From NCBI GenBank assembly GCA_017622505.1, contig JAGAQZ010000001.1, positions 1 through 48,395 of the forward strand: a stretch of DNA of 48,395 bases. Reading direction: 5' to 3'. The position numbers and the translations under genes are program-made. Shown here in pieces: positions 1 through 48,395 of this stretch; within the stretch, counting starts at the first letter, position 1, and each line of letters begins with the position of its first letter. Source of the stretch: Lachnospiraceae bacterium (GTDB lineage: Bacteria; Bacillota; Clostridia; Lachnospirales; Lachnospiraceae). The notes beneath the pieces were generated by a model. That model had not been told where the DNA came from. It did no database searches and saw only the letters and a list, made by a program, of their open reading frames with translations.

Positions 1-151
1 GAGGGACGTGTGGCGTTCTTTGTACCCGGCAGTAAAACCCGGATATCATCAGAACAAGGAACACTGGAATACCGTGATTTTGGACGGAACGGTTCCGACG
101 GAAGAGTTAAAAAGAATGATAGCGGAGAGTTATGATTTGGTGCAGAAATAA
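1..151 (+). CDS. MmcQ/YjbR-family protein, C-terminal fragment
   Basis: The window opens inside a gene read in the frame whose codons begin at base 2; the stop is TAA at 149-151. About 49 residues are visible. They contain a PGYHQNKEHWNTVILDG segment followed by a short helix ending ESYDLV, which is the typical C-terminal signature of MmcQ/YjbR-like proteins (a small CyaY-like fold often annotated as DNA-binding; the true role is not settled). No N-terminal part is available, so length and start cannot be judged. A good intrinsic terminator follows at 178, so the gene ends its transcription unit. Confidence 0.75.
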   Translation, partial: RDVWRSLYPAVKPGYHQNKEHWNTVILDGTVPTEELKRMIAESYDLVQK

Positions 152-177
152 TAATGACCGCAGTAATAAAAGAAACA

Positions 178-212
178 GCTATGAGGTATCAGATACGACA
201 TAGCGGTTTTTT
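178..212 (+). terminator. Intrinsic terminator after the MmcQ-like gene
   Basis: A nested hairpin has GCTATG (178-183) pairing with CATAGC (199-204) and an inner GTAT/ATAC stem. It is followed by GG and a run of T from 207. It lies 26 bases past the stop codon and just before the promoter at 230. Confidence 0.75.
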
Positions 213-229
213 ATTAAGTTGTTTGCTGC

Positions 230-258
230 TTGACAAAATATTTTCGCAAGCGTATATT
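230..258 (+). promoter_or_regulatory. SigA-type promoter of the T-box leader
   Basis: A perfect -35 TTGACA (230-235) is followed after exactly 17 bases by TATATT (253-258). Transcription should begin near 265, just ahead of the conserved T-box stem I sequence. Confidence 0.85.
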
Positions 259-269
259 ACAGTTAAAAT

Positions 270-546
270 AAATAATTCAAATGAAGAAAGACTATGACGA
301 AGACGGTTGGATTACGGAATCTTCAGAGAGTTGGCGTTTGGTGCGAGCCAATGGTGAAATAATTCAAGAACCTATCACTTCTGAGTCGGAAGACCGAAAG
401 CAAAGTTGCAAGTAGACTCTTCCCGTAATGCTGCGTGAAGGCAAAGGACTTGATGGAGTCCGGTGAGTGGCGAAATTTTCTGTTTCGCAATTTGAGTGGT
501 ACCGCGGGTTTTGAACTCGTCTCAAAGAATTTTGAGACGGGTTTTT
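270..546 (+). promoter_or_regulatory. T-box riboswitch, probably isoleucine-specific
   Basis: Stem I sequence elements run from about 285 to 395, including an AGAGAG stretch near 326. The T-box core TGGTACCGCGGG is at 497-508. Two exclusive folds are visible. The antiterminator pairs TTTGAG (491-496) with CTCAAA (521-526) and GCGGG (504-508) with CTCGT (516-520), leaving TGGTACC as the bulge. The terminator pairs 518-526 with 531-539 and ends in T542-546. The candidate specifier before ACTTCTGAG is ATC (Ile) at 374-376, followed by the expected A. The bulge is TGGT, so the tRNA discriminator should be A, which fits tRNA-Ile but not tRNA-His (C) or tRNA-Asp (G). CCT (Pro, 371-373) would also fit the bulge. 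The T-box itself is certain; the amino acid is inferred. Confidence 0.95.
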
Positions 547-658
547 CTGTTTTTATAGGGGAAATACAATGTTTACAGTAAAACGCAGATATATAAGATT
601 CGTGTTCATGAAATAATATTATAAATGATTAATATAGTTAAAAACGGAGGTGTCAGTA
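547..658 (+). other. Leader between T-box terminator and the ACT-MBL gene
   Basis: This 112-base AT-rich leader follows the T-box terminator. It carries an AGGGGA (557-562) placed before a 15-codon open frame (569-616, stop TAA) of basic character, which may be a chance frame or a leader peptide. The real Shine-Dalgarno of the next gene, CGGAGG (645-650), lies at its end. I see no second clear promoter. Confidence 0.4.
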
Positions 659-2095
659 ATGAAAAAGACCTATGTAACATCAATGCCAAATCATATCGGT
701 GCATTTTTAAAAGCGAGTAAATGTTTCTCGGCTTTAGGGATTAACATTACACGCGTAAGTTATAACAAGGCGGTGGATTCTCATACCTTATTTATTGATG
801 CGGAAGGTAGTGAAGAGCAGTTAAGAAAAGCGGATGCAGAGCTTGAAAAAATTGGTTATTTACAAAACGATAAGGAGAAGAACAGTATCGTTTTGCTGGA
901 ATTTAAGTTGAAAGACGAACCGGGAAGCGTAACGGCAATTCTTATGCTTATTAACGATTTTAATTTCAATATTTCTTACATCAGTTCCCAGGAAAACGGA
1001 ACGGATTATCAGCTTTTTAAAATGGGTCTGTATGTAGATGAACCGGATAAAATAACCCGCTTTTTAAACGAGGCAAAGAAGTTATGTAAGGTGCGCGTAA
1101 TCGATTATAACAGCACGGAAAAAGTCTATGACAACAGCATTTTTTATCATAATTATGTAGCAGGGCTTGCCGGAATGATGGGACTTTCGGAAGAAGTGAA
1201 GCAGGAACTTCTGGTACACGTCAATCTTGCTATGCAAACGCTGGATGAGCAGGGGCTGTCGCCGTATCGTACCTTTGACAGTATCAGCAAATTTGCGGAA
1301 TTGTTAGCTGCGTCCAAGGGGGAGCATTTTATCCCGAGAATCACGCAGCATCAAATAACGGACAACACGGATATTACAATCATAGAGCCCCCTTGCGGAA
1401 GCAACGTTATGGTGATAAAAAGTCTGGGCGAAGTATTGTTTGTGGATACGGGTTATGCCTGCTATCAAGAGGAAATGATGCAACTGATTTATAAGATTCT
1501 TCCAAACTTTGATCATATGAAAAAACGTGTGCTTTTAACTCACGCGGATGTGGATCATTGCGGACTTTTACCACTGTTTGATGAAGTGATTACAAGTCAT
1601 AAATCAGCTGCATGCCTAAGCAACGAGTATGAGGGCGTCAGTGGCTACAGAGAGCAGAATCCCTTGCATAAGCCGTATATTAATATTTGTAAAATTTTAA
1701 CGTCTTATGCGCCTGTAAACCCTTCTAAAATCATCGTACCTTGGGAAAATAAAGAAGAAATGTCAGAGCCTTTGACACAGATTGGTTTTTTTGATTTCGG
1801 GGAGTTGCATTTTGAGGTATACGAAGGCAAAGGCGGGCATCTGCCCGGCGAGATCGTGTTGATTGACTATAAACATCACATTGCTTTTACGGGAGATGTG
1901 TATATTAATTTGCGGGGACTGACGCCGGAGCAGGCAGAGTATAATCAGTATGCGCCCATATTAATGACTTCCGTGGATACGGACCCCGGGCTGTGTGCAG
2001 ATGAAAGAAAAGCCATTCTTCAACGCTTAGGTGTTGGGAACTGGCAGATTTTCGGTGCCCACGGTTATAAAAAAGATTATTCCGTGAATATCTGA
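659..2095 (+). CDS. Tandem ACT-domain metallo-beta-lactamase-fold protein
   Basis: This 478-residue protein has two N-terminal ACT-like domains (about residues 1-70 and 78-145), which in other proteins bind amino acids. A linker follows, then a metallo-beta-lactamase-fold domain (about 245-478) with the metal motif THADVDHCG and a later FTGDVY that fits the bridging Asp region. The substrate is unknown; hydrolase activity is inferred from intact metal ligands. I place the start at ATG 659 because CGGAGG ends 8 bases before it; a GTG at 650 overlaps that site. The gene sits directly under the T-box at 270-546 and ahead of hisS. The T-box reads as Ile-type, so I infer a link to isoleucine or branched-chain amino acid status rather than to histidine. 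I do not recognise a gene name. Confidence 0.85.
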   Translation: MKKTYVTSMPNHIGAFLKASKCFSALGINITRVSYNKAVDSHTLFIDAEGSEEQLRKADAELEKIGYLQNDKEKNSIVLLEFKLKDEPGSVTAILMLINDFNFNISYISSQENGTDYQLFKMGLYVDEPDKITRFLNEAKKLCKVRVIDYNSTEKVYDNSIFYHNYVAGLAGMMGLSEEVKQELLVHVNLAMQTLDEQGLSPYRTFDSISKFAELLAASKGEHFIPRITQHQITDNTDITIIEPPCGSNVMVIKSLGEVLFVDTGYACYQEEMMQLIYKILPNFDHMKKRVLLTHADVDHCGLLPLFDEVITSHKSAACLSNEYEGVSGYREQNPLHKPYINICKILTSYAPVNPSKIIVPWENKEEMSEPLTQIGFFDFGELHFEVYEGKGGHLPGEIVLIDYKHHIAFTGDVYINLRGLTPEQAEYNQYAPILMTSVDTDPGLCADERKAILQRLGVGNWQIFGAHGYKKDYSVNI

Positions 2096-2202
2096 AAATA
2101 TTACGCAAAAAAAGCATAAAAACCTTGTTATTTCCGCATAAAATGTGTAAAATTGATATTTGGTAGACTATGCGCGGATACAATGCATCAAGTTAAGGCA
2201 AA

Positions 2203-2225
2203 GCCGACATTTGGAGAATGCCGGC
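2203..2225 (+). other. Hairpin in the hisS leader
   Basis: GCCG-A-CATT pairs with AATG-C-CGGC around the loop TGGAG. There is no T tract after it, so it is not an intrinsic terminator. It lies about 50 bases before the hisS ribosome binding site and could be an mRNA stability or regulatory element. No clear T-box motif occurs in this gap (2096-2289). Confidence 0.4.
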
Positions 2226-2289
2226 GAAAACTGATTTTATAAAGTGAAATTAGGGTATGCGCGAGTTAAGAAATTTAAGGAGAAATAAC

Positions 2290-3552
2290 ATGAGTTTAAT
2301 CAAGAAACCGGTTACCGGTATGAAGGACATGCTTCCTGAAGAAATGCAAATCAGGGACTATGTAATGGACGAAATCAAGAATACTTACGCAAAGTTTGGT
2401 TTTTCACACATTGAAACCCCTTGCGTGGAGCATATAGAGAACCTTTGCAGTAAGCAGGGTGGCGAAAACGAGAAGCTTATTTTTAAGGTATTGAAAAGAG
2501 GCGAGAAGTTAAACCTTGAAGCTGCTAAGGAAGAAAACGACTTGGTTGACAGTGGTTTGCGTTATGATTTGACTGTGCCTTTGGCAAGATTTTATGCAAA
2601 TAATGCTGCAAACTTAAACCAGCCTTTTAAGGCATTACAGATGGGTAACGTATGGCGTGCGGACAGGCCCCAGAAGGGACGTTTCCGCCAGTTTGTGCAG
2701 TGTGATATTGATATCCTTGGTGAGCCTTCCAACTTAGCTGAAATTGAGTTGGTGCTTGCAACCACAACCCTTCTCGGAAAGCTTGGCTTTGAGAATTTTA
2801 AGGTACACATCAACGAACGTCGTATTTTGAAAGCAATGGCTGCTTACAGCGGTTTTGCCGAGGAAGATTACGACCAGGTATTTATCCAGTTGGATAAAAT
2901 GGACAAGATTGGTATCGATGGCGTGAAGGAAGCACTTTTGGGATGTGAATTCGCACCGGAATGCGTTGAGAAGTACATGACTCTCTTTGATAAAATGAAT
3001 GCCGCGGAAGACAAGCTTACTTTCTTAAAAGAAGAACTTGGCGATTGCCTGGAAGAAGGTGTGGCTGATAATCTTGCGGAGATTTTTGCAACCGTGGAAG
3101 CTGCTAAGAAGGCAGACTGTGAAATTATGTTTGACCCCACACTTGTACGTGGTATGAGCTACTACACCGGTACCATTTTCGAAATCGAAATGAAGGAATT
3201 AAACTGCAGCGTTGCAGGTGGCGGAAGATATGACAAGATGATCGGTAAGTTTACCGGAAACGATACTCCGGCATGCGGTTTCTCAATCGGTTTTGAAAGA
3301 ATTATCACCATTCTTTTAGAAAGAGGATTTAAGGTTCCCAACGCTGACAATAAAATTGCCTTTCTTTTAGAGAAGGGAATGGATGCGGCAAGAACCGGTG
3401 AAATCATCGCAGAAGCCCAGGCACTTCGTGAAGAAGGTAAAATCGTTCTGGTAGCCAAGATGAACAAGAATAAGAAGTTCCAGAAGGAACAGCTTATGAA
3501 AGACGGTTATACCGAATTTAAGGACTTCTACAGAGAAGCACTGAAGAACTAA
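2290..3552 (+). CDS. hisS: Histidine--tRNA ligase
   Basis: This class II aminoacyl-tRNA synthetase charges tRNA-His in the cytoplasm. Class II motif 2 is seen in MGNVWRADRPQKGRFRQF. The histidine-specific motif appears as LVRGMSYYTGTIFE, followed by AGGGRYD and a motif 3-like GFSIGFERI. The protein is 420 residues, normal for bacterial HisRS. The C-terminal anticodon-binding part (from about residue 325) diverges from the textbook alpha/beta pattern but is still present. I choose ATG 2290 because AAGGAG (2277-2282) precedes it; an upstream in-frame ATG at 2257 would swallow that site. It is followed by aspS, the common HisRS-AspRS pairing of Firmicutes. Whether it is co-transcribed from the upstream T-box promoter is not clear. 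Confidence 0.96.
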   Translation: MSLIKKPVTGMKDMLPEEMQIRDYVMDEIKNTYAKFGFSHIETPCVEHIENLCSKQGGENEKLIFKVLKRGEKLNLEAAKEENDLVDSGLRYDLTVPLARFYANNAANLNQPFKALQMGNVWRADRPQKGRFRQFVQCDIDILGEPSNLAEIELVLATTTLLGKLGFENFKVHINERRILKAMAAYSGFAEEDYDQVFIQLDKMDKIGIDGVKEALLGCEFAPECVEKYMTLFDKMNAAEDKLTFLKEELGDCLEEGVADNLAEIFATVEAAKKADCEIMFDPTLVRGMSYYTGTIFEIEMKELNCSVAGGGRYDKMIGKFTGNDTPACGFSIGFERIITILLERGFKVPNADNKIAFLLEKGMDAARTGEIIAEAQALREEGKIVLVAKMNKNKKFQKEQLMKDGYTEFKDFYREALKN

Positions 3553-3648
3553 TGTAAAACGAAATTATGTGCAGGGCGATATGCAAAACTGCATTCGAAG
3601 AAAGAATAAAAACAATGAACTGACGTGAGCAGTTGAAGGAGAAGAAAA

Positions 3649-5463
3649 ATGGCTGAATCAATGAAAGGCTTAAAAAGAACCCATCGTTGTACTGAGGTAA
3701 GCGAAGCGAACCTTGGACAGGTAATTACCGTAATGGGATGGGTGCAGAAGAGCAGAAACAAAGGCGGAATTATTTTTACAGACTTAAGAGACAGAAGCGG
3801 TCTTTTACAGATTATTTTTGAACAGGGCGAAAACGGAGATTTCGTAAATGCGGAAGATTTCGAAAAGGCAGAGAAACTTCGTAGTGAATTCGTTGTTGCG
3901 GTAACCGGTAAGGTTGTAAAACGTGGCGGCGCGGCAAACGAAAACTTAAAGACCGGTACGATTGAAGTACGCGCAACAGGACTTCGTATTTTATCAGAGG
4001 CAGAAACACCGCCTTTCCCCATCGAAGCAAACTCTAAGACCAAGGAAGAGTTGCGCTTAAAGCACAGATACCTTGACTTAAGAAGACCTGACCTACAGGG
4101 CAATATCATTATGCGTAGTGAAGTGGTAAATAAGATCCGTAACTTCCTTGCAGATGAAGGATTCCTTGAGATTGAAACACCGATTCTTATGAAGTCTACA
4201 CCGGAAGGCGCAAGAGACTATCTTGTTCCCAGCCGTGTGCATCCCGGAAACTTTTATGCATTGCCTCAGTCACCTCAGCTTTACAAGCAGTTGTTGATGT
4301 GTTCAGGTTATGACCGTTATTTCCAGATTGCAAAGTGTTTCCGTGACGAAGACTTACGTGCGGACAGACAGCCTGAATTCACCCAGGTGGATATGGAATT
4401 GTCTTTCGTGGATGTAGAAGATGTTTTAGATGTAAATGAGAGACTTTTAAAGAAAGTCTTTGAAGATACCATCGGCGTGGAAGTAAGCCTTCCTTTGCCC
4501 AGAATTACCTGGCAGGATGCTATGGACCGTTTCGGTTCAGACAAGCCTGATACACGTTTCGGTATGGAGTTACAGAATGTATCCGATGTAGTTGCAGGCT
4601 GTGGTTTCAGTGTATTCACAGGTGCCCTTGAAAATGGCGGTTCCGTACGCGGTTTGAATGCCAAGGGTCAGGCAGGAATGCCTCGTAAAAAAATTGATGC
4701 CCTTGTAGAGTTTGCAAAGGGTTACGGTGCGAAGGGTCTTGCTTACCTTGCAATCAACGAAGACGGTACCTATAAGTCATCTTTTGCCAAGTTTATGACA
4801 GAAGAAGAGCTTGCCAAATTGGTAGAAGCGATGGACGGACAGCCCGGCGACTTGCTTTTGTTTGCGGCAGACAAGAATAAAGTGGTTTGGGATGTTTTGG
4901 GCGCACTTCGTCTGGAACTTGCCAAGACTATGGAATTGATTGATAACAGTAAATACAACTTCCTTTGGGTAACCGAATTCCCTCTTCTTGAGTGGGATGA
5001 GGAAGAGAAGCGTTTCGTAGCGGTTCATCACCCGTTTACAATGCCTATGGACGAGGATATTCCTTACCTTGACAGCGACCCCGGACGTGTACGTGCTAAG
5101 GCTTATGACATCGTATTAAACGGTACAGAGCTTGGTGGCGGTAGCGTGCGTATCCATCAGGGTGATATCCAGAGCAAGATGTTCGAAATGCTTGGATTTA
5201 CACCGGAGCAGGCACACAGCCAGTTTGGTTTCCTTTTGGATGCATTCAAGTACGGTGTACCCCCTCATGCAGGTTTGGCTTACGGCCTTGACCGTATGAT
5301 TATGCTTATGGTAAAAGCTGAGTCTATCCGTGACGTAATGGCCTTCCCGAAGGTAAAAGATGCTTCCTGTCTTATGTCAGAAGCGCCTAATGTGGTAGAT
5401 CCTAAGCAGTTGGAAGAACTTTGCATCAAGATTGATCTTCCTGCAGAAGAAACAGAAGAATAA
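3649..5463 (+). CDS. aspS: Aspartate--tRNA ligase (bacterial type, with GAD insert)
   Basis: This class II synthetase charges tRNA-Asp. At 604 residues it has the bacterial layout: an OB-fold anticodon domain (about 1-115), then the catalytic core with motif 2 FRDEDLRADRQPEFTQ, then a GAD insertion (about 290-420), then motif 3 GLAYGLDRMIMLM near the C-terminus. Residues RYLDLRR mark the hinge before the catalytic domain. GAAGGAG before ATG 3649 supports the start. It lies 96 bases after hisS with no terminator between, so the two are probably one operon, and a strong terminator follows at 5491. The sequence alone does not show whether the enzyme also charges tRNA-Asn. Confidence 0.97.
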   Translation: MAESMKGLKRTHRCTEVSEANLGQVITVMGWVQKSRNKGGIIFTDLRDRSGLLQIIFEQGENGDFVNAEDFEKAEKLRSEFVVAVTGKVVKRGGAANENLKTGTIEVRATGLRILSEAETPPFPIEANSKTKEELRLKHRYLDLRRPDLQGNIIMRSEVVNKIRNFLADEGFLEIETPILMKSTPEGARDYLVPSRVHPGNFYALPQSPQLYKQLLMCSGYDRYFQIAKCFRDEDLRADRQPEFTQVDMELSFVDVEDVLDVNERLLKKVFEDTIGVEVSLPLPRITWQDAMDRFGSDKPDTRFGMELQNVSDVVAGCGFSVFTGALENGGSVRGLNAKGQAGMPRKKIDALVEFAKGYGAKGLAYLAINEDGTYKSSFAKFMTEEELAKLVEAMDGQPGDLLLFAADKNKVVWDVLGALRLELAKTMELIDNSKYNFLWVTEFPLLEWDEEEKRFVAVHHPFTMPMDEDIPYLDSDPGRVRAKAYDIVLNGTELGGGSVRIHQGDIQSKMFEMLGFTPEQAHSQFGFLLDAFKYGVPPHAGLAYGLDRMIMLMVKAESIRDVMAFPKVKDASCLMSEAPNVVDPKQLEELCIKIDLPAEETEE

Positions 5464-5490
5464 AAGAGCGAGTTGTAAGAAACTCTGATG

Positions 5491-5523
5491 GAATCCTCTC
5501 GTTTGTTGCGGGAGGATTCTTTT
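5491..5523 (+). terminator. Intrinsic terminator after aspS
   Basis: GAATCCTC (5491-5498) pairs with GAGGATTC (5512-5519), followed by four T. It lies 28 bases past the aspS stop. Confidence 0.9.
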
Positions 5524-5612
5524 CATACAATGTAATGAACGTTTGGGATATAATATATTGTTTGCCGAGTTATACATTGGTTGCTATGTAAAATGTAAAA
5601 CGGGAGATGTGT

Positions 5613-6350
5613 ATGCTGAATATTTACCTTGCGGACCTTGCCGGTCCAGAAGACTTTTATAATAAAAAAGTGAATATATTGCATCAGGAACGGGCAGAGA
5701 AAATAGGTGCTTATAAAATGTCCGCAGACCGCATCAGAGGGCTAGGTGCCGGACTTCTTCTGGAAAGAGGTTTAGAGGGCTATTTGGCCGATTTACGGGC
5801 GAATGAAGAGGTAAACGGGCGGGACGGCAACAATAAGTGTAATCCAAGTTATGCCATACCAAAGGACGAGGAAGGACGATATATCATTCACTATGGTTAT
5901 GGCCCACAGGGAAAGCCGTATTTGATTGATTATCCCGGTATATATTTTAGCTTGTCGCATTCAGGAAATATGGCGGTATTAGCCATCTCAAATAGTGAAG
6001 TAGGCATTGATGTGCAGGAGCGCCGCGGTTATCAGGAGAAGGTGGTGAAACGCTTTTATCATGAGAGTGAGATTGCTGTAATAGAGGCAATTTCAGATCC
6101 GGCAGAGAAAGCTAATTGCTTTTATAAAATGTGGACGGGAAAGGAAGCTTATATCAAATATACCGGCAAAGGAATGGGGCAGGACTTGCGAAGTTTCGGC
6201 GTGGATTTAGTTAATGAATGTATCCTGGAAGATGGCAAGAAAGTTGCTTTGTGTAAAACAATCCGTATGGAAAGTAACGATTATTTTTGTTCCCTTGTTT
6301 GCGATATAAAACTACAAAAAATTGATAAAATCAGCAAAATCCAACTGTAA
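5613..6350 (+). CDS. 4'-phosphopantetheinyl transferase, Sfp type
   Basis: The enzyme moves the phosphopantetheine arm of coenzyme A onto a serine of a carrier protein. Family hallmarks are FSLSHSG, VGIDVQ (metal-binding Asp) and WTGKEAYIKYTGKGM, in the usual order and spacing. The length is 245 residues, typical of the Sfp class rather than the shorter AcpS. Start ATG 5613 has GGGAG (5602-5606) six bases upstream; ATG 5607 directly abuts that site and is less likely. No NRPS or PKS genes are in the window, so the carrier target is unknown. The gene is monocistronic, between terminators at 5491 and 6336. Confidence 0.92.
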   Translation: MLNIYLADLAGPEDFYNKKVNILHQERAEKIGAYKMSADRIRGLGAGLLLERGLEGYLADLRANEEVNGRDGNNKCNPSYAIPKDEEGRYIIHYGYGPQGKPYLIDYPGIYFSLSHSGNMAVLAISNSEVGIDVQERRGYQEKVVKRFYHESEIAVIEAISDPAEKANCFYKMWTGKEAYIKYTGKGMGQDLRSFGVDLVNECILEDGKKVALCKTIRMESNDYFCSLVCDIKLQKIDKISKIQL

Positions 6351-6364
6351 TCTGCTGGATTTTT
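6336..6364 (+). terminator. Intrinsic terminator overlapping the end of the PPTase gene
   Basis: AAAATCCA (6336-6343) pairs with TGGATTTT (6356-6363). The stem begins inside the last codons of the transferase gene, and its T-rich arm serves as the U tract. Confidence 0.6.
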
Positions 6365-6381
6365 GTGCATTTTGCACAAAA
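6361..6381. repeat. Perfect palindrome, 9-bp arms, 3-base centre
   Basis: TTTTGTGCA (6361-6369) is repeated in inverse orientation as TGCACAAAA (6373-6381). It overlaps the T tract of the previous terminator and lies about 80 bases upstream of the EAL gene. It could be a second terminator arm or an operator. Confidence 0.6.
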
Positions 6382-6462
6382 GAAAAAAGCTTGATTGTCA
6401 AAGTTTACGATAGACTACATAACGGGGTTATGGTATCTTATATGTAAGGGGATTTTTTTGAC

Positions 6463-7770
6463 GTGCTTATGTTGAGACTTGAGTTGGAGGACAGGATGGA
6501 AAGAGACAAATTAACCGGTTTGTTGCTGTTTAATGATTTTTTAAATGTTGCAACCGACAAATTGAAAGAGAGTGATGCTGAGGATACTATGGTGGTAATC
6601 TCTACAGACATCACTAAATTTAAGTACATAAACCGTTTATACGGCTATGAAGCAGGAGACCGTCTGATTCAGCAGTTGGCGGAAATTTGTGTGATGCAGG
6701 ATGGTTATATGGTCGCATGCCGTCCGTATTCAGACCATATTGTCAGTTTATTTAATATCGGTCAGTTGACTTGGGAAGAGTTTGAAGAGAAATTAAAAGT
6801 AATACAGGATGACTTTGTTGCAAAGCATAAAAATGAGTTTCCGAAAGCTTCCCTGCATCTGAATACCGGTGTTCATGTAATTGAAAGCAGATACGAGAAT
6901 ATTGCTTCTGCAATCGATAAGGCAAATGTAGCCAGACGTAGTGTAAAGGGTAATTATAATGTGCCCTGTGCCCGCTATAACCGTAAGATTGAGGAGACCA
7001 AAGAAGGGGATGCTAAGATTATTCCCATCTTTGATAAAGCTTTGGAAGATAAGTCTATTCTGGTATATTTCCAGCCTAAAGTCAGTGTTAGTGAAAATGC
7101 CGTAGTAGGTGCGGAGGCACTTACAAGATTGAAAGATGAGGACGGCAATATTATTCCGCCGGCACTTTTTATCTCCGTACTGGAGAACAGTGGTAAAATT
7201 CTGGAACTTGACTGGTATGTAATGCGTTATGTTTTTGCGAAGATCCGCAAATGGTTGGATGAAGGCAAAACACCCAAGAGAGTATCCATTAACTTAAGTA
7301 AGTTGCATTTTTATTATGATAATCTTGTAAACGATATTATTGAGGAATTTGATTCCTACAATATTTCACCGGAATATATTGAGTTTGAAGTAACAGAGTC
7401 TGTATTCTTTGAAGAAGCACAGCTTATCATTAAGAAAATTGAGAAACTTCGTGAACGTGGTTTCCGCGTCAGCGTGGATGACTTCGGTGCAGGATATTCT
7501 TCACTTAATTTGATTGGTATTTTACCTGTTGATATTATTAAATTGGATAAAGGTTTTATTAAGAACAGTTTGGGCAACAATCGAGGTAAAAACATCATCA
7601 AAGGATTGATTTCCATTCTGAATGAAATTGATTTGGAAATTGTCTGTGAAGGTATTGAGACCAAGGAAGAGGAGAAGATTGTATATGAATTCGGATGCGA
7701 TTCCATGCAGGGATTCTTATATGACAAACCGATTCCGGTAGAAGATTTTGAACGTAAATATGTAATTTAA
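6463..7770 (+). CDS. Degenerate GGDEF plus intact EAL protein (c-di-GMP phosphodiesterase)
   Basis: The protein has 435 residues. The N-terminal half opens with a run-in of the form RDKLTGL and has the GGDEF-domain signature DITKFKYINRLYGYEAGDRL, but the GGDEF loop itself reads like RPYSDHIVS, so cyclase activity should be lost. The C-terminal EAL domain keeps the key residues: EALTRL, SINLS, EVTES, DDFGAGYSS, KLDKGFI, CEGIET and QGFLYDKP. It is therefore a likely c-di-GMP phosphodiesterase, with the dead GGDEF perhaps acting as a GTP sensor as in other such proteins. There is no membrane segment. The start is uncertain: GTG 6463 has AAGGGGA 10 bases upstream and keeps the run-in helix, but ATG 6496 has GGAGGA four to five bases before it. 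It is monocistronic. Confidence 0.9.
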   Translation: MLMLRLELEDRMERDKLTGLLLFNDFLNVATDKLKESDAEDTMVVISTDITKFKYINRLYGYEAGDRLIQQLAEICVMQDGYMVACRPYSDHIVSLFNIGQLTWEEFEEKLKVIQDDFVAKHKNEFPKASLHLNTGVHVIESRYENIASAIDKANVARRSVKGNYNVPCARYNRKIEETKEGDAKIIPIFDKALEDKSILVYFQPKVSVSENAVVGAEALTRLKDEDGNIIPPALFISVLENSGKILELDWYVMRYVFAKIRKWLDEGKTPKRVSINLSKLHFYYDNLVNDIIEEFDSYNISPEYIEFEVTESVFFEEAQLIIKKIEKLRERGFRVSVDDFGAGYSSLNLIGILPVDIIKLDKGFIKNSLGNNRGKNIIKGLISILNEIDLEIVCEGIETKEEEKIVYEFGCDSMQGFLYDKPIPVEDFERKYVI

Positions 7771-7789
7771 AGAGTAAAAGTGATAGACG

Positions 7790-7826
7790 CCCTTCTTGCC
7801 GTCAATGCGGTAAGGAGGGTATTTTT
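7790..7826 (+). terminator. Intrinsic terminator after the EAL gene
   Basis: CCCTTCTTGCC-G (7790-7801) pairs with C-GGTAAGGAGGG (up to 7819) around a short loop, with wobble pairs, followed by TATTTTT. Confidence 0.88.
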
Positions 7827-7865
7827 ATGTGATTATTAAAAATATGTGTATATATTCACGTCTTT

Positions 7866-7896
7866 ATTCTTTTATGAATAAAATATATAAAAGAAT
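7866..7896 (+). repeat. Inverted repeat just before the amidase RBS
   Basis: ATTCTTTTAT (7866-7875) and ATAAAAGAAT (7887-7896) are a perfect 10-bp inverted pair separated by 11 AT-rich bases. It ends 3 bases before AGGAG, so it could be an operator or an mRNA hairpin affecting translation. Confidence 0.65.
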
Positions 7897-7911
7897 CATA
7901 AGGAGAGCATT

Positions 7912-8466
7912 ATGGCGGAAACCATTATTTTGGACGCAGGCCACGGTGGTGCCAATCCCGGCGCGGTATACGGCGGGAGAAGAGAGAAGGACGATGCCTT
8001 GGCCTTGACATTGGCAGTAGGCGAAATTCTTGAAGATAAGGGTTTTAACGTGTATTACACCCGAACGGATGATGTTTATGAATCACCTTACCAAAAGGCG
8101 CAGGAAGCCAATAACTTGGGCGGTGATTTTTTTGTTTCCATACATCGTAATTCCAGTGTCTATCCGAATCAGTATAGCGGTGTGGAAACGCTGGTTTATA
8201 ATAACCAGAGTCCGGCATATGAAATGGCTGTGAATATCAATCGGGAGTTGGAACGCGTAGGTTTTATTAATCTCGGTGTGAATGAAAGACCGAATTTGGT
8301 CGTATTGAATCGGACGCAGATGCCGGCGGTGCTGGTAGAAGTCGGTTTCATTAATACGGATAACGACAATGAGTTATTTGACAGGCGTTTTATGGAAATT
8401 GCCTGGGCCATTGCCCAAGGCATTGTAAGAACCTTTTATCCCGGCTGGGATATTTATCCGATTTAG
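7912..8466 (+). CDS. N-acetylmuramoyl-L-alanine amidase (Amidase_3), no signal peptide
   Basis: This is a single-domain zinc amidase of 184 residues that would cut the bond between muramic acid and the stem peptide L-Ala. Zinc and catalytic residues are visible in order: H11 in DAGHGG, E25 in GRREKD, H78 in SIHRN and the catalytic E143 in LVEVGF. The domain starts at residue 3, so there is no signal peptide, anchor or cell-wall binding repeat. The enzyme would need cell lysis or a non-classical route to reach the wall. Similar signal-less amidases occur in spore mother-cell lysis and in phages, but no sporulation or phage genes are next to it. AAGGAGAG precedes ATG 7912. It is monocistronic. 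Confidence 0.93.
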   Translation: MAETIILDAGHGGANPGAVYGGRREKDDALALTLAVGEILEDKGFNVYYTRTDDVYESPYQKAQEANNLGGDFFVSIHRNSSVYPNQYSGVETLVYNNQSPAYEMAVNINRELERVGFINLGVNERPNLVVLNRTQMPAVLVEVGFINTDNDNELFDRRFMEIAWAIAQGIVRTFYPGWDIYPI

Positions 8467-8541
8467 AGATGAGAGTTTGTATGCGCATTCACTATGCCCA
8501 ACATTGCAAGCGAGTTTGAGTAGAGTTACGCGCAAACTTAA

Positions 8542-8565
8542 AGCGCCGCATTTTCATACGGCGCT
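8542..8565. terminator. GC-rich hairpin between convergent amidase and GH9 genes
   Basis: AGCGCCG (8542-8548) pairs with CGGCGCT (8559-8565). Read on the minus strand it is followed by TTTAAGTTT, giving a terminator for the GH9 gene. On the plus strand the following bases are only moderately T-rich. It probably serves both convergent genes. Confidence 0.75.
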
Positions 8566-8587
8566 CTACATACATTTCTTTTATTCT

Positions 8588-10858
8588 TTATTTTGCCTGT
8601 GAAAGCAGGTAAATCAAAGGTGAATTCCAATAAATTGTAATTTCATTGGTTGAGTAGCAACTGTCGTTGTCTACGTAGCACATACCACCGGTTGAGCTTG
8701 ATAAAACAGCCTTTGCATAAGGGTCGTCAGCATTGGTGTTAGGACCGCCTACCAACATACCGGGCATTGTCTGTCCGAGAACCTGTGAAGGTCTGTGGTG
8801 TGTATGTTCAGGAGACCAGCTTCCGTAACCGGTTACGTAGCAGTAACCTAAAGGATTGGCACCAAGTAAGTAATCTAACTGATGCTGTGCATAAGATGCA
8901 TATTTGGCATCGCCGGTAAACTTAGCTGCCATATGGTAGAGAATACCGTGGTTTGCAACTGTCATGTTACTTCCCCAAGGATAGCTTCTTTCCAAGCAAA
9001 TGTAATATGCATCTTTTTCTGCTGTCTTGATGTTTTCATCACATTCAGCAACAATTTTATCGATGAATTTCTGTGCAAGTTCTGCATCAGTCTGTAAAGA
9101 TTCATCGGCGGTAAGGTAAGAGTACATACCATAGTATCCGATGTCTGCCCAACCTAAACCTTTAATGTTATTTTCTTCATACATAGCTTTGGCTTTATCA
9201 AGATATGCGGTATCGCCTGTTGCAAGATAAAGTTCCATAGCAGCCCAGAAGATTTCATCGTAGAACTTACCGTCGGGATATTCACCGGTTACGATTTCTT
9301 CGGGATTTACAAAACCTGTTAAGGTTTCTTCGTTGTCAATTAAGTACTTGTAAGCTTTTACAGCTGCGTCCTTACAAGTTGCGGCAAATTCAGCATCATA
9401 TTCTGCATAGATAGAAGATGCACGAGCCATTACTGCGGCAAAGTCGCCGGTAGCAGTAGGAGAAACGGGAGATACGAGCAAGGGAGCTGTTTCTGCGGTT
9501 GCTTCCACGGTTTCGGGGAAGTTTGCACAAGTTACCTTGTGGTATACACCGCCGTTTGAAGCCTGCATTTTAAGCATCCATTCCAATTCATATCTTGCTT
9601 CATCAAGAAGGTCAGGAACACCGTTTCCGCTTTCTGGAATGTCTAAATCATCGCCTCTTGCACCTTCACTATCCTGGTAGGTAATGAACAAGTCCATTAC
9701 AGTTTTAGCACCGGGAGATACGTAACGGCCGTAGTCGCCGGCATCATGCCAACCGCCGGTTACATCAATTACTTCGCCGGTTCCGTAAACGGTAGTTTCC
9801 TGCATATGACATTCTGCATGTGCAAAGTCGCCTGCAAGTGATTCGTCTAATGCGCAACCGCATCTCTGGAGATAGAGCATACGCACTACATCTTTGTAAA
9901 GGTCATCATAAATATCGTCTGCAATAGTAAATTCATAAGATTCACCAACACCGTCAACAATTACTTTGTATGTACCGGGAGTGGTAAAATCGGAGAAATC
10001 ACCTTTTACCTGAGCACCGTCACCGGATTTGGAATTTGCAAAATCGGTTGTAAGCTTACCGGAGTATACAACGTTGTTATTTGTATCAACGATGGTGTAG
10101 TCGGTAATTTCGGGATCATACTTACAAATTAAAATCTTTTCGTCAGCAGGCTTGTATCCTACCTGATTTACTTTAACAGGAATAGGAGTAGGAAGGGGTT
10201 CCAATGCCATTGCGTTAGAAGCATCTTTAATAGTAAGTACGAAATTATCAATGTAAACTTTGTGGGCAACGGTTGTATCCAAATCACCCTGTTCGCCTAA
10301 ATTGAAACAAAGTCTGGGTGCAGGATCGCTTGCTTCTTCCATTGTGAATTCTGCAGTGATTGTCTGCTTGTCGGGACCGATGCGTCTTCCTGTTTCAAGA
10401 TAGTAGGGATGGAAATCACCGCCGTTAATCTGGAAACGCCATTCAATATCACGTTCGATATCAGAATAGATATCGAAAGATACCGTATAAACGCAACCCA
10501 TATTCAGGCAGTAGCCGTCGCGGAAAATCTGTACCGCATATTCCATTCCGCCTGCATGTTTAATATCAACTACCATTTCGCCGTTTTCAGCGTAGAGATC
10601 AAAGGTACCGCCGTTGGAGTAAACACCCCACTCGCCTTTGGTATTATCGTCGAAATGATCGTCGATGATGTTTGTACCGTCAACTAAGTTATTACCGAAA
10701 CCTTCAATAACTCCGTTATCGGAAGTTTCTTCGGAAACATCTTCTGAAGCTTGGGAATCGGCTTCGGAAGTAACGTCTTCTGCAGGTGTGTTGCAGGCAA
10801 AAAGTGAAAATGCCATAACGCTTGCAAGCAGAAGAGCAAGTAGCTTTTTGGATTGCAT
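8588..10858 (-). CDS. Secreted GH9 endoglucanase lipoprotein with CBM and Ig-like domain
   Basis: This 756-residue glycoside hydrolase would cleave beta-1,4-glucan outside the cell. An N-terminal signal ends in the lipobox LFAC (Cys22), so the protein is probably a lipoprotein. A Ser/Glu/Asp-rich spacer follows, then a CBM4/CBM16-like beta-sandwich (about 58-212), then a CelD_N Ig-like domain (about 227-312, VKVNQVGYKP), then the GH9 catalytic domain (about 320-756). Catalytic signatures are HDAGDYGRY (D372 and D375), THHRPSQV, and DNDSCYSTNEITIYWN with the proton donor E739. There is no dockerin, so it is a free cell-bound enzyme, not a cellulosome part. GGAGGTT precedes the ATG. It is divergent from the YhaO-like gene, with a promoter and palindrome in between, which suggests substrate control. 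Confidence 0.95.
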   Translation of the reverse strand: MQSKKLLALLLASVMAFSLFACNTPAEDVTSEADSQASEDVSEETSDNGVIEGFGNNLVDGTNIIDDHFDDNTKGEWGVYSNGGTFDLYAENGEMVVDIKHAGGMEYAVQIFRDGYCLNMGCVYTVSFDIYSDIERDIEWRFQINGGDFHPYYLETGRRIGPDKQTITAEFTMEEASDPAPRLCFNLGEQGDLDTTVAHKVYIDNFVLTIKDASNAMALEPLPTPIPVKVNQVGYKPADEKILICKYDPEITDYTIVDTNNNVVYSGKLTTDFANSKSGDGAQVKGDFSDFTTPGTYKVIVDGVGESYEFTIADDIYDDLYKDVVRMLYLQRCGCALDESLAGDFAHAECHMQETTVYGTGEVIDVTGGWHDAGDYGRYVSPGAKTVMDLFITYQDSEGARGDDLDIPESGNGVPDLLDEARYELEWMLKMQASNGGVYHKVTCANFPETVEATAETAPLLVSPVSPTATGDFAAVMARASSIYAEYDAEFAATCKDAAVKAYKYLIDNEETLTGFVNPEEIVTGEYPDGKFYDEIFWAAMELYLATGDTAYLDKAKAMYEENNIKGLGWADIGYYGMYSYLTADESLQTDAELAQKFIDKIVAECDENIKTAEKDAYYICLERSYPWGSNMTVANHGILYHMAAKFTGDAKYASYAQHQLDYLLGANPLGYCYVTGYGSWSPEHTHHRPSQVLGQTMPGMLVGGPNTNADDPYAKAVLSSSTGGMCYVDNDSCYSTNEITIYWNSPLIYLLSQAK

Positions 10859-10920
10859 AAAAGCAACCTCCTTTCTGAGTAAATGGGTTTTATATAATAG
10901 TTCAAACAGAACATACGTTC

Positions 10921-10964
10921 TTTACACTTTATTGTTATTATGCTAAAATAAGTGTAAATTACAA
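10921..10964 (-). promoter_or_regulatory. GH9 promoter overlapped by a palindrome (possible operator)
   Basis: On the minus strand, TTGTAA (10964-10959) and TAATAA (10940-10935) are spaced by 18 bases. An inverted repeat, TTTACACTT (10921-10929) and AAGTGTAAA (10950-10958), places one arm in the promoter spacer and the other just past the -10. A repressor bound there would block transcription. Promoter strength is modest; the palindrome is exact. Confidence 0.5.
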
Positions 10965-11087
10965 GTCTATTCCATTTTACTATATAAGTTGTAAAAAAGG
11001 AATAGAAAATAGTGCAAAAAGTAATAACAAAAGTATTAAAATTGTCAAAAAATCAATCGGAATTTTTTCATACGAAAGGACTTTAAT

Positions 11088-12164
11088 ATGAAGTTTATAC
11101 ATTGTGCGGATTTGCATCTGGATTCTAAATTGGAAAGCAATATAGGAAAAGAAAAAGCGAAAGAGCGCAGGAATGAAATTTTACTAACCTTTGAGCGTAT
11201 TGTTCAGCTGGCGAAGAAAGAAGAAGTGACGGCTGTTTTGATTGCAGGCGATCTTTTTGATACGAAGAATATTGCGGCCAAAGCAAGAAATTTAGTGTGG
11301 GATATGATTGTGGCCAATCCGGAGATTGATTTTTTGTATTTGCGTGGAAATCATGACTGGAAAACCAATTTTATGGAAGGTCGTACTATGCCTGAAAACT
11401 TTAAATGTTTTGGGACAGACTGGGTAGAGCATCAGTATGGAAAGGTATCTGTCTGGGGCAAGGAAACAATGGAGGATGATGCGAATTATGCGGCATTGAT
11501 GACCGAACCGGACCGTACCAATATTGTAATGCTTCACGGGCAGGAAGTGCGGAGTAATGTAAAGGATGATGCGAGTTTAGTTGCCTTACCGGCGTTAAAG
11601 AATCGCAATATAGATTATCTTGCATTGGGACACATTCATTCTTATAAGAAAGAGAAATTAGATGACAGGGGTGAATACTGTTACAGTGGATGCCCGGAAG
11701 GACGCGGTTTTGATGAGTGTGGTGAGAAGGGCGTTGTTATGCTGGAAGTAAAGGACGGCAAAGTGGACAGTCGATTTGTGCCGATGGCGTCACGTATTCT
11801 TCATGAAATCAGAGTGGATATTACAGGGCAGGAAACGGCTACGGATATTTTGCGGGCGGTAGATAAAGAAGTTGCAAATATTCTGTCCAAGGATATGGTC
11901 AAGATTGTGTTGACCGGACATTATACGGTAGATACGGAGAAGGATTTTACATATTTTGACCAGGCTATGGAAGGGCGATTTTATTTTTTAAAATGGAAGG
12001 ATGAATCACGTCTGTCCATTGATTATAAATCGTATGAGAATATGATTTCATTAAAAGGCGAATTTGTGCGTACTGTGATGAATGCGAAAGAAGAGGAAAG
12101 TGAAAAGGAACAGATGATTCTTTTGGGTATTCGCGCTTTGTCAGGGGAGGATTTGGGCGTATGA
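11088..12164 (+). CDS. SbcD/YhaO-like metallophosphoesterase (DNA nuclease subunit)
   Basis: The 358-residue protein carries the calcineurin-like phosphoesterase motifs in order: CADLHLD, AGDLFD, RGNHDW, MLHGQE and LGHIHSYK. These are the metal ligands of the SbcD/Mre11 class. By family it should be the nuclease half of a DNA end-processing complex, partnered by the coiled-coil ATPase encoded next. The last four bases of this gene overlap the start of that ATPase (ATGA), so the two are translationally coupled. The start at ATG 11088 fits the conserved KFIHCADLH beginning, with GAAAGGA 5-10 bases upstream. It resembles the Firmicutes YhaO/YhaN pair more than classic SbcCD, because the partner is short and has a membrane segment. 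Confidence 0.92.
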   Translation: MKFIHCADLHLDSKLESNIGKEKAKERRNEILLTFERIVQLAKKEEVTAVLIAGDLFDTKNIAAKARNLVWDMIVANPEIDFLYLRGNHDWKTNFMEGRTMPENFKCFGTDWVEHQYGKVSVWGKETMEDDANYAALMTEPDRTNIVMLHGQEVRSNVKDDASLVALPALKNRNIDYLALGHIHSYKKEKLDDRGEYCYSGCPEGRGFDECGEKGVVMLEVKDGKVDSRFVPMASRILHEIRVDITGQETATDILRAVDKEVANILSKDMVKIVLTGHYTVDTEKDFTYFDQAMEGRFYFLKWKDESRLSIDYKSYENMISLKGEFVRTVMNAKEEESEKEQMILLGIRALSGEDLGV

Positions 12165-14482
12165 AATTAATTTCCTGTTATATAGAGAATTTTGGTGGCT
12201 TGCACCAGTTTTCCTATGATTTTACAGATGGTTTGAATGTTATTTTAGAAAATAACGGATGGGGAAAAACTACTCTTGCTGTTTTTTTGAAGGCTATGTT
12301 TTTTGGATTGGATAAAAGTACCAAACGAAGTCTTGATGAGAATGAGCGTAAAAAGTATGAGCCGTGGAATGGCGGTCCTTACGGTGGTAATTTAGTCTTT
12401 GAAGCGGATGGTATTGTGTATCGTGTGGAACGCTTTTTCGCAGGCAAGGATAAGGAAGATACTTTTGTTCTTTATGATGTAAATACAGGCTTGGAAAGTA
12501 CTGCCTACAGTGAGAAACTCGGGGAAGAAATTTTTGGCATAGACAGAATTGCTTTTGAGCAGAGTATTTACATGAAGCAGGGTGAATATGCCGTCAGTAT
12601 GACAGACAGTGTGGCAACCAAAATGAGCGGTCTTATGGCAAGCGGTGATGATTTGGATTGCTATGAGAAGGCTTGTGCACGCCTGGAAGAAGAAATGAAG
12701 ATTTATAAGAAAACCGGAAACAAGGGTAAAATTGCTGAAGTAACGGAGGAGATTGCCGGATTAAATCGACGAATTGCGGATGCGAAACAGACCGGTGCCA
12801 CATTGGATGATTGGCGGGTAAAAGTACAACAATGTTATGCGGATATCCGGGAGTTAAAAGCGAAGAAAGATGGTCTAAAAGTGCAAATGCGCCGGGCCGG
12901 TGAGCAGGCAGCCAGACAGGAGAAAGCAAAGCACTACAAGGCGCTTAGTGAAGAAAAAGACGGACTTGCGCGTGTGAAAAGTGTATTGGAAGACTATTTT
13001 GCTAACGGCGTACCTACCGAGGAAGAACTGGAACAGTATCGCAATATGCTGTACGTGTACCGAAATTCCGAGGTTAGAATTACGGAGGAAAATTACGGAT
13101 ATAAGTACCCGGAACTGGTTAAGATTTTGGAACGTAACACCATGACGGAAGAGGAATTGGACGCCTGTGAACAGAAGTGGAATCAGGTAAAAGAAAAAGA
13201 GAATCTTCTTGAAAAGCAGGAATTGCAATTGCAGTCTGTCAGAATTCGCGAAGAAGAGAAAAACAGCTATTTAAATGAGAAAACGGATTCTTACAAAGTC
13301 AAACAACGAATTTCTGTTGTAGTGGCTGTTCTTTCCGCGGCCCTTGCCGTAGCACTGTATTTTACCGTGGGAATCTATGGTTTGTTTGCGTTGGGAATTA
13401 CTTTGGTTGCTATGGTATTAGCCATTACTTTCGGTATGAAGGCAAAGGCCGCTTACTATAATGCAACGGATGATAACGAAGAATTAATGCAGGCGGAAGA
13501 AGAATATGAACTTTTAAGTAAGGCAGTTGAAAACGGTAAAAAATCCGTACGAATGTATCTTCAAGCATTTCCAATGAAGAGTGAGGAAGAAATCCCTTTC
13601 CTGATGAACAGAATACGTATCACGTTGATGGAATTAAATACGCAGGAGGCAAGAAAACAGCAGGTAAAGCAGGAAGAAGAAAAACAGTTAAAGGAAAAGG
13701 CGTTGCTGAAAGAAGAATTGATACTGTTTTTCAGAAGATTTTATAAAGATACCACTGATGTAGAGGAATATCTGTTGAAGGAAATTGTTCAGAAACGAAA
13801 TGAGTATATTAATGTATGCGAGCAATATGCCCAAAAGTGCCGCCAACTTGAGCAGACGGAGCGAATAGAAGTGATTCCTACAGAGCAGATTTGTTCGATA
13901 GAGAAATTACAACAGCAGGAGGCGGAATTAGAACGCGAAATTCTTGCGAAGGAAGAACATTTCAGACAGATGAGTGCTACGGTTTCAAAGTATGCAGAAC
14001 TTATGGAAGAGTGTGAAAAGTGGGAAAGGGAGAAGGAGGATTTAGAAGAAACGCTGGCAGAATGTCTGTCGAAATATAAACTTCTTGAGAAGACCTTAAA
14101 GTACCTTAAAACAGCGCAGACCGAGTTTTCGTCCCGTTATCTTAAGAAGATCAATGAAGGTTTTGCAAAGTATGCAACCTTAATCAATGAAAGCAGATTT
14201 GAGCATTCTGAGGTGGATTTGAAACTTTCGGTTAAAACGGACGAGGGTGGTTCCAAACGTGATATTGCATATTTCAGTAAAGGTATGCGAGAGGCAATGG
14301 AATTGTGTACACGATTTGCATTAATAGATGCTTTGTTTGAGAAAGAAACGCCCTTTGTTGTACTGGATGATCCCTTTGTGAATTTGGACCGGGAATCCTT
14401 GGAAGGGGCGCAGAAGGTTTTGACTGAAATTGCTTCGAAATATCAGCTGATTTATTTTACCTGCCATGCATCAAGAAAATAA
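12161..14482 (+). CDS. YhaN-like SMC-type ATPase with central membrane hairpin
   Basis: The 773-residue protein is split like SbcC/Rad50. The N-terminal ATPase half has a Walker A-like NNGWGKTTL (about residue 28-36) with Glu where Gly is usual. The C-terminal half has a signature-like YFSKGMREAMEL and a Walker B FVVLDDPFVNLD. In between are charged coiled coils (about 180-385 and 430-670) interrupted by two hydrophobic stretches (about 385-430), a likely membrane hairpin. The arms are much shorter than in SbcC (about 1000 residues or more), and there is no zinc-hook CxxC at the apex; the membrane hairpin takes its place. It overlaps the YhaO-like gene by 4 bases. By family it should be an ATP-driven partner in DNA end processing at the membrane. 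Confidence 0.88.
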   Translation: MKLISCYIENFGGLHQFSYDFTDGLNVILENNGWGKTTLAVFLKAMFFGLDKSTKRSLDENERKKYEPWNGGPYGGNLVFEADGIVYRVERFFAGKDKEDTFVLYDVNTGLESTAYSEKLGEEIFGIDRIAFEQSIYMKQGEYAVSMTDSVATKMSGLMASGDDLDCYEKACARLEEEMKIYKKTGNKGKIAEVTEEIAGLNRRIADAKQTGATLDDWRVKVQQCYADIRELKAKKDGLKVQMRRAGEQAARQEKAKHYKALSEEKDGLARVKSVLEDYFANGVPTEEELEQYRNMLYVYRNSEVRITEENYGYKYPELVKILERNTMTEEELDACEQKWNQVKEKENLLEKQELQLQSVRIREEEKNSYLNEKTDSYKVKQRISVVVAVLSAALAVALYFTVGIYGLFALGITLVAMVLAITFGMKAKAAYYNATDDNEELMQAEEEYELLSKAVENGKKSVRMYLQAFPMKSEEEIPFLMNRIRITLMELNTQEARKQQVKQEEEKQLKEKALLKEELILFFRRFYKDTTDVEEYLLKEIVQKRNEYINVCEQYAQKCRQLEQTERIEVIPTEQICSIEKLQQQEAELEREILAKEEHFRQMSATVSKYAELMEECEKWEREKEDLEETLAECLSKYKLLEKTLKYLKTAQTEFSSRYLKKINEGFAKYATLINESRFEHSEVDLKLSVKTDEGGSKRDIAYFSKGMREAMELCTRFALIDALFEKETPFVVLDDPFVNLDRESLEGAQKVLTEIASKYQLIYFTCHASRK

Positions 14483-14563
14483 AGAATTCCCTTGCCGGAC
14501 TTGACTTTTCTTGTATTCACTTCTAAAATGAAATTATAAAACATCTATTAGGGGTGGATGCTT

Positions 14564-15310
14564 ATGAGAAAAATGGAAGAGGCGGTTTTAAATCATGTAA
14601 AAACATTGATTTCACAGGCGAATAACATAGTATGTGTAACAGGTTTGGGAACGCTTGTGGAAAGTGGCGGTATCGATTTTTGGGACCTTGACCACTTGTG
14701 TCGAATCGAGAAAGAGTACGGGGACAGTCCGGAAGAATTGTTGTCGGCAGGTGTTTATGCGACCAAAAAGGAGAAGTTTTATAACTTCTATAAGAAAGAA
14801 GTAATCAGTACGATTCCGGAACCCAGCGAGACCTATGCTGCACTTAAGAAGTTGCAGGATATGGACAAGTTACGTGCGACTATCAGCTTGAATATCTGTG
14901 GATTGGAATACAGAAGCGGACTTCGTAATGTAATTGAGTTTCAGGGAACGATTTACAATAACTATTGTCCTTTGTGTAAAAAGAATTTTTCTCTGGAATA
15001 CATATTAAACGCTAAGGGGGTTCCGGTGTGTGATGATTGTAAAGTGGCACTGCGTCCCGGACTTAGATTGTTTGGGGAGAGTGTGCGTAACGATCGTATG
15101 ACAGAAGCTGCGATTGCGTGCGCAAATGCAGATTTGGTATTGGTACTGGGAACGAATCTGTATGGTTCCAAGGTGCGTTATTCTACAGGACATTATACCG
15201 GAAATAAGTTGATTCTGATTAATGAGGAAGAACATTTTACGGACCGATATGCGGATTATGTCCTTTATGGTAAATGTAAAGATATTTTACCCAGACTTGT
15301 GGAAGAATAA
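14564..15310 (+). CDS. Sirtuin-fold protein with Gln in place of the catalytic His
   Basis: The 248-residue protein has the SIR2 order. An NAD-site motif degenerated to GLGTLVESGGIDFWD replaces the canonical GAGxSxxSGIPDFR. ISLNIC stands for TQNID, and EFQGT stands for the ELHG motif, so the catalytic His is Gln127. The zinc ribbon is intact (CPLC, CDDC), as are RPGLRLFGE and LVLGTNLYGS. Normal deacetylase chemistry is therefore unlikely. From memory, class M sirtuins (SirTM), which transfer ADP-ribose to protein, also carry Gln here; that is a comparison, not proof, and the macrodomain/GcvH-like partners of that class are not adjacent. Start ATG 14564 has AGGGG nine bases upstream; ATG 14558 is too close. 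It lies 81 bases after the ATPase gene. Confidence 0.85.
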   Translation: MRKMEEAVLNHVKTLISQANNIVCVTGLGTLVESGGIDFWDLDHLCRIEKEYGDSPEELLSAGVYATKKEKFYNFYKKEVISTIPEPSETYAALKKLQDMDKLRATISLNICGLEYRSGLRNVIEFQGTIYNNYCPLCKKNFSLEYILNAKGVPVCDDCKVALRPGLRLFGESVRNDRMTEAAIACANADLVLVLGTNLYGSKVRYSTGHYTGNKLILINEEEHFTDRYADYVLYGKCKDILPRLVEE

Positions 15311-15324
15311 AAGATAAGTTAGAT

Positions 15325-15356
15325 AAGAGTCTTATCCCGTGATAAGGCTCTTTTTT
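15325..15356 (+). terminator. Intrinsic terminator after the sirtuin-like gene
   Basis: AAGAGTCTTATC (15325-15336) pairs with GATAAGGCTCTT (15341-15352) with one wobble pair, followed by TTTTTT. Confidence 0.92.
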
Positions 15357-15435
15357 CGTGAATAAAGTGTGTTTTTTGTAGGTTTACATTGAATAAAATA
15401 TCAGATGGATTTAAAATTATCATAGATTGTTTGTA

Positions 15436-15471
15436 ACGATTCGGCGCCAAAGGTGCGATTTTGTGAATCGT
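15436..15471 (+). repeat. Nested hairpin in the MATE gene leader
   Basis: ACGATTC (15436-15442) and GAATCGT (15465-15471) are exact inverted arms. Inside them GCGCC (15444-15448) pairs with GGTGC (15452-15456) around AAA. It lies about 60 bases before the MATE start and may be a leader structure or an operator. The rest of the gap (15357-15532) shows no clear promoter. Confidence 0.5.
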
Positions 15472-15532
15472 GTTCGGAATAGTTTCGATTATTTGAAATA
15501 TAGTCATAATTTGACAGGAAAAGGATAAAAGA

Positions 15533-16906
15533 ATGGATACAAAAAAGAGTAAATATGATATGGGAAACGGAAGCGTACCGAAACTTTTGGCTAAATTAGC
15601 AATTCCTGCGGTAGTGGCGCAGGTGGTAAATTTACTTTATAACATTGTGGATCGTATTTATATTGGGCATATTCCGGAGGTTGGTGCTTCGGCACTGACG
15701 GGTGTTGGCTTGTTTATGGCAATAATTATGCTAATGAATGCATTTGCAATGTTAGCCGGTGCCGGCGGAGCACCTTTGGCTGCTATCGCTATGGGAAAAA
15801 AAGACAACGAAAAAGCAGAAAAGATAATGGGAAACTGTTTTTCGCTATTGCTTATCTTTTCAATCTTTTTAACTATTGTATTTTACATTTTTGCGCCTGA
15901 AATGCTTACATTTTTCGGCGCAAGTGATGTTACGTTGCCCTATGCCGTGGATTATGCAAGAATCTATATCCTTGGCAGTGTTTTTGTGTTGATAGTATTG
16001 GGAATGAACACTTTTATAACAACGCAGGGGTTTGCAAAGGTCAGTATGCTGACGACTATGATTGGAGCAATTATTAATATAATTCTAGACCCGATTTTTA
16101 TCTTTGCATTGCAAATGGGTGTGAAAGGAGCCGCGCTTGCAACAGTACTTAGTCAAGCAGTAGGCGCGGTGTGGGTACTTTGTTTTCTTGCCGGCAAAAA
16201 GACAATTTTGCGTTTGAGAGTTGAAAATATGAGATTGGAACCAAAGATTTTTGGACCTTGTCTTGCACTGGGTGTTTCTACTTTTGTGATGATGTCAACG
16301 GAAAGTCTTTTATCCATCAGTTTTACGACAAGTCTTTCTAAGTTTGGCGGGGATTTGGCAGTAGGGGCTATGACGATTCTTACAAGTGTTGCATCTTTGA
16401 TTCTGATGCCTTTACAGGGGATCTGCCAGGGCGGTCAGCCTATTATCAGCTATAATTATGGTGCAGGAAAAAAAGACCGCGTCAAAAAGGCGTTTTTATC
16501 ACAGTTTCTTGCCTGCGTGATTTATGCCATAGCTTTTTGGCTGTTGATTATGATTGTGCCTGAAATGTTTGCGGGAATTTTCTCGGATGATGCGGAACTG
16601 GTGAAATATACGGGATGGGCCATGAGAATTTATATGGCAGGTATTTTTGCCATGGGATTTCAAACCTCCTGCCAGCAGAGTTTTATGGCGCTTGGGCAGG
16701 CGAAAATCAGTTTGATTATGGCATGTCTTCGTAAAATAATTCTGCTGATTCCTTTGATATTTATACTGCCGTTGTTTATGGAAAATAAAGTATTTGCGGT
16801 GTTTATGGCAGAACCGATTAGCGATATGATTGCCGGGCTGGTAACTACGATTACCTTCTTTATTACTTTTCGTAAATTATTACGTAAGCAGGCAGATGTA
16901 CAATGA
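15533..16906 (+). CDS. MATE-family multidrug/toxin exporter
   Basis: This 457-residue polytopic membrane protein would expel drugs or metabolites using a cation gradient. It shows about twelve hydrophobic segments in two homologous halves. The first half opens with the family pattern LAIPAVVAQVVNLLYNIVDRIYIG and then AMLAGAGGAPLAAIAMGKKD. The second half has SLILMPLQGICQGGQPIISYNYGA, the matching family motif. The length is normal. The substrate cannot be read from sequence. AAAGGA lies before ATG 15533. It stands alone between terminators at 15325 and 16985, with a structured leader at 15436-15471 that may control it. Confidence 0.94.
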   Translation: MDTKKSKYDMGNGSVPKLLAKLAIPAVVAQVVNLLYNIVDRIYIGHIPEVGASALTGVGLFMAIIMLMNAFAMLAGAGGAPLAAIAMGKKDNEKAEKIMGNCFSLLLIFSIFLTIVFYIFAPEMLTFFGASDVTLPYAVDYARIYILGSVFVLIVLGMNTFITTQGFAKVSMLTTMIGAIINIILDPIFIFALQMGVKGAALATVLSQAVGAVWVLCFLAGKKTILRLRVENMRLEPKIFGPCLALGVSTFVMMSTESLLSISFTTSLSKFGGDLAVGAMTILTSVASLILMPLQGICQGGQPIISYNYGAGKKDRVKKAFLSQFLACVIYAIAFWLLIMIVPEMFAGIFSDDAELVKYTGWAMRIYMAGIFAMGFQTSCQQSFMALGQAKISLIMACLRKIILLIPLIFILPLFMENKVFAVFMAEPISDMIAGLVTTITFFITFRKLLRKQADVQ

Positions 16907-16984
16907 GTTGTAATGTAAAGAATTATGTGATGACAGAATGAAATTAGTATAAATAAAATTAGCATAATGTAATAAACATAAAAG

Positions 16985-17022
16985 CGCCCACATTATCGAA
17001 TGTACGATAGCGTGGGCGTTTG
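16985..17022. terminator. Bidirectional terminator between convergent MATE and CorC-like genes
   Basis: CGCCCACATTATCG (16985-16998) pairs with CGATAGCGTGGGCG (17005-17018). T residues follow on the plus strand (TTTGTTGTT) and AAAA precedes on the left, giving a T tract on the minus strand. It should stop both convergent transcripts. Confidence 0.92.
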
Positions 17023-17047
17023 TTGTTAAAAACATATAAAAAATGTA

Positions 17048-18412
17048 TTAATCTTCTTTTTTATCTTCGGAAACTTCTTCTTCGCCGGTTTCTTCGGTAA
17101 CAGTAGGGAGTTTCATTAAAACTTCTTCGATTCGGTTCTGGTTTACAGTCTTAACGGTAAGTTGTGAACCGTCTTCTAAAGTGACGGTTTCGCCTTCTTC
17201 CGGAAGTTTATCGAGCTTTTCGATAATTAAACCGCCGATAGAATCATAGTCTTCACTTGTGAAATTCGTATCGATAGAATTGTTAATATCATCTAACTTC
17301 ATTCCACCGGGTACTACATAAGTATTATCACCTAAGTCCTGGATTAATGTTTCTTCATCTTCATCATATTCATCGCGGATTTCACCAACGATTTCTTCGA
17401 GAAGGTCTTCTAAGGTAATCATACCTTCGGTAGAGCCGTACTCATTTAATACAAGTGCAATATTGGAAGAAGATTTACGCATTTCCATCATCAAGTCGGA
17501 AGTTTTCTTATATTCGTATGTATAATATGCGTCACGCATAATATCTTTGATTGCAAACTTCTCGGGATCCTTCACAAAAAGGAAGTCTTTAATATTAATG
17601 ATACCAATGATGTTGTCGGTGGAGTCGTGGTAAACCGGAAGTCTTGTGTACATATTTTCACGGAACAGTTCCATTACTTCTTTGTGGGTAGCAGTATCTT
17701 CTACTGATACCATATCGATTCGGGGAATCATAATGTCTTTTGCAAGGGAATCGCCGAAATCGAACACATTGTAAATCATTTCTTTTTCTTCTTCTTCAAT
17801 AACGCCGTCTTCATGACTGACATCTACGTAACTTCTTAATTCGTTCTCTGTCATGGTTGAGTTTTTCTTGTTGGGGTCAATGCGGAACAGTTTTAAAATT
17901 GCTGTTGAAATTTTATCTACGATAAAAATTACCGGCGTTAATACTACCATTAAAAAACGCATAATAGGCGCATATACCAAAACAATTTTATCGGCATTTA
18001 AATTTGCCCATGTTTTCGGAACAATTTCTCCGCCCAATAATACAACAACGGTCAAAATACCGGTTGCAAGACCTGTCATAAGAGCTTCTTTCAGGCCTAA
18101 CGGCTTACTTAATGCAATGGCAATTGTGGTAGCAAGGGAAGATGCCGATAAGTTCACGACATTATTACCGATAAGAATTGCACTGAGCAATTTGCTGTAG
18201 CTGTCGAGAATCTTGATTACAAGGGCGGCAGTTTTATTTCCTTCATCGGCCAAAGAACGCATTTTAATTCGGTTTGCGGAAGAAAATGCAGTTTCAGCTG
18301 AAGAGAAAAATGCCGAAAGAACAATAAGAAGAATTAAAACTACGATTTGAAAAATGATTGCCGGGCTAATTACCGCCGGCTCTGCTGTTAAAATCAGACT
18401 CGCTGGGTCCAA
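17048..18412 (-). CDS. CNNM/CorC-type membrane protein (DUF21, CBS pair, CorC domain)
   Basis: This 454-residue protein belongs to the 'hemolysin C-like' UPF0053 family, now mostly linked to Mg or other cation efflux. The N-terminal DUF21 membrane domain (about 15-200) holds the pattern SAFFSSAETAFSSANRIKM and three to four membrane segments. Two CBS domains follow (about 210-340, MIPRIDM start). Then comes a CorC_HlyC domain (about 355-435) with PGGMKLDDIN and DSIGGLIIEKL. An acidic tail ends the protein. Start ATG 18412 is preceded on the minus strand by AAGGAG. A near-consensus promoter lies upstream at 18482-18510. It is monocistronic and convergent with the MATE gene. Confidence 0.93.
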   Translation of the reverse strand: MDPASLILTAEPAVISPAIIFQIVVLILLIVLSAFFSSAETAFSSANRIKMRSLADEGNKTAALVIKILDSYSKLLSAILIGNNVVNLSASSLATTIAIALSKPLGLKEALMTGLATGILTVVVLLGGEIVPKTWANLNADKIVLVYAPIMRFLMVVLTPVIFIVDKISTAILKLFRIDPNKKNSTMTENELRSYVDVSHEDGVIEEEEKEMIYNVFDFGDSLAKDIMIPRIDMVSVEDTATHKEVMELFRENMYTRLPVYHDSTDNIIGIINIKDFLFVKDPEKFAIKDIMRDAYYTYEYKKTSDLMMEMRKSSSNIALVLNEYGSTEGMITLEDLLEEIVGEIRDEYDEDEETLIQDLGDNTYVVPGGMKLDDINNSIDTNFTSEDYDSIGGLIIEKLDKLPEEGETVTLEDGSQLTVKTVNQNRIEEVLMKLPTVTEETGEEEVSEDKKED

Positions 18413-18481
18413 GATTTGTTACTCCTTTTCTTACATAAAAAATATTCAATCTGCGAAAAGTTCCGCAGACCGTTAAGATGA

Positions 18482-18510
18482 AATATACAAAATATATGGT
18501 GTTCTGTCAA
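18482..18510 (-). promoter_or_regulatory. Strong promoter of the CorC-like gene
   Basis: On the minus strand, TTGACA (18510-18505) is followed after exactly 17 bases by TATATT (18487-18482), about 70 bases ahead of the start codon. Confidence 0.85.
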
Positions 18511-18690
18511 GTTTAAAGCGTTAAAAATGTGTGAAAAGAGAAATCTTTGCCGGTTATTAGTATATGAAAAAATATCCTAAAAATGTGATTCAAATTGACC
18601 AACAAGATTAAAAAGTAGTACATATTTGTTATTTGCTTAGCATATTTTAAAACAGGAAACAATGCTTACTTTTATAAGGGAGAATAAAGG

Positions 18691-19074
18691 ATGGAAAAGA
18701 AAAATGCTTGGAATCATATCAGAAATGAAGCGCCTTTGTGGCTTTTTACATTGCTTGCAACATATATCATAACTGCTTTGATGTTGCTTTTGCTAGCTTT
18801 TTTAGTATATCAGTTTCATTTAGGTGAAAAGGTTGTAGATATTGCAATTATTGCTGTTTATATTGCGGTAAATTTCCTGGCGGGATTTTTTATGGGGAAG
18901 AAAAAGAAAGTGAAAAAGTATTTAGTTGGGCTTGGAGTAGGAGTTCTGTATTTTGCGGTATTGGTCATTGTAAGTTTGATTTGCAATCATGGGTTTCAGG
19001 ATTTTGCAGGAAACTTTTTTACAACTTTAGCAATTTGTGCAGGGGCAGGGACAATTGGCGGTATGGTCAGTTAA
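18691..19074 (+). CDS. Small membrane protein, TIGR04086/YrzE-like
   Basis: The 127-residue protein has four hydrophobic segments (about 17-38, 50-70, 80-101 and 107-125), with a basic KKKKVKKY turn after the second. Length, topology and the GxFFTTLAICAGAGTIGG-like ending resemble the TIGR04086 (YrzE) family, which in Clostridia is often found near YajC/SecD and the SCIFF locus. The function is unknown. Here it is separated from scfA by two signalling genes, which fits a partly rearranged version of that neighbourhood. AGGGAG stands before ATG 18691. It has its own terminator at 19075. The call by family is from memory and moderately sure. Confidence 0.7.
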   Translation: MEKKNAWNHIRNEAPLWLFTLLATYIITALMLLLLAFLVYQFHLGEKVVDIAIIAVYIAVNFLAGFFMGKKKKVKKYLVGLGVGVLYFAVLVIVSLICNHGFQDFAGNFFTTLAICAGAGTIGGMVS

Positions 19075-19101
19075 GGGAAATCTTCGGATTTCTCTTTTTT
19101 T
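19075..19101 (+). terminator. Intrinsic terminator after the TIGR04086-like gene
   Basis: GGGAAATC (19075-19082), a TTCG tetraloop and GATTTCTC (19087-19094) are followed by a T7 run. It begins right after the stop codon. Confidence 0.92.
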
Positions 19102-19126
19102 ATTTTTAAAATCAAACTATCAAATA

Positions 19127-19156
19127 TTGACGAAGGTTACATATTAGAAGTAAAAT
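19127..19156 (+). promoter_or_regulatory. Promoter of the hybrid kinase operon
   Basis: TTGACG (19127-19132) and TAAAAT (19151-19156) have an 18-base spacer, 85 bases ahead of the kinase start and just after the preceding terminator. Confidence 0.6.
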
Positions 19157-19241
19157 ATAATATTAAGAAAAATGTACAATTTATTGCATTGAATAACAGA
19201 TAAAGTAAATGTAAGCTTTGTAAGAAGGGGACGACTTTCTG

Positions 19242-21512
19242 ATGGGTGAAGTTACGAAAGAGAAAGATGATATAGCGCTATATATAAATGACCAGGAATA
19301 TATTGCCAATAACTACGTAATGAAATGTTTTACCGTTACTATGTGTGTGTATACCACGGCATTTGTTTTAAACTTATTGGATATTTTCGTGGTACAGCAG
19401 GATTTGATGTTCAAAGGTTATGTACCTTCTATGGTGATATATATTGCGTCCGTAATTGTTTCCAAATGTATGTCGCCGTCTAATAAAATTAAGAAGTACA
19501 TTATTCTTAGCGGTAGTATTTACGTCTTTACCATTGCGGGTGTGTTCATTACATATCATGCGATTTTGGTGACGCTTTTGCCGTTCCTATATGCGACTTT
19601 ATATTCTTCGAAGCGGGTACTGCGTTTTGTATATATAATGACGACATTGAGTACGGTGATAATTGTATATTGCGGATATTTCTTCGGTCTTTGCGATGCG
19701 AATATGGCGTTACTCACTTCAGGAAGTTTGGCACAACATTCGCAGGACGGAGTTTTCATTTTAACGCAAGTAAATCCCAATCCATGGCTTACGCTGATGT
19801 TGTTTTTTGTTCTTCCGAGATGCTTGATTTATATTGCTTTTATGTCGGTTTGCAGTAGTATTTTCACCATTGTAAGCGGTAGTATTGAGCGTGCAAGACT
19901 GACGTCGGAGTTGGAGAAGGCGAAGGAGGAAGCGGAGCGGGCAAACCAGGCAAAATCCAAATTTCTTGCCAGAATGTCACATGAAATCCGTACGCCGATT
20001 AACGCTATTTTCGGTATGAATGAAATGATTATGCGAGAAAGTACGGAACCGCCCATACAGAAGTATGCCAAGGATGTCAGGGACTCGTCGGAAGTACTTT
20101 TAAATATTATTAATGAAATTCTGGATTCCTCTAAAATTGAGTCCGGTATGATGGAAATTATTGAGAATGATTATGAAATCAGTAGCTTAATCAATGATAT
20201 TTACAATATGACAAGCATCAAAGCCAAAGAAAAGAATCTGGAACTGGAATTTGATATTTCCCCTGAGATTCCTAGTAAGTATTGCGGTGACGAACAGCGT
20301 ATCCGTCAGGTGCTTTTGAATCTTTTAAGCAATGCTGTAAAATACACGAACCAAGGCAAGGTGACTTTGAAAGTAACCGGGGAAAAGAAGGATGATTTGT
20401 CGGTACTTCATTTTACAGTGAAAGATACAGGCATTGGAATCCGTGAAGAAGATATTGATAAGTTATATGATGAATTTGAAAGATTTGATACCAAGCGCAA
20501 CAAGAATGTGGAAGGTACCGGTCTCGGTATGACGATTGCGCAACAGTTTTTGCAGTTGATGGGCAGTGAATTGCAGATTCAAAGTACCTATGAAAAGGGA
20601 AGTGAGTTTTCCTTTTCACTCAAGCAAAAGATTGTGGACGAAACGCCCATAGGTGATTTGCGTAAGAAGTTTAAAGAGGCGGAACTTGCACAGGATGCCA
20701 GGGTACATTTTACGGCTGCTAAGGCAAGGGTTCTGGTGGTGGATGACTATCGAATGAACCTGAAAGTATTCAGAAGTCTTGTCAAAAGCACCGGAATACA
20801 GGTAAGCGAAGCGGAGAGCGGAAGGGCGTGCATTCAGCTTTTAAGAGAGCAGAAGTTTGACATAGTGTTCCTGGATCATATGATGCCGGATATGGATGGT
20901 GTGGAAACGCTTCATATAATCAGACACGAGAAATTATGTGAGAATACACCGGTTATTATGCTGACGGCCAACGCGATTATCGGAGACAGGGAAAGATTCC
21001 TTGATGAAGGTTTTGACGATTTTCTTACCAAGCCGATTATGCCGGATTTGCTGGATAAGATGCTTTTGGACTATCTGCCGGCAGAATATATTGTATATGA
21101 AGACGAAAGAAAAGAGAGTGAAGTACAAATGGTAAAAGTAACGCAGGAAGAATATTTTGATGCAATCCGTACAAAACTGCCGGAATTAGATTATAAAATG
21201 GGTCTGGCAACCTGCGCGGGAGATTCAGACTTTTATTTGGAATTGTTAAAGGATTTTACGGAGTTAACAATCCGTGATGAGTTGAATCGGTTTTTAAAAG
21301 AAGAGGATGCAAAGAATTATTGTATCCGTGTTCACGGATTTAAGAATAATGCATATTCTGTCGGTGCAAAGAAAATCGGTGATTTGGCATATGAGCTGGA
21401 GAAACTGACCAAAGATAACGTACTGGACAAGGTGGCGGAGTTACAGCGTCATATGTTTGAGTTGTATGACAGTGTATGCAGAAGATATAACGAGGTTATT
21501 GTAGTTTCATAA
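19242..21512 (+). CDS. Membrane hybrid sensor kinase: HisKA-HATPase-REC-HPt
   Basis: The 756-residue protein has an N-terminal membrane module of about five to six hydrophobic segments (about 30-220) with little extracellular loop, so it may sense a membrane or small lipophilic signal. A coiled coil follows, then HisKA with SHEIRTP (phospho-acceptor H247), then HATPase with LLNLLSNAVKYT, DTGIGI and GTGLGM. The REC domain has its phospho-acceptor D545 in FLDHMMPDMDG and a conserved Lys in FLTKPI. A C-terminal HPt domain has H698 in VHGFKN. The full relay His-Asp-His is thus in one chain. The next gene, 19 bases on, ends in a REC domain and is the obvious final Asp acceptor. AAGGGG precedes ATG 19242. 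No DNA-binding domain is seen. Confidence 0.95.
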   Translation: MGEVTKEKDDIALYINDQEYIANNYVMKCFTVTMCVYTTAFVLNLLDIFVVQQDLMFKGYVPSMVIYIASVIVSKCMSPSNKIKKYIILSGSIYVFTIAGVFITYHAILVTLLPFLYATLYSSKRVLRFVYIMTTLSTVIIVYCGYFFGLCDANMALLTSGSLAQHSQDGVFILTQVNPNPWLTLMLFFVLPRCLIYIAFMSVCSSIFTIVSGSIERARLTSELEKAKEEAERANQAKSKFLARMSHEIRTPINAIFGMNEMIMRESTEPPIQKYAKDVRDSSEVLLNIINEILDSSKIESGMMEIIENDYEISSLINDIYNMTSIKAKEKNLELEFDISPEIPSKYCGDEQRIRQVLLNLLSNAVKYTNQGKVTLKVTGEKKDDLSVLHFTVKDTGIGIREEDIDKLYDEFERFDTKRNKNVEGTGLGMTIAQQFLQLMGSELQIQSTYEKGSEFSFSLKQKIVDETPIGDLRKKFKEAELAQDARVHFTAAKARVLVVDDYRMNLKVFRSLVKSTGIQVSEAESGRACIQLLREQKFDIVFLDHMMPDMDGVETLHIIRHEKLCENTPVIMLTANAIIGDRERFLDEGFDDFLTKPIMPDLLDKMLLDYLPAEYIVYEDERKESEVQMVKVTQEEYFDAIRTKLPELDYKMGLATCAGDSDFYLELLKDFTELTIRDELNRFLKEEDAKNYCIRVHGFKNNAYSVGAKKIGDLAYELEKLTKDNVLDKVAELQRHMFELYDSVCRRYNEVIVVS

Positions 21513-21531
21513 GGATAGGAAGAACGAAAGA

Positions 21532-23577
21532 ATGATTATTTATTATTTAGCTACAACGATATTGGCGTTTCTTAATTTGATTATGTTGGTTTATACTTAT
21601 GAGAATAAAAAGGCCAATTATTATTTTATGTTGTCCATATTAATTATGGCATTGTCAAATCTGGGATACTTTGCCCTGTCGGTTTCGACGCAATTGTATG
21701 AGGCAATTTTAGCAAATAAAATTGGGTATGTGGGCGGTTGTTTCATTCCGCTTATTACCTTGTTTATGATCTGTACGATTTGTAATTTTAAAATCAAGAC
21801 GTGGCTTCGCTATATTTTATATGCCTCCAGTTTTGGCGTGTATTTCATGGTGCTGACCATAGGATATACGGATTGGTATTACAAGGATCTATCGCTGGGG
21901 AAGCTTGGAAACGCAACTATTTTGGTGCATTCATACGGTATCGGACATATATTCTTTTATGTGATTTTGTATGGATATTTGATATTGGAGATTATTCTTT
22001 TGGGTTATCATTTGGCCAAAAAGAGTGCGGTTTCAAAGAATAAGTTATGGATACTGTCACTGATGGTAATTGCTAATATTGCTATTTTTATTATTGGACG
22101 TATGATTGAGCCGGATATTGAAATTATGCCGTTGTTATATGTGCTTGATGGTTGGGTGTTCCTTTACCTGCAGAACAAAAATATGATGTATAACCTGGAA
22201 GACAGTATCGCAAGTACCATACAGAAACAGGAAGTGTATGGTTACATCATATTTGATAATGATTTAAAATATATGGGCTGTAATAAGGTGGCATCGGATG
22301 TTTTTGAAGGTGTTAAAGAGTGTAAGGTGGACAGTCCGATTGACGGAATTGAAAGCACTAAGTTGCTTTCGGACTGGTTACACAGATATGTGCAGAATGG
22401 TGAAGATAATCACCAGTACCGAAACGGCGAACAATACTATGAAATTAAGGTAAATCGCGTATGGTATCGTGAAAAAGCCAGAGGCTATGTTATTGAGATT
22501 AAGGATGAAACAGACAGATTAAAATATATGAGTCTGATTTCGAATTATAACAGCGAATTGCTGGAAAAGGTAAAAGAGCAGACCGGGGAATTGGTAGAAA
22601 AACAACAGCGCATTAAGGAGTTGTTTTTGCAGACCGTAACAGCGCTGAGTGAAGCGGTGGATGCCAAGGACCGTTATACTAGCGGTCATTCCAAACGAGT
22701 AGCGGAATATTCACGTATGATTGCCAAACGAATGGGTAAAAACAAGGAAGAGCAGGAGGAAATCTATCGTGCCGGCTTGCTTCATGACGTTGGTAAAATC
22801 CGTATCCCTGTAGAAATTATTAACAAGGCCGGAAAGCTTACGGATGAAGAATATAATATTATTAAGGTGCACCCGGTGACGGGGTATCATATTTTAAGCG
22901 GTATTTCAGGCAGTGAGCAGCTTGCAATTGCGGCCAAATATCATCATGAGAGATACGATGGAAAGGGATATCCCAATGGCCTTGCCGGAGATAAAATTCC
23001 GGAGATGGCAAGAATTCTGGGCGTTGCCGATTCGTATGATGCGATGACCAGCAACAGAAGTTATCGTGACGGATTACCTCAGGAAGTAGTACGTAATGAG
23101 ATTATCAAAGGGCGTGGAACTCAGTTTGACCCTGAAATTGCGGATATTATGCTTCAGCTGATGGAAGAGGATAAAGACTATCAAATGCGTCAGATTGATT
23201 CGCTTCAGCGTAAGATTCTGGTAGTGGATGATGAGCCGATGAATCATAAACTTTTAAAGCATATTATGAGCGATGAGCCTATGTATGAAATCAATGCCGT
23301 AAACGGCGGTGCAGAGGCTTTAAAAGAGTTGAATCATCAGCAGTACGATTTGATTATGCTGGATGTTATGATGCCGGATATGGATGGTCTTGAGACTTTG
23401 CGTAATATTCGAAAGATTTATAATACCCCTGTGGTACTCATGACAGGAAATAAAACCCTGGATACTTCCGTAGGGTTTGCGGAGCTTGGATGCAATGATT
23501 ATATCACCAAACCGTTTTTACCCTTATTGATAAAAGAAGTGGTACATAATATGACCGAGAGAGGGGCAAAACAGTAA
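21532..23577 (+). CDS. 7TM-like sensor HD-GYP phosphodiesterase with C-terminal REC
   Basis: The 681-residue protein starts with seven hydrophobic segments (about 1-220) like the 7TM region found N-terminal in some histidine kinases. A PAS-like stretch (about 235-335) and a short coiled coil follow. The HD-GYP domain has HSKRVAEYS, the metal pair H418-D419 in LLHDVGKI, HHERYDGKGYPNG (G479-Y480-P481) and ADSYDAMTSNRSYR, so c-di-GMP hydrolysis is likely. A REC domain ends the chain (about 560-675), with KILVVDDEP, the acceptor D611 in MLDVMMPDMDG and YITKPF. In most HD-GYP regulators REC is N-terminal, so the order is unusual. Co-transcription with the upstream hybrid kinase (19-base gap) points to a phosphorelay that sets c-di-GMP levels. 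Confidence 0.93.
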   Translation: MIIYYLATTILAFLNLIMLVYTYENKKANYYFMLSILIMALSNLGYFALSVSTQLYEAILANKIGYVGGCFIPLITLFMICTICNFKIKTWLRYILYASSFGVYFMVLTIGYTDWYYKDLSLGKLGNATILVHSYGIGHIFFYVILYGYLILEIILLGYHLAKKSAVSKNKLWILSLMVIANIAIFIIGRMIEPDIEIMPLLYVLDGWVFLYLQNKNMMYNLEDSIASTIQKQEVYGYIIFDNDLKYMGCNKVASDVFEGVKECKVDSPIDGIESTKLLSDWLHRYVQNGEDNHQYRNGEQYYEIKVNRVWYREKARGYVIEIKDETDRLKYMSLISNYNSELLEKVKEQTGELVEKQQRIKELFLQTVTALSEAVDAKDRYTSGHSKRVAEYSRMIAKRMGKNKEEQEEIYRAGLLHDVGKIRIPVEIINKAGKLTDEEYNIIKVHPVTGYHILSGISGSEQLAIAAKYHHERYDGKGYPNGLAGDKIPEMARILGVADSYDAMTSNRSYRDGLPQEVVRNEIIKGRGTQFDPEIADIMLQLMEEDKDYQMRQIDSLQRKILVVDDEPMNHKLLKHIMSDEPMYEINAVNGGAEALKELNHQQYDLIMLDVMMPDMDGLETLRNIRKIYNTPVVLMTGNKTLDTSVGFAELGCNDYITKPFLPLLIKEVVHNMTERGAKQ

Positions 23578-23606
23578 ATAACCTTATAAAACTTGAAAAA
23601 AAGGCT

Positions 23607-23634
23607 TTTACATTTAAAAAAGATATGCTATACT
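23607..23634 (+). promoter_or_regulatory. Promoter of the SCIFF locus
   Basis: TTTACA (23607-23612) and TATACT (23629-23634) are spaced by 16 bases and lie 36 bases before the scfA start. Confidence 0.75.
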
Positions 23635-23670
23635 TGACCGAGAGCAGAAATTTTCGAAGGAGGCTTAACA

Positions 23671-23814
23671 ATGAAACACATTAAGACTTTAAATACCAGA
23701 GACTATAAGAAATCTTTAAAGAAGGGCGGATGTGGCGAATGCCAGACATCATGCCAGTCAGCATGTAAGACATCTTGCACTGTTGGTAACCAGAGCTGTG
23801 AACAGGCAAAATAA
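23671..23814 (+). CDS. scfA: SCIFF six-cysteine RiPP precursor
   Basis: This 47-codon gene has a perfect AAGGAGG (23657-23663) before ATG. The peptide has a lysine-rich leader half (KHIKTLNTRDYKKSL) and a cysteine-rich core with exactly six Cys at 21, 24, 28, 32, 36 and 43. This is the 'six cysteines in forty-five residues' family, nearly universal in Clostridia and modified by a dedicated radical-SAM enzyme. Cys32 and Thr37 sit where, from memory, the thioether of the C. thermocellum homologue CteA is formed. The biological role of the mature peptide is unknown. A terminator follows at 23835, so scfA should be made in excess over scfB. Confidence 0.97.
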   Translation: MKHIKTLNTRDYKKSLKKGGCGECQTSCQSACKTSCTVGNQSCEQAK

Positions 23815-23834
23815 GATTGGTTGAAAGATTAGGG

Positions 23835-23859
23835 GGCAGCGTTTTAGGACGCTGCCTTT
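23835..23859 (+). terminator. Intercistronic terminator between scfA and scfB
   Basis: GGCAGCGT (23835-23842) pairs with ACGCTGCC (23849-23856), followed by TTTGTT. The stem is strong but the T tract is short, which fits partial read-through into scfB. Confidence 0.85.
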
Positions 23860-23901
23860 GTTATGAGAACGGAAATTATGAGTAAGGACAGGAGATTTAC
23901 T

Positions 23902-23934
23902 ATGATCCCGACCTTTCATATGGAGGAATTTTAA
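23902..23934 (+). CDS. Ten-codon micro-ORF abutting scfB
   Basis: ATG at 23902 has its own AGGAG (23890-23894) seven bases upstream and reads ten codons to TAA 23932-23934. The scfB GTG begins at the very next base. The micro-ORF contains the scfB ribosome binding site (GGAGG, 23922-23926). This arrangement could give translational coupling or re-initiation. It may also be chance in a short gap; no homology can be judged at this length. Confidence 0.35.
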   Translation: MIPTFHMEEF

Positions 23935-25359
23935 GTGATACATCAATATAAAAGTAACGGTTATAACATTGTGCTGGATGTAAACAGTGGTTGCGTTCAT
24001 GCAGTGGACGAACTGGTTTATGATTTGCTTCCTATTTTTGAAAAGGAAAGCAAAGAGCAACGTGTGAACCTTGACTATATGATTGAGAAGGTCTGTTCTT
24101 TGAATCAGACTTTTTATACAGAGAATGAAGACGGTGAGCGTTGTGAAGCGACGGATGCAGATTATAAAGAGGCAGCAGAAGAAATTATTGCCTTGATTCA
24201 GGAAGATATGTTGTTCGCAGAAGACATTTATGAGCCGTATATCGATACGTTTAAGAATCGTCAGCCCGTGGTAAAAGCGTTGTGTCTTCACATTGCACAT
24301 GATTGTAACCTGGGTTGTAAATATTGTTTTGCAGAGGAAGGCGAATACCACGGCAGAAGAGCGTTAATGAGTTTTGAAGTGGGTAAGAAGGCTTTGGATT
24401 TCCTGGTAAAAGAGTCCGGCAGCAGAAGAAATCTGGAAGTGGACTTCTTTGGCGGTGAGCCTCTTATGAACTGGGAAGTGGTAAAACAGCTGGTAAAATA
24501 CGGAAGAAGCATTGAAGAAGCGAATAATAAGAAATTCCGTTTCACCCTTACTACCAACGGTATGCTTTTAAACGATGAAATTCTTGAATTCGCGAATAAA
24601 GAAATGGGTAACCTTGTATTAAGTATTGACGGACGCAGGGAAATCAATGATTTTATGAGACCTACAAGAAATGGCAAGGGTTCTTCTTACGATATTATTG
24701 TTCCGAAGTTCAAGAAGGCGGCAGAAAGCCGCAACCAGATGAATTATTATGTAAGAGGTACCTATACGCATTACAATACAGACTTCTGCGAGGATGTATT
24801 GCATTTGGCGGATTTGGGCTTTGAGCAGATTTCCGTGGAGCCTGTTGTGGCACCGGAGACAGAAGGTTACGCTTTGACAGAAGAAGATTTGCCGGTATTG
24901 TTTGAAAACTACGATAAGCTGGCGAAAGAAATGATTAAAAGACGTAAAGAGGGCAGACCTTTTAACTTCTTCCATTTTATGATTGATTTGTCCGGCGGTC
25001 CCTGCGTTGCAAAACGTTTGTCAGGCTGCGGTTCCGGGTGCGAATATCTGGCAGTTACGCCCTGGGGCGATTTTTATCCCTGTCATCAGTTCGTGGGCGA
25101 AGAAGAATTCCTGATGGGAAATGTGGATGAAGGCATCTTAAGAAATGACATTAGGGAAATGTTCTCTGATTGTAACGTATATGCGAAAGAGAAGTGCAAA
25201 AACTGTTTTGCTAAGTTTTATTGTAGTGGCGGATGTGCCGCAAATTCATATCATTTCCACGGTCATATCAATGATGCATATGACATTGGTTGTGAGTTGC
25301 AGAAGAAACGTATTGAATGTGCCATTATGATGGAGGTTGCGAAAAGCACCGAAGAATAG
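23935..25359 (+). CDS. scfB: SCIFF radical-SAM maturase with SPASM-like domain
   Basis: The 474-residue enzyme installs a thioether in the ScfA peptide by radical chemistry. The first 80 residues look like a RiPP recognition element (PqqD-like; the IVLDVNSGCVHAVDELVYDLL pattern lies near the start). The radical-SAM core carries C124-x3-C128-x2-C131 for the SAM-binding 4Fe-4S cluster and the FFGGEPLMN motif. The C-terminal SPASM region is rich in Cys (CGSGCEYLAVTPWGDFYPC and a later CxxCFAKFYCSGGC), to hold two auxiliary clusters. Start GTG 23935 has GGAGG eight bases upstream. It lies 120 bases after scfA and 23 bases before secDF, the conserved Clostridia order. Confidence 0.97.
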   Translation: MIHQYKSNGYNIVLDVNSGCVHAVDELVYDLLPIFEKESKEQRVNLDYMIEKVCSLNQTFYTENEDGERCEATDADYKEAAEEIIALIQEDMLFAEDIYEPYIDTFKNRQPVVKALCLHIAHDCNLGCKYCFAEEGEYHGRRALMSFEVGKKALDFLVKESGSRRNLEVDFFGGEPLMNWEVVKQLVKYGRSIEEANNKKFRFTLTTNGMLLNDEILEFANKEMGNLVLSIDGRREINDFMRPTRNGKGSSYDIIVPKFKKAAESRNQMNYYVRGTYTHYNTDFCEDVLHLADLGFEQISVEPVVAPETEGYALTEEDLPVLFENYDKLAKEMIKRRKEGRPFNFFHFMIDLSGGPCVAKRLSGCGSGCEYLAVTPWGDFYPCHQFVGEEEFLMGNVDEGILRNDIREMFSDCNVYAKEKCKNCFAKFYCSGGCAANSYHFHGHINDAYDIGCELQKKRIECAIMMEVAKSTEE

Positions 25360-25382
25360 GCAGGAGAACGGAGTAAAAGAAA

Positions 25383-27857
25383 ATGAATAAAACAGGTAAA
25401 ATTATAAGCTTTTTCGCCATAATATTGATTACAGTCGCATTAGGTTATGTGGCATTGGTTGGTGTGGGCGAAAATAAAACAGGTTCGCTGTATGACATTA
25501 AGCAGGGGCTGGATTTGGCCGGCGGTGTCAGCATTACGTATGAAGTAGTTGGTGAAGAAGAACCTACTGTAGAAGAAATGAATGACACGGTATTTAAACT
25601 TCAGCAGAAGGTAGATACCTACAGTACGGAAGCACAGGTTTATCCGGAAGGAAACGACCGAATTAATATTGAGATTCCGGGCGTAAACAATGCAAACGAA
25701 ATTCTGGAAGAACTGGGCAAACCCGGTAGTCTTATGTTTATTGCTGAGACTGATTCGGAAGGAAATTATAATTATGCGCCTGCGGTAACACCGGAAGGCA
25801 TGATGGTTTATCATGATGAGACTTGGAATACCTTTGTTATGATAGCAGATGGTGTTGCGGTTGAGTATGATATGGAAACCGAGTCTGTTGTACTGGATGA
25901 AGCAGGGAATGCCGTGACTTATGAATTGGCAGAAGATGCCAGAATTGATATTCAGTACAAGTTAAATAAGACACTGGAAGAATTACAGGCTGACGGTTCC
26001 ATTATTTTAACCGGTAACGAAGTGCAGAGTGCGAAAGCAACTCAGCAGCAGGATCAGCTTGGTAATTTGGAGTATGTGGTTGCGTTAGGCTTAAATGCCG
26101 ATGGTACCGCAAGTTTTGCGAAGGCTACTGAGAAAGCTTACTCTAACGGAGAAACCATCGCAATCTATTATGATGATAAATTTATCAGTGTGCCCCGTGT
26201 TGGTGTTGTAATCAGAGACGGACAGGCTGTAATTAACGGTATGGGAAATGCGGACGAAGCTGAACGTCTCGCATCCAACATCCGTAATGGTGCATTGAAG
26301 TTGGAATTACAGGAATTACGTTCCAATGTAGTAGGTGCACAGCTTGGTTCAGAAGCAATTACAACCTGTTTGCAGGCAGCAGTGATTGGTTTTGTTCTGG
26401 TTGCCGTATTTATGGTTGCGGTATACTTTTTACCCGGTTTTGTCAGTGTATTGGCGCTGGTATTATATGTATTTTTGATTATCATTACATTATCGTTGTT
26501 TAACGAGGTAATTACTTTAACCTTACCCGGTATTGCAGGTATTATTCTGTCAATCGGTATGGCGGTAGATGCCAACGTTATCATTTTTGCACGTATTCGT
26601 GAAGAACTTGCTACAGGAAAGACTGTACAGAGTGCAGTGGATATTGGTTTTAAGAAGGCGACTTCTTCCATCGTGGATGGTAATGTAACAACCCTCATTG
26701 CATCAATTGTACTGATTATTGCCGGAACAGGAACCGTAAAAGGTTTTGCATGGACATTGGCAATCGGTATTGTTTTATCTATGTTTACCGCTATGGTAAT
26801 TACCAGATTTTTATTAAACGGTGCAATAGCGTTAGGATTGGATAATATTAAATTGTTCGGTATCGGTAAAGAACGTAAAACTTTTGATTTCTTATCAAAG
26901 GGTAAAATTTTTATGGCAATTTCCCTTCTCTGCATTGTAATCGGTGGTGTGTTCATGGGAATCAATAAAGGAAGCATTGGCGAACCGCTGAATTTAAGCC
27001 TTGAATTTAAGGGCGGTACTTCCACAAGTTTGGTGCTTGCGGAAGATATGAGCATTGAAGAGATTGATGCGCAGATTGTTCCCGGTATTGAAGCAATTAC
27101 CGGTGACGGTAATGTTCAGGTACAGAAAGTAGAAGGCGGTAACGAAATTATCGTAAAAACCAGAGAATTGGATGAGATGGAACGTCAGGAACTGGATGCT
27201 TTGTTTGTTGAAAATTATGACGTGGATCCCGACAGTATTCAGAGCCAGACCATTGGTGCAACCATTTCCGGTGAAATGAAGAAAGATTCATTGATTGCGG
27301 TTTCAATTGCGGTAGTTTGTATGTTGATCTACATTTGGTTCCGCTTTAGTGATTGGCGTTTTGGTGTATCTTCCGTGTTGGCATTGGTTCATGACGTATT
27401 AGTAGTGCTTGCGTTCTATGCCATTGCAAGAGTCAGCGTAGGTAGTACATTTATTGCGTGTATGCTAACGATTGTCGGTTATTCGATTAACGCAACCATT
27501 GTAATTTTTGACCGAATCCGTGAAAACTACAAGGAGGCCAAAGCGAAGGCTGATGAGGCATATTTAAAGAAACGACAGAGAGATGCTTCCAAGTTTGAAA
27601 TCGATTTGAAAGAAATTGTAAACAGAAGTATTACCCAGACAATGTCAAGAAGTGTGTTTACTTCACTTACCACGTTTATTATGGTTGCAGCCCTTTATGT
27701 GTTAGGTGTAACATCCATTAAGGAATTTGCATTACCCCTTATGGTAGGTATTATCTGCGGTACGTATTCTTCCGTTTGCCTTGCCGGTAATTTATGGTAT
27801 TTCTTAAGAAAGAAGTTCCAGGTACGCGAAGGGGAAGACGATGAAGATTATGTATAA
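25383..27857 (+). CDS. secDF: Fused protein-export membrane protein SecDF
   Basis: The 824-residue protein joins SecD and SecF, which use the proton gradient to help SecYEG export proteins. The SecD half has one N-terminal membrane helix, the DIKQGLDLAGGVSITYE motif, a large outside domain (about 35-300, acidic) and five more helices with GMAVDANVIIFARIREE. The SecF half begins near residue 500 with its own first helix (MAISLLCIVIGGVFMG), then EFKGGTS, and ends with helices bearing GYSINATIVIFDRIREN. Both halves thus keep their RND-type signatures. Genes fused this way are common in Firmicutes. It is in an operon with scfB, a known Clostridia neighbourhood, but a direct role in SCIFF export is not proven. 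Confidence 0.97.
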   Translation: MNKTGKIISFFAIILITVALGYVALVGVGENKTGSLYDIKQGLDLAGGVSITYEVVGEEEPTVEEMNDTVFKLQQKVDTYSTEAQVYPEGNDRINIEIPGVNNANEILEELGKPGSLMFIAETDSEGNYNYAPAVTPEGMMVYHDETWNTFVMIADGVAVEYDMETESVVLDEAGNAVTYELAEDARIDIQYKLNKTLEELQADGSIILTGNEVQSAKATQQQDQLGNLEYVVALGLNADGTASFAKATEKAYSNGETIAIYYDDKFISVPRVGVVIRDGQAVINGMGNADEAERLASNIRNGALKLELQELRSNVVGAQLGSEAITTCLQAAVIGFVLVAVFMVAVYFLPGFVSVLALVLYVFLIIITLSLFNEVITLTLPGIAGIILSIGMAVDANVIIFARIREELATGKTVQSAVDIGFKKATSSIVDGNVTTLIASIVLIIAGTGTVKGFAWTLAIGIVLSMFTAMVITRFLLNGAIALGLDNIKLFGIGKERKTFDFLSKGKIFMAISLLCIVIGGVFMGINKGSIGEPLNLSLEFKGGTSTSLVLAEDMSIEEIDAQIVPGIEAITGDGNVQVQKVEGGNEIIVKTRELDEMERQELDALFVENYDVDPDSIQSQTIGATISGEMKKDSLIAVSIAVVCMLIYIWFRFSDWRFGVSSVLALVHDVLVVLAFYAIARVSVGSTFIACMLTIVGYSINATIVIFDRIRENYKEAKAKADEAYLKKRQRDASKFEIDLKEIVNRSITQTMSRSVFTSLTTFIMVAALYVLGVTSIKEFALPLMVGIICGTYSSVCLAGNLWYFLRKKFQVREGEDDEDYV

Positions 27858-27882
27858 AATCTACTTATCGTAAGTGGATTTT
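27856..27882 (+). terminator. Hairpin overlapping the secDF stop
   Basis: Twelve-base arms, 27856-27867 and 27871-27882, surround a TCG loop, with one wobble pair. The stem ends in TTTT but no longer T tract follows, so termination may be partial. The terminator at 27927 completes the stop. Confidence 0.55.
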
Positions 27883-27926
27883 GTACGGATCATATTATAA
27901 AATGATATAAGTATAAATTAACATTT

Positions 27927-27952
27927 GAAAAAAGTCCGAAAGGGCTTTTTTC
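27927..27952 (+). terminator. Intrinsic terminator immediately before recJ
   Basis: AAAAAAGTCC (27928-27937), a GAAA tetraloop and GGGCTTTTTT (27942-27951) form a compact terminator. It ends only 27 bases before the recJ start, so either the recJ promoter overlaps it or recJ is expressed by read-through or attenuation. Confidence 0.88.
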
Positions 27953-27978
27953 GCTTAAAAAGGAAATGGTTTAAAAGT

Positions 27979-29742
27979 ATGGCTGAATGGCGTTTGATTA
28001 GGCAGGGTGCGGATTATGAGGCACTTTCAAGAGAATACGGTGTCAATCCGGTAGTGCTTCGCATTATGCGAAATCGCGGGATTACCGAGGCGGAGCAGAT
28101 TGAAGAATATTTGCATGGTGATATAGAAGACTGCGACATTACGGATGGTTTTGTGGATATGGATGTTGCAATTTCATATCTGGAAGGACTTCGCAATTCC
28201 GGCCATAGAATACGTATTATCGGCGATTATGATATCGATGGTGTATGCAGTACCGCCATTCTTTACAAAGGGCTGGAAGCATTGGGCCTAAAAGCTGATT
28301 ATGCTATTCCGCACAGAATTTTGGATGGGTATGGCATTAATGTAAGCCTTGTAGAGCGTGCGTTTGCGGATGGTGTGCAAACCATCATTACCTGCGATAA
28401 CGGGATTTCGGCTTTTGAGGCTTTGGACCGGGCAGCTGAACTGGGAATTCAGGTTATTGTGACGGATCACCATGAAATACGCAGGGAAAATGCGGACGGC
28501 AAAGATATTGAGAAGTTACCGAAAGCCATAGCGTTAATCAATCCAAAACGTGAAGGGAATGCATATCCTTTTATGGATATTTGCGGCGCCTATGTGGCAT
28601 ATAAGCTGATGATTCGGATGTTGGAACGTGCAGGCAATATAGAGCAATACGAGGAACTGAAAGAAGAATTGAGAGTGTTGGCGGGATTTGCTACGGTGGG
28701 CGATGTAATGCCGTTAGTGAAAGAAAATCGCACACTTGTAAAATATTGTCTCGGACATATCAAAGACTGTGCAAATCTTGGATTAAAAGCGTTAATACAA
28801 CAGAATAATCTGGCGGATAAAGAAATTAAGGCCTATACAATCGGTTTTGTTTTAGGACCGTGCTTAAATGCCAAAGGCCGCCTGGAATCGGCGGAACAGT
28901 CGCTGGAATTGCTTTTATGTGATGATGGAGAAACTGCAGAACGTAAGGCAATCGAACTGGTTCAAACGAATACAGAACGTAAAGCACTTACGGATGCCGG
29001 CGTGGAGCGGGCAATCGAGTTGGTGCGTGAACAGTATCAGAATGATAAAATCATTGTGGTCTATTTAGAGAATTGTCATGAAAGCATTGCCGGTATTATT
29101 GCAGGCAGGGTGAGAGAAGCCTTTTACAGGCCGACATGGATTTTTACGGATGCCAGTGAAGGTTTAAAAGGGTCGGGACGTTCCGTTGATGCATACGATA
29201 TGAACAAAGGAATGTGCCGGTGCGAAGATTTGCTTACACATTTTGGCGGACATAAACTGGCAGCAGGGGCATCGCTTCCCAAGGAGAATTTGGATGCATT
29301 CCGTAAGCGCCTTAATGAAGAGGCAAATCTTACGGAAGAGGACTTGACGGAAGTAATCCGAATTGATGTGGATATGCCCTTGGGGTATTCCAACGAAGCT
29401 TTTTTGGAAGAGTTAAGTCTCTTAGAACCGTTTGGAAAGGATAATGAAAGACCTGTTTTTGCCCAGTCGGAAGTAACTTTTATCAGAGCGAGAACTTTCG
29501 GGGCACGGAATAATGTGGTATCGTTCCGTGTAAAAGATAAATACGGCAAATTTTATGATTTAAAATATTTCGGCGATATTCCGTCGTTCAATTGTTATTT
29601 AGACGAAAAATACGGCGAAGGCAGTGCAGAACATTTATATGCGGGCGAAGGTGATTATAAACTGTCCGTTATTTATAATCCTGATTTGAACATTTACAAC
29701 GGACGTACGGAAGTTCAGCTTGTAATGAAGAATTACCGTTAA
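27979..29742 (+). CDS. recJ: Single-stranded-DNA exonuclease RecJ
   Basis: The 587-residue DHH-family 5'-3' exonuclease serves recombination and mismatch repair. The DHH motifs are seen in order: GDYDIDGVCSTAIL, TCDNGISA, VTDHHE (metal site) and DICGAYVAYKL. The DHHA1 domain has the HFGGHKLAAGASL motif. A C-terminal OB-like part follows (about 455-587). The length is like E. coli RecJ, without the long C-terminal extension of Bacillus RecJ. The start is ATG 27979 (MAEWRL): the open frame reaches back to a TTG at 27925, but that stretch is the terminator at 27927-27952. The ribosome site AAAGGA is rather far (about 15 bases), so translation may be weak. Confidence 0.95.
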   Translation: MAEWRLIRQGADYEALSREYGVNPVVLRIMRNRGITEAEQIEEYLHGDIEDCDITDGFVDMDVAISYLEGLRNSGHRIRIIGDYDIDGVCSTAILYKGLEALGLKADYAIPHRILDGYGINVSLVERAFADGVQTIITCDNGISAFEALDRAAELGIQVIVTDHHEIRRENADGKDIEKLPKAIALINPKREGNAYPFMDICGAYVAYKLMIRMLERAGNIEQYEELKEELRVLAGFATVGDVMPLVKENRTLVKYCLGHIKDCANLGLKALIQQNNLADKEIKAYTIGFVLGPCLNAKGRLESAEQSLELLLCDDGETAERKAIELVQTNTERKALTDAGVERAIELVREQYQNDKIIVVYLENCHESIAGIIAGRVREAFYRPTWIFTDASEGLKGSGRSVDAYDMNKGMCRCEDLLTHFGGHKLAAGASLPKENLDAFRKRLNEEANLTEEDLTEVIRIDVDMPLGYSNEAFLEELSLLEPFGKDNERPVFAQSEVTFIRARTFGARNNVVSFRVKDKYGKFYDLKYFGDIPSFNCYLDEKYGEGSAEHLYAGEGDYKLSVIYNPDLNIYNGRTEVQLVMKNYR

Positions 29743-29772
29743 AAGCACGGTATGGATTTAAAGTAAAAAATA

Positions 29773-29781
29773 TGTTATAAT
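29773..29781 (+). promoter_or_regulatory. Extended -10 promoter ahead of murE
   Basis: TG-T-TATAAT (29773-29781) is a perfect extended -10 element, about 65 bases before the murE start. The -35 position (TGGATT, 29753-29758) is weak, as is usual for extended -10 promoters. Confidence 0.5.
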
Positions 29782-29846
29782 AATATGATTTACAAACGCA
29801 GGAATAAAGCGTGACGGTATAATGTATGGCAGAAATGAGGGTTGAT

Positions 29847-31319
29847 ATGGCAAAGTTATCGTATTTGTTAGAAAAGCTTACATATGAATGTGTATGCGGC
29901 AGTGTAAACAGAGAAATCACTGCGGTATGCTACGATTCCCGTAAGGTAACGCCGGGAGCACTTTTTATCTGCATTGAAGGCGCTAATTTTGACGGTCATT
30001 CCGTGGCAACGGAAATGGTTGGGAAGGGCGCTGTCTGTCTTGTGGTATCCAAGGATGTAGAGGTGCCGGTGGACAGTGACGTAACCGTAATTAAAGTAAA
30101 AGATACCCGCTATGCCATGGCTTTTATTTCGGCGGCGTATTTTAACCATCCTGCCGATAAAATGAAAGTCATCGGAATCACAGGAACGAAAGGCAAAACT
30201 ACGACCACTTATATGGTGAAATCCATTCTGGAAAACGCCGGTATGAAGGTTGGTTTGGTAGGTACTATCGAAACTATTATCGGGGAGAAGAAAATCCCTG
30301 CGCTTAACACAACACCGGAGTCTTATATTCTGCAGGAATATTTTGCGCAGATGGTTGAGGCCGGTTGTGATGCAGTGGTTATGGAGGTTTCTTCCCAGGG
30401 ACTTATGATGCACAGAACCCAGGGATTTGTGTTTAATTTGGGTATTTTTACCAATTTGGAGCCGGACCATATCGGTCCCAATGAGCATAGCAGTTTTGAA
30501 GAATATATGGCCTGTAAGGGGCTTTTATTTAAGCAGTGTAAGGTAGGCATTGTAAATGCCGATGATAAGCATGTCAATGATTTGCTTGCAGGTCATACCT
30601 GCGAGGTAGAAACCTACGGCTTTGGCGAAGGTGCCGATTTGAGAGCCGAAAATGTGGAATTATACCGTGAAAACGGAGAACTGGGCGTGAAATTTACCGT
30701 TACGGGCAAGTTGAACGCGGATGTAAAGGTACCCAGTCCAGGACGTTTTAGCGTGTACAATGCTTTGACGGCTATCGCTATTTGCAGGCATTTTAACGTG
30801 GAAGATGAGCGTATGAAAGATGCGTTGTTAAAGGCACATGTAAAAGGGCGCATCGAAATGATACCGGTATCGCCGGAGTTTTCATTGATGATTGACTATG
30901 CCCACAATGCCATGGCGTTAGAAAGTCTACTGACTACGTTGAAAGAATATAAGCCTGAGCGTTTGGTGTGTCTGTTTGGCTGTGGCGGAAACCGTTCCAA
31001 GTTGAGACGATTTGAGATGGGTGAAGTGAGCGGTAAGCTTGCGGATTTGACCATTATCACGTCTGATAATCCCCGTTTTGAGAAGCCGGAGGATATTATT
31101 GCGGATATCCGCACAGGTATTGCTAAGACAACCGGCGATTATGTAGAAATTGTCAATCGTAAAGAGGCCATTTCCTATGCGATTCAGAACGGTAAACCCG
31201 GCGATATTATTGTGCTTGCTGGCAAAGGACATGAGGATTATCAGGAGATTGAAGGCAAGAAATATCCTATGGATGAACGTGTCTTAATCCGGGAAATTTT
31301 AGAAGAAAATAAACAATAA
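29847..31319 (+). CDS. murE: UDP-MurNAc-L-Ala-D-Glu--meso-DAP ligase
   Basis: The 490-residue cytoplasmic ligase adds the third residue to the peptidoglycan stem peptide using ATP. The Mur ligase pattern is clear: an N-terminal UMAG-binding part with SRKVTPGALFICIEG, the ATP site GITGTKGKTTTTY, the middle domain with NLEPDHIG, and MIDYAHN at the C-terminal domain start. The DNPR motif (SDNPRFEKPEDI) marks specificity for meso-diaminopimelate rather than lysine. I choose ATG 29847 because GAGGG (29837-29841) precedes it; earlier ATGs at 29826 and 29835 lack a site. The usual dcw cell-wall cluster is not around it, as often in Clostridia. Confidence 0.96.
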   Translation: MAKLSYLLEKLTYECVCGSVNREITAVCYDSRKVTPGALFICIEGANFDGHSVATEMVGKGAVCLVVSKDVEVPVDSDVTVIKVKDTRYAMAFISAAYFNHPADKMKVIGITGTKGKTTTTYMVKSILENAGMKVGLVGTIETIIGEKKIPALNTTPESYILQEYFAQMVEAGCDAVVMEVSSQGLMMHRTQGFVFNLGIFTNLEPDHIGPNEHSSFEEYMACKGLLFKQCKVGIVNADDKHVNDLLAGHTCEVETYGFGEGADLRAENVELYRENGELGVKFTVTGKLNADVKVPSPGRFSVYNALTAIAICRHFNVEDERMKDALLKAHVKGRIEMIPVSPEFSLMIDYAHNAMALESLLTTLKEYKPERLVCLFGCGGNRSKLRRFEMGEVSGKLADLTIITSDNPRFEKPEDIIADIRTGIAKTTGDYVEIVNRKEAISYAIQNGKPGDIIVLAGKGHEDYQEIEGKKYPMDERVLIREILEENKQ

Positions 31320-31413
31320 GCAAATTGATGTATAATCAAATATAGCGGATACTGAAAGGGGCATTTTTATTTCGATGGAAGTGTTCCGAGAGAAAGAAAA
31401 GGAGGAGAAGGAT

Positions 31414-33645
31414 ATGTCATATGCAGAAGTAATTGTAGATATATCCCACGAAAATGTTGACCGCCCTTTTACCTACGGTATTCCGCAACATTTACAGGGG
31501 CAGATTGCCCTGGGCAGTAAGGTAGAGATTCCTTTCGGTAAAAGCAACAGAATGATTACAGGCTATGTGGTGGGATTTACGGAGCATATAGATTTCGATG
31601 AGTCACGTGTAAAAGATATTTCGGCCTTGTGTGAAAAAAGCGTTTCGCCGGAAGAAAAGTTAATCGGAATTGCGTCTTTTATCAAAGAAAAGTACGGTTC
31701 CACTATGATTACCGCGTTAAAAACGGTTCTGCCGGTCAAAAAGGCTACGAAGGCCCAGGAAAAAAAATCGGTGATTGCCTTAAAAGACGAATCGGAGCTT
31801 TATAAGGCATCTTTGATTGCCAAAAGCAAAAATCAAAGAGCGAAGGTGCGACTTTTACAGGCTTTGTGTGAAAGCCCCAGAATTGATTATTCTCTTGTAA
31901 CCGGCAAGTTAAATGTCAGTGCCCAGACTGTTTTATCCCTGCAGAAGCAGGGGATATTACAGATAGAGACGGAACGCAGTTACCGTAACCCTATATCGTT
32001 TCGAGGAGGGGAAGCAACGAAGGTTTCTTTGAGCAAGGCGCAGCAGGAAATTGTGGATGCGGTTGAGAAAGATTACGAAGCAGGCAATCCGGGCAAATAT
32101 TTGATTCACGGAATTACGGGTAGTGGTAAAACGGAAGTTTATATGGAGCTGATTGCCAAGCGCATTGAGCAGGGGCAGCAGGCGATTTTCTTAATTCCGG
32201 AAATATCCTTAACATATCAGAATGTGGTGCGTTTTTACCGCAGATTCGGAGATAAGGTATCCATTATGCATTCCAGACTGTCCGCAGGGGAACGGTTTGA
32301 CCAGTTCGAGCGGGCAAGAAAAGGGGAAGTAAGCATTATGATAGGGCCCAGATCGGCCTTATTCACACCCTTTTCAAATCTTGGCATTATTATTATAGAT
32401 GAAGAACATGAAGGCACTTATAAAAGTGAAACAATGCCTAAATATCATGCCAGGGAAGTGGCGGAAGAAATGGCTGGGAGAGCAGGAGCTGCGTTGGTTC
32501 TCGGTTCGGCAACGCCTTCCCTTGAAAGCTATCAAAAGGCAAAGAGCGGAGAATATGTTCTTTTTACCTTAAAAGAGCGTTTGACCGGCTGTACGCTTGC
32601 TAATGTGAATTTAGTGGATTTGCGCGAGGAGTTAAAAGCCGGGAATAAAAGCATTTTCAGCCGTCGTTTAAAAGAGCTGATGGAAGACCGTTTGGAAAAG
32701 GGCGAGCAGATGATGCTGTTTTTAAATCGTCGCGGTTACTCGGGATTTGTATCCTGCAGAGACTGCGGTGAAGTAATCAAATGTCCGCACTGCGACGTAT
32801 CTCTGTCCGAGCATAACAGGGGTGAGAAACTGGTATGCCATTACTGCGGTTATGAACAGCCTGCGGTGAAGAAATGTCCGTCCTGCGGTTCTAATAAGGT
32901 GGCCGGTTTTAAGGCGGGTACCCAGCAAATTGAAGAAGCGTTGCATAAGCAGTTCCCTATGGCGGTGGTTTTACGAATGGATGCGGATACCACGAAGCAT
33001 AAGGATGATTACGAAAGCATTTTATCCAAGTTTGCAAACAGGGAAGCCGATATTTTATTGGGAACTCAGATGATTGTAAAAGGACATGATTTCCCGGGGG
33101 TAACCCTAATGGGAATTCTGGCAGCAGACCTGTCTTTGTCCAATAATGATTTCAGGGCGGCAGAAAGAACGTTTCAGCTGTTAACCCAGGCGGCAGGCCG
33201 TGCCGGACGCGGGGAATTGCCGGGAGAAGTGGTAATTCAGACGTATCAGCCGGAACATTATGCGATTGTACGTGCATCCGGGCAGGATTACGAAGGATTT
33301 TATGAGGAAGAACTAGCATACAGGGAGTTTCTTTTATATCCGCCTGCGGCAAATATGATGGCGGTACAGTTGTCAGGCCCTGATAAGAAAGCATTGGAGC
33401 GTTTGGGACAGCGTTTGGCGACGGAAGTAAAGGCGATGGAGTTTGATTCCATACCAGCACAAATCGGTCCGGCGAAAGCCAACTTAAGTAAAAAGAGTGA
33501 TTTATACCGACAGGTAATATACTATAAGCATAAGGATTATGAAGAACTGGTCCGCATTAAGGACAGAATGGAAGAGTGCGTCCGGCTTTGGGAGATTAAG
33601 CGTGAGAGCGTACAGTTTGATTTTAATCCGATGAATACATTTTAA
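31414..33645 (+). CDS. priA: Primosomal replication-restart helicase PriA
   Basis: The 743-residue SF2 helicase reloads the replisome at stalled forks. An N-terminal 3'-DNA-binding domain (about 1-105, YAEVIVDISHENVDRPFTYG) precedes a winged helix. The helicase core has Walker A GITGSGKTEVY, Walker B IIDEEH and GSATPS. Four CxxC pairs form the two zinc sites (CRDCGEVIKCPHC, CHYC, CPSC), followed by the AAGRAGRG motif VI. The start ATG 31414 has GGAGGAG six bases upstream; an earlier in-frame ATG at 31375 would add a short charged tail containing that ribosome site. It is followed 27 bases later by def. Confidence 0.96.
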   Translation: MSYAEVIVDISHENVDRPFTYGIPQHLQGQIALGSKVEIPFGKSNRMITGYVVGFTEHIDFDESRVKDISALCEKSVSPEEKLIGIASFIKEKYGSTMITALKTVLPVKKATKAQEKKSVIALKDESELYKASLIAKSKNQRAKVRLLQALCESPRIDYSLVTGKLNVSAQTVLSLQKQGILQIETERSYRNPISFRGGEATKVSLSKAQQEIVDAVEKDYEAGNPGKYLIHGITGSGKTEVYMELIAKRIEQGQQAIFLIPEISLTYQNVVRFYRRFGDKVSIMHSRLSAGERFDQFERARKGEVSIMIGPRSALFTPFSNLGIIIIDEEHEGTYKSETMPKYHAREVAEEMAGRAGAALVLGSATPSLESYQKAKSGEYVLFTLKERLTGCTLANVNLVDLREELKAGNKSIFSRRLKELMEDRLEKGEQMMLFLNRRGYSGFVSCRDCGEVIKCPHCDVSLSEHNRGEKLVCHYCGYEQPAVKKCPSCGSNKVAGFKAGTQQIEEALHKQFPMAVVLRMDADTTKHKDDYESILSKFANREADILLGTQMIVKGHDFPGVTLMGILAADLSLSNNDFRAAERTFQLLTQAAGRAGRGELPGEVVIQTYQPEHYAIVRASGQDYEGFYEEELAYREFLLYPPAANMMAVQLSGPDKKALERLGQRLATEVKAMEFDSIPAQIGPAKANLSKKSDLYRQVIYYKHKDYEELVRIKDRMEECVRLWEIKRESVQFDFNPMNTF

Positions 33646-33672
33646 ATTGCGTAAGCAGGAACGGAGGAAACG

Positions 33673-34149
33673 ATGGCACTTAGAAAAGTCAGAGTAATGG
33701 GAGATGAAGTTTTAAATCAGGTATGCAAGGAAGTAAAAGAAATCACACCCCGCACACAGATGTTAATTGAAGATATGTTGGATACTATGTACGAGTCCAA
33801 CGGTGTTGGTTTGGCAGCACCCCAGGTGGGCGTTTTAAAAAGAATTGTGGTAATTGATGTATCCGAAAACGGTGACGAACCCATTCTTATGATTAATCCC
33901 AAGATTCTGGAAACTTCCGGTGAACAGACCGGTAGCGAAGGTTGTCTTTCCGTACCCGGTAAGGCCGGCAATGTAACAAGACCTAATTACGTGAAGGCTA
34001 TGGCGTATGACGAGAATATGGAGCCTTTTGAGATTGAGGGTACCGAGCTTCTTGCAAGAGCAATCTGCCACGAATTGGACCATTTGGACGGCAAGTTATA
34101 TGTTGATTTGGTGGAAGGACCCCTTCAGGACGTGGATGCGGAAGAGTAA
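33673..34149 (+). CDS. def: Peptide deformylase
   Basis: This metalloenzyme of 158 residues removes the formyl group from new protein N-termini. All three signature motifs are present: GVGLAAPQVG, EGCLSVPG (Cys metal ligand) and CHELDHLDG (HExxH). The length is short and close to the E. coli type 1 enzyme. It lies between priA and fmt, the common def-fmt order, so the enzyme that adds formyl to Met-tRNA and the one that removes it from protein are made together. CGGAGG precedes ATG 33673. Confidence 0.97.
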   Translation: MALRKVRVMGDEVLNQVCKEVKEITPRTQMLIEDMLDTMYESNGVGLAAPQVGVLKRIVVIDVSENGDEPILMINPKILETSGEQTGSEGCLSVPGKAGNVTRPNYVKAMAYDENMEPFEIEGTELLARAICHELDHLDGKLYVDLVEGPLQDVDAEE

Positions 34150-34231
34150 GAATGGTGTCATAGGAAGTTGCATGTAATTTGGCATTGTTAAATTGTAAAT
34201 GAGCAGATTTGAAAGCAGTAATGAGGTAAAC

Positions 34232-35173
34232 ATGAAAGTTGTATATATGGGAACCCCGGATTTTGCGGTAGGGGCTTTGGAAAGTATTATAAAAGCAGGC
34301 CACGAGGTGGTTTTGGTAGTGACTCAGCCGGATAAACCAAAAGGTCGTGGCAAAGAAATGCAGATGACACCGGTGAAGAAATGTGCCGTAGAGCATAATA
34401 TCCCCGTTTTTCAGCCTGTTAAAATCAAAGACGCTGAGGCGGTAGAGTACCTTAGAACTTTTGATGCGGATATTTTTGTGGTGGCGGCGTTCGGACAGAT
34501 TTTATCTTCTGAAATTCTTCATATGCCTAAATACGGTTGCGTTAATATTCACGCGTCACTTTTACCTATGTACCGTGGCGCAGCACCGATTCAGGCAGTA
34601 ATCATTCATAAAGAAAAAGAAACCGGCGTTACCATTATGCAGATGGATGAAGATCTGGATACCGGAGATATGCTGATGAAGGAGATTATCCCTATCGAGG
34701 CAAATGAGACCGGTGAAACTTTGCATGATAAATTAAGCGAGCTTGGCGCAGAAATGATTGTCAAAGCTTTAACGGCTATTGAAGAGGGGAATATTACACC
34801 CGTACCTCAGGGCGATGGCGAAACCTGTTATGCATCTATGTTAAAGAAAGAGATGGGTTGCATCGACTGGAAAAAGTCTGCAGATGACATTGAGCATCTG
34901 GTAAGAGGTCTATATCCCTGGCCCGGTACTTACACCTTTTTGAACGGTAAAATGATGAAAATCTGCGCTGTTGCCTTAAGTGATATTCCTGCAAACGGAG
35001 CACCGGGAGAGGTGTGCATGGTAACCAAAGACAGTCTCTTTGTAAATACAGGCGAGGGAACTCTTGAAATTAAGGAACTTCAGCCGGAGGGCAAGAAACG
35101 AATGACCGTACATGACTTTTTGCTTGGGAACAAGCTGGAAAAAGGTATCTGTTTCGGTGTGAAGAATTCGTAG
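34232..35173 (+). CDS. fmt: Methionyl-tRNA formyltransferase
   Basis: The 313-residue enzyme formylates initiator Met-tRNA with 10-formyl-THF. Visible hallmarks are KVVYMGTPDFAV, TQPDKPKGRG, FGQIL, the catalytic stretch NIHASLLPMYRGAAPIQ and MDEDLDTGDM. The C-terminal OB-fold tRNA-binding domain covers about 205-313. TGAGGT (34222-34227) supports ATG 34232; the open frame extends back to 34199 but without a ribosome site. It follows def by 82 bases and precedes rsmB by 9. Confidence 0.97.
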   Translation: MKVVYMGTPDFAVGALESIIKAGHEVVLVVTQPDKPKGRGKEMQMTPVKKCAVEHNIPVFQPVKIKDAEAVEYLRTFDADIFVVAAFGQILSSEILHMPKYGCVNIHASLLPMYRGAAPIQAVIIHKEKETGVTIMQMDEDLDTGDMLMKEIIPIEANETGETLHDKLSELGAEMIVKALTAIEEGNITPVPQGDGETCYASMLKKEMGCIDWKKSADDIEHLVRGLYPWPGTYTFLNGKMMKICAVALSDIPANGAPGEVCMVTKDSLFVNTGEGTLEIKELQPEGKKRMTVHDFLLGNKLEKGICFGVKNS

Positions 35174-35182
35174 GAGAATGCA

Positions 35183-36550
35183 ATGGCAAGTGAAAAAGAT
35201 GATCTTCTTTTAAGACAGCTGGTCATGGAAATTTTGCTGGAAGTAAGAAAAGGCGAAGAGTATTTGAATGTTGTTCTAAAAGGAGTGCTTGATAAATATA
35301 ATTATCTGGACGGCAAAAAGAAAGCTTTTATCAAAAAGCTTGCAACCGGCTGTTTGGAGCGTCAGACGGAACTGGATTATGTGATTAATCTTTTTTCAAA
35401 AACCAAGACGAATAAAATGAAACCCGTAATCCGCATCATTATTGAAATGGCGGTGTATCAGATTCTTTATATGGACAACGTTTATGATACAACAGCTTGT
35501 AATATGGCGGTTTCTTTGGCTAAGAAAAAGGGTTTTCAGGGTTTGTCCGGTTTTGTAAACGGCGTGCTTCGTACGATTTGCCGTGAGAAGGAACAAATTG
35601 CATATCCGGATAAAGACAAGGATTTTATTCAATATGCTACGGTGCGTTTTTCTATGCCGGAGTGGATTGTAACGCTTTGGATGGAGCAGTACGGCAGGGA
35701 GACAACGGAGCGCATGCTGGAGGATTCTTTGCAGGAAAATGCGGTAACGGTGCGCGTAAATGAGAACCTGGCATCTGCGGTACTGGAAGACCTGATTGGG
35801 CAGTGGAAGAAAGACGGCGTTAAGGTTAGTGTGCATTCATATCTTCCGTATGCTTATGTTTTAACGGGTGGCTATGGCATACAGAATTTGTATGGCTATG
35901 ATGAAGGATATTTTACGGTGCAGGATGTAAGTTCTATGCTGGTGGCAGAATGTGCGGGCGTTAAGAAGGATGCTACGGTTATTGATGTCTGTGCGGCGCC
36001 CGGCGGTAAAACAATGCACGTGGCTACGAAATTAAACGGTAGCGGTAAAGTGATTTCCTGTGAGGTATCCGAATATAAAACCGATAAAATTAACGAGAAT
36101 ATAGAACGTTTAGGACTTAAGAACGTGCAGGTGCAGGTTGCCGATGCAACTGTAGAAGATGCGGATTTTATTGAAAAAGCGGATGTGGTGCTTGCTGATG
36201 TGCCCTGTTCCGGGCTTGGTGTCCTTGGTAAAAAGGTGGATATCAAATATCGCCTGACCAAAGAACAGACGGAAGAAATTGTTTCTCTGCAGAGACAAAT
36301 TGTCCGCAATGTATGCAACTATGTCAAAAAGGGCGGTACTTTTATTTATAGTACCTGTACCGTGAACAAGGCAGAGAATAATGATAATGTTAAGTGGATG
36401 ACAGAGAACTTGCCGCTTGAGGTTGTGTCCCTTGATGAGGAATTGCCGGAGGAATTAAGAAGTTCCGTAGGCGAAGACGGTACTTTACAATTATTCCAAG
36501 GTGTACATAAGTGTGACGGATTCTATATTGCGAAATTAAGAAAGATTTAA
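35183..36550 (+). CDS. rsmB: 16S rRNA m5C967 methyltransferase
   Basis: The 455-residue enzyme methylates C967 of 16S rRNA using SAM. The first 150 residues look like the NusB-type RNA-binding domain seen in RsmB (all-helical, with NGVLRTICREK). The methyltransferase core has the SAM motif CAAPGGKTMH, the helper Cys in DVPCSGLG and the catalytic Cys in YSTCTVNKAEN. The length agrees with the RsmB family (about 430-450). TAGGAG precedes ATG 35183. Gene order fmt-rsmB-rlmN-PP2C-kinase-rsgA is standard in Firmicutes. Confidence 0.96.
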   Translation: MASEKDDLLLRQLVMEILLEVRKGEEYLNVVLKGVLDKYNYLDGKKKAFIKKLATGCLERQTELDYVINLFSKTKTNKMKPVIRIIIEMAVYQILYMDNVYDTTACNMAVSLAKKKGFQGLSGFVNGVLRTICREKEQIAYPDKDKDFIQYATVRFSMPEWIVTLWMEQYGRETTERMLEDSLQENAVTVRVNENLASAVLEDLIGQWKKDGVKVSVHSYLPYAYVLTGGYGIQNLYGYDEGYFTVQDVSSMLVAECAGVKKDATVIDVCAAPGGKTMHVATKLNGSGKVISCEVSEYKTDKINENIERLGLKNVQVQVADATVEDADFIEKADVVLADVPCSGLGVLGKKVDIKYRLTKEQTEEIVSLQRQIVRNVCNYVKKGGTFIYSTCTVNKAENNDNVKWMTENLPLEVVSLDEELPEELRSSVGEDGTLQLFQGVHKCDGFYIAKLRKI

Positions 36551-36569
36551 GTAGACAACAGAGAGAATT

Positions 36570-37616
36570 ATGACAGATATTAAGTCCCTGACCTTACAGG
36601 AATTGAAAACTGAATTAACGGCTATGGGCGAAAAAGCTTTTCGCGCAGGGCAGATGTATGACTGGATGCATAAAAGGCTTGTGGAAAGTTTTGACGAGAT
36701 GACAAATCTGTCGCAAGCTATGCGAAATGCCTGTAAAGAGCGTTTTGATTATGTGACGCTGAAGGCGGTGCAAGTGCAGGAGTCCCAAATTGACGGAACG
36801 AAGAAGTTTTTGTTTGAACTTCCGGACGGAAATCTTGTGGAGAGCGTCTGGATGAAGTATCATCACGGCAATTCCGTGTGTATATCTTCCCAGGTTGGCT
36901 GTAAAATGGGTTGTCGCTTCTGCGCGTCCACTTTGGATGGCTGGGAGAGAAATCTTTTACCTTCGGAGATGCTGGAGCAGATTTATGCAATTACCCGTAT
37001 GACTGGTGAACGTGTATCCAACGTGGTGGTAATGGGCACGGGCGAACCTATGGATAATTATGATAATTTGGTGCGTTTCATCGAACTTTTAACCAATGAG
37101 GACGGCTTAAATATCAGTCAGCGTAATATAACGGTTTCCACCTGCGGTATTGTGCCGGGAATTCGTAAGTTTGCGGAGGAAGGTCTGCAGGTGACACTGG
37201 CATTGTCTTTGCATGCGCCAAATGATGAGAAGCGTAAGGAATTAATGCCTATTGCCAAGAAATATTCCTTGAAAGAAGTTTTGGAAGCTTGCGATTATTA
37301 TTTCGAAAAGACCGGCCGCCGTATCAGTTTCGAGTATGCATTGGTAGGTGGCGTTAACGATAATGACGGGGAGGCGCAGGAGTTGATTTCGCTTTTACAG
37401 GGCAGGAACTGTCATGTGAATTTAATTCCCGTAAACCCCATAAAAGAAAGAGATTATGTCTCTTCCAATCGGCAAAAAGTGGAAGGGTTTAAAAATAAAC
37501 TTGAAAAAAGTAAAATTCAATGTACAATAAGAAGGGAAATGGGCAGAGATATTGACGGTGCCTGTGGACAGCTTAGAAGACGTCATGTTCGAAAAGAACA
37601 GCAGGAGGATACTTAA
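36570..37616 (+). CDS. rlmN: Dual-specificity 23S rRNA A2503 / tRNA A37 methyltransferase
   Basis: The 348-residue radical-SAM enzyme adds a methyl at C2 of adenosine. It has the cluster motif CKMGCRFC, the GTGEPMDNYDN region and SLHAPND. The second catalytic Cys is in DGACGQL near the C-terminus (methyl carrier). It lacks signs of the Cfr resistance subgroup, but eye reading cannot fully exclude that. It starts 19 bases after rsmB and nearly touches the next gene. Confidence 0.95.
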   Translation: MTDIKSLTLQELKTELTAMGEKAFRAGQMYDWMHKRLVESFDEMTNLSQAMRNACKERFDYVTLKAVQVQESQIDGTKKFLFELPDGNLVESVWMKYHHGNSVCISSQVGCKMGCRFCASTLDGWERNLLPSEMLEQIYAITRMTGERVSNVVVMGTGEPMDNYDNLVRFIELLTNEDGLNISQRNITVSTCGIVPGIRKFAEEGLQVTLALSLHAPNDEKRKELMPIAKKYSLKEVLEACDYYFEKTGRRISFEYALVGGVNDNDGEAQELISLLQGRNCHVNLIPVNPIKERDYVSSNRQKVEGFKNKLEKSKIQCTIRREMGRDIDGACGQLRRRHVRKEQQEDT

Positions 37617-37617
37617 G

Positions 37618-38343
37618 GTGATAAGGTCGTTTTCCGTAACGGATATAGGAAGGAAAAGACAACTGAATCAGGACTTTGTTTTCACATCTGAATTGCCTTT
37701 GGGATGTTTGCCGAATCTTTTTGTGGTGGCCGACGGAATGGGAGGCCATAAGGCCGGAGATTTTGCTTCCAAATATACGGTAGAAACCATTATTGAGGAA
37801 GTGGGAAAGGCCAAGAATAAAGAGCCGGTAGAGATTTTACAACACGCAATCAACCGGGCAAATCAGCGCGTGCGCCGCAAGGCTACGGAAGATGAGAATA
37901 TGGTTGGTATGGGAACAACGGTTGTTGCATCAACCTACAAGGACGGTATTCTCTATGTCGCTAATGTAGGTGACAGCAGATTGTATGTTGTGAATGATGA
38001 AATAAAGCAGATTACAAGAGACCATTCTTATGTGGAAGAAATGGTGCGTATGGGAAATCTTGACAGGGTTTCCGCACGAAATCACCCGGATAAAAACATT
38101 ATCACCAGGGCGGTTGGTGCTATGGATACGGTCAATGTAGATTTCTTTGAGGTTGAACTTCAGAAAGGGGACATTGTATTGATGTGTTCTGACGGTTTAA
38201 CAAATATGATAGAAGATGAAGAAATTTTAGAAATTTTAAAAAGGGAAAAAGGCCTTGAGCACAAGGCAGAGGAACTGATAAAGACAGCCAACCAAAACGG
38301 CGGTAAAGATAATATTGCCGTAGTGTTGATGGAACAGATATAG
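37618..38343 (+). CDS. PP2C-type Ser/Thr protein phosphatase (Stp/PrpC)
   Basis: The 241-residue metal-dependent phosphatase is the partner of the downstream PASTA kinase. PP2C motifs are in order: TDIGRKRQLNQD, VVADGMGGHKAGDFAS, MGTTVVA, NVGDSRLYV, ARNHPDKNIITRAVG, MCSDGLTNMI and GKDNIAVVL. The start GTG 37618 sits one base after the rlmN stop, and GCAGGAGGA (37602-37610) lies ahead of it. Earlier in-frame ATGs (37552, 37585) would overlap rlmN. The gene was likely named stp or prpC in relatives. Confidence 0.95.
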   Translation: MIRSFSVTDIGRKRQLNQDFVFTSELPLGCLPNLFVVADGMGGHKAGDFASKYTVETIIEEVGKAKNKEPVEILQHAINRANQRVRRKATEDENMVGMGTTVVASTYKDGILYVANVGDSRLYVVNDEIKQITRDHSYVEEMVRMGNLDRVSARNHPDKNIITRAVGAMDTVNVDFFEVELQKGDIVLMCSDGLTNMIEDEEILEILKREKGLEHKAEELIKTANQNGGKDNIAVVLMEQI

Positions 38344-38357
38344 TTGTGAGGTAAGTT

Positions 38358-40556
38358 ATGATTAAAATGGGTATGATGATAGGCGACCGCTACGAAATCC
38401 TGGAATCCATAGGAACCGGCGGAATGTCAGATGTATATAAGGCAAAGTGCCATAAGTTAAACCGTTTTGTTGCAGTTAAAGTTTTGAAGCAGGAGTTTAG
38501 TGAAAGTTCGGAGTTTGTATCCAAATTCCGTACTGAAGCCCAGGCTGCTGCAGGCTTGATGCACCCTAATATTGTAAATGTTTATGACGTAGGGGAAGAA
38601 AACGGTATTAACTATATTGTTATGGAACTTGTGGAAGGTATTACACTGAAGCGTTATATCGAGAAAAAGGCGCGCCTTTCCGTAAAAGAAGCTGTCAGCA
38701 TTGCAATCCAGATTTCCATGGGTATTGATGCGGCGCACAATAACAATATTATCCATCGTGATATTAAGCCCCAGAATATTATTATCAGTAAAGAAGGTAA
38801 GGTAAAAGTAACAGACTTCGGTATTGCCAAGGCTGCCACCAGCAATACCATTACTTCTAATGTTATGGGTAGTGTTCACTATACTTCCCCTGAGCAGGCA
38901 CGAGGCGGTTTCAGTGATGAAAAGAGTGATATCTATTCATTAGGTATTACAATGTTTGAAATGCTTACAGGCCGTGTTCCTTTTAACGGGGATACAACAG
39001 TGGCAATTGCGATTAAGCATATTCAGGAAGAGATGCCTTCACCCCGCAATTATGTTCCTGAGATTCCTATCAGTGTGGAACAGATTGTCTTAAAATGTAC
39101 GCAGAAGAGCCCGGACCGTCGTTACCAGAAGATGCCGGAACTCATTGAAGATTTAAAGAAATCCTTAATTAGTCCTGATGAAGATTTTGTAAAATTGGCT
39201 ACTGCAGAGAAGAGTGCGGTAACCAAGGCGATGTCTGATAAGGAAAGAGAGCAGATTAAACGTAATGCAGCGGTGAAAACAGATGTGGTAACTGCAGCTT
39301 CTGCAGGCGGTATTGCATTACAGAATACAGATAAAATGGGTGAGCGTAAGGCTGTGCCCGCAAAGAATACAGCGAGACCTGCAGGCACAACTAATAAACC
39401 TGCAATTACAGGAGAACGCCCCGTACGCAGTCGTAAGGAAGAAGAACTTGCGGCAAGAAAGAAACCCGTTAATAAGCCTAAAAAACCTCAGGTAGATGTC
39501 TATGAAGATGATGACGAGGAAGAGGATTCCGTACTTGAGAAAGTAAAAACCATACTTATTATTTTAGGTGCTGTAATTATCGGATGTGTAATTTTATACT
39601 TTGCCGGATTGGCGGCAGGTATTTTTGGAAATGGTAATTCCTCTCAGAAGAAGGATATGGTGAATGTACCGAATATTATCGGTGATACCTTGGAAGAGGC
39701 CAAAACCGCTTTGGATATGGTAGAGTTGAAATACGATATTGAGTATGCGCCTTCGGAAGGGACAGCAGAGAATACGGTTATTTCGGTAACACCTACCGCT
39801 AATACAGAGGTGGAAGAAGGGTCAAAAGTACTTTTAACCGTATGTATGAACGGTGAAGGTGTAGAAGTTCCAAATGTATTGAACAGATCAGAAGCGGAAG
39901 CTACTGCTATTCTGGAAAAAGAAGGTTTTGTAGTAGAGAAAATTGAAGAAAATAACGATGAAATCGTAAAAGGCAATATTATTTCACAGACGCCGGAAGC
40001 CGGTAGTTTGATGAGTCGTGAAGGTACGGTTACCATTGTAATCAGTAGCGGTAAACTTCGTACAGATGTGTCTATGCCGGGACTTATCGGTATGACCGAA
40101 GAACAGGCGAAGAAAACCTTAAGTGATATGAGATTGGTGTGTTCTTCCGTAAGCGAGGAATATAGCGATACCATTGAAGCTGGCAAGGTTTGTTATCAGA
40201 GTTATACGGAAGGTGCTAATATAGATGAAGGGACGGAAGTAAGTCTTAAATTGAGTTTAGGACCTGAACCCAGATATTATGATTGTAATGTAATTGTTGC
40301 AGCACCGCCCAGATATACCGGTGGTACGGCGACGGTTATTCTCACAGCACCGGACGGAAGTGAACTTTGGAATACTACCGTATCATCATTTCCGGTCCAG
40401 ATTAATTTAAGCAAAATATATGCAGTACCCAAAGGAACACTTTCCATCACCTATACTGTATTTGTACAGGAAGAGGTTTATGATGCGGCAGGCAATATGA
40501 CAATCCAGAATGTGCCTGCGCAGGATACCTATACACAAGAGATTGCTTTTGAATAG
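38358..40556 (+). CDS. prkC: PASTA-domain Ser/Thr protein kinase (PrkC/StkP type)
   Basis: The 732-residue membrane kinase senses muropeptides or lipid II in relatives and controls growth and spore germination. The kinase domain (about 12-270) has GTGGMSDVYKA, VAVKVLK, HRDIKPQN and VTDFGIAKA, then a basic and acidic linker (about 285-390). One membrane helix (about 397-417) precedes three outside PASTA repeats (from about 435; each begins with a V/MPxLIG-like motif). A C-terminal beta-rich extension of about 95 residues follows the PASTA repeats (from about 638). It is paired with the phosphatase gene 14 bases upstream. GAGGT precedes ATG 38358. Confidence 0.96.
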   Translation: MIKMGMMIGDRYEILESIGTGGMSDVYKAKCHKLNRFVAVKVLKQEFSESSEFVSKFRTEAQAAAGLMHPNIVNVYDVGEENGINYIVMELVEGITLKRYIEKKARLSVKEAVSIAIQISMGIDAAHNNNIIHRDIKPQNIIISKEGKVKVTDFGIAKAATSNTITSNVMGSVHYTSPEQARGGFSDEKSDIYSLGITMFEMLTGRVPFNGDTTVAIAIKHIQEEMPSPRNYVPEIPISVEQIVLKCTQKSPDRRYQKMPELIEDLKKSLISPDEDFVKLATAEKSAVTKAMSDKEREQIKRNAAVKTDVVTAASAGGIALQNTDKMGERKAVPAKNTARPAGTTNKPAITGERPVRSRKEEELAARKKPVNKPKKPQVDVYEDDDEEEDSVLEKVKTILIILGAVIIGCVILYFAGLAAGIFGNGNSSQKKDMVNVPNIIGDTLEEAKTALDMVELKYDIEYAPSEGTAENTVISVTPTANTEVEEGSKVLLTVCMNGEGVEVPNVLNRSEAEATAILEKEGFVVEKIEENNDEIVKGNIISQTPEAGSLMSREGTVTIVISSGKLRTDVSMPGLIGMTEEQAKKTLSDMRLVCSSVSEEYSDTIEAGKVCYQSYTEGANIDEGTEVSLKLSLGPEPRYYDCNVIVAAPPRYTGGTATVILTAPDGSELWNTTVSSFPVQINLSKIYAVPKGTLSITYTVFVQEEVYDAAGNMTIQNVPAQDTYTQEIAFE

Positions 40557-40567
40557 TGGTAGAGAGA

Positions 40568-41467
40568 ATGGAAGAAATAAAAAAAGGCAGAATTATAAAA
40601 GGAATCGCCGGCTTTTATTATGTGCATGTACCGCATGACGGGGTGTATGAATGTAAGGCAAAGGGGATTTTCCGTAAAGACGGGAGAAAACCTTTGGTTG
40701 GTGATGATGTGGAATTAAAGTGCTTGGATGTTGACAAAATGCTTGGCAATATCACGGCACTTTTGCCGCGTAAAAGCGAGCTTATCAGGCCTTCGGTTGC
40801 AAATATCGATCAAGCATTGATTGTGTTTGCAATTACGAAACCGGCACCGAATTTTAATTTATTGGATCGTTTCCTGATTATGATGCAGAGTCAGGGATTG
40901 AATTGTACGATTTGTTTTAATAAAAGTGATATCGCAGACGAGAAGGAAATCGAAGAAATTAAACAGGCATATGGAGCTTGTGGTAATCAGGTGTTGTTTG
41001 TCAGTGCCAGAGAAGAAATCGGTTTGGAAGAAGTACGCAATGCCATTGCAGGCAAAACCACAGCAGTAGCAGGTCCCAGCGGTGTGGGCAAATCTTCTTT
41101 GATTAATAAGCTTTGCGGTTGCGAAATGATGCAGACCGGAGAAATCAGTGAGAAAATCGGTCGCGGTAAGCATACCACAAGACATACGGAATTATTTGCG
41201 GCAGAGCAGATTGGTGATGAAACCTATTTGGTGGATACGCCCGGATTTAGTTCGTTGATGGTTTTCTTAGAGGACAAGTCTGACCTTGGCAAATATTATC
41301 CTGAATTTGATGATTATGAAGTGAATTGTAAGTTTCAGGGGTGTTCCCATATCAGTGAGCCGGTATGCGGCATTAAAGACGCTTTGGCTGAAGGGAAAAT
41401 TAGCCGGTTGCGTTATGAGAATTACAAGCTTTTATATGAAGAACTGAAAGCGCAGAAGAAGTATTAA
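40568..41467 (+). CDS. rsgA: Ribosome small-subunit biogenesis GTPase RsgA
   Basis: The 299-residue circularly permuted GTPase checks late 30S maturation. An OB-fold comes first (about 1-65, GRIIKGIAGFYYV), then the permuted G-motif order G4 NKSD, G1 GPSGVGKSSLINKL, G3 DTPGFSS. The zinc site CKFQGCSHISEPVC ends the G domain. The open frame reaches back to a GTG at 40556 that overlaps the prkC stop; I prefer ATG 40568, though the ribosome site there is weak (AGAGAG), so coupling to prkC is likely. Confidence 0.95.
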   Translation: MEEIKKGRIIKGIAGFYYVHVPHDGVYECKAKGIFRKDGRKPLVGDDVELKCLDVDKMLGNITALLPRKSELIRPSVANIDQALIVFAITKPAPNFNLLDRFLIMMQSQGLNCTICFNKSDIADEKEIEEIKQAYGACGNQVLFVSAREEIGLEEVRNAIAGKTTAVAGPSGVGKSSLINKLCGCEMMQTGEISEKIGRGKHTTRHTELFAAEQIGDETYLVDTPGFSSLMVFLEDKSDLGKYYPEFDDYEVNCKFQGCSHISEPVCGIKDALAEGKISRLRYENYKLLYEELKAQKKY

Positions 41468-41564
41468 TGAAATGTAGTGTCGACATTGGTTTGTTATTGG
41501 TTTTTAAAATATTATGAGAAAATGTGCATAGGAAAAGATGCATATTAAAGAACGGAGAATAACG

Positions 41565-42218
41565 ATGAGAGAAAGAATTTTAGCACCTTCGATTTTATCG
41601 GCGGATTTTACAAAGCTTGGCGAAGAAATCAAGCGCGTGGAGGAAGCAGGCGCAAAATATTTACATTTTGATGTAATGGATGGTTTATTTGTTCCGTCTA
41701 TTTCATTTGGTATGCCTGTATTAAAATCCATTCGCAAGGCATCAGATATTGTATATGATGTGCATTTGATGATTGTGGAACCGGAGCGTTATGTGGAGTA
41801 TTTCAAGAACTCAGGTGCGGATTTAATCACCGTTCATATCGAAACTTTAAAAGATCCTGAGGCGGTTTTAAAGCAAATCAAGGATTTGGGCGCGAAGGTG
41901 GGCCTTGCATTGAATCCTGAAACAGATGTGGAAAAAGTGTATCCTTATCTTCATTTGATTGATATGGCTTTGGTTATGACGGTTCATCCCGGCTTTGGCG
42001 GTCAGAAGTATATTCATGATTGTACCTCCAAAATTGCAGATTTGGCGACAAAGAGAGAAGAGCTGGGCTTGGATTATGATATTGAAGTAGATGGTGGTAT
42101 TGGTGAAGGAACCATTGATGAAGCGATGGATGCCGGAGCGAATATTCTTGTAGCAGGCTCCAGCGTTTACGGTGGGGATGCTTATGAGAATGCCAAGAAA
42201 CTGATGGCGAAGTTCTAA
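41565..42218 (+). CDS. rpe: Ribulose-phosphate 3-epimerase
   Basis: The 217-residue TIM-barrel enzyme interconverts ribulose-5-P and xylulose-5-P in the pentose phosphate pathway. Signature stretches are APSILSADF, HFDVMDGLFVPSISFG, YDVHLMI, MTVHPGFGGQKY and DGGIG. CGGAG (41553-41557) fits ATG 41565; the open frame runs back to 41538 without a good site. It follows rsgA, the usual position in Firmicutes. Confidence 0.96.
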   Translation: MRERILAPSILSADFTKLGEEIKRVEEAGAKYLHFDVMDGLFVPSISFGMPVLKSIRKASDIVYDVHLMIVEPERYVEYFKNSGADLITVHIETLKDPEAVLKQIKDLGAKVGLALNPETDVEKVYPYLHLIDMALVMTVHPGFGGQKYIHDCTSKIADLATKREELGLDYDIEVDGGIGEGTIDEAMDAGANILVAGSSVYGGDAYENAKKLMAKF

Positions 42219-42235
42219 TCGGAAAGGAAACTAAA

Positions 42236-42730
42236 ATGAAAATATTTGAAAAATACCGTGAAATTATAATTTATCTGATTGTTGGTGTTTTAACCACTAT
42301 TGTTTCCTGGGGAGCCTGCTTTGTAGCAAAGTTGTTTTTGGACCCTACACAGGATCTTCAGAATTTTATTATTAATACCATCGGTTGGGTGGCAGGTGTT
42401 GTTTTTGCGTACCCTTTAAACCGTAAATGGGTATTTAACAGCAAGAATAAGCAGATTATGAAGGAATTCTTAGGCTTTGCAAGTTCAAGACTTTCTACCT
42501 GGATTCTGGACATTCTGATTATGTGGTTTTTTGTAAATATCGTGCCTTTGAACAATTTGATTATCAAGGTGTGCGGTTGGGTAAATATTAATCTTGCTGG
42601 TGCAGATATGGATTCCATCAATTACTGGGTGGTAAAAGTATGTATTTCGGCAGTGTTGGTTACTATTTTAAATTATGTATTCAGTAAGTTGTTTATCTTT
42701 AAGAAGAAGGACAAAACAGCGGAAGCGTAA
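42236..42730 (+). CDS. GtrA-family membrane protein
   Basis: The 164-residue protein has four hydrophobic segments with the GtrA-type opening YREIIIYLIVGVLTTIVSW and the conserved NRKWVFNS basic loop. Family members help move lipid-linked sugars for wall or O-antigen glycosylation; the partner glycosyltransferase is not in this window. It is 17 bases after rpe, thus in the operon, and is the last gene before the hairpin at 42767. AAAGGAAA precedes ATG 42236. Confidence 0.9.
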   Translation: MKIFEKYREIIIYLIVGVLTTIVSWGACFVAKLFLDPTQDLQNFIINTIGWVAGVVFAYPLNRKWVFNSKNKQIMKEFLGFASSRLSTWILDILIMWFFVNIVPLNNLIIKVCGWVNINLAGADMDSINYWVVKVCISAVLVTILNYVFSKLFIFKKKDKTAEA

Positions 42731-42766
42731 AATAGCTTGAATAATATAAAAGATATGTTTTATAAA

Positions 42767-42808
42767 ATAGCGTCAAGATAACTTGAAAAAAGATTATTTT
42801 GACGCTAT
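42767..42808. repeat. Long inverted repeat between gtrA-like gene and ychF
   Basis: Fifteen-base arms ATAGCGTCAAGATAA (42767-42781) and TTATTTTGACGCTAT (42794-42808) differ by one wobble pair, with a 12-base A-rich loop. No T tract follows on the plus strand, so it is not a textbook terminator; it may stabilise the 3' end or be a small mobile palindrome. Confidence 0.7.
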
Positions 42809-42898
42809 AATGATATCCGGCGCAAAAAAGATGCTGTTATCATTAGGATGAATGGTTGCTTAAACAATAAAGAGAGCAACTTTTAGGAGGAAATAAAT

Positions 42899-43996
42899 AT
42901 GAAGCTTGGCATAGTCGGACTTCCCAACGTAGGTAAAAGTACATTATTCAATTCATTGACCAAGGCAGGCGCAGAGTCGGCAAATTATCCGTTCTGTACC
43001 ATCGACCCTAACGTGGGTATCGTATCCGTTCCCGATGAAAGAATCAAAAAATTGGGCGAATTATACAATACCAAGAAGGTAACACCGGCAGTGATTGAAT
43101 TCGTAGATATTGCGGGCCTTGTAAAAGGTGCATCTAAGGGTGAAGGTCTTGGTAATCAGTTCTTAAGTAATATCCGTGAAGTGGATGCTATTGTTCACGT
43201 AGTTCGTTGCTTTGAAGACAGTAATGTAGTTCACGTAGACGGTAGTGTATCCCCTGTCAGAGATATTGAAACCATCAATTTGGAATTAATCTTCTCTGAT
43301 ATTGAAATTCTTGAACGTAGAATTGCGAAGACAAGCAAGGGCGCAAGAAATGATAAAACCCTTGCCAAAGAGCTTGCTTTGCTTGAAAGAATCAAAGCAT
43401 TCCTGGAAGAAGGAAAACTTGCGAAGTCTTTTGAAACAGAAGATGATGATGAAGGAGACTGGTTAAAATCATATAACTTATTGACTGCAAAGCCTGTTAT
43501 TTACGCAGCTAATGTGGCAGAAGATGATTTGGGCAATGACGGCGCAGACAATGCACATGTACAGGCAGTTCGTGCGTTTGCGGCAGAAGACGGAAGTGAA
43601 GTATTCGTAATTTGTGCCCAGATTGAGCAGGAAATTGCGGAATTGGACGATGAAGAAAAGGCAATGTTCTTAGAAGATTTAGGACTTTCCGAATCCGGCC
43701 TTGAGAAGTTGATTGCTGCAAGTTATCGTATTTTAGGATTAATCAGTTTCCTGACTGCAGGTGAAGATGAATGCCGTGCCTGGACCATTAAGGTAGGAAC
43801 CAAGGCACCCCAGGCAGCAGGTAAAATCCATACTGACTTTGAACGTGGTTTCATTAAGGCAGAAGTTGTATCTTATGAGAACTTAATGGAGCAGGGTTCC
43901 ATTGCCGCAGCAAAGGACAAAGGTCTTGTCGGTTTGGAAGGAAAGGAATATGTAGTTAAGGACGGAGACGTAATTTTATTCAGATTTAATGTATAA
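42899..43996 (+). CDS. ychF: Redox-regulated ATPase YchF (Obg-like)
   Basis: The 365-residue P-loop protein prefers ATP although it belongs to the GTPase Obg group. G1 is GLPNVGKSTLFN, followed by ANYPFCTIDPNVGIV and DIAGLVKGASKGEGLG with FLSNIREVDAIVHVVRCF. A coiled-coil insert covers about 130-205, and a TGS domain ends the chain (about 280-365, APQAAGKIHTDFERGF). It binds ribosomes and is linked to oxidative stress control. AGGAGG precedes ATG 42899. A terminator lies about 120 bases downstream at 44115. Confidence 0.97.
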   Translation: MKLGIVGLPNVGKSTLFNSLTKAGAESANYPFCTIDPNVGIVSVPDERIKKLGELYNTKKVTPAVIEFVDIAGLVKGASKGEGLGNQFLSNIREVDAIVHVVRCFEDSNVVHVDGSVSPVRDIETINLELIFSDIEILERRIAKTSKGARNDKTLAKELALLERIKAFLEEGKLAKSFETEDDDEGDWLKSYNLLTAKPVIYAANVAEDDLGNDGADNAHVQAVRAFAAEDGSEVFVICAQIEQEIAELDDEEKAMFLEDLGLSESGLEKLIAASYRILGLISFLTAGEDECRAWTIKVGTKAPQAAGKIHTDFERGFIKAEVVSYENLMEQGSIAAAKDKGLVGLEGKEYVVKDGDVILFRFNV

Positions 43997-44114
43997 TTCC
44001 GGATTCCAAAGGTATTATTTATATTAAAATATGTGATTTTTAGGCTAAAATTGTATTACTGAAATCTTACAAACTTTTTACAACTTTATTACAATTGTTA
44101 CAGAATCTATTACG

Positions 44115-44153
44115 AAAGTATGACATTTTCACCCGAATTTGTCATACTTTTTT
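44115..44153 (+). terminator. Intrinsic terminator downstream of ychF
   Basis: AAAGTATGACA (44115-44125) pairs with TGTCATACTTT (44140-44150) and the run of T continues to 44153. Confidence 0.88.
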
Positions 44154-44302
44154 AATATTTCCGACTTATTTAATCAAATGTCGTTTTTTTGTTAAAAAGT
44201 GCTTGATTTTCGGGATTTTTGCGGTTATATTGTTGGCGAAAAATTCAAAAAAAATGTTACGAAAAAATATAGAAAAATTTTTAATAAATTTTGAAAAAAG
44301 TA
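44154..44302 (+). other. AT-rich A-tract DNA upstream of lipoprotein promoter
   Basis: About 150 bases of very AT-rich DNA carry repeated A and T tracts (for example near 44220-44295) with no credible gene; the 75-codon open frame across it has composition unlike the neighbours. Phased A-tracts next to a TTGACA promoter suggest bent DNA or an UP-element. With the ychF terminator and the lipoprotein leader, this makes up the 468-base gene-free stretch 43997-44464. Confidence 0.5.
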
Positions 44303-44331
44303 TTGACAAAGTAGCGAAATAATACTAATCT
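44303..44331 (+). promoter_or_regulatory. Promoter of the lipoprotein cluster
   Basis: TTGACA (44303-44308) and TAATCT (44326-44331) are separated by exactly 17 bases, after A-tract DNA. The 5' leader to the first gene is about 125 bases and AT-rich. Confidence 0.78.
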
Positions 44332-44464
44332 GTAAATAAAAGTAGCAAAAATAAACTATCTATGCTGTTTTTTGTGAAAAATAAAAACTGTGTAAAGTAA
44401 AAATCAAATAAAATTCTGAAAAGTGAAAACGGAAATAGAAGTTGTGTAAAAGGGAGTAGTCGGC

Positions 44465-46081
44465 ATGAAAAAAATTCTATTCGTAACAATGATGATAATG
44501 TGTGCAGGATTGACAGCTTGCGAAAGTGCGGACACTGCAGATGCGAATATTCAGGGGAGAAAAGGATATGAATTCTGTGTCGATGCGGAAAACAGGCTTG
44601 GAGATATGGGCGAAAACTTCTATACGGAACTTGCTGAGAAAGAGAAAGAAGAGGCTGAAGCCGTGAGCGTTGACGAAGATTCAATCGAGAACTTTGAAGA
44701 AGAACCCATTGAATGGAATGGGGAACGGGCGGAAGTTATCACAGAGCGCCTGTATCGTATCAGTCAAAGCAATGCGTTTGTGATTGATTTTGAGCCTGCA
44801 GGAAGTGAATGGATCAATGGCTTGGCTATTACAAATCCGCCCCAGTATCAGAAGATCATAATCAGGGCAAAGGAAAACGAAATTGAATTAAACGGATATT
44901 ACATAGAACCGACGGAAGCTTTTTTATTACAGACTGCTGAGGGATATTTTTTACTTCTGGAAACCGATGAAAGATTGGATACGGACGAACAGCTATGGCT
45001 TTTTCAAATGAAAGACGGGCATGTCGTGCAGTGCGGTGAACCGATGCAGGCTAAGCTTGACGATGATGAGGCGTGGCGTTGGAGAGCGGATCATATTAAA
45101 TGCAGTGAGATTGTAAATATAACAGACCGAATGACGGAGAGGGAGTACGCAAGCAGCGCAATCGATTTCATCTATCAGCGTAAGTATTATAAAATTGCCA
45201 ACGGTCAGTTGACGGCGGTGGAAGAACTTGCCGAAACGGAGATAATTGAAACCGATTTACATACCTACAAAGCAACCATGTATCGCAATACGGAGACAGA
45301 GAGAATTATACGTTGGGAAGTGGAAGTTTATAACGGCGATGAATTATTCCAAACCATTTACTATGACCACGATGAAAATGTAGGTTGCATTCCCGACTTA
45401 AATAAATTGATTTGGGAAGAAGATGTTAATTTCGATGGTACGAAGGATATCTTAGTTTGGCAGGGGCATTACGGTACGCATGGTGATTTGGCTTACCGCT
45501 GTTATCTTGCAAACGGATATGGTGGCTTGTATGAATTTTGTCCGGAGTTTCAAGAGATTCCAAATCCCAAGGTGGATAAGGAACAGAAACTGATTTGCGG
45601 ATGGAACCGAAGCGGTGGGACCTATGATGATACTTTTTATCGTTATGATGGTAATACCTTTGTGCTTACACGGCGTGATATGTATGTGTGGGATGATGCA
45701 AGTGAGAAGCATTTGTTGGTGTGTTCATTGGATGCGGATGTGGTGGTATATACCGAGACTGATTATGCATTGGCCGGGACTTATGAAGGAACAAGCGGTC
45801 GGGAATATAGTATTAGCATCTATACTAGTATGGACGGAGTAGGAGAATGCAGAGATATCGGTAATATTGCAGATATTACTTCGGCTGATGAAGATGCTGT
45901 AAGAAATCAAGGATTACTTTATAAAATCAGTAAAGGGCAATATTGCGTGTTTGATTATTTTTCATCGACAGTTTGTTACCTGTATGCGCAGGTGCAGAAT
46001 GGCGTCTGGACCATTGAAATCAAAGACCGGGACGGAAACGTACTGGATACTTTGACACAGACCGAACATTATGAGTATTAA
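44465..46081 (+). CDS. Lipoprotein with VCBS/FG-GAP-like motif, member 1
   Basis: The 538-residue protein has a short signal with lipobox LTAC (Cys19), then a charged spacer, so it should be anchored outside the membrane. I recognise no enzyme domain. From about residue 300, an EEDVNFDGTKDILV segment fits the calcium-binding-like NxDGxxD motif seen in VCBS/FG-GAP and XAC2610-type repeats, followed by aromatic-rich beta strands. The following gene encodes a related protein with the same motif and similar flanks, so the two are paralogues. AAAGGGAG precedes ATG 44465. The role is unknown; surface binding or sensing is a guess. Confidence 0.85.
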   Translation: MKKILFVTMMIMCAGLTACESADTADANIQGRKGYEFCVDAENRLGDMGENFYTELAEKEKEEAEAVSVDEDSIENFEEEPIEWNGERAEVITERLYRISQSNAFVIDFEPAGSEWINGLAITNPPQYQKIIIRAKENEIELNGYYIEPTEAFLLQTAEGYFLLLETDERLDTDEQLWLFQMKDGHVVQCGEPMQAKLDDDEAWRWRADHIKCSEIVNITDRMTEREYASSAIDFIYQRKYYKIANGQLTAVEELAETEIIETDLHTYKATMYRNTETERIIRWEVEVYNGDELFQTIYYDHDENVGCIPDLNKLIWEEDVNFDGTKDILVWQGHYGTHGDLAYRCYLANGYGGLYEFCPEFQEIPNPKVDKEQKLICGWNRSGGTYDDTFYRYDGNTFVLTRRDMYVWDDASEKHLLVCSLDADVVVYTETDYALAGTYEGTSGREYSISIYTSMDGVGECRDIGNIADITSADEDAVRNQGLLYKISKGQYCVFDYFSSTVCYLYAQVQNGVWTIEIKDRDGNVLDTLTQTEHYEY

Positions 46082-46171
46082 GTAAGAAAAGTTTTATAAA
46101 AAGTGTATATTAGAGATTCGTAAGATACAGGCATATAGTTTGTAATTGTGCAATTTAGGGGAATTTATTTT

Positions 46172-48181
46172 ATGAAGAAAATAGTATTTATCTGGATGAT
46201 AATGATGTGTATGCTGGTAGTGGGATGTACTGCGACTACTGAAGGAGAAAAGGCAGAAGAAACAGTTAAATTAACCGAAGTGGGAGAGATAGGAGCTTCC
46301 TGGTATGCAGAGTCTCAATTTTATAAGGATTTCAGTGAGTTAGTGGTAGGCGAGAAGTTCCCGCTAAAAGATGGCAGATTTGTGCAGGTGACAGACGAGA
46401 AGATTGTAACGGATCGTGCAGAATTTAATTTCTCGGAACGTTTCGGCGAGTTGGATTCTAAAATCTATCTTTTTTATCCTTCTGATGAGAAATGGTATGT
46501 ATTGTTTGAAACCTGGGCACCAAGCTATTTGCATTGTCTTCTGTTGTTCGAGGTTTGCGGGGATGAGATTGTACTGTGCCAGAGAATGGAAGGCGCCTAT
46601 ATCGGGTCTGTACAGAGTTCTTCACAGATTCAGATTATGGGAGAATTTTACGGACTCGGACGTACAAGAAAGTGCGATAGTGCGGAAGGAATATATTGTA
46701 TTGATTCAGAGTCAGAAACTTTGGTGTTGGCAGAGGGTGAATGGCTGTATTTGGAAGAAGATGGTTTTAGGACCATAAAAGGGGAAGAACTTCCGGTTAT
46801 CATTAACGGAAGAGAAACCACGTTGCCTGTAGGAACGAAAATCCGCTTTGTGCAGACCGATTTAAACGGTACTTACTGGATTTTACTGGAGGATACCAGT
46901 GAAAAAGCGATTTTAGCTTACGAAACGGATGAAAAGGGAAGATATTATATTGGCGGAAAGTCGGCAGGGCTTTATTTTAAATATGGCGTGTATGTTGATG
47001 AATATACCAAAGATATGCTTGAAATAGACAGTGCGATAGCACAACTTGAAGAGGGCAGCGAAATTGTATACCGTGAATATACAATACAGGGTGAAAAGTA
47101 CGATTATCAAATTGAAGCTTTATATGATGTAGAGTCGGAAGAAGAGTCGGGCTGGATGATTTCAATTTATGACGGCGATACCCTGATACAGACAATTCAT
47201 CAGGAATTTGAATATTCCATGTGGGTTCACGCAGAGGAGCATATTTATGAAGCAGACGTGAACTTTGACGGAAGAATGGATTTAATTGTACGTAACGGCT
47301 TAGAGGATGTGGGCGGTAATTTCCACAGTAACTGTTATATTGGCAATGCAGACGGTACTTTTACGGAATGTGAATCTTTTTTAAGTATTAAATCACCATG
47401 GATTGATGAAGCGAATCAGGCAGTCTGCGATTACAATCCCGGCGAGACCTATCACATTGAGCAGGTTTATCAATATGACGGAAAAGAGTTTGTAATCGTT
47501 AAGACGAATCATTACTATAAGGATCCGGATACGCAGGAATGGATATTCAAAGAGAGCCATTCGATAGAAGATTGTATTACATTTGAGCATTTGTCTTCTG
47601 TAGAAGGTTTGTCAGAGGAAGACCGTGTGGAGTTACAGCGGTTTGCACCTATTTTTGATGATAAAACCAAGATTCACTTGTGGACACAGGATGATAAGGA
47701 AGAAGGTATGTTCTCGTTGCATCAGATTCCCAGCTTTTATGGGGATGAAATTCCGGGCTTTATGGATATGTATGATTACACTATCGTGGATGTGACGGCG
47801 GACGGCAAGAAGGACTTAATTATGCGGTTTGACGATATCGGTGGCAGTGTATTTGTGGTTTGCGAGAAGAACGGCGAATATTATATGTCTTACAATTCCT
47901 GGCGCCAGATGCAGTTCGTATATGAGAACGGTTTGCATATGGGTAGTGGCGGTGCCGGAAATTATGTGTATAGTCAGTTATATTTTGAAAACGGAGCGTT
48001 TCGTGAAGATTACATTGCAATTCATGATTCGGATACTGTATATGTGGGAAATGATGAATATGAAGTGTTATTTGAAGGTTATATAAACGAGCACGAGGTA
48101 TCCATGGAAGAATTTGCCGAATGGGAAGCTGCGAATATTGGTAATGAAGTGCATTGGTATGAAGTGACGATGGACGATTAA
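46172..48181 (+). CDS. Lipoprotein with VCBS/FG-GAP-like motifs, member 2
   Basis: The 669-residue protein has a lipobox LVVGC (Cys19) after a hydrophobic signal. The middle part aligns by eye with member 1: an EADVNFDGRMDLIV motif, then CYIGNADGTF and a YQYDGKEF stretch like YRYDGNTF in member 1. A further motif, DVTADGKKDLIM, appears near residue 545, so this copy is longer by a C-terminal unit. I choose ATG 46172 (AGGGGA lies 9-14 bases upstream) rather than the GTG at 46148. The 90-base gap from member 1 has no clear terminator, so they are probably co-transcribed. Function not recognised. Confidence 0.85.
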   Translation: MKKIVFIWMIMMCMLVVGCTATTEGEKAEETVKLTEVGEIGASWYAESQFYKDFSELVVGEKFPLKDGRFVQVTDEKIVTDRAEFNFSERFGELDSKIYLFYPSDEKWYVLFETWAPSYLHCLLLFEVCGDEIVLCQRMEGAYIGSVQSSSQIQIMGEFYGLGRTRKCDSAEGIYCIDSESETLVLAEGEWLYLEEDGFRTIKGEELPVIINGRETTLPVGTKIRFVQTDLNGTYWILLEDTSEKAILAYETDEKGRYYIGGKSAGLYFKYGVYVDEYTKDMLEIDSAIAQLEEGSEIVYREYTIQGEKYDYQIEALYDVESEEESGWMISIYDGDTLIQTIHQEFEYSMWVHAEEHIYEADVNFDGRMDLIVRNGLEDVGGNFHSNCYIGNADGTFTECESFLSIKSPWIDEANQAVCDYNPGETYHIEQVYQYDGKEFVIVKTNHYYKDPDTQEWIFKESHSIEDCITFEHLSSVEGLSEEDRVELQRFAPIFDDKTKIHLWTQDDKEEGMFSLHQIPSFYGDEIPGFMDMYDYTIVDVTADGKKDLIMRFDDIGGSVFVVCEKNGEYYMSYNSWRQMQFVYENGLHMGSGGAGNYVYSQLYFENGAFREDYIAIHDSDTVYVGNDEYEVLFEGYINEHEVSMEEFAEWEAANIGNEVHWYEVTMDD

Positions 48182-48220
48182 ACGGACTGAAAGAGAGCAA
48201 AAGATACGAGGAAAAGTTGT

Positions 48221-48395
48221 ATGAAGAGCAGAAGAAAAGTGCAGATGATATGCGTATGTATGGCTATGTTGACCTTGGTCGGCTGTACAGCCGGCGGACA
48301 AGCGGAGGCAGAACCGATGAATGTGATTCCTTTGGCAGAACTTGATGGGGAAGGTGTGGCTGATTGGAATTTGGATTCTTCAGAAGAAGATAACA
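48221..48395 (+). CDS. Lipoprotein, third tandem member, N-terminal part (cut by window end)
   Basis: ATG 48221 opens a frame that runs out of the window after 58 residues. It begins MKSRRKVQMICVCMAMLTLV followed at once by GC, a basic signal ending in lipobox LVGC (Cys20), then a Gly/Ala/Glu-rich spacer. ACGAGGAAAAG precedes it. It lies 39 bases after member 2 and has the same signal layout, so it is probably another member of the lipoprotein run; the part that would show the NFDG motif is not in view. Confidence 0.8.
   Translation, partial: MKSRRKVQMICVCMAMLTLVGCTAGGQAEAEPMNVIPLAELDGEGVADWNLDSSEEDN

Follow-up and report, generated by a model that had tools for sequence, protein, structure and literature searches.

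An isoleucine-type T-box leader ahead of an ACT-ACT-metallo-beta-lactamase gene, and a possible role in isoleucine synthesis from 2-methylbutyrate

Why should a metallo-beta-lactamase (MBL) protein with two ACT domains be placed under a T-box leader of isoleucine type, next to genes resembling hisS and aspS? This arrangement is found in the window, by which we mean the whole stretch of 48,395 nucleotides that was analysed (Lachnospiraceae bacterium, GCA_017622505.1, JAGAQZ010000001.1, positions 1-48,395, forward strand). An earlier note had described the leader, its ATC specifier and its TGGT bulge, and had proposed that the gene behind it (here ACT-MBL) is tied to isoleucine. The observation is confirmed, and its interpretation is partly supported. 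The features are collected in Table 1.

Table 1. Features of the T-box locus in the window
Feature	Position	Strand	Basis
Sigma-70-like promoter TTGACA-17-TATATT ahead of leader	230..258	+	11/12 matches; consensus match only
T-box leader RNA, Ile type	285..527	+	RF00230, 106.1 bits, GA 93, E 1.5e-22
Specifier codon ATC (AUC, Ile)	374..376	+	Specifier columns of cmscan covariance alignment
Antiterminator fold	493..526	+	-7.5 kcal/mol, z -0.5; supported by family model RF00230
Acceptor-end bulge UGGU of T-box sequence	497..500	+	Covariance alignment
Intrinsic terminator, overlapping antiterminator	513..544	+	Terminator-like site scan; -18.3 kcal/mol, z -5.3
Ribosome-binding site GGAGG	646..650	+	Sequence read by eye
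ACT-ACT-helical linker-MBL protein, 478 aa	659..2095	+	Pfam, alignments, model
PPCGSN, residues 244-249, invariant loop opening MBL domain	1388..1405	+	A2 (37 rows), A3 (29 rows)
Metal motif H295-x-D297-x-D299-H300	1541..1558	+	Invariant in 29/29 rows, MBL-only alignment A3
hisS-like gene, downstream neighbour	2290..3552	+	Named by eye; beside ACT-MBL also in L026, L027 and L028
aspS-like gene, after hisS-like	3649..5463	+	Named by eye

The leader is the sole Rfam match in the window at the gathering threshold, and the covariance scan places the specifier where the earlier note had read it and gives the same bulge. Like other T-box riboswitches of the Ile (AUC) type, it carries Stem I with a specifier loop, the UGGU bulge and an antiterminator that overlaps a terminator. 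The base right after AUC is A in the covariance alignment, and the bulge is unvarying in all 12 rows of leader alignment A4. None of 200 shuffled sequences folds as well as the terminator. The energy of the antiterminator is no better than that of shuffles, 59 of 200 being as good. Sigma-70-like sites number 7 in the region and 6.3 in shuffles, so the promoter in Table 1 is a consensus match only. With a covariance score above threshold, a conserved specifier, a UGGN bulge and an overlapping terminator, the leader is a real T-box, and convincingly one of Ile type. AUC is given as the preferred Ile specifier in TBDB (PMC7778990). A tRNA-Ile(GAU) was not found among the tRNAs read from the window's draft genome, where 23 of 30 loci were scanned; a truncated gene for it in a genome of the same genus (G781, locus L188) has discriminator A as read by eye.

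A comparison of homologous leaders, as the earlier note had suggested, bears out the specifier. Pattern searching gave 42 T-box matches, from which two fragments too short to align were dropped (L099, before its ligase, and L075, far upstream). Among the 40 that were aligned, a minus-strand match at L067, put down to chance for want of Stem I motifs, and a leader at L102 (+3945) preceding a pheS-like gene were kept as non-ATC. ATC occupies the specifier position in 31 of the 40, and the window leader is 73.5-96.5% identical to the other ATC leaders over aligned bases. ATC is preceded by T or C and followed by A (22 leaders) or C (9 leaders). Because ATC is invariant in these 31 leaders and both flanking bases vary, the His frame CAC fails, and the Asp, Tyr and Ser frames were rejected in the same manner. 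The earlier note had instead excluded His and Asp because the bulge demands a discriminator A; tRNA-His has C73 and tRNA-Asp has G73 in the window's genome, as read by eye. This argument is weaker than stated, since T-box pairing is reported to allow G-U wobble and the discriminator to be unused for His (PMC7778990), and we dropped it as proof in its own right. The exclusion of both amino acids follows from the conservation of ATC across homologous leaders.

The same comparison bears on a reading in which the T-box cassette mainly serves hisS-aspS under His or Asp control, with ACT-MBL as a passenger. The hisS-like gene begins 194 bases downstream of ACT-MBL, and the three nearest relatives (L026, L027 and L028, the last being the third nearest) keep the two genes together. 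However, CAC is not kept, 27 of the 30 ACT-MBL loci with an ATC leader are without hisS in the examined stretch, and L028 retains the ACT-MBL-hisS pair without a T-box, which makes this reading extremely improbable. The hisS/aspS neighbourhood remarked on in the earlier note is real in the window but local, with hisS beside ACT-MBL in only 4 of 84 loci, namely the window and these three relatives.

The ACT-MBL gene is best started at ATG 659, with GGAGG ahead. The protein has an ACT pair at approximately residues 1-148, a linker at 159-218 and an MBL domain at approximately 224-478. Pfam ACT (PF01842; 33.6 bits, cut-off 27) and Lactamase_B (PF00753; 34.1 bits, cut-off 22.7) both match the window protein above their cut-offs, in agreement with the domain reading of the earlier note, and each of the 37 aligned homologues has matches to both families at E 0.001. 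The expected metal ligands H394, D413 and H468 are likewise conserved, with H468 near-invariant in alignment A2, where some rows were cut short. The classical motif of the superfamily is HxHxDH, and the HxDxDH found in 29 of 29 rows is a known kind of variation on it. Since the classical form is absent, membership of the MBL superfamily rests on score and fold, both of which place the window protein there. A class B beta-lactamase of the drug-resistance type was rejected (NCBIfam, 17.4 of 100 and 16.5 of 200 bits).

Searches with the whole protein against PDB (phmmer) gave only weak partial matches with a best E of 0.012, and the 37-row profile matched, in part, BcII-type MBLs (best E 2.3e-7) and ACT domains, including those of RelA, the AHAS small subunit and phenylalanine hydroxylase. 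Compared with the MBL-fold proteins matched weakly or in part (TTHA1429, BcII, PqsE and the MBL domains of flavodiiron proteins), ACT-MBL differs in its HxDxDH motif, its invariant PPCGSN loop, and the tandem ACT domains and helical linker ahead of the MBL domain. Known ACT feedback enzymes, among them prephenate dehydratase and the three named above, which supply the weak matches to solved ACT structures, join this domain to a biosynthetic or (p)ppGpp enzyme, whereas the window protein joins it to an MBL domain. In fold searches with the whole model and with the MBL domain, many MBL proteins matched within about 2 Z units, and no functional class stood out among them. Relatives whose function is known may lie beyond the matches listed.

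The best fold matches include flavodiiron MBL domains, and 9 of 37 members match ODP (PF19583) at E 0.001. Thus, the MBL domain might be an O2- or NO-reducing di-iron protein that shields an oxygen-sensitive 2-oxoacid:ferredoxin oxidoreductase. Flavodiiron proteins carry HxExDH, whereas ACT-MBL has Asp at the second position of the motif. Moreover, the window protein reaches only 19.1 of 27.2 bits for ODP, below the cut-off, and neither flavodoxin nor rubredoxin is among its Pfam matches. We therefore regard a di-iron function as quite improbable.

We compared the genomic context of 84 ACT-MBL loci, with flanks of up to 5 kb. Of 270 loci found by similarity the best 80 were kept, which biases the counts towards close relatives; L189-L191 appear to duplicate the records of L026-L028. 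An ATC leader is present within 3 kb at 30 of the 84 loci, window included. It lies upstream of ACT-MBL in 23, with no gene between in 5, only MaoC in 2 and a ligase in 16, and downstream of ACT-MBL in front of the ligase in the other 7. An HTH-cupin-acyl-CoA ligase is encoded on the same strand at 29 of 84 loci. The earlier note guessed well in naming a branched-chain amino acid pathway as a possibility, because the leaders keep ATC and link the gene to Ile-type T-boxes and this MbcS-like ligase.

The partner ligase is a fusion of HTH_3, Cupin_2 and AMP-binding domains. Its nearest curated NCBIfam is MbcS (NF047394), with 444.6 bits for the partner ligase and 439.5 for the copy in the window's genome; the equivalog cut-off is 850, and MbcS is thus the nearest relative and not the family to which these ligases belong. 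MbcS is reported to activate 2-methylbutyrate and isobutyrate and, in Staphylococcus aureus, to feed the branched-chain fatty acids of the membrane (PMC10026030). The partner ligase differs from the S. aureus enzyme in its N-terminal HTH and cupin domains, its T-box control and its score of about half the curated cut-off. By its sequence relationship to MbcS, it probably activates 2-methylbutyrate.

In two draft genomes (G816 and G817), the ligase (L230, L221) and ACT-MBL (L060, L226) lie on different contigs, and every one of these genes has an AUC T-box of its own in front; the T-boxes of L221 and L226 score 90 bits, just below the cut-off of 93. The ligase reading frames of L230 and L221, which are truncated at the locus ends, share 57% and 86% identity with the L053 ligase. 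Among 391 genomes sampled of the class, a ligase of at least 1000 bits occurs in 29 of the 37 that carry ACT-MBL and in 52 of the 354 that do not (Fisher p 1.6e-15, ancestry ignored); thus 8 of the 37 are without a close ligase. The window's genome encodes a ligase 63% identical to the partner, located behind the 3' half of a T-box that is cut by the contig end, leaving the specifier out of view; this partial T-box is 80.6% identical to the window leader over 139 bases. An MbcS-like ligase stands beside a contig-cut gamma subunit of 2-oxoacid:ferredoxin oxidoreductase on contig C111, iorB is present on C75, and an ilvA-like gene lies under its own AUC T-box.

The window leader is 77% identical to this ilvA leader and 74-85% identical to ligase leaders, raising the possibility that such a leader landed by chance before ACT-MBL and that the pairing is functionless. 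We consider this very improbable. An ATC leader immediately precedes ACT-MBL at three distinct places in the tree (the window clade, L060 and L072), and the ATC/ligase context, present in 36 of 94 tree rows, recurs across it. That context requires 15 changes versus a mean of 29.1 in 200 shuffles, and so is partly inherited yet re-formed many times. The window's ACT-MBL gene is 73-80% identical to 77 loci beyond its three nearest relatives (among the best 80 of 270), but only 60-66% identical to five copies from its own genus. On the strength of these identities and of the trees, a lateral transfer from other rumen or gut Clostridia probably brought leader and gene jointly into the window clade. 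The second tree omits L102, whose match length is not a multiple of three, and L197 was left unused as it is broken by stops.

These observations can be assembled into an explanation centred on isoleucine, which in its entirety we judge to have an even chance of being correct. The leader would act on transcription by pairing with tRNA-Ile(GAU), such that the uncharged tRNA would favour the antiterminator and permit transcription of ACT-MBL. Leaders of this kind in related Clostridia would drive both the MbcS-like ligase and ACT-MBL, whether the two share an operon or lie apart. The ligase would convert 2-methylbutyrate to 2-methylbutyryl-CoA, a 2-oxoacid:ferredoxin oxidoreductase would carboxylate this product reductively to the keto acid, and transamination would yield isoleucine. 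ACT-MBL might then serve this branch as an amino-acid-gated metallohydrolase, most likely an acyl-CoA thioesterase or a related hydrolase, which the ACT pair would switch according to the free amino acid so as to stop flux or release trapped CoA. A thioesterase that rises with the ligase under isoleucine starvation would, however, cycle futilely with it if low isoleucine did not keep the hydrolase inactive. Of this scheme, the computations establish the switch and its specifier, the domain composition, the conserved residues of the metal site and the genomic linkage; tRNA binding, the use of 2-methylbutyrate by the ligase, the direction of flux, the ACT ligand and the hydrolase substrate are inferred.

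A rumen route from acids to amino acids is on record (PMC2812497, PMC7356843), and 2-methylbutyrate-to-isoleucine conversion was proposed for a methanogen from growth need and genome (PMC2812497). The present scheme follows the same acid-to-amino-acid logic as rumen reductive carboxylation of 2-methylbutyrate, for which MbcS-like ligases and oxidoreductase subunits are available in the window's genome. By comparison with the methanogen proposal, we infer it from T-box specificity and gene neighbours. The occurrence of this kind of switch on the ligase in many related gut bacteria points to regulated isoleucine synthesis from a branched fatty acid. To our knowledge, the bacterial genes for the rumen route and their control are poorly settled. 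The literature titles and abstract openings surveyed name neither a T-box-controlled acyl-CoA ligase nor an ACT-MBL protein, which is not proof of absence.

Not every ACT-MBL locus fits the isoleucine pattern. Three of 84 are operons behind CTC (Leu) leaders (L042, L065 and L083), and at L075 ACT-MBL follows LeuA-like, TIM-AMP and amidohydrolase genes of Leu type, behind a leader too short to read. Two more (L079 and L084) are PaaK operons whose leaders were assigned to the Phe type. Two species of the window's genus (G800 and G785) have ACT-MBL within an aro operon, between aroQ- and aroA-like genes as far as the contigs reach, alongside pheA-, aroB-, aroC-, aroE-, tyrA- and aroF-like genes. 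These genes were named by eye; the prephenate dehydratase and dehydrogenase of L199, the only ones tested with models, matched below the cut-off. In G797, ACT-MBL is divergent from a locus with a T-box and PaaK-, ACT- and aroF-like genes, and at L153 and L154 it adjoins a symporter of sodium:amino acid type (named by eye). Another 31 of 84 loci are without any tracked neighbour, some having little flanking DNA. An Rfam scan of 31 loci (30 of these, L011 being omitted, plus L028) found no T-box at the gathering threshold, a setting that would also miss L226; it is the cross-check on our pattern search, which misses variant cores.

The Leu-type operons (3-4 loci), the PaaK and aro operons and the neighbour-less loci argue against a role confined to isoleucine. 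The tie to isoleucine proposed in the earlier note is thus upheld by the conserved ATC and the ligase linkage but does not extend to the whole family. That note had also named homologues under T-boxes of unrelated amino acids as evidence against its reading, and these do exist as a minority, because some ACT-MBL loci sit behind Leu- and Phe-type leaders. Such diversity would suit a general hydrolase of amino acid homeostasis that acts outside acyl-CoA salvage and has been captured by whichever operon is at hand (Ile, Leu, Phe or aro). Its substrate could arise in amino acid biosynthesis, as an intermediate or a by-product, or could be a regulatory molecule. The aro operons, the divergent locus, the adjoining symporter, the neighbour-less loci and the resemblance of the ACT domains to those of RelA, the AHAS small subunit and phenylalanine hydroxylase all favour such a role. 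However, ACT-MBL is found with the Ile T-box and with the ligase much more often than in these other settings (30 and 29 of 84 loci), and both contexts recur on separate contigs; we take this homeostatic role to be a genuine possibility that we lean against.

The isoleucine scheme might also be one of several. Synthesis of Ile, Val, Leu and Phe from branched-chain and aryl acids is reported for rumen microbes (PMC7356843). Perhaps T-boxes of rumen and gut Clostridia run a set of salvage branches (2-methylbutyrate-Ile, isobutyrate-Val, isovalerate-Leu and phenylacetate-Phe), in which each ligase is read by the tRNA of its product and ACT-MBL reopens the acyl-CoA as feedback. This broader proposal is tentative, and we consider it rather unlikely. 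It would involve two layers of sensing: tRNA charging, through the RNA during transcription, and the free amino acid, through the ACT pair, in a new kind of feedback device. If it is true, the amino acid to which each ligase leads can be told from its T-box specifier, making candidate genes readable from sequence and open to immediate testing, and the union of ACT and MBL domains represents a new effector arm in amino acid feedback control.

The T-box specifier follows the ligase type. MbcS-like paralogues are located behind Val T-boxes at L223 (GUC, 53% identical) and L216 (GUA, 44% identical), both compared over reading frames truncated at the locus ends. A TIM-AMP ligase (L208) lies behind a Leu CUC T-box, and a PaaK-like ligase (L200) behind a UUC T-box of Phe type. 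The T-box of L225 (CUG) precedes a mere remnant of a TIM-AMP gene and so was not counted. Column extraction misread three of four PaaK leaders (TCA, TCA and TCC), for which a GAATTC motif and the cmscan alignment of the fifth leader (L200) support UUC. In the sixth (L220), whose ligase frame is not cut, the cmscan columns read UCA, one base off.

According to Pfam and an AlphaFold model, the ACT-MBL protein consists of a tandem ACT pair joined through a helical linker to a metallo-beta-lactamase (MBL) domain; the mean pLDDT is 83.6 over the full length and 93.2 for the MBL part on its own. The earlier note described a T-box with an AUC specifier and a UGGU bulge ahead of this gene, and this description is correct according to the RF00230 match, the covariance alignment and Pfam. 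The kinds of T-box and of protein domains are already known; their combination and the regulon appear to be new within the literature searched.

Features of the window and of related loci (G, genome, with G000 the window's own draft; C, contig; L, locus; TIM-AMP, TIM barrel-acyl-CoA ligase fusion)
Feature	Location	Strand	Remarks
Tail of short gene	window start
Promoter-like site	window 230-258
T-box leader	window 285-527		RF00230, 106.1 bits
Specifier AUC, next base A	window 374-376		specifier columns of covariance alignment
Acceptor bulge UGGU	window 497-500		in the leader
Intrinsic terminator	window 513-544
ACT-MBL gene, behind a ribosome-binding site	window 659-2095	+	478 aa
hisS-like and aspS-like genes	window, downstream of ACT-MBL gene
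Val-type T-box, GUC	L223:1501-1731	-	before MbcS-like ligase, 53% identical to L053 ligase
Val-type T-box, GUA	L216:1501-1750	-	before MbcS-like ligase, 44% identical to L053 ligase
T-box, specifier columns AUG (Met), UGG overlaps	L007:1501-1752 (G000:C142)	-	69.7 bits, under cut-off; before GNAT-like acetyltransferase
TwoAYGGAY RNA	L005:1271-1438 (G000:C136)	+	98.3 bits; opposite strand, adjoining proS-like T-box
T-box, CUG	L225:1501-1753 (G816)	-	before apparent TIM-AMP remnant, gene start running into tail
Two TPP riboswitches	L200:6632-6740 and 6972-7078	+	~340 bases apart; upstream of thiamine-synthesis-like genes

A scan of named genomes found 270 ACT-MBL loci. The best 80 were kept and, with the window and loci L009-L011, make up the 84 loci surveyed here, each together with at most 5 kb of sequence on either side. 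These loci plus the ilvA locus contain 42 T-box core matches, 40 of them long enough for alignment. The specifier is ATC in 31 of the 40 (window and ilvA counted) and CTC in three (L042, L065, L083), and four leaders of phenylacetate-CoA ligase-like (PaaK-like) genes carry GAATTC, read as UUC with cmscan support from L200. In the 31 leaders ATC is followed by A 22 times and by C nine times, and the base before it varies; ATC is thus the conserved frame. The proposed tie to isoleucine is well supported. The conserved frame rules out histidine. However, the discriminator (C73 in tRNA-His and G73 in tRNA-Asp of this genome), on which the exclusion had been based, is no argument against histidine, because TBDB ignores it for that amino acid and allows wobble (PMC7778990, in excerpt).

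An ATC leader occurs at 30 of the 84 loci, always within 3 kb, and a fused HTH-cupin-acyl-CoA ligase (XRE-cupin-MbcS-like) at 29. The leader is upstream of the ACT-MBL gene in 23 of the 30, either directly (five), across a MaoC-like gene as the sole intervening gene (two) or across the ligase (16); in the other seven it is downstream and precedes the ligase. The MaoC-like gene (143 amino acids, for example in L080, L094, L050, L042, L083 and L084) is found within 5 kb at 20 loci, and at 15 of these it immediately precedes ACT-MBL in the same orientation. TIM-AMP-like ligases are present at ten loci and LeuA-like and PaaK-like genes at four each, and 31 loci have none of the tracked genes. The ligase is present in 29 of 37 genomes with ACT-MBL versus 52 of 354 others, counts that ignore ancestry. 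The strongest sign of shared function comes from draft genomes G816 and G817, where ligase and ACT-MBL lie on separate contigs with an AUC T-box before each, because one shared leader cannot account for this arrangement.

The curated family nearest to the XRE-cupin ligase is MbcS, whose substrates are given as 2-methylbutyrate and isobutyrate (PMC10026030, in excerpt). Rumen precursors of isoleucine, valine and leucine are 2-methylbutyrate, isobutyrate and isovalerate, respectively, and phenylacetate can yield phenylalanine (excerpts of PMC7356843). Methanobrevibacter ruminantium probably makes isoleucine by reductively carboxylating 2-methylbutyrate (PMC2812497, likewise excerpted). In the genomes examined, the T-box specifier tracks the ligase type. 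Isoleucine-type T-boxes pair with the XRE-MbcS ligase, valine-type T-boxes with two MbcS-like paralogues, the leucine-type CUC T-box with TIM-AMP (L208) or with a LeuA-like and a TIM-AMP gene together (L065, L083 and C142 of G000), and phenylalanine-type T-boxes with PaaK-like ligases. The simplest reading would be that acids are salvaged into amino acids under T-box control, and the two valine-type loci suggest isobutyrate-to-valine salvage.

CUC T-boxes precede LeuA-like and/or xylose-isomerase-like TIM barrel-acyl-CoA ligase genes at L001/L118 (G000:C142), L042, L065, L083 and L208; in L042, MaoC and ACT-MBL come first behind the T-box. T-boxes read as phenylalanine type (UUC; several with ambiguous columns) precede a PaaK-like ligase at L065, L079, L084, L087, L200 and L220, and a small ACT-pair protein (ACT_8) adjoins the ligase at the five of these inspected for it (L065, L079, L084, L087 and L200). 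The L079 ligase scores 526.4 of 646.3 bits.

The G000 draft (2.44 Mb in 146 contigs) carries seven T-boxes with E values of 0.001 or below; three exceed the gathering score. One of the seven is the window leader. With gene names mostly assigned by inspection, one with AUC precedes an ilvA-like gene, one with CUC precedes a LeuA-like gene and then a TIM-barrel/acyl-CoA-ligase fusion, and others precede pheS-, cysE/cysS-, proS- and GNAT-like genes. An eighth T-box, outside this list, is truncated where contig C24 begins and has its specifier off the contig. Over 139 bases the 3' half matches the window leader at 80.6% identity, and this T-box precedes the fused HTH-cupin-acyl-CoA ligase. A second MbcS-like ligase, on C111, adjoins an XRE-cupin gene and lies beside a contig-cut gamma subunit of 2-oxoacid:ferredoxin oxidoreductase (92.7 of 235 bits); iorB on C75 scores 265.6 of 230 bits.

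The expected metal ligands of ACT-MBL (H295, D297, D299, H300, H394, D413 and H468) are invariant in all 29 aligned MBL domains, and so the metal site is likely to be active. Position 2 of the metal motif is Asp, the usual residue being His. Fold comparison does not decide the functional class, with TTHA1429, BcII, flavodiiron MBL domains and PqsE all matching within about 2 Z units (17.2-19.3). Judging from its recurrent adjacency to ligases, the paired ACT domains and the complete metal site, ACT-MBL may be an amino-acid-gated hydrolase, for which acyl-CoA thioesters would be the most likely candidate substrates.

A serious rival is that ACT-MBL is a general amino-acid-homeostasis enzyme with no dedicated isoleucine role, because the gene also occurs in leucine and phenylalanine operons and within an aromatic amino acid operon, adjoins an amino-acid-type symporter in L153/L154, often stands alone with no T-box reaching the gathering threshold, and in L028 lies beside hisS with the T-box absent. 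In the aromatic operon, seen in two congeneric species (L198, G800:C75; L199, G785:C46), the gene is flanked by aroQ- and aroA-like genes (names by inspection, two L199 genes model-tested). Any mechanism proposed for the protein is now framed by a testable, putative salvage pathway.

Of 397 sampled same-family genomes, four have long matches that span the ACT part as well as the MBL part, the fourth (G109) in two pieces. At E 1e-30, 37 of 391 sampled class genomes have matches, some partial, and 10 of the 31 genomes of the window's genus have matches. By record titles, the best 80 of the 270 loci are mostly from metagenome-assembled genomes of ruminant and other gut Clostridia. Leaving aside its three nearest, the window protein shares 73-80% identity with the other 77 kept loci but only 60-66% with five own-genus copies. 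In trees that include four of these five (L193-L196), the window copy and its three nearest sit inside the rumen set, apart from these genus-mates. The window leader is 74-85% identical to ligase leaders of the rumen set. Together, these sequence patterns indicate that gene and leader were probably acquired jointly by lateral transfer. Another same-genus copy (L197, G807:C35) is broken by several stops and is apparently a decaying gene.
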